From an uncultured bacterium (GTDB taxonomy: Bacteria; Hydrogenedentota; Hydrogenedentia; Hydrogenedentales; CAILVY01), in assembly GCA_937951485.1 (NCBI GenBank), contig CALEDJ010000059.1, positions 1 to 17,830 on the forward strand: a stretch of DNA of 17,830 bases, written 5' to 3'. Below, piece after piece: positions 1 to 17,830 of this stretch. Under the pieces are notes generated by a model that was not told the DNA's origin, made no database searches, and worked only from the letters and a program-made list of their open reading frames with translations. Both the position numbers and the translations under genes were made by a program. Each line of letters opens with the position of its first letter. The first letter of the stretch is position 1.

Positions 1-1
1 G

Positions 2-1822
2 CCGCCGGTGATCACGCTGCTGGGCGAGGAAGTGATAACGCTGGACTGCGGCGAAGAATATGTTGAGGCCGGCGCGCTGGCCGCCGACCTCTGCAGCGGT
101 GATCTGAGCGATGAAATTCGGATTGGCGGGGATGTGGTGGACACCTCCGCGCCCGGCGTCTTCACCATCACATACAATGTGACCGACGACGCGGGGCATG
201 CCGCGGAACCGGTCCTGCGCACGGTGATTGTTGAAGGACCTGCCTGCGAAGAAGGCGAACTGGAAGGTGAGGGCGAAGGCACCGAGGAAGGCGAACTGGA
301 AGGTGAGGGCGAAGGCACCGAGGAAGGCGAACCGGAAGGCGAGGGTGAAGGCGCCGAGGAAGGCGAACCGGAAGGTGAGGGCGAAGGCGAACCGCCATGC
401 GAACTCGAGGGGGTGACAATCCTCTCCCCCACCGGCGACATCAGGGTGCCGGGGGGCGCCACGGCGCGGGTCCATTTCCGCGCGGCGGTGGCCTTCGTGG
501 ACCCGTTGCGCTGCGGTGGCGGCGTGCTTGAGGTGACATATCTCATTGACGGCGTGGTGGTGGGCGTGTCGCGCGATGCCGCGCGCGGATTCCCCGCCGC
601 CGCGGAACTGCTTCCGGGCAACTACGTGCTGGACGTTGTCGCGGTTTTGATTGACACCGACGAAGCGGTGGCCGCCACGCAGTCACTGATGATTCAAATC
701 GGCACGGACAGCGACGGCAACGGGTACCTGGACAATCCCTTCGCCGAATTGCCGAACACCGGCGACACATGGCAGGCTACTGTGCCGGGCGGCGCTTATC
801 AGCGCACGGTGGGCATGCTCAGTTGGCACGGGCCGTGCAACGGCGATCCGGATGCGCCGATGACGCTGGTTATTGCGCAACCCGAATTCCCTGAACTCAC
901 TGTCAAGGCGGAAATCCCCTCCGGCCTGCTGGCCTGCGGAGAGCAGGGCATATTGATTATGGCGGGCGCCCGCGATTTTGCGAGCCTGCTGGGGCCGTCG
1001 CAGGCGCCGCTCTTGCCCAAGATACCCGAACGCATCATTCGCCGGGGATTCCCCTTTGAATTGAGTGTCATCGTCAGCGCCGATGGCGGCCAGACCTACG
1101 ACGAACTGGATAACGCGCTGCTTGCCCTCAATCCAGTCACCATCACGGCGGAAGAATTGACCTTTACCAGCGGGTTGATGCATTCGTTCATTTCGTATCC
1201 TACGCTGGTGGAGAGCGATCCTGTCAGCGGTATCCAGATCATTCTGGATGATGGCCCATGGTCCATGGATGCCGTCATTGACCCGCTCGCCATTGGTAAA
1301 CGCCTGACCGCACAGGTGGCCGCGTTGTCCCTGTTCGCACCGGTGGAAATGCCGGCTATCGGCCCCACCCTGCAGGTAACGCCCAGCCCGGACCGTGACT
1401 TCATTGTCGGTATCGCGGCGGTGAATCAATCGGTCACAAATTCCCTGACGGTGAAGAACATCGGCACGGGTACGCTCGCGGGCGCGGTCATGTTGCAGGA
1501 CTCCAGCGGCATGTTCAGTCTGGTGGGCGTATCCAACTACAACCTCACGCGTCACCAGACGGCGGAGATTCAGGTGCGTTTCGCCCCGATAAACGCAGGT
1601 GATTTCACCGCGATATTGACCTTTATCGGCGGCGAAAACTCGCCCATTACGGTCACTTTGCGCGGCGTCGGCGTGGACCCACAGAAGCGTATCGGCATAC
1701 TGGGTTGCGCTCCCGCCCCGGGCCGCGGAGGCGTTTCCTGGGCGGATTTTCTGGCCATCTTGGCCACGTTGGCGGTGTGCCTTGTTGCGGGCGGCGCATA
1801 TCGCCGCCGTGCGGCGCGGTAG
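2..1822 (+). CDS. Surface protein, 5'-partial: Ig-like domain, Glu-Gly repeats, ASH-like domain, C-terminal anchor
   Basis: The frame is open from base 2. The GTG at base 8 lies inside the first strand of an Ig-like domain of the DUF5011 type (PPVITLLG, then VDTSAPGVFTITYNVTDDAG), so the true start is upstream of the window. Residues below are counted from that GTG. Residues 1-76 are the Ig-like domain. Residues 82-129 are a Glu/Gly tandem-repeat linker. Residues 130-450 are a beta-rich region with a DSDGNG calcium-loop-like motif that I cannot assign. Residues about 455-557 resemble the ASPM-SPD-2-Hydin (choice-of-anchor) domain, with the pattern LTVKNIGTG and VRFAP. The C-terminus has Gly566-Cys567, a hydrophobic helix at about 576-597 and an Arg-rich end (YRRRAAR), the layout of MYXO-CTERM-like sorting signals. 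The protein is probably exported and held at the cell surface. No catalytic motif is visible. Confidence 0.85.
   Translation, partial: PPVITLLGEEVITLDCGEEYVEAGALAADLCSGDLSDEIRIGGDVVDTSAPGVFTITYNVTDDAGHAAEPVLRTVIVEGPACEEGELEGEGEGTEEGELEGEGEGTEEGEPEGEGEGAEEGEPEGEGEGEPPCELEGVTILSPTGDIRVPGGATARVHFRAAVAFVDPLRCGGGVLEVTYLIDGVVVGVSRDAARGFPAAAELLPGNYVLDVVAVLIDTDEAVAATQSLMIQIGTDSDGNGYLDNPFAELPNTGDTWQATVPGGAYQRTVGMLSWHGPCNGDPDAPMTLVIAQPEFPELTVKAEIPSGLLACGEQGILIMAGARDFASLLGPSQAPLLPKIPERIIRRGFPFELSVIVSADGGQTYDELDNALLALNPVTITAEELTFTSGLMHSFISYPTLVESDPVSGIQIILDDGPWSMDAVIDPLAIGKRLTAQVAALSLFAPVEMPAIGPTLQVTPSPDRDFIVGIAAVNQSVTNSLTVKNIGTGTLAGAVMLQDSSGMFSLVGVSNYNLTRHQTAEIQVRFAPINAGDFTAILTFIGGENSPITVTLRGVGVDPQKRIGILGCAPAPGRGGVSWADFLAILATLAVCLVAGGAYRRRAAR
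251..394 (+). repeat. 36-bp in-frame tandem repeat coding for Glu/Gly-rich 12-mers
   Basis: Four units begin at 251, 287, 323 and 359. The first two are identical and the last is incomplete. Each codes for a GELEGEGEGTEE-like 12-mer, with Leu to Pro and Thr to Ala changes in the later units. The result is a strongly acidic, flexible linker between the N-terminal Ig-like domain and the rest of the surface protein. Such repeats change copy number by slippage or recombination, so linker length may vary between strains. Confidence 0.95.
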
Positions 1823-1839
1823 CGTCTGCAAAAGAACCC

Positions 1840-1877
1840 AACGGCCCCATGGGATTGATATTCCCCATGGGGCCGTT
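1840..1877 (+). terminator. Hairpin terminator after the surface protein gene
   Basis: A perfect 14-bp inverted repeat has arms AACGGCCCCATGGG at 1840-1853 and CCCATGGGGCCGTT at 1864-1877, with a 10-nt loop. It begins 17 bp after the stop codon. The U tract is short (TTTGT), so termination may be incomplete, but the stem is very stable. Confidence 0.75.
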
Positions 1878-1910
1878 TGTCAGTGGTGACGGTGTTCAGC
1901 AGCATTTTGC

Positions 1911-1937
1911 AGGACCTATAGGACGTGTAGGACAAGC
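1911..1937 (+). repeat. Three 9-bp-phased AGGAC repeats upstream of the GDPD gene
   Basis: AGGAC occurs at 1911, 1920 and 1929, exactly 9 bp apart, as AGGACCTAT, AGGACGTGT and AGGACAAGC. The array ends just before the ribosome binding site of the phosphodiesterase gene. It may be a binding site or a short dispersed repeat. No function can be read from sequence alone. Confidence 0.5.
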
Positions 1938-1945
1938 AAAGGAGG
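1938..1945 (+). promoter_or_regulatory. Ribosome binding site of the GDPD gene
   Basis: AAAGGAGG lies just upstream of two adjacent GTG codons at 1950 and 1953. Spacing from GGAGG is 4 nt to the first and 7 nt to the second, so initiation may use either. The encoded protein differs by one residue. Confidence 0.7.
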
Positions 1946-1949
1946 ATAC

Positions 1950-2801
1950 GTGGTGCGAGTGTTGTGGGCTGTTTTTCCGGCAGTCGTCTTATTTTTCCAC
2001 GGGACCGGCTTTGCTTTGGAAGAGTCGGCGTTGGCGCGCAAACCCCGTCATGGCGGGGTCTATGTGGTGGCGCATCGCGGGGTGCACGACGGCATCCCGG
2101 AGAATACCCTCGCCGCATACCGCAGGGCGATTGAACTGGGCGCGGATTTCGTGGAGGTTGATCTGCGGGAAACCAAAGATGGACATATCGTGAGCATTCA
2201 CAACAGCACTGTGGACGCTTACACGAAGGATCATCAGGGACCGGTAAAGGGATTCACCCTGGCAGAACTGCGCGCGATGGACATCGGCAGCCGTGTCGGG
2301 CCGGAATGGGCCGATGAACGCATCCCCACGTTTGAGGAAATACTGGATTTGTGTCGGGGCAGGATAGGCATCTACCTGGACCTTAAAAGCGCGCCGGTCT
2401 CCAAACTGCTTGACATGGTCTGCGCGCGCGGCATGGAGAAAGAGGTGCTGTGGTATGCCGGTCCTGCGCAACTGCGCGAGGTGGCGGAGAAATGTCCGGA
2501 ATGCGTAATCATGCCCGATCCCGGCCCGGAGGGCTTGTTGCCGCGCGTTTTGGAGATGTTTCGTCCGCGCGTGGTCGCCTCCACATGGAAACATTTCTCG
2601 GAATCCTTCGCGAAGACCTGCCACGAGGCCGGTGCCATGGTCATTGTGGATGACGGGGGGCCGGAAACGTGGGCCGATATGCTGGCCTGGGGCGTGGATG
2701 GCATTCAGACCGACCATGTGGCGGGGCTGATAACGTTGTTGCAACAACGCGCAGAGGAAATGCCCGCATGCGATACGGAAGCCGCGTCGTTGACGCCATG
2801 A
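1950..2801 (+). CDS. Exported glycerophosphodiester phosphodiesterase family protein
   Basis: This is a 283-residue GDPD-family enzyme. The family hydrolyses glycerophosphodiesters to an alcohol and glycerol 3-phosphate using a divalent metal. The conserved pattern is intact: His42-Arg43 (VVAHRGVHDG), Glu51-Asn52-Thr53, Glu69-x-Asp71 (EVDLRETKDG) and His84. The usual HD after the second strand is His-Asn here (IHNSTVD). The rest of the TIM barrel follows (YLDLK near 150, GVDGIQTDH near 255). Residues 1-22 form a signal-peptide-like hydrophobic segment ending GFALEE, so the enzyme probably acts outside the cytoplasm on lipid head groups or their breakdown products. Start is GTG 1950 or 1953 behind AAAGGAGG. 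The 3' end overlaps the next gene by 34 bp. Substrate cannot be fixed from sequence. Confidence 0.88.
   Translation: MVRVLWAVFPAVVLFFHGTGFALEESALARKPRHGGVYVVAHRGVHDGIPENTLAAYRRAIELGADFVEVDLRETKDGHIVSIHNSTVDAYTKDHQGPVKGFTLAELRAMDIGSRVGPEWADERIPTFEEILDLCRGRIGIYLDLKSAPVSKLLDMVCARGMEKEVLWYAGPAQLREVAEKCPECVIMPDPGPEGLLPRVLEMFRPRVVASTWKHFSESFAKTCHEAGAMVIVDDGGPETWADMLAWGVDGIQTDHVAGLITLLQQRAEEMPACDTEAASLTP
2753..2758 (+). promoter_or_regulatory. Ribosome binding site that fixes the HD hydrolase start
   Basis: AGAGGA stands 9 nt before ATG 2768, inside the 3' end of the GDPD gene. The other candidate start, ATG 2798, overlaps the GDPD stop as ATGA but has no ribosome binding site. It would also remove the first helix of the HD fold, so 2768 is preferred. 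Confidence 0.55.
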
Positions 2802-3382
2802 TCCTGATGTACGAACTCCATGCGGACCAGGTGCGCAAGGGGTCCGGCGAAGCCTATATATCCCACCCGATGGCCGTTGCCGCCATCACCGCCCAATACG
2901 GCGGCGATGAGGACCAATTCATCGCCGCCTTGCTGCATGATGCCGTGGAAGACCAGGGCGGACGCCCCACCCTCGAACGCATTCGGGAGATTTTTGGCGA
3001 CCGTGTCGCCGATCTGGTCTGGGGCTGCACAGACACCGATAAGCAGCCCAAACCGCCATGGCGCCCGCGCAAGGAAGCCCATCTCAGAAAAATCGCTGAC
3101 GCACCGCCGGATTTGCGGCTTATCCTCGCGGCCGATAAAATCCACAACGCGCGGACCATTGTCCAAGGATTGCGTGAAACGGGACCGGCGGTGTGGGATC
3201 GCTTCAAAGGCGGTCGCGAAGGCACTCTTTGGTACTATGAACAAATGCAGCGTACGCTCCGCCGAGAGTGGGAACATTCCATTTTGCTGGAACTCGCTGA
3301 TGCCATTCTGACCCTCAGAAGCGCAGCAGCGTTTTCACAAGCATCACCGATCGAAACGGAAGACGTTCGCGGCAAACAATGA
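2768..3382 (+). CDS. HD-domain hydrolase, (p)ppGpp hydrolase/MESH1-like
   Basis: This 204-residue single-domain protein matches the hydrolase half of RelA/SpoT proteins and the stand-alone MESH1/small-hydrolase type. Visible metal-site and catalytic motifs are His33 (YISHPMAV), His57-Asp58 followed by Glu61-Asp62 (AALLHDAVED), and Asp123-Lys124 with Asn127 (LAADKIHNARTI). There is no synthetase, TGS or ACT domain. The family removes the 3'-pyrophosphate of (p)ppGpp, and some members act on other phosphorylated metabolites such as NADPH. No signal peptide is seen, so it is cytoplasmic. It overlaps the upstream exported phosphodiesterase gene, implying translational coupling. A longer frame back to 2669 exists but lies wholly inside the GDPD gene and adds no domain. 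The exact substrate is unknown. Confidence 0.85.
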   Translation: MRYGSRVVDAMILMYELHADQVRKGSGEAYISHPMAVAAITAQYGGDEDQFIAALLHDAVEDQGGRPTLERIREIFGDRVADLVWGCTDTDKQPKPPWRPRKEAHLRKIADAPPDLRLILAADKIHNARTIVQGLRETGPAVWDRFKGGREGTLWYYEQMQRTLRREWEHSILLELADAILTLRSAAAFSQASPIETEDVRGKQ

Positions 3383-3430
3383 GTACGGATGTGTCCCGTG
3401 CCAAGGTGATATTCGGCGTGAAAAAGGCGC

Positions 3431-3459
3431 TTGACTTCCCCATGACCCTCCCCTAGAAT
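3431..3459 (+). promoter_or_regulatory. Sigma-70 promoter for the STN-like gene
   Basis: TTGACT at 3431-3436 and TAGAAT at 3454-3459 are separated by exactly 17 nt. Each hexamer matches the consensus at five of six positions. Transcription would start near 3466, leaving a leader of about 22 nt with GGAGGGA at 3477-3483 before the ATG at 3488. Confidence 0.75.
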
Positions 3460-3487
3460 GAAACAGTAAGAAGATGGAGGGAAGTGG

Positions 3488-4309
3488 ATGCGAATCGCTC
3501 TGGGGTTGATGACATGTCTGATAATGCTGTTGTGCCTCAGCAGCGCGAGGGCCAATGCGACCTTGCACAGCGCCGCCGCAATGTTCCTGGTGGCGCAAGT
3601 TGAAACGGGTCCTGGGTCGTACGCGGCAGGAGCCGTTTATCGAAACACCGATACCGCTGAAGATGAGGACGCAGAGGCTTTGCCGCCGCCCCCCCCGCGG
3701 AAACTGGAAGGCGACATCATCCGGCTCAAGAACGGCTCCGTCATTTCCGGCGTCCAGGTCATCCGGGTTACGCCGCGCGCGGTAGTGGCGCAGGTGCATC
3801 CCAATCTGGACCCGCTGGAGATTCCGCGACGGCAGGTCGAATCCATCGAATATGATGATAAAGACCCCCTGCGCGGCGACCAAACGGAAGGCGAAACAGC
3901 GCCACCACAGCCGGATATCTTCATCGGCGAGGAATTGGCTCCGGAATTTTATCGCAAACTAACGGCCCCGATTTCGCAAAATCCCATCATTTTTCAGAAT
4001 ATTGATTTTATCGCATTAATCGCCGATCTCGCAGAGCGGACAGCCGTCACCATTGAAATCAGCGACGAGGTGCGGGAAATCCCCCTGGAGGAGCGCATCA
4101 GGAGTTTTGAGATTCCGCCGAATACGTCTCTGCTTTCTTTCCTGCAGGACAGTTTCCTGAAGAGTTACGCGGCATTACGGGTGCTGTATCCCTACGACAA
4201 GGCCGTAGTCACCACAAAGGCCGCCGCGGAGAGAAATGCCACACATGTGGCTGCCCCTGCGTCTTCTGAGGCGAACGCTTTCCCCGTCCCCCCTCCCGCC
4301 ATGCCTTAG
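3488..4309 (+). CDS. Exported protein with STN-like segment, function unknown
   Basis: This is a 273-residue protein. Residues 1-22 are a Sec signal peptide with an Ala-Arg-Ala cleavage site. Residues 60-72 are an acidic then poly-Pro linker. Residues 72-122 form a small beta module (IIRLKNGSVISGVQV, then IPRRQVESIEYDD) of the kind found in bacterial envelope proteins that I cannot name. Residues about 157-243 resemble the STN domain of secretins and TonB-dependent receptors (FQNIDFIALIADLAERT, then IPLEERIRSFEIPPNTSL). The C-terminal 30 residues are Ala/Pro-rich and disordered-looking. It has no membrane helix after the signal peptide and no secretin channel domain, so it is probably a periplasmic accessory protein. 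It has its own promoter and is convergent with the zinc-ribbon gene. The STN match is by pattern only. Confidence 0.78.
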   Translation: MRIALGLMTCLIMLLCLSSARANATLHSAAAMFLVAQVETGPGSYAAGAVYRNTDTAEDEDAEALPPPPPRKLEGDIIRLKNGSVISGVQVIRVTPRAVVAQVHPNLDPLEIPRRQVESIEYDDKDPLRGDQTEGETAPPQPDIFIGEELAPEFYRKLTAPISQNPIIFQNIDFIALIADLAERTAVTIEISDEVREIPLEERIRSFEIPPNTSLLSFLQDSFLKSYAALRVLYPYDKAVVTTKAAAERNATHVAAPASSEANAFPVPPPAMP

Positions 4310-4386
4310 TCCCCCCCTACACTTCGCCTTCCCGGATACGCCGTTACGCTCACGCAGGAGCAGGCATCATTCACAGTGCCGTGAAG

Positions 4387-4872
4387 TCAACGATCGTCGT
4401 CCAATACGTCCCCCGAGAGGTCAATGGCCGCGTCCGTATCCAGAATCAGATCCTCAGACAATTCTTCGTCTTCGACATCCTCTTCCTCGTCCTCATCCCC
4501 TGCCACCACTTCTTCCTCTTCAACGACATCTACTGAGACAATATCCGGCTCACCCAACTTGATTTCCTCCTCCTCCTCCTCCGGTTCTTCCGATTCCAAA
4601 TCAAAGTCGCTGATTTCGCCAATCGGAATTCCCTCGCCCAAATCCTCATCGAAGGTTCCCGCGTCTGTCAATGATATTTCGTCATCAATGACCGATTTGG
4701 CGGGTTTGATGGGCCGCCGGGTCAATCGCGGGGCCGCAAGGCTTTGGCCCTCTTTCGCGCCCACCCGTATCAATTCTTCATCCGGGCACGAAGGACATTT
4801 GAATCCGAGTTTTTCCGCGCCCCAATCCACGAATCGCCGCTCGCATTTGGGGCAAAAATACTTCACTGCCAT
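4387..4872 (-). CDS. Zinc-ribbon protein with long acidic tail
   Basis: This is a 161-residue protein. Residues 1-30 form a Cys4 zinc ribbon: Cys7-x2-Cys10, 15 residues, Cys26-x2-Cys29 (YFCPKC, then FKCPSC). A short basic/proline stretch (RLTRRPIKPAK) follows. Residues 64-161 are dominated by Glu and Asp, with runs of up to six acidic residues, and are probably disordered. No signal peptide is seen, so it is cytoplasmic. Similar N-terminal ribbons occur in uncharacterised proteins. A nucleic-acid or protein-binding role is plausible but not shown. The acidic tail could mimic nucleic acid or bind a basic partner. The start ATG at 4872 follows an AGGGAGCGG-type ribosome binding site. Confidence 0.75.
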   Translation of the reverse strand: MAVKYFCPKCERRFVDWGAEKLGFKCPSCPDEELIRVGAKEGQSLAAPRLTRRPIKPAKSVIDDEISLTDAGTFDEDLGEGIPIGEISDFDLESEEPEEEEEEIKLGEPDIVSVDVVEEEEVVAGDEDEEEDVEDEELSEDLILDTDAAIDLSGDVLDDDR

Positions 4873-4936
4873 CTATCCGCTCCCTGTTATCACATGGATT
4901 TGTTTTGTTCAGGGTAGTGTGTAATCAAACGGCGGG

Positions 4937-4965
4937 ATTATAACAGAACGACATTCTGATGCAAA
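4937..4965 (-). promoter_or_regulatory. Likely promoter of the zinc-ribbon gene
   Basis: On the minus strand a perfect TATAAT (4937-4942) has a weak -35 TTTGCA (4960-4965) at 17 nt. Transcription would start near 4930, about 58 nt before the start codon at 4872. The -10 box is strong; the -35 box matches four of six positions. Confidence 0.5.
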
Positions 4966-5021
4966 ATGCAGCATCGCATCTCAAAAGGGGCTGTTTTCAA
5001 ACGCGGCACACACAGCGGGCC

Positions 5022-5243
5022 TCACTGTTTCTCCAACAGATTCATATGAGTTTCCGCTTCTTCGCAAACCTTGTCGCCCTTGCAGCACACGGCCACGCCC
5101 CGCTCGTCCACCGTGGGGCCGCTGCAACCCACTTTCCTGTCTCCGGACCGTTTGTAGGCAATCATAGCGACTGCGCCCCAGAGAATAAGAATCAATGCGG
5201 TCACGCCAAGCGCCACCACTATGTTCAAAAGAACCAAGCGCAT
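5022..5243 (-). CDS. Small Cys-rich single-pass membrane protein
   Basis: This is a 73-residue protein. The start at 5243 is chosen over an in-frame start 30 nt upstream because GGAGG (5252-5256) stands 8 nt before this ATG. One hydrophobic helix spans about residues 4-29, followed by a basic turn (YKRSGDRK) and a Cys-containing tail with Cys40, Cys53-Cys54 and Cys60. Layout and size recall NqrM, the small factor needed for Na+-NQR maturation, which has one helix followed by a cytoplasmic Cys motif. The spacing differs, however, and no nqr gene is present, so this is only a suggestion. The Cys residues may bind a metal or Fe-S cluster, or form disulfides if the tail is outside. Confidence 0.65.
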   Translation of the reverse strand: MRLVLLNIVVALGVTALILILWGAVAMIAYKRSGDRKVGCSGPTVDERGVAVCCKGDKVCEEAETHMNLLEKQ

Positions 5244-5251
5244 GCCGACAG

Positions 5252-5256
5252 CCTCC
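5252..5256 (-). promoter_or_regulatory. Ribosome binding site of the small membrane protein
   Basis: GGAGG on the minus strand, 8 nt before ATG 5243. It supports the shorter 73-residue form. Confidence 0.7.
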
Positions 5257-5451
5257 AAGGACGCACCCCACAAGACAACTCTCGGGGATATCCAAGATAG
5301 TCGCGTGCCCCCACGAGAAAGGGGGAACGACTCCGATTCAGCGACAAATGATCAACTGTTTTGTACTGTAACACAAAGGACCGTCTTGGATGCAATCGTA
5401 ATAAAGTTCAAACGGGTTTCCATGAAAATAACAATTATCCCCCCCGAAATA

Positions 5452-5468
5452 GTCCGCGCACGGCGGAC
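5452..5468 (-). terminator. Weak hairpin after the 1480-residue lipoprotein gene
   Basis: Six-bp arms GTCCGC and GCGGAC with a 5-nt loop lie 18 bp beyond the stop codon. On the minus strand the next bases are TATTTC. This is GC-rich but short, with a poor U tract, so it is a tentative terminator of the lipoprotein operon. Confidence 0.35.
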
Positions 5469-5486
5469 AAGACATTGGAAACCCAA

Positions 5487-8400
5487 TCAGGGGTGGACGG
5501 CTGACACCGTCACTGACTGCTGTTGCCCATCCTCGGTGTTTACGATGAAGGTGTGCTCATATGTTCCGGAAGGCAGTCCGGAAAGATTCACCCGGACAAG
5601 AATTCCTTCACTCTCGCCAGGACCCAAATTGCCGGCAGCGCCGGCGACGCTCAGCCACAGCGGGAAAAGGTTGGTGTTGATGTTCCACTTGAGCAAGCCC
5701 TGTCCTGCATTGCTGATGTAGAGCGGCTGCTCAGCCGGCGACGAGGTAAACGAGAAGACGGTCTGGTTCAACTGCAGGATGGGACCAAGCACCTGGAACC
5801 ACACCTGGAGAGATTTACCGGGCAGCACGATGCCCAAGCCGGTAAGTTCGTAATTGAGCAGAACGGCGCCCATATAGAATCCCGGGGCAATGGTGCGGTC
5901 CACGGTGATGCGGAAGACATCCGGCGTCAACGTGGAACTGACAATACCTTCGAACGGCTCCACAATCAGGTATCGCGAAGCCGCATCAGGCATTGCCGAC
6001 CAATACAAGGCGACGCCGGTGGGCGGATGGCTGCCGCCAAGATTGAACACCGAAACATCCACATGGTCATTGGTTGTGCCCAAATCTACAATGAACGATT
6101 CCTTCGCAGTCATTGCGGGATTAGTGCCGATGTACGCCCACGGGAAGGACGGCGCCAGGAACGGCTGGTCTTCCACGACGATGGAATCGGGGCACACGAA
6201 GTATTTCGCGTTCGGGTCGGCGGAATAGACCGGCTCGATGACACCAAAGCGCACCCGGAAAGGACTCGCGGCCCCTTGGAATTGCAGGATCAGCAAATCG
6301 CCGAAATCGCCATACTGCAAAGGCCCGCTGGTGGAGGTGAAGGTATAGACCGGCGCCGCGCCGCTGCGCGTCCAGTTCGCGATGATGCCCCCCTCAAGCG
6401 CAGGCGCTTGTTGCACCGTCATCAATGGTGCCGGGAACCCTTCCACGCTAATCTGGAATGACAACCGTGAAATGTTGCGGGGGATATAATCCGCCCTGAC
6501 CACAACCTGTGCGGTGCCATCGGGGAGAATCCCCTCCGTCTTGAGGGATATCTGTCCCATACGCGGGTCGCCGGCGATGTCCATGAAATTGAGTTGGCTG
6601 ACTGCGAAACGCCCGGTAATCACACCTTGTTCCGGCAGACACAGGCCGTCCTGGTCGCTGGGATCATCGAAGGACACACGTCCTTCAACATTCACACTGT
6701 TTTCTTCATTCAGGGTGACATAGGAAAAGACCATCTGGGAACGGAAATCTTTGGGGATGGACTGGTCACAGGGGTCGTCCGGGTCCGTCTGAAACCAGCG
6801 CAGCAATTCCTCGGCAATGGGAATTCGGACAGGCGCACCGAAAGCGTCCACCGCGCCGCTGGGTTGTGTCTTTGTGGGATAATAGTGGCCGCCCGTGCGG
6901 GTGGTCAATCGAATCAGCGGATTCGCCAGCACATTGGTTCCCCAGCCTACGCAGAAGAGTTGAACACGCAGCGCTTCCAGGTAGTCCTGCACTTCGGAGA
7001 TTGTGCCTGGAGGCGTGGTCAGGCGTCCGTCCGTAACGCAAATCAGCGCCTTCACATCCACATCATCAAAGGATAGATACCCCTGATCCTGGGAAACCAA
7101 CACATCGGCGGCCTGTATGAGCGCCGGGAACAATTCGGTAGCGCCGTTATCCAGCACTGCAATGCTCCGCAAGCGATCCTGCAGCGCAACCTTATTATTG
7201 GTAAACAGCGGTTCGCCGTCCGCGCCGTCGATCATGCGCAACGGCTGGCCGCGTTCGCTGAAAACGCCCAGGCCGACACGGTAATTCATCGGCATTTCGT
7301 CAATCAAAGCGGAAATGGCGCGTTCATAAAGGGCTTGGATGGGGTCCGGCGCGCCGGCGATACTCAAATCCGCAACCTGCCGCGCCGCTTCCTGCATGCT
7401 GCCGGAATAGTCCAGCAGAATCAGCGCATTGCCGCGAAGGCGGTTGCCGGGCGTCATGAACTGAGTGGTTTCCGAAAGTTCCAAGGGGATATCTTTTTCA
7501 AAGACGGCCACCTGTTGCGCCAGTACCGGCAGCATGGAATCGGGTATCTGTATTGTCTGGTAACGCACATTGCGCATGAGCAGCACGAAGCGCACCAGCG
7601 ATGGTATCCGCAAGCGCGGGACCGGCGTTTCGATGGTCAGTTCCGCAGCCTGCACCGACACGTCCACTTCAAACACCGGAACGTCAGGGCGCGGAACAGG
7701 ATTCCCCCCCACCATGTCAAACGCGGAAATGACCAGTTTGGCCGAGGCGCCCACGCCCTCCAGCAACGAGCGATCCACAGCCACACTGATAATCTTCCAA
7801 TCCTTGATATCACCGACCACCCCCACACTGCTGCCTGTTTCCGGATACACCGACACCCAATCCTTTGTGGACGCAATCCGGAAATTGAGCAGCGTGTCCG
7901 GGTCCCCAAAATTGGCCACTTGAATCAGCGTCGTAGTTTGATTGACGCCGAAAGACAGCCGGGAAGGCACAGCCGCAATGACCACTTTCTTGGGCACCTG
8001 CACCTCGACAAGCAGAGGGATAGCGGGACGCTGCGGGTCGTTGGAGGATATCCGGAGAATGTGTTGCGCTCCCGTATAGTTCAGGCCATCCCGCGAAATG
8101 GTAACGGTCACCCGCTGTTGCCGCCCCGGATCAAGGCTTCCCTGTGCGGGCGTGATCGAACGCAACCAGGCCGGAGCGTCGCTCAAGTCAATGCGCCAGA
8201 ACAGCGTGCCGTTGCCTTCATTGCGGATGTTCAGCGACGCAGTTTCTTCGTTCACGTCAAAATTCAGGAAATCCACGCCGGCTATCGTAATGCCTTCGGC
8301 CTCGACCACAATGCGCGGAACCAACGGGATGCGCATCCGCACGGTAACCGTGATGGGCGTATTGGCATCGCCAGAGGCTTCCACCACGAACTGATGCTCA

Positions 8401-9929
8401 AAAGAAATCTGGCCCGGGGGCGCCAAATCCCTGTCCACACGCAAAGTGAGGGCATCGGTCTGCGCGCCGGTGACGCTGCCTGATGCCACTCCGGCGGCGT
8501 CCACCGGGGACAGAATCAGCCAGGCAGGAAAGGTGCCGGCGTCAATACGCCAGTTCACCGTGCCCTGGCCGTCATTCCATATTCCAATAAGTTCCTCCTT
8601 ACGGCTTTCGCCGAAATCTATCTGGTTCGGTTCCACGCGCAGCGTGGCCGGACGCGGTCGCGCCATCCGCACCACAACGCTTTTCTCGAGGCCATCCAGG
8701 TTGAATCGCAGGACGGCCTCATATGCGCCCGGATTGACCGCTGACGGTAACGCGGTAACCAGGACCGTGTCGCTTGCCGTTGCGCCCAGTATGCCGCCGG
8801 ATTTGTCTGTTTGAAGCCACGCCGCTGCCGCCGACGTAACCGTTACATTCCAGACAACCGGCTGCACGCTGAAATTTTCCAAGGTAATCGTCCGGCTGGC
8901 TTCCGCTGTAATGGTTCCAAAGTCAATCACGGACGGCGTCACGGTGACATTGGTCACCGTCAGGTATGCCAAGGCTTCCAGGGAATATCCCGAACCCGAC
9001 ACGACAACCTGAGCCTCGTAGGCGCCCGCGGCGAGGCCGGACGGATTCGCCGTGGCCAGAATGTCAATGTTGCCTGAGCCAGGTAAGACGGCGTTCGCCC
9101 TGTCGGTCGAAAGCCATGCCCCGCCCGCCACAGTGATGCTTATCGGCAGATCGCTGAAACCGCGGTTGGTCACCGTTATTCCGAGTGAAGTCGGGGTCAG
9201 CGGCGACCCGAAATCCAACACGACCGGTGACAGCGAAAAAGGCGGCACCTGCATCCGCACAATAACCGATGCGGACCCCGCGTTGGAGGTGATGCTCAAG
9301 GCGGTTTCGTATGTTCCTGCGGCCAGAACGCCGCGATTCGCCCTTAGAATCAACGGAACCGGCGCGCCGCCCCCCGCAATGCTGCCCGAAGTGGGAGACA
9401 CCTCCAGCCAGGGCACATCGGGAGGAAGTGATGCTTGCCACGTCAGCGGCAGCCCTCCGCCGTTGGAGAGATATAGAATATGTTCATCGCCATCGGCGCC
9501 GAAGTCCACCTCGGTTTCCGAAACCCCCAACAGCGCCGTGTCGGCGCGGGATGCACTCACGCGGATTACCTGGATTCCCCCATTGGCCGTAACATGAATC
9601 TCGCCCTGGGCCAATCCGTCAGGAAGCGTCTGCGGCGCCAGCCGAGCCTTGAAACCGTCCACGCCACGTTTAAGTGAACCGGTTACAGACACGCCGAAAT
9701 CATCGCCATCCAAGGCGGCCAATTCCAACCAGGCGACCTTTGTCACGGCTTCCCATGTCAGGGGGCCGCCGCCCTGATGCACAATTGCGAAACTTTTTAC
9801 AGGTTCATTTGCGGTAAAGGAGACGGCCAACGGCTGAACCAGAAAGCGGGGCATTGGGGGACACCCCGTCAGCGCCATCAACATCGCCGCGATTGCTACC
9901 GGCGCCATACACCGCCAATGTCGTGCCAT
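5487..9929 (-). CDS. Giant lipoprotein with tandem BACON/Ig-like domains and a VWA domain
   Basis: This is a 1480-residue protein. A lipoprotein signal peptide ends in the lipobox Leu20-Thr-Gly-Cys23. Residues about 29-760 hold seven Ig-like repeats resembling BACON/choice-of-anchor domains, recognised by recurring VDFG/LDFG/LSFG starts, a Trp-Leu core (PWLEVSPTSG, AWLRSITPAQGSL) and GLAAGAYEA-type turns. Residues about 775-1020 form a von Willebrand A domain with a complete metal site: Asp840-x-Ser842-x-Ser844, Thr931 and Asp967 (VTDGR). Residues about 1060-1250 are a module shared with the neighbouring lipoprotein. Two more Ig-like repeats end the protein. The start is fixed by AAAGGAG before ATG 9929. 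It is probably a surface protein that binds a ligand or matrix. It lies 48 bp downstream of its paralogue, so both are likely on one mRNA. Confidence 0.9.
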   Translation of the reverse strand: MARHWRCMAPVAIAAMLMALTGCPPMPRFLVQPLAVSFTANEPVKSFAIVHQGGGPLTWEAVTKVAWLELAALDGDDFGVSVTGSLKRGVDGFKARLAPQTLPDGLAQGEIHVTANGGIQVIRVSASRADTALLGVSETEVDFGADGDEHILYLSNGGGLPLTWQASLPPDVPWLEVSPTSGSIAGGGAPVPLILRANRGVLAAGTYETALSITSNAGSASVIVRMQVPPFSLSPVVLDFGSPLTPTSLGITVTNRGFSDLPISITVAGGAWLSTDRANAVLPGSGNIDILATANPSGLAAGAYEAQVVVSGSGYSLEALAYLTVTNVTVTPSVIDFGTITAEASRTITLENFSVQPVVWNVTVTSAAAAWLQTDKSGGILGATASDTVLVTALPSAVNPGAYEAVLRFNLDGLEKSVVVRMARPRPATLRVEPNQIDFGESRKEELIGIWNDGQGTVNWRIDAGTFPAWLILSPVDAAGVASGSVTGAQTDALTLRVDRDLAPPGQISFEHQFVVEASGDANTPITVTVRMRIPLVPRIVVEAEGITIAGVDFLNFDVNEETASLNIRNEGNGTLFWRIDLSDAPAWLRSITPAQGSLDPGRQQRVTVTISRDGLNYTGAQHILRISSNDPQRPAIPLLVEVQVPKKVVIAAVPSRLSFGVNQTTTLIQVANFGDPDTLLNFRIASTKDWVSVYPETGSSVGVVGDIKDWKIISVAVDRSLLEGVGASAKLVISAFDMVGGNPVPRPDVPVFEVDVSVQAAELTIETPVPRLRIPSLVRFVLLMRNVRYQTIQIPDSMLPVLAQQVAVFEKDIPLELSETTQFMTPGNRLRGNALILLDYSGSMQEAARQVADLSIAGAPDPIQALYERAISALIDEMPMNYRVGLGVFSERGQPLRMIDGADGEPLFTNNKVALQDRLRSIAVLDNGATELFPALIQAADVLVSQDQGYLSFDDVDVKALICVTDGRLTTPPGTISEVQDYLEALRVQLFCVGWGTNVLANPLIRLTTRTGGHYYPTKTQPSGAVDAFGAPVRIPIAEELLRWFQTDPDDPCDQSIPKDFRSQMVFSYVTLNEENSVNVEGRVSFDDPSDQDGLCLPEQGVITGRFAVSQLNFMDIAGDPRMGQISLKTEGILPDGTAQVVVRADYIPRNISRLSFQISVEGFPAPLMTVQQAPALEGGIIANWTRSGAAPVYTFTSTSGPLQYGDFGDLLILQFQGAASPFRVRFGVIEPVYSADPNAKYFVCPDSIVVEDQPFLAPSFPWAYIGTNPAMTAKESFIVDLGTTNDHVDVSVFNLGGSHPPTGVALYWSAMPDAASRYLIVEPFEGIVSSTLTPDVFRITVDRTIAPGFYMGAVLLNYELTGLGIVLPGKSLQVWFQVLGPILQLNQTVFSFTSSPAEQPLYISNAGQGLLKWNINTNLFPLWLSVAGAAGNLGPGESEGILVRVNLSGLPSGTYEHTFIVNTEDGQQQSVTVSAVHP

Positions 9930-9977
9930 ACCAAACTCCTTTGCCGATTGATCCGCCGCCGGCGGATTCCGGGCCGG

Positions 9978-12900
9978 TTACGGCGCACTGACAAGCACCG
10001 TCACCTGGATTTCATCATCGCCGAATGAATCAGTATTTACGCGAACCGTTCCGCGGACAAAGCCCGCAGGCAGGCCCGTTCTGTCAACATGCAGGTATAT
10101 CCGTTCCCGTTCGCCCGGCATCAGCACCGACTGCGGAACCAAAGCCGTTCCGTCACCATAACGGACCGCACTGATCCATGCCGGGAGCGAGGCCGTTTCG
10201 ATGCCCCAACGGAAGGTATCCAGGCGGTTGTTCCGTATGGTCAGTACGCCCACCGACTGGACCGCGCCGATTTCAAAGGGATTCGGCGTGACCAGGCGAC
10301 CGGGGAGATCGGCGCGGTCTGGATATGGATCATAGAAATCGGGCAGAGCGTCTTCATCCCGGTCCCACGCAAACGGCGCTTCCGGATCAATGTCGGGGAA
10401 TGCCATATCGTTGGCGCTTCGCGCCGGCGGGGCGGCATCCGGCGTCAGGGACACGGACAAGACGCGGCCGGGATTGGTCGGACCGCCCGGATACAGGAAG
10501 TACTTCGTGCGCGATGGCTGCGAAGGGGTGGCAGGCGATACATAGATCGTGTTGTCCACGCGCATTTCCACGAAGAATTCCGGATCGCGCCCCGTACCGG
10601 CAAACGCCGCGACATAATCCGCCAATCCCGTCATGCTGATCTTCAGCAGGTTGCCGAAGGAACCGTAGGGCAATGGATTGTCCTGCGCTGTGAGCAGATT
10701 GTAAATGCCGTCGCCTTCCTCCAGGAGACGCCATGTCGGCTGGAACGGATCATCGGTAATCAGCAGGCCGTCGGGAGCAAGTTCCACGATCATCTGCACG
10801 GCCGACAACGCCGATAGCGCCGCTGCCGGCGCATCATCCGGCGCACTGAGGAAGAACCGCATTCGGAACCGGGTCACATCCCTGGGTACATAGTCGGTGC
10901 GCACATAGACTTCCGCCCGCACCGCCTCATCGGGGTCGGTTTCGCCGATAACATGCTGGATGCCGGAGGTGCGCATGGCGATCTGGCCGGCCAATACATC
11001 GCCGGGATAGAAAACGCCGTCTTCCTCGAAGAATCCCGTGATATCGGCGCCGTCGGGCTGCGCATACTCGACGCGAATTGAGTATCGTCCGCCCGTCTGG
11101 CGGGGGGTTACATAAGTCAACACCAGTTGATGCTGCAATTCCGCCCAAATCCGGCCCGGTTCATCCCACAATTCCAAAGTCAACGCTTCGGGCAACGCAT
11201 TGTCCGCCCCGACATCCATGCGGATGGAGGCCGCGCCTTCCCCATTGTCCGAAGCAATGCGGATGATTCCGAGCACTGCCGAGTCGGGCGAAACCATGGC
11301 CGAATTCACCTGAACCGTCACTAAAGTTGCGCCGCCCGGCGCCGCCCCTCCCGAAGCGGGCGATACACTTGTTATCCACGGCGCGCCGTCTTCCACAACG
11401 GCCGTCCACAGCAGCGTCGTCTCGCCGACGTTCGCCACCCGGAACCGCACCGTATTCGGGCCGCCGTCCGCCGCTTCCAGCGCAAGGCCCTTTTCATTCC
11501 CCAGAAGACGCGTGAGGTTACGAACATTTCCCGCAGTGAACAGATGTCCGCCAGTCTCACTCGCCAAAACCAGCAAGTCTTTGTTGTTCACCGGGCCGCC
11601 CGCGCTGTATCCCACCGGATACAGCCGCACCCGCGTGTCTTTTGCCGCATCTCTGACAGTGTCGGCGGTGGCCACGGAGGCATTGTCCTGACCATCCGTG
11701 ATAAAGACGATCGCGCGAATATCCGCATCATCGAAGGGAAGCATATCCTCGGCATCATCGGCGACAATCCGGGCAATGGCGTCGTTCAGGGCGTCGTAAA
11801 TGGTGGAAACGCCAAACTGCGCGTCCGGCAGCGTGAAGCGGTTCAGGGCGTCTTTCAGGGCCTCGCGGTCCGTGGTGAGCGCATGAATCAGGCGATTGGG
11901 CTGTTGCCGATCGTTATAGTACATCAATCCCACACGGTAGCCCGGAGGCAGATCATCAAGGAAATGCAGCGCCGCCGCCTTGACCTGCGCCACCGCCTCC
12001 CCCGGTGCGAGCGGATTCACGGCATCGCGTGTGCCCGCGTAGTACATGCTGCCGGTGTAGTCCAGCATCAGCATGAGATTGACGCGGAGATTCTCCGGTC
12101 CGGTGACGTACAGGCTTGTTTCATCCAAATCCAGCGGGATGCCTTCTTCGGTCACTGTAAACCGGATTCGATTCAGGTCTTCCTGCGTGCGTGTGGGAAT
12201 CGCCCGGCCCAGCGTATCGCGCAACAGGAATACAAATCGCATTACAAAAGGCGGACGGCTTCGGTTGATGGTCCCTTCCACCGTCAAAGGCATGCGTTCC
12301 ACCCGAATTTTGATGGTTTTCTTTTCCACCGCGCCAAGCACGTCCTCGAAATTCCGGTCCACTGCTTCCACGGTGATCTCATGAAACTCAACGTCTTGGG
12401 TGAGTTTGGATCGGTCAATGGTCACAGTCACTGCCACGCCGTCAATCAGAACATTGGCCAGTTCCGGATGGAAGAAATCCTGGGCATTGCCGTCTTCTCC
12501 GTTGGCGCCACCCTGCGATGGGCTGATGTCGGCAATCAAGGCGTCCTCCGATCCTTGGCCCGCGTGTGAAATTCGGAAATAGAGCCGGGAATCGCGCGGG
12601 CCGATGTTGGCAATCCAGAAGGTTTTTTGAATCTCCTCCCGCCCGAAATCCAACACGTCAACCGGCACAATCGTTGGGCGCGCGATGTCCGGCTGCGGGG
12701 GTTCTGAAACGGCGATCTTGGGCAATGACATCAGTTCCACCACTACCGGCACCACCAGAAAACTGCCGCCCGATTGCACCATCAGATCATATTTGCCGCT
12801 GCCCACCTCCACCCCCGTCGGGTCCGTCACCCGCACCAGGACTTCGCTCAGTTGCCCCGCGCCGGTGCTCCCGCTTCCAGGGGAAATACTGATTGCCGGG

Positions 12901-13784
12901 GAGATGCCCGGATTGATGCGTGATACCAGCGAAATGGTCCAGGATTTGGTCACCGTGCCCGCGTTGGCGATGGTCAGTTTCGAGGCAGCCTGCTCCCCCC
13001 CGCCCCCGGCCAGCGATGCGGGGTCCATGTAGAGTGTCAATACGGCCGGTTGGACGATCAACCCTTCGAGCGCCGCGCCGAATCGAATGCGCAGCACGGC
13101 GCTCCCCGCGACGGAACGAACCACCAAATTGAAATCGGAACGTCCCGCGCCCCATTGCACGCTTACGGCGGTGGCCACCTGCGGGGCAGTTGCGCCCGGA
13201 TTGGGCGTCACCTGGATATCCGCAGGAAGGGAAGTTGCATCCGCCGGGTTCAGTGATGTCCCCAGGTAAAGCACTTCCCAATCAACGGCGGTCGCGCCGG
13301 TGTTGCGCACGGTGAACGCCGCCTGCGTCGCGGTGGGGGCCAGGGAGAAGTCGGTGGGGCTTACTGCCATGGTGGCGGCCACCTGCATGGATATCGGCAC
13401 TACCGTCGCCCCGCCGTTCGAGAGAATCCTGATGCCCGCATTGCTGTACAGCCCCGAGGCCAACCCCGCTCGCGACACACGAATTTGCAATTGACTGACC
13501 AGCAGCCGGGTCTCCCCCGATGCGGGTCCGTCAATGGAAAGCCAGGGAACATCCTGCGCTTCCCACGGCGAATTGACATCCGCCCGGAACACTTCCTCCG
13601 CCGTCCAGCGTAGTGCGCCGGAACCTGCGTTGATAATCGTGATGCGGTCGGCGGTCTTGGTCGTATCAAAACTGATCGCTTGCGGCGTTACCTTCAGGGA
13701 AGGTGGATTGGGACAGCCCGCAAGCGTCAACGTCATTAGTGCCGGCAGTACCAGCCATGCCAGGCGCGGCCGATTTGACTTCAT
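9978..13784 (-). CDS. Giant lipoprotein with Ig-like and VWA domains, paralogue of the next gene
   Basis: This is a 1268-residue protein from ATG 13784; a GTG two codons upstream is possible. The signal peptide ends in the lipobox Leu-Ala-Gly-Cys24. Residues about 28-500 hold four or five Ig-like repeats. Residues about 515-760 are a VWA domain with intact Asp575-x-Thr-x-Ser579 (DYTGS), Thr661 and Asp697 (ITDGQDN). The lead-in resembles VWFA-related proteins (FTVTEEGIPLDLDET). One Ig-like repeat follows directly at about 765-860 (PWITSVSPASGG). Residues about 883-1100 form the module shared with the paralogue. A short Asp-rich thrombospondin-type-3-like stretch (DRDEDALPDFYD) lies near 1141-1152, then a final Ig-like repeat. 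It is a predicted calcium- or magnesium-dependent surface binding protein. No enzyme motif is seen. Confidence 0.9.
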   Translation of the reverse strand: MKSNRPRLAWLVLPALMTLTLAGCPNPPSLKVTPQAISFDTTKTADRITIINAGSGALRWTAEEVFRADVNSPWEAQDVPWLSIDGPASGETRLLVSQLQIRVSRAGLASGLYSNAGIRILSNGGATVVPISMQVAATMAVSPTDFSLAPTATQAAFTVRNTGATAVDWEVLYLGTSLNPADATSLPADIQVTPNPGATAPQVATAVSVQWGAGRSDFNLVVRSVAGSAVLRIRFGAALEGLIVQPAVLTLYMDPASLAGGGGEQAASKLTIANAGTVTKSWTISLVSRINPGISPAISISPGSGSTGAGQLSEVLVRVTDPTGVEVGSGKYDLMVQSGGSFLVVPVVVELMSLPKIAVSEPPQPDIARPTIVPVDVLDFGREEIQKTFWIANIGPRDSRLYFRISHAGQGSEDALIADISPSQGGANGEDGNAQDFFHPELANVLIDGVAVTVTIDRSKLTQDVEFHEITVEAVDRNFEDVLGAVEKKTIKIRVERMPLTVEGTINRSRPPFVMRFVFLLRDTLGRAIPTRTQEDLNRIRFTVTEEGIPLDLDETSLYVTGPENLRVNLMLMLDYTGSMYYAGTRDAVNPLAPGEAVAQVKAAALHFLDDLPPGYRVGLMYYNDRQQPNRLIHALTTDREALKDALNRFTLPDAQFGVSTIYDALNDAIARIVADDAEDMLPFDDADIRAIVFITDGQDNASVATADTVRDAAKDTRVRLYPVGYSAGGPVNNKDLLVLASETGGHLFTAGNVRNLTRLLGNEKGLALEAADGGPNTVRFRVANVGETTLLWTAVVEDGAPWITSVSPASGGAAPGGATLVTVQVNSAMVSPDSAVLGIIRIASDNGEGAASIRMDVGADNALPEALTLELWDEPGRIWAELQHQLVLTYVTPRQTGGRYSIRVEYAQPDGADITGFFEEDGVFYPGDVLAGQIAMRTSGIQHVIGETDPDEAVRAEVYVRTDYVPRDVTRFRMRFFLSAPDDAPAAALSALSAVQMIVELAPDGLLITDDPFQPTWRLLEEGDGIYNLLTAQDNPLPYGSFGNLLKISMTGLADYVAAFAGTGRDPEFFVEMRVDNTIYVSPATPSQPSRTKYFLYPGGPTNPGRVLSVSLTPDAAPPARSANDMAFPDIDPEAPFAWDRDEDALPDFYDPYPDRADLPGRLVTPNPFEIGAVQSVGVLTIRNNRLDTFRWGIETASLPAWISAVRYGDGTALVPQSVLMPGERERIYLHVDRTGLPAGFVRGTVRVNTDSFGDDEIQVTVLVSAP

Positions 13785-13794
13785 AAGCACCCAA

Positions 13795-13799
13795 CCTCC
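13795..13799 (-). promoter_or_regulatory. Ribosome binding site of the 1268-residue lipoprotein
   Basis: GGAGG stands 10 nt before ATG 13784 and only 4 nt before GTG 13790, and the ATG gives a normal signal peptide (MKSNRPRLAWLVLP). The ATG is therefore preferred. Confidence 0.6.
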
Positions 13800-13802
13800 A
13801 AT

Positions 13803-13836
13803 GCCAGGCGAGGGTTGCCGTCAGAATCCGCCTGGC
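13803..13836 (-). other. Hairpin just upstream of a ribosome binding site
   Basis: The minus-strand transcript contains GCCAGGCG and CGCCTGGC, a perfect 8-bp stem with an 18-nt loop, ending 3 nt before the GGAGG of the large lipoprotein gene. A neighbouring GCCGGC-GCA-GCCGGC dyad (13834-13848) could form a competing fold. It may stabilise the mRNA after processing or affect translation. There is no U tract, so it is not a simple terminator. Confidence 0.4.
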
Positions 13837-13970
13837 CGGCGCAGCCGGCGTTGTCCCACCCTGTGGAAACACGGCCGCCGCATTGTTTCCTTTTCCTAAC
13901 CAAGCATGTCGGGCATCCCTACGCCGACCCATTAGTAAGCATGCGCGCCATCCATCTTGCCACCGCCAAG

Positions 13971-14573
13971 TCACGCGCCGTCCGATTCAGCAAATATAAC
14001 CCTTACCCCCGCGTCAACCAGTATTTGGTAAACCCCCTGAAAGTCCTCATAAAAGGTCCCATCGCTTCGTATGGTCCATTCCGGCGAAAGCGTCAAAATG
14101 GTGCCGGCGCCGATGCCATCGTTTTGCGCATTGGCCACCAGCGCATCCCACTCCCGAATGTCATTGTGAGGACCATGCAAGTCGAGCCACTCCAATAGGA
14201 ACAAGCCGGACAAGGCGGAAATATTGGTGATGTGATTCTGGCTCAGGTCCAGCCAACGCAGGTTGCCAAGCCCCGCAAGCGGAGTAATGGACTGAATCTG
14301 GTTGGACCGCAGGTTCAGGATAAGCAGCGAACGACAATGTTCTATGCCCTGAAGGCTGCGTATATCCAGCCCCGCCGCCTGGATTTCCGTCACCCGGAGC
14401 AGGTCCCTTTGGGTTAGAAAACCGAACGGTTTGCGCAAAGAAGCCCGAATGGCCGATTCCAGCCCCGCGTCGGGTATGAACACAACCCCAAGCAGCGCGC
14501 AGCCGTTCCATCCGAACAGCATGCACCCCACGAGTCCAAGCAGCACAATCTTGCGGGCAAGACGTTTCCTCAT
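13971..14573 (-). CDS. Leucine-rich-repeat lipoprotein
   Basis: This is a 200-residue protein from ATG 14573. An AAAGGTGG ribosome binding site precedes it, and the in-frame extension to 14639 begins with TTG and adds no signal. The N-terminus is basic (MRKRLARK), then hydrophobic, ending in Gly24-Cys25, with a second candidate Leu-Val-Gly-Cys17. Residues about 30-80 match the capping segment common before bacterial LRRs (DAGLESAIRASL, then LTQRDLLRVTEI). Internalin-type repeats follow (LLILNLRSNQIQSI, LRWLDLSQNHITNI, LEWLDLHG), ending near residue 140. The tail is unassigned. LRRs bind proteins, so a surface adhesion or assembly role is inferred. It lies 186 bp upstream of the first VWA lipoprotein on the same strand and is probably the first gene of that unit. 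Confidence 0.82.
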   Translation of the reverse strand: MRKRLARKIVLLGLVGCMLFGWNGCALLGVVFIPDAGLESAIRASLRKPFGFLTQRDLLRVTEIQAAGLDIRSLQGIEHCRSLLILNLRSNQIQSITPLAGLGNLRWLDLSQNHITNISALSGLFLLEWLDLHGPHNDIREWDALVANAQNDGIGAGTILTLSPEWTIRSDGTFYEDFQGVYQILVDAGVRVIFAESDGA

Positions 14574-14670
14574 GGCGACCACCTTTGTCGGAAGCGGGCA
14601 CGAAACCCAACCTGAGATACCCTTTCCCGCGTCACCCAATGTCGCGGGCTCAGCATCTCTGTTAATTCTT

Positions 14671-14699
14671 ATTATGCGCTATTCGCATGTTTTTGTCAA
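14671..14699 (-). promoter_or_regulatory. Sigma-70 promoter for the LRR lipoprotein and probably the lipoprotein cluster
   Basis: On the minus strand TTGACA (14694-14699) and CATAAT (14671-14676) are separated by exactly 17 nt. The -35 is perfect and the -10 has five of six consensus bases. Transcription would start near 14664, about 90 nt before ATG 14573. No comparable promoter was found in the 186 bp before the first VWA gene, which supports co-transcription. Confidence 0.75.
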
Positions 14700-14712
14700 G
14701 AATTTTTCTTGA
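14696..14712. promoter_or_regulatory. Palindrome overlapping the -35 box, possible operator
   Basis: TCAAGAA and TTCTTGA form a perfect 7-bp inverted repeat around 3 nt. It shares bases with the -35 element of the LRR promoter. A repressor bound here would block RNA polymerase. The regulator is unknown. Confidence 0.4.
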
Positions 14713-14784
14713 TCAAAAAAATTCACCCATCCCCTCCTGCCAGAGCGGTATGCTGGTCCATGGTCGGCGCAGTCACTGCCGACA

Positions 14785-14964
14785 TTAACTGGACGGATTC
14801 GGTCGCGGAATGTCGCATTTTTCCTCAATGTACAGGAATATCGGGGCGGAACCACCCATAAACCGCAGAATGGCATTTATTGCCACGGCGAATGAGCAGA
14901 CAAAATCATGAAACTCGTTACCCCGAACTGGTCCCTCCTTTGAAATCTGTCGCATGTGTTTCAA
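14785..14964 (-). CDS. Doubtful 59-residue reading frame
   Basis: AGGAGGG (14972-14978) stands 7 nt before a TTG at 14964 in a frame that runs to a TAA at 14785-14787. The product (KEGPVRGNEFHDF, then AVAINAILRFMGG) has no recognised domain and one weakly hydrophobic stretch. The frame could also begin further up at 15003. The good ribosome binding site is the only positive evidence, so it may be a chance open frame. Confidence 0.2.
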   Translation of the reverse strand: MKHMRQISKEGPVRGNEFHDFVCSFAVAINAILRFMGGSAPIFLYIEEKCDIPRPNPSS

Positions 14965-15034
14965 GGCAAAACCCTCCTGATTCGCCACAACGGCTGTTTC
15001 CACTTACGAAAGAAAAATATTTTTCACTGCATTT

Positions 15035-15047
15035 GTAAATAGTTTAC
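15035..15047. promoter_or_regulatory. Palindrome GTAAATAGTTTAC, possible operator
   Basis: Perfect 5-bp arms GTAAA and TTTAC flank TAG in an AT-rich stretch. It resembles dyads bound by LacI- or GntR-type repressors. It lies 43 bp upstream of a ribosome binding site and an aborted reading frame on the plus strand. Confidence 0.35.
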
Positions 15048-15089
15048 CTTAAAAGCAATCAAATGTCAAGTGTTTTCTGGAGGCAAAAA

Positions 15090-15110
15090 ATGCGAAAAAG
15101 AGATTTTTGA
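15090..15110 (+). pseudogene. Six-codon frame behind a good ribosome binding site; gene remnant or leader peptide
   Basis: GGAGG (15079-15083) stands 6 nt before ATG 15090. The frame reads MRKRDF and then stops with TGA. The start resembles the first residues of type IV prepilin-like proteins (MRKRGF followed by TLIELL), but the following bases do not continue that motif. It may be the 5' stub of a disrupted gene, a regulatory leader peptide, or chance. Confidence 0.25.
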
Positions 15111-15156
15111 CACGGGGCGAACGATTGGCCCGGGGAGATGGCGATTCCTGATGCGT

Positions 15157-17268
15157 TCAGGCGCGATAGAGTTTAGGGTCAATACGATGTTTTCTGACGC
15201 GCAAACCAATCAGCCGCTCGGTAATACCGAGTTCCCGTGCGGCTTTGGCCTTATTGCCCCGGGAGTTTTTCAGCGCCTCGATAAGCATCTCCCGCTCCAC
15301 CCGGTCCAAGGTCTCTTCCAAGGTGCCCCGCATGGGGGTGCTTGAGGCCTCCGCCGTTTGCAGGGTGGGTGGCAGATGGTGGCCGTGCACGACATCGTCG
15401 GCGGTGAGCAGAATGGCGCGCTCGATGCAGTTCTCCAGTTCGCGAACGTTTCCGGGCCAATGGTAACTCATCATCATGTCAATGGCCGGGGTGGAGATGC
15501 GTCGGACATATTTGTGGTTTTCCGTACTGTACTTTTCCACGAAGAAGTTGGCCAGTTCGAGGATATCGGTGCGTCGCTCACGGAGGGGGGGGACATGGAT
15601 GGGAAACACATTGAGCCGGTAGTATAAATCCTGGCGGAATACCCCTTGGCGCACCATATCCTCCAAGTCACGGTTGGTCGCGGCGATGACGCGGACATTG
15701 ATCCGGACAGTCTCGGCGCCGCCGACCCGCTCGAATTCCCGCTCCTGCAACACGCGCAGCAGGCGCACCTGGGTATGGGCGGAGAGATCGCCGATTTCGT
15801 CGAGGAAGATCGTGGCGCCGTCCGCCAGTTCGAAGCGGCCGATCTTCCTATCGACCGCGCCGGTAAACGCTCCCTTTTCGTGTCCGAACAGCTCACTCTC
15901 TATCAGCTCGGCAGGAAGGGCCGCGCAGTTCACGGTGACCAGTGGACGGTCTTTTCGCCTGCTCTGCCGGTGGAGCAGGCGGGCAATGAGGCTCTTGCCG
16001 GTGCCGGTCTCGCTCAAAAGAAGAACCGTCGAGTCGGTACGCGCCACCTGTTCAACCTGGTGGATAACGGTTTGGAAAGCATGGCTCTTGCCGACAAGCT
16101 CTTCTTCGTCGAAGGTGGCCTTGATTTCTTCCCGTAGCGTGAGGTTCTCGGACTCGAGGTAATCTTTGAGTTGCCGGATCTCGGCGTAGGCCTGTAGCAG
16201 CTTGTGGTCTGCACGTTGCCGCTCGATGGCGTTGGCGAGGACATTTCCCACGAGACCAAGTTGTGGCACGGTATTCTCCAGCCATGCCCCCGGACGGTTG
16301 ACCGTGCTCAACGCGATATAACCTTGCAGGCCGTGGGCAGCCACGAAAGGGGCCCACAGAATCGACCGAATGCCGATGCGCCTGCACGTCGCGCGTTCGG
16401 CATCCGCTTCGGGAGGAAAGTCGTCCGGATTATGGATGAGGAGAGGTTCCGACTCCCGCAGCCGCGTCGCCAGCCACGGATATTCGTCTACGAGAACGGT
16501 GCCGCGGAAGTGAGGTCCACAGACGAAGTCGGCATCCCACTCGTGGCTCACCTTCATCGTCGACTTCTCGCTGTCGTTCCACTGAAGGAGAGTGCCCAGA
16601 TCCGCGTCGACACACTTGCATAATCGCTGAAGGGCCTGTTCGACTCTGGCATCTACCTGATCGGGGGACGCGTGGACAAACTCTGAGGCGGTGGCGGCGA
16701 CAATTTGCTCGAATTGCCTGAGACGCTCCGTCTCCGCCTCCGCCCGCCTGCGGTACAAGGCGTTGAAAAGAACCTCACCGACGGCGCCGATACGCTCGAC
16801 GATGCCGTCGGGCCAGATCTTCGGATTCTTTGAGCCAAGTGCCATTCCCTCGACCCAGGATCCCTTGTCATGGTGTTTCCAGAAGACCGCGGCCGGAATA
16901 CCCATCTGCCGAGTGTGCTCCTGATACTGCGGCAGTTCATCGAGGTCTTCGAGCCGGTTGTAGATGAAATAGCCATCTCGGTTGAACCGAGCCACCATCT
17001 CCTGTCCGGGAGAGGGGTGGCCCGCCAGCATCGTCTCTTTCGGTGGTAGTTGGCCCCACAAATACAGCGCGGGCATGAGTTCGCCCGACTTTGAGATCCC
17101 TCCCAGCGAGACGCTGTCCACCCCAAAATATTCTCCCAATCGCTCTAGACAACTGCTCACCGTCACGTCGATTCCCTCGCCCTGAGCACCGGCGAGCTGC
17201 GCCATGACGTTCTGGGTCAAGCGATAAAAGCGCGAGGACTCATCGGGTTCGTTTATCTGCATATTCAC
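15157..17268 (-). CDS. Sigma-54-dependent transcriptional activator, GAF-GAF-AAA+-Fis
   Basis: This is a 703-residue bacterial enhancer-binding protein. Residues about 16-172 and 185-350 are two GAF-type sensor domains, joined by a probable coiled coil (345-385) to the AAA+ domain (about 390-630). Visible motifs are a Walker A at 419-426 (SETGTGKS, with Ser in place of the first Gly), the sigma-54-contacting GAFTGA loop at 466-471, a Walker B ending Asp490-Glu491 (TIFLDEIGD) and WPGNVREL at 604-611. A Fis-type helix-turn-helix occupies about 665-698 ([15 protein letters not shown]). There is no receiver domain, so it is a one-component sensor of the NifA/FhlA kind; its ligand is unknown. The start is GTG 17268 or ATG 17262, with no clear ribosome binding site for either. 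It is divergent from the STAS gene, its likely target. Confidence 0.92.
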
Positions 17269-17290
17269 GCTTGGGAGTATAGGCCAGGTT

Positions 17291-17349
17291 GGACGAGATA
17301 TGGGCCAACGCGGCCGAAATATAGGTCAATAGATGACGGCATATCGTCC
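17291..17349. promoter_or_regulatory. Nested dyads between activator and STAS gene, possible upstream activator sites
   Basis: GGACGAGATATG (17291-17302) pairs with CATATCGTCC (17340-17349), apart from a 2-nt insertion. Inside lie GGCC-N5-GGCC (17303-17315) and GTCA-N5-TGAC (17325-17337). They stand roughly 100-160 bp before the -24/-12 element, the usual distance for enhancer sites of sigma-54 activators. Which dyad is bound is unknown. Confidence 0.45.
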
Positions 17350-17395
17350 AGGCACTTAAAGGGGGGAGCGAGAGCCATCAGGCCTACTAGATAAA

Positions 17396-17406
17396 ATTAC
17401 CGTAAT
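17396..17406. promoter_or_regulatory. Palindrome ATTACCGTAAT
   Basis: Perfect 5-bp arms ATTAC and GTAAT flank a single C, 41 bp before the -24 element of the STAS promoter. It could be a further regulator site or an IHF-like AT-rich bend region. Function is not established. Confidence 0.3.
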
Positions 17407-17446
17407 AACAATGAGTAAGCGGGACTTTGCATGCGCATGAATCCGC

Positions 17447-17462
17447 TGGCACATATTTTGTT
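17447..17462 (+). promoter_or_regulatory. Near-consensus sigma-54 promoter of the STAS gene
   Basis: TGGCACATATTTTGTT has the -24 TGGCAC and -12 TTG elements at the required spacing. The only key mismatch is T for C at -12. It points toward the STAS gene and lies beside a gene for a sigma-54 activator. The predicted start near 17473 leaves only about 4 nt before the ATG at 17477, which is unusual. Confidence 0.55.
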
Positions 17463-17476
17463 AACTGAGTTGCATC

Positions 17477-17755
17477 ATGGCGATCCGTATCGACATCACA
17501 TCCGAAGGGCCCGAGGTTGTCGTTCACCTCGCTGGCCGTCTCTCGGGGGGGGCGGGCACAGAGCTCAGAAAAGCATGTGGTCCTATCGAGGGCGCCTTTG
17601 TGCTGGACCTGTCGGAACTTCTGTTTGCCGACGATGCAGGAATAGAGGTTATTCGGGCGGTAGGTGAGCAGGGGGCGGAGATTCGTGGGGCTTCACCCTT
17701 TGTGCAGTTGCTACTTGGCAACTCGTTCGGTCTGGAAACGGACGACCAAAGTTAG
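17477..17755 (+). CDS. STAS-domain protein, anti-sigma-factor-antagonist-like
   Basis: This 92-residue protein consists of one STAS domain, the fold of SpoIIAA/RsbV antagonists, which release a sigma factor or control a partner protein. Strands and helices fit the pattern: VVVHLAGRLSGG at 14-25, FVLDLSELLFADDAGIEVI at 41-59, then a final helix. In SpoIIAA the segment is Asp-Ser-Ser-Gly and the first Ser is phosphorylated. Here it reads Asp52-Asp53-Ala54-Gly55, so no phosphorylatable residue is present. The start is ATG 17477; no strong ribosome binding site is seen and no later Met would keep the first strand. It sits just behind a sigma-54 promoter and 29 bp before the next gene. No cognate kinase gene is in the window. 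Confidence 0.85.
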   Translation: MAIRIDITSEGPEVVVHLAGRLSGGAGTELRKACGPIEGAFVLDLSELLFADDAGIEVIRAVGEQGAEIRGASPFVQLLLGNSFGLETDDQS

Positions 17756-17784
17756 CGAACCAACGCTGAGAAAGAGGACGCATC

Positions 17785-17830
17785 ATGAATTCAAATAGAG
17801 GAAATTCCGCCGTCTTGTCTGCGCTGACAA
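17785..17830 (+). CDS. Start of a gene cut by the window edge
   Basis: ATG 17785 follows AGAGGA (17773-17778) at 6 nt and the frame stays open to the end (MNSNRGNSAVLSALT). With 29 bp after the STAS stop codon it is probably the second gene of that operon. Fifteen codons are too few to name the product. Confidence 0.55.
   Translation, partial: MNSNRGNSAVLSALT

Follow-up and report, generated by a model that had tools for sequence, protein, structure and literature searches.

Two very large genes lie side by side in the genome of an uncultured bacterium of the phylum Hydrogenedentota, a lineage known mostly from environmental genomes. Both encode lipoproteins in which a VWA domain is followed by a stretch of about 200 residues that an initial sequence-only reading of the locus could not assign to any named domain. 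This raises the question of what the shared stretch is and what two such proteins might do together. The window, i.e., the whole stretch of DNA analyzed here, comprises 17,830 nucleotides and originates from a 4.5 Mb metagenome-assembled genome (MAG). Its closest named relatives likewise all belong to MAGs of Candidatus Hydrogenedentota / Hydrogenedentes, and literature searches, as far as the library used reaches, returned no description of these twin proteins.

Twin lipoproteins and the extent of their shared region

The region is filled by two large minus-strand genes, with twin A starting 48 bases downstream of twin B (Table 1). Both products begin with a signal peptide and a lipobox (LTGC in twin A, LAGC in twin B) and would be expected to be lipidated and located at the cell surface. 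Pfam recognizes BACON and related Ig-like domains in both proteins as well as the VWA domain of twin A. BACON_2 (PF19190) exceeds its cut-off of 25 in each case, with 160 bits over seven stretches in twin A and 40.5 bits over three in twin B. Twin B alone has an additional BACON domain that separates its VWA from the shared region. In the most distant family (f5), most twin B genes do without it, with a residue gap of 4-8 versus about 110. Elsewhere in the window, a partial ORF (Table 1) encodes a surface Ig-like domain (PF16403) and an EGEGEGE-rich linker, followed at the C-terminus by a hydrophobic stretch and RRRAAR that together look like a sorting tail.

Table 1. Positions of features in the window.
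Feature	Position	Strand	Detail or basis
Partial ORF	2-1822	+	PF16403
Gene, product without confident Pfam family	3488-4309	+	
Gene, product without confident Pfam family	4387-4872	-	weak zinc-ribbon match
Twin A (P0001), lipoprotein of 1480 aa	5487-9929	-	lipobox LTGC; order: signal peptide/lipobox, BACON array, VWA, shared region, C-terminal Ig-like/BACON
Predicted cohesin-fold domain, twin A (residues about 1120-1255)	6165-6572	-	AF2 models, fold searches
Post-VWA beta segment, twin A (residues ~1058-1120)	6570-6758	-	..SQMVFSYVTLNEE..; pLDDT alone versus with VWA
VWA, twin A	6879-7421	-	MIDAS D-S-S..T..D intact
Twin B (P0002), lipoprotein of 1268 aa	9978-13784	-	lipobox LAGC; order: BACON-like array, VWA, inserted BACON, shared region, C-terminal BACON-like
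Homologous domain, twin B (residues about 929-1100)	10485-11000	-	alignment with twin A
Post-VWA segment, twin B	11001-11159	-	..HQLVLTYVTP..; alignment
Inserted BACON, twin B only	11286-11468	-	Pfam, P0002 773-833
VWA, twin B	11535-12077	-	MIDAS D-T-S..S/T..D intact
Leucine-rich repeat (LRR) lipoprotein of 200 aa, opening the LRR - twin B - twin A cluster	13971-14573	-	
Sigma-70-like promoter TTGACA-17-CATAAT upstream of cluster	14671-14699	-	11/12 consensus matches; consensus only

The two VWA domains are recognized by different models. That of twin A scores 28 bits against a Pfam cut-off of 23.8, whereas Pfam VWA does not list twin B, whose domain matches VWA families of NCBIfam. Among these, the acidobacterial VWA family TIGR03436 aligns with twin B at E=4.4e-10 and 39.6 bits, which is below its curated cut-off of 81.25 bits, and twin A is not listed for it in the NCBIfam search. 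Proteins of the TIGR03436 type have a VWA domain with flanking beta elements. The likeness to them lies in this arrangement, whereas the 324 positions of the model would leave no room for a cohesin-like domain after the VWA.

Whole-protein BLASTP aligned twin A with twin B at 2e-37 across the VWA half, and a separate segment (6e-13) covered the post-VWA region and the C-terminus. The sequence-only reading had listed matching blocks well beyond the VWA domain. All eight motifs it quoted occur verbatim and in the same order, and the post-VWA regions alone (P0001 1040-1262 and P0002 862-1100) align at E=2e-10. Both proteins are members of the family profile, which matches them at E values of about 1e-68 to 1e-81, and judged by these alignments their similarity is far beyond chance. 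A third family member, a short lipoprotein of 581 aa, is encoded in the same genome on contig C53 (about 18732-20477; L040:6733-8478) and consists of a signal peptide, VWA, and the shared region, after which it ends. It matches the family profile, in which it is itself included, at 4.5e-39 and other family members in BLASTP at up to 2e-18. The presence of the region in this short protein shows it to be a unit, as opposed to a chance feature of two recent copies. C-group relatives stand in tandem in some genomes (L100, L101, L103).

Pfam places nothing on the shared region of the twins. Among 42 relatives, neither Pfam nor NCBIfam gave a credible family for it, each weak match being confined to one member, and a sequence search against solved structures gave no match to the domain. 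The initial suspicion that no named family covers the region is thereby borne out, and the relatives form a distinct set of VWA-linked proteins. The block originally marked is indeed shared by both twins, but only about two thirds of it belongs to the true domain, as it consists of a post-VWA segment of ~60 residues and a separate domain of ~135 residues. The segment carries SQMVFSYVTL in twin A and the equivalent HQLVLTYVTP in twin B. When the region was modeled alone with AF2, its first 80 residues were weak (block means mostly 49-67 pLDDT), model residues 85-190 reached block means of mostly 85-97, and later loops were weaker (58 and 78). A model of VWA plus region (mean pLDDT 85, pTM 0.85) raised the post-VWA segment to mostly 86-91, and its VWA part matches VWA domains with fold Z up to 22. 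Since the segment is confident only when modeled with the VWA, we assign it to the VWA module. The separate domain has a conserved motif set of its own (DxRxGQ / RADYxPRN / GG..W / PLxYGxFGxL / KYFxxP). In twin B it extends to ~170 residues versus ~135 in twin A, with insertions of ~15 residues each between strands 3/4 and strands 7/8. The conserved lysine of KYF is unlikely to form an intramolecular isopeptide bond, as many twin B proteins differ at this position in the alignment.

Predicted fold and relation to cohesins

The AF2 model of the domain is a beta-sandwich with nine main strands. In the VIA comparison, the first 44 rows were cohesins or cohesin-like modules with Z from 10.7 to 7.8, aligning 115-130 of about 132 residues at an rmsd of about 2.6-3.8. 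The best of them (Z 10.7) superposed 117-125 residues at 2.7-2.8, and the best non-cohesin was a CLIPPER domain at Z 7.7. Foldseek also returned mostly cohesins as its best rows, with a lowest E value of 2.2e-3 at probability 1.00, and the order of the nine strands agrees with that of cohesins. The predicted model is thus a nine-stranded sandwich that superposes on cohesin structures, and for the domain as modeled a cohesin-like fold is well supported. The domain goes unrecognized at the sequence level, but a new fold is not supported: a match to a known domain had been named beforehand as a refutation, and the modeled domain matches cohesins.

Sequence comparison gave a different picture. PF00963, the cohesin family, matched none of 42 members even at E<=1, and neither P0001 nor P0002 at E<=10. 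A profile of 93 domain sequences scored 0.3% in hhalign against 25 PF00963 cohesins of the same phylum, equal to shuffled columns, whereas two distant cohesin subgroups matched each other at 97.8% as a positive control. With no signal although the control worked, we reject a profile link. Because a fold match is found yet no profile link, we describe the domain as cohesin-like by fold and not as a PF00963 member by sequence; since the profiles do not connect the two, common ancestry with cohesins is unproven. With PF00963 cohesins (cellulosomal types I-III and non-cellulosomal representatives, e.g., 2xdh from Archaeoglobus fulgidus), the domain shares the predicted nine-stranded sandwich and an extracytoplasmic, multidomain context. 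Unlike them, it lacks sequence or profile similarity to the family, is restricted to VWA proteins, has its own motif set, and occurs in copy numbers that are not tied to dockerins.

The TMEM132 family offers a precedent for a diverged cohesin homologue that occurs in adhesion proteins for which no dockerin is detected. These animal proteins have a cohesin-homologous domain that was linked to cohesins by HHpred at E<5e-3 (PMC6030884). The likeness comprises a divergent cohesin-fold domain, an adhesion-type multidomain protein, and the lack of a detectable dockerin partner; TMEM132 differs in being eukaryotic and in having BIG domains and no VWA (PMC6030884).

Distribution, duplication, and gene cluster

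The family profile matches 52 of 68 Hydrogenedentota genomes, which together contain about 150 copies of the domain. The scan of genome contigs was seeded with eight closer rows of the shared-region family. Across 386 genomes reaching beyond the phylum, one match came from elsewhere, and in the phylum of that match 5 of 132 genomes carry the domain, four of them in one family. These out-of-phylum copies (L098 of G363, L118-L122) are small proteins of VWA plus cohesin-like domain. A VWA precedes the domain in every distinct copy with a gene readable upstream, and copies without a visible VWA are truncated where the retrieved sequence or the contig ends. Viral contigs encoded no relative of the shared region, and we reject a viral origin.

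Gene duplication had been the simplest explanation offered for the twins, and a tree built from 80 sequences of VWA plus domain, with twin rows labeled by gene order and the root not inferred, supports it while rejecting a recent tandem event. Copies from the upstream position fall into one clade and those from the downstream position into another (SH-aLRT 99 for each), and the tree shows a single change of state between them. Two further clades comprise the short C group (SH-aLRT 100) and the out-of-phylum copies (93). As the upstream and downstream clades are each single and span families of the phylum, the duplication predates the sampled phylum diversity, and on this tree the twins are products of one ancient event.

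Gene order at the locus is conserved. The LRR gene directly precedes the pair, in the order LRR - twin B - twin A on the same strand, in 18 of 18 loci with enough upstream sequence. These are the window and 17 loci of relatives that belong to several families; one more locus (L109) is not counted, as its sequence lacks the upstream side. In one of the 18 (L048), the profile search shows partial degeneration of the downstream gene. Conservation of the three-gene cluster is well supported. Many relatives also have two further genes (3488-4309 and 4387-4872 in the window) next to the cluster, with an orientation that varies. A gene for a sigma-54 activator further upstream is a neighbor in some relatives only, and sigma-54 control of the cluster was rejected, as -24/-12 matches equal chance and the site directly upstream is sigma-70-like.

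Conserved loops and proposed role

The MIDAS is intact in all 58 twin rows, and metal binding by the twin VWA domains is expected from it; among C-group rows, 10 of 17 show erosion. In the domain itself, the 20 most conserved positions are found where strand 1 begins, where strand 2 ends, and within or next to loops 2-3, 4-5, 6-7, and 8-9. Mean JSD is 0.46 for even loops plus N-terminus versus 0.24 for odd loops (p=2e-5). From strand alternation, the conserved loops should sit at one pole of the domain, which could be either a binding site or a contact with the VWA module.

We propose, at a probability of roughly 55%, that the shared region combines the second half of the VWA module with a divergent cohesin-fold domain and that the three proteins of the cluster form an extracytoplasmic adhesion or docking complex. 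In such a complex, lipid anchors would hold the LRR protein and both twins to a membrane, with BACON and Ig-like domains as the stalk. The VWA domain with its intact MIDAS would make a metal-dependent contact, and the cohesin-like head would bind a protein partner via its one conserved pole. A canonical type-I dockerin is an improbable candidate for this partner. The mutual contact of the three gene products, the binding of a partner by the head, and the function of the complex are inferred. A common fold alone shows no function, and the sequence search identified no binding partner of the cohesin-like head.

The conserved pole can also be understood differently. The domain might extend the VWA module structurally, as a spacer of cohesin shape that lies against the VWA, sets its position, and binds no ligand itself. 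We regard this as rather unlikely, although it accommodates several of the observations: the domain follows a VWA in every testable copy, the combined model of VWA and region is confident (pTM 0.85), and the conserved pole lies on the side of the N-terminal linker to the VWA module. As the pole adjoins this module, it may be an internal interface instead of a ligand site. A fixed packing is, however, not required in all members, since twin B has a BACON domain between VWA and shared region, and many C-group proteins retain the domain despite lost MIDAS residues.

An improbable alternative is that the domain is a genuine cohesin, strongly diverged in sequence, whose ligands are exoproteins with dockerins, with the twins serving as surface anchors of a cellulosome-like system. 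Besides the predicted fold, the genomic setting would suit this view, as canonical cohesins occur in 58 and dockerins in 56 of the 68 Hydrogenedentota genomes, and two genomes, G019 and G033, have at least 63 and at least 47 dockerin matches among the 80 candidates scored in each. Genomes with the domain are also somewhat likelier to carry dockerins (Fisher p=0.027, the genomes not being independent). Against it stand the missing profile link to cohesins and the copy numbers: across the 68 genomes, with species not phylogenetically independent and MAGs incomplete, dockerin numbers correlate with those of canonical cohesins (rho 0.54, p 2e-6) and show no correlation with copies of the cohesin-like domain (rho 0.04). 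Six genomes with the domain, including that of the window, have no dockerin at E<=1e-3, and the domain is absent from several genomes rich in dockerins (G066, G058, G044, G050). The window genome does contain sub-threshold dockerin-like matches. As a separate observation, G019 and G033 have 6 and 2 canonical cohesins, respectively, next to their many dockerins, which suggests large dockerin-tagged exoproteomes.

Still more doubtful is a generic beta-sandwich likeness of an independent Ig-like or jelly-roll family, which would explain the absent sequence signal and the moderate Foldseek E values (best 2.2e-3) but conflicts with the agreement in nine-strand order and with cohesins holding the first 44 VIA rows (Z 7.8-10.7) above the best non-cohesin (7.7).

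Returning to the adhesion or docking complex, a more specific form of it can be offered as a tentative suggestion that we consider unlikely as it stands: a phylum-wide, dockerin-independent docking system of an LRR protein and two VWA-cohesin-like lipoproteins, in which the cohesin fold would have been refitted to a new partner at the pole formed by loops 2-3, 4-5, 6-7, and 8-9. Binding would then take place at this pole and not at the sheet face that cellulosomal cohesins use. To our knowledge, no ligand is known for many of the cohesin-like domains that occur without dockerins. Here, the fixed gene order singles out the LRR lipoprotein and the twin itself as partner candidates and thereby makes the ligand question testable. 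A domain family that sequence databases had missed is now defined, together with a predicted fold and a conserved three-gene cluster.
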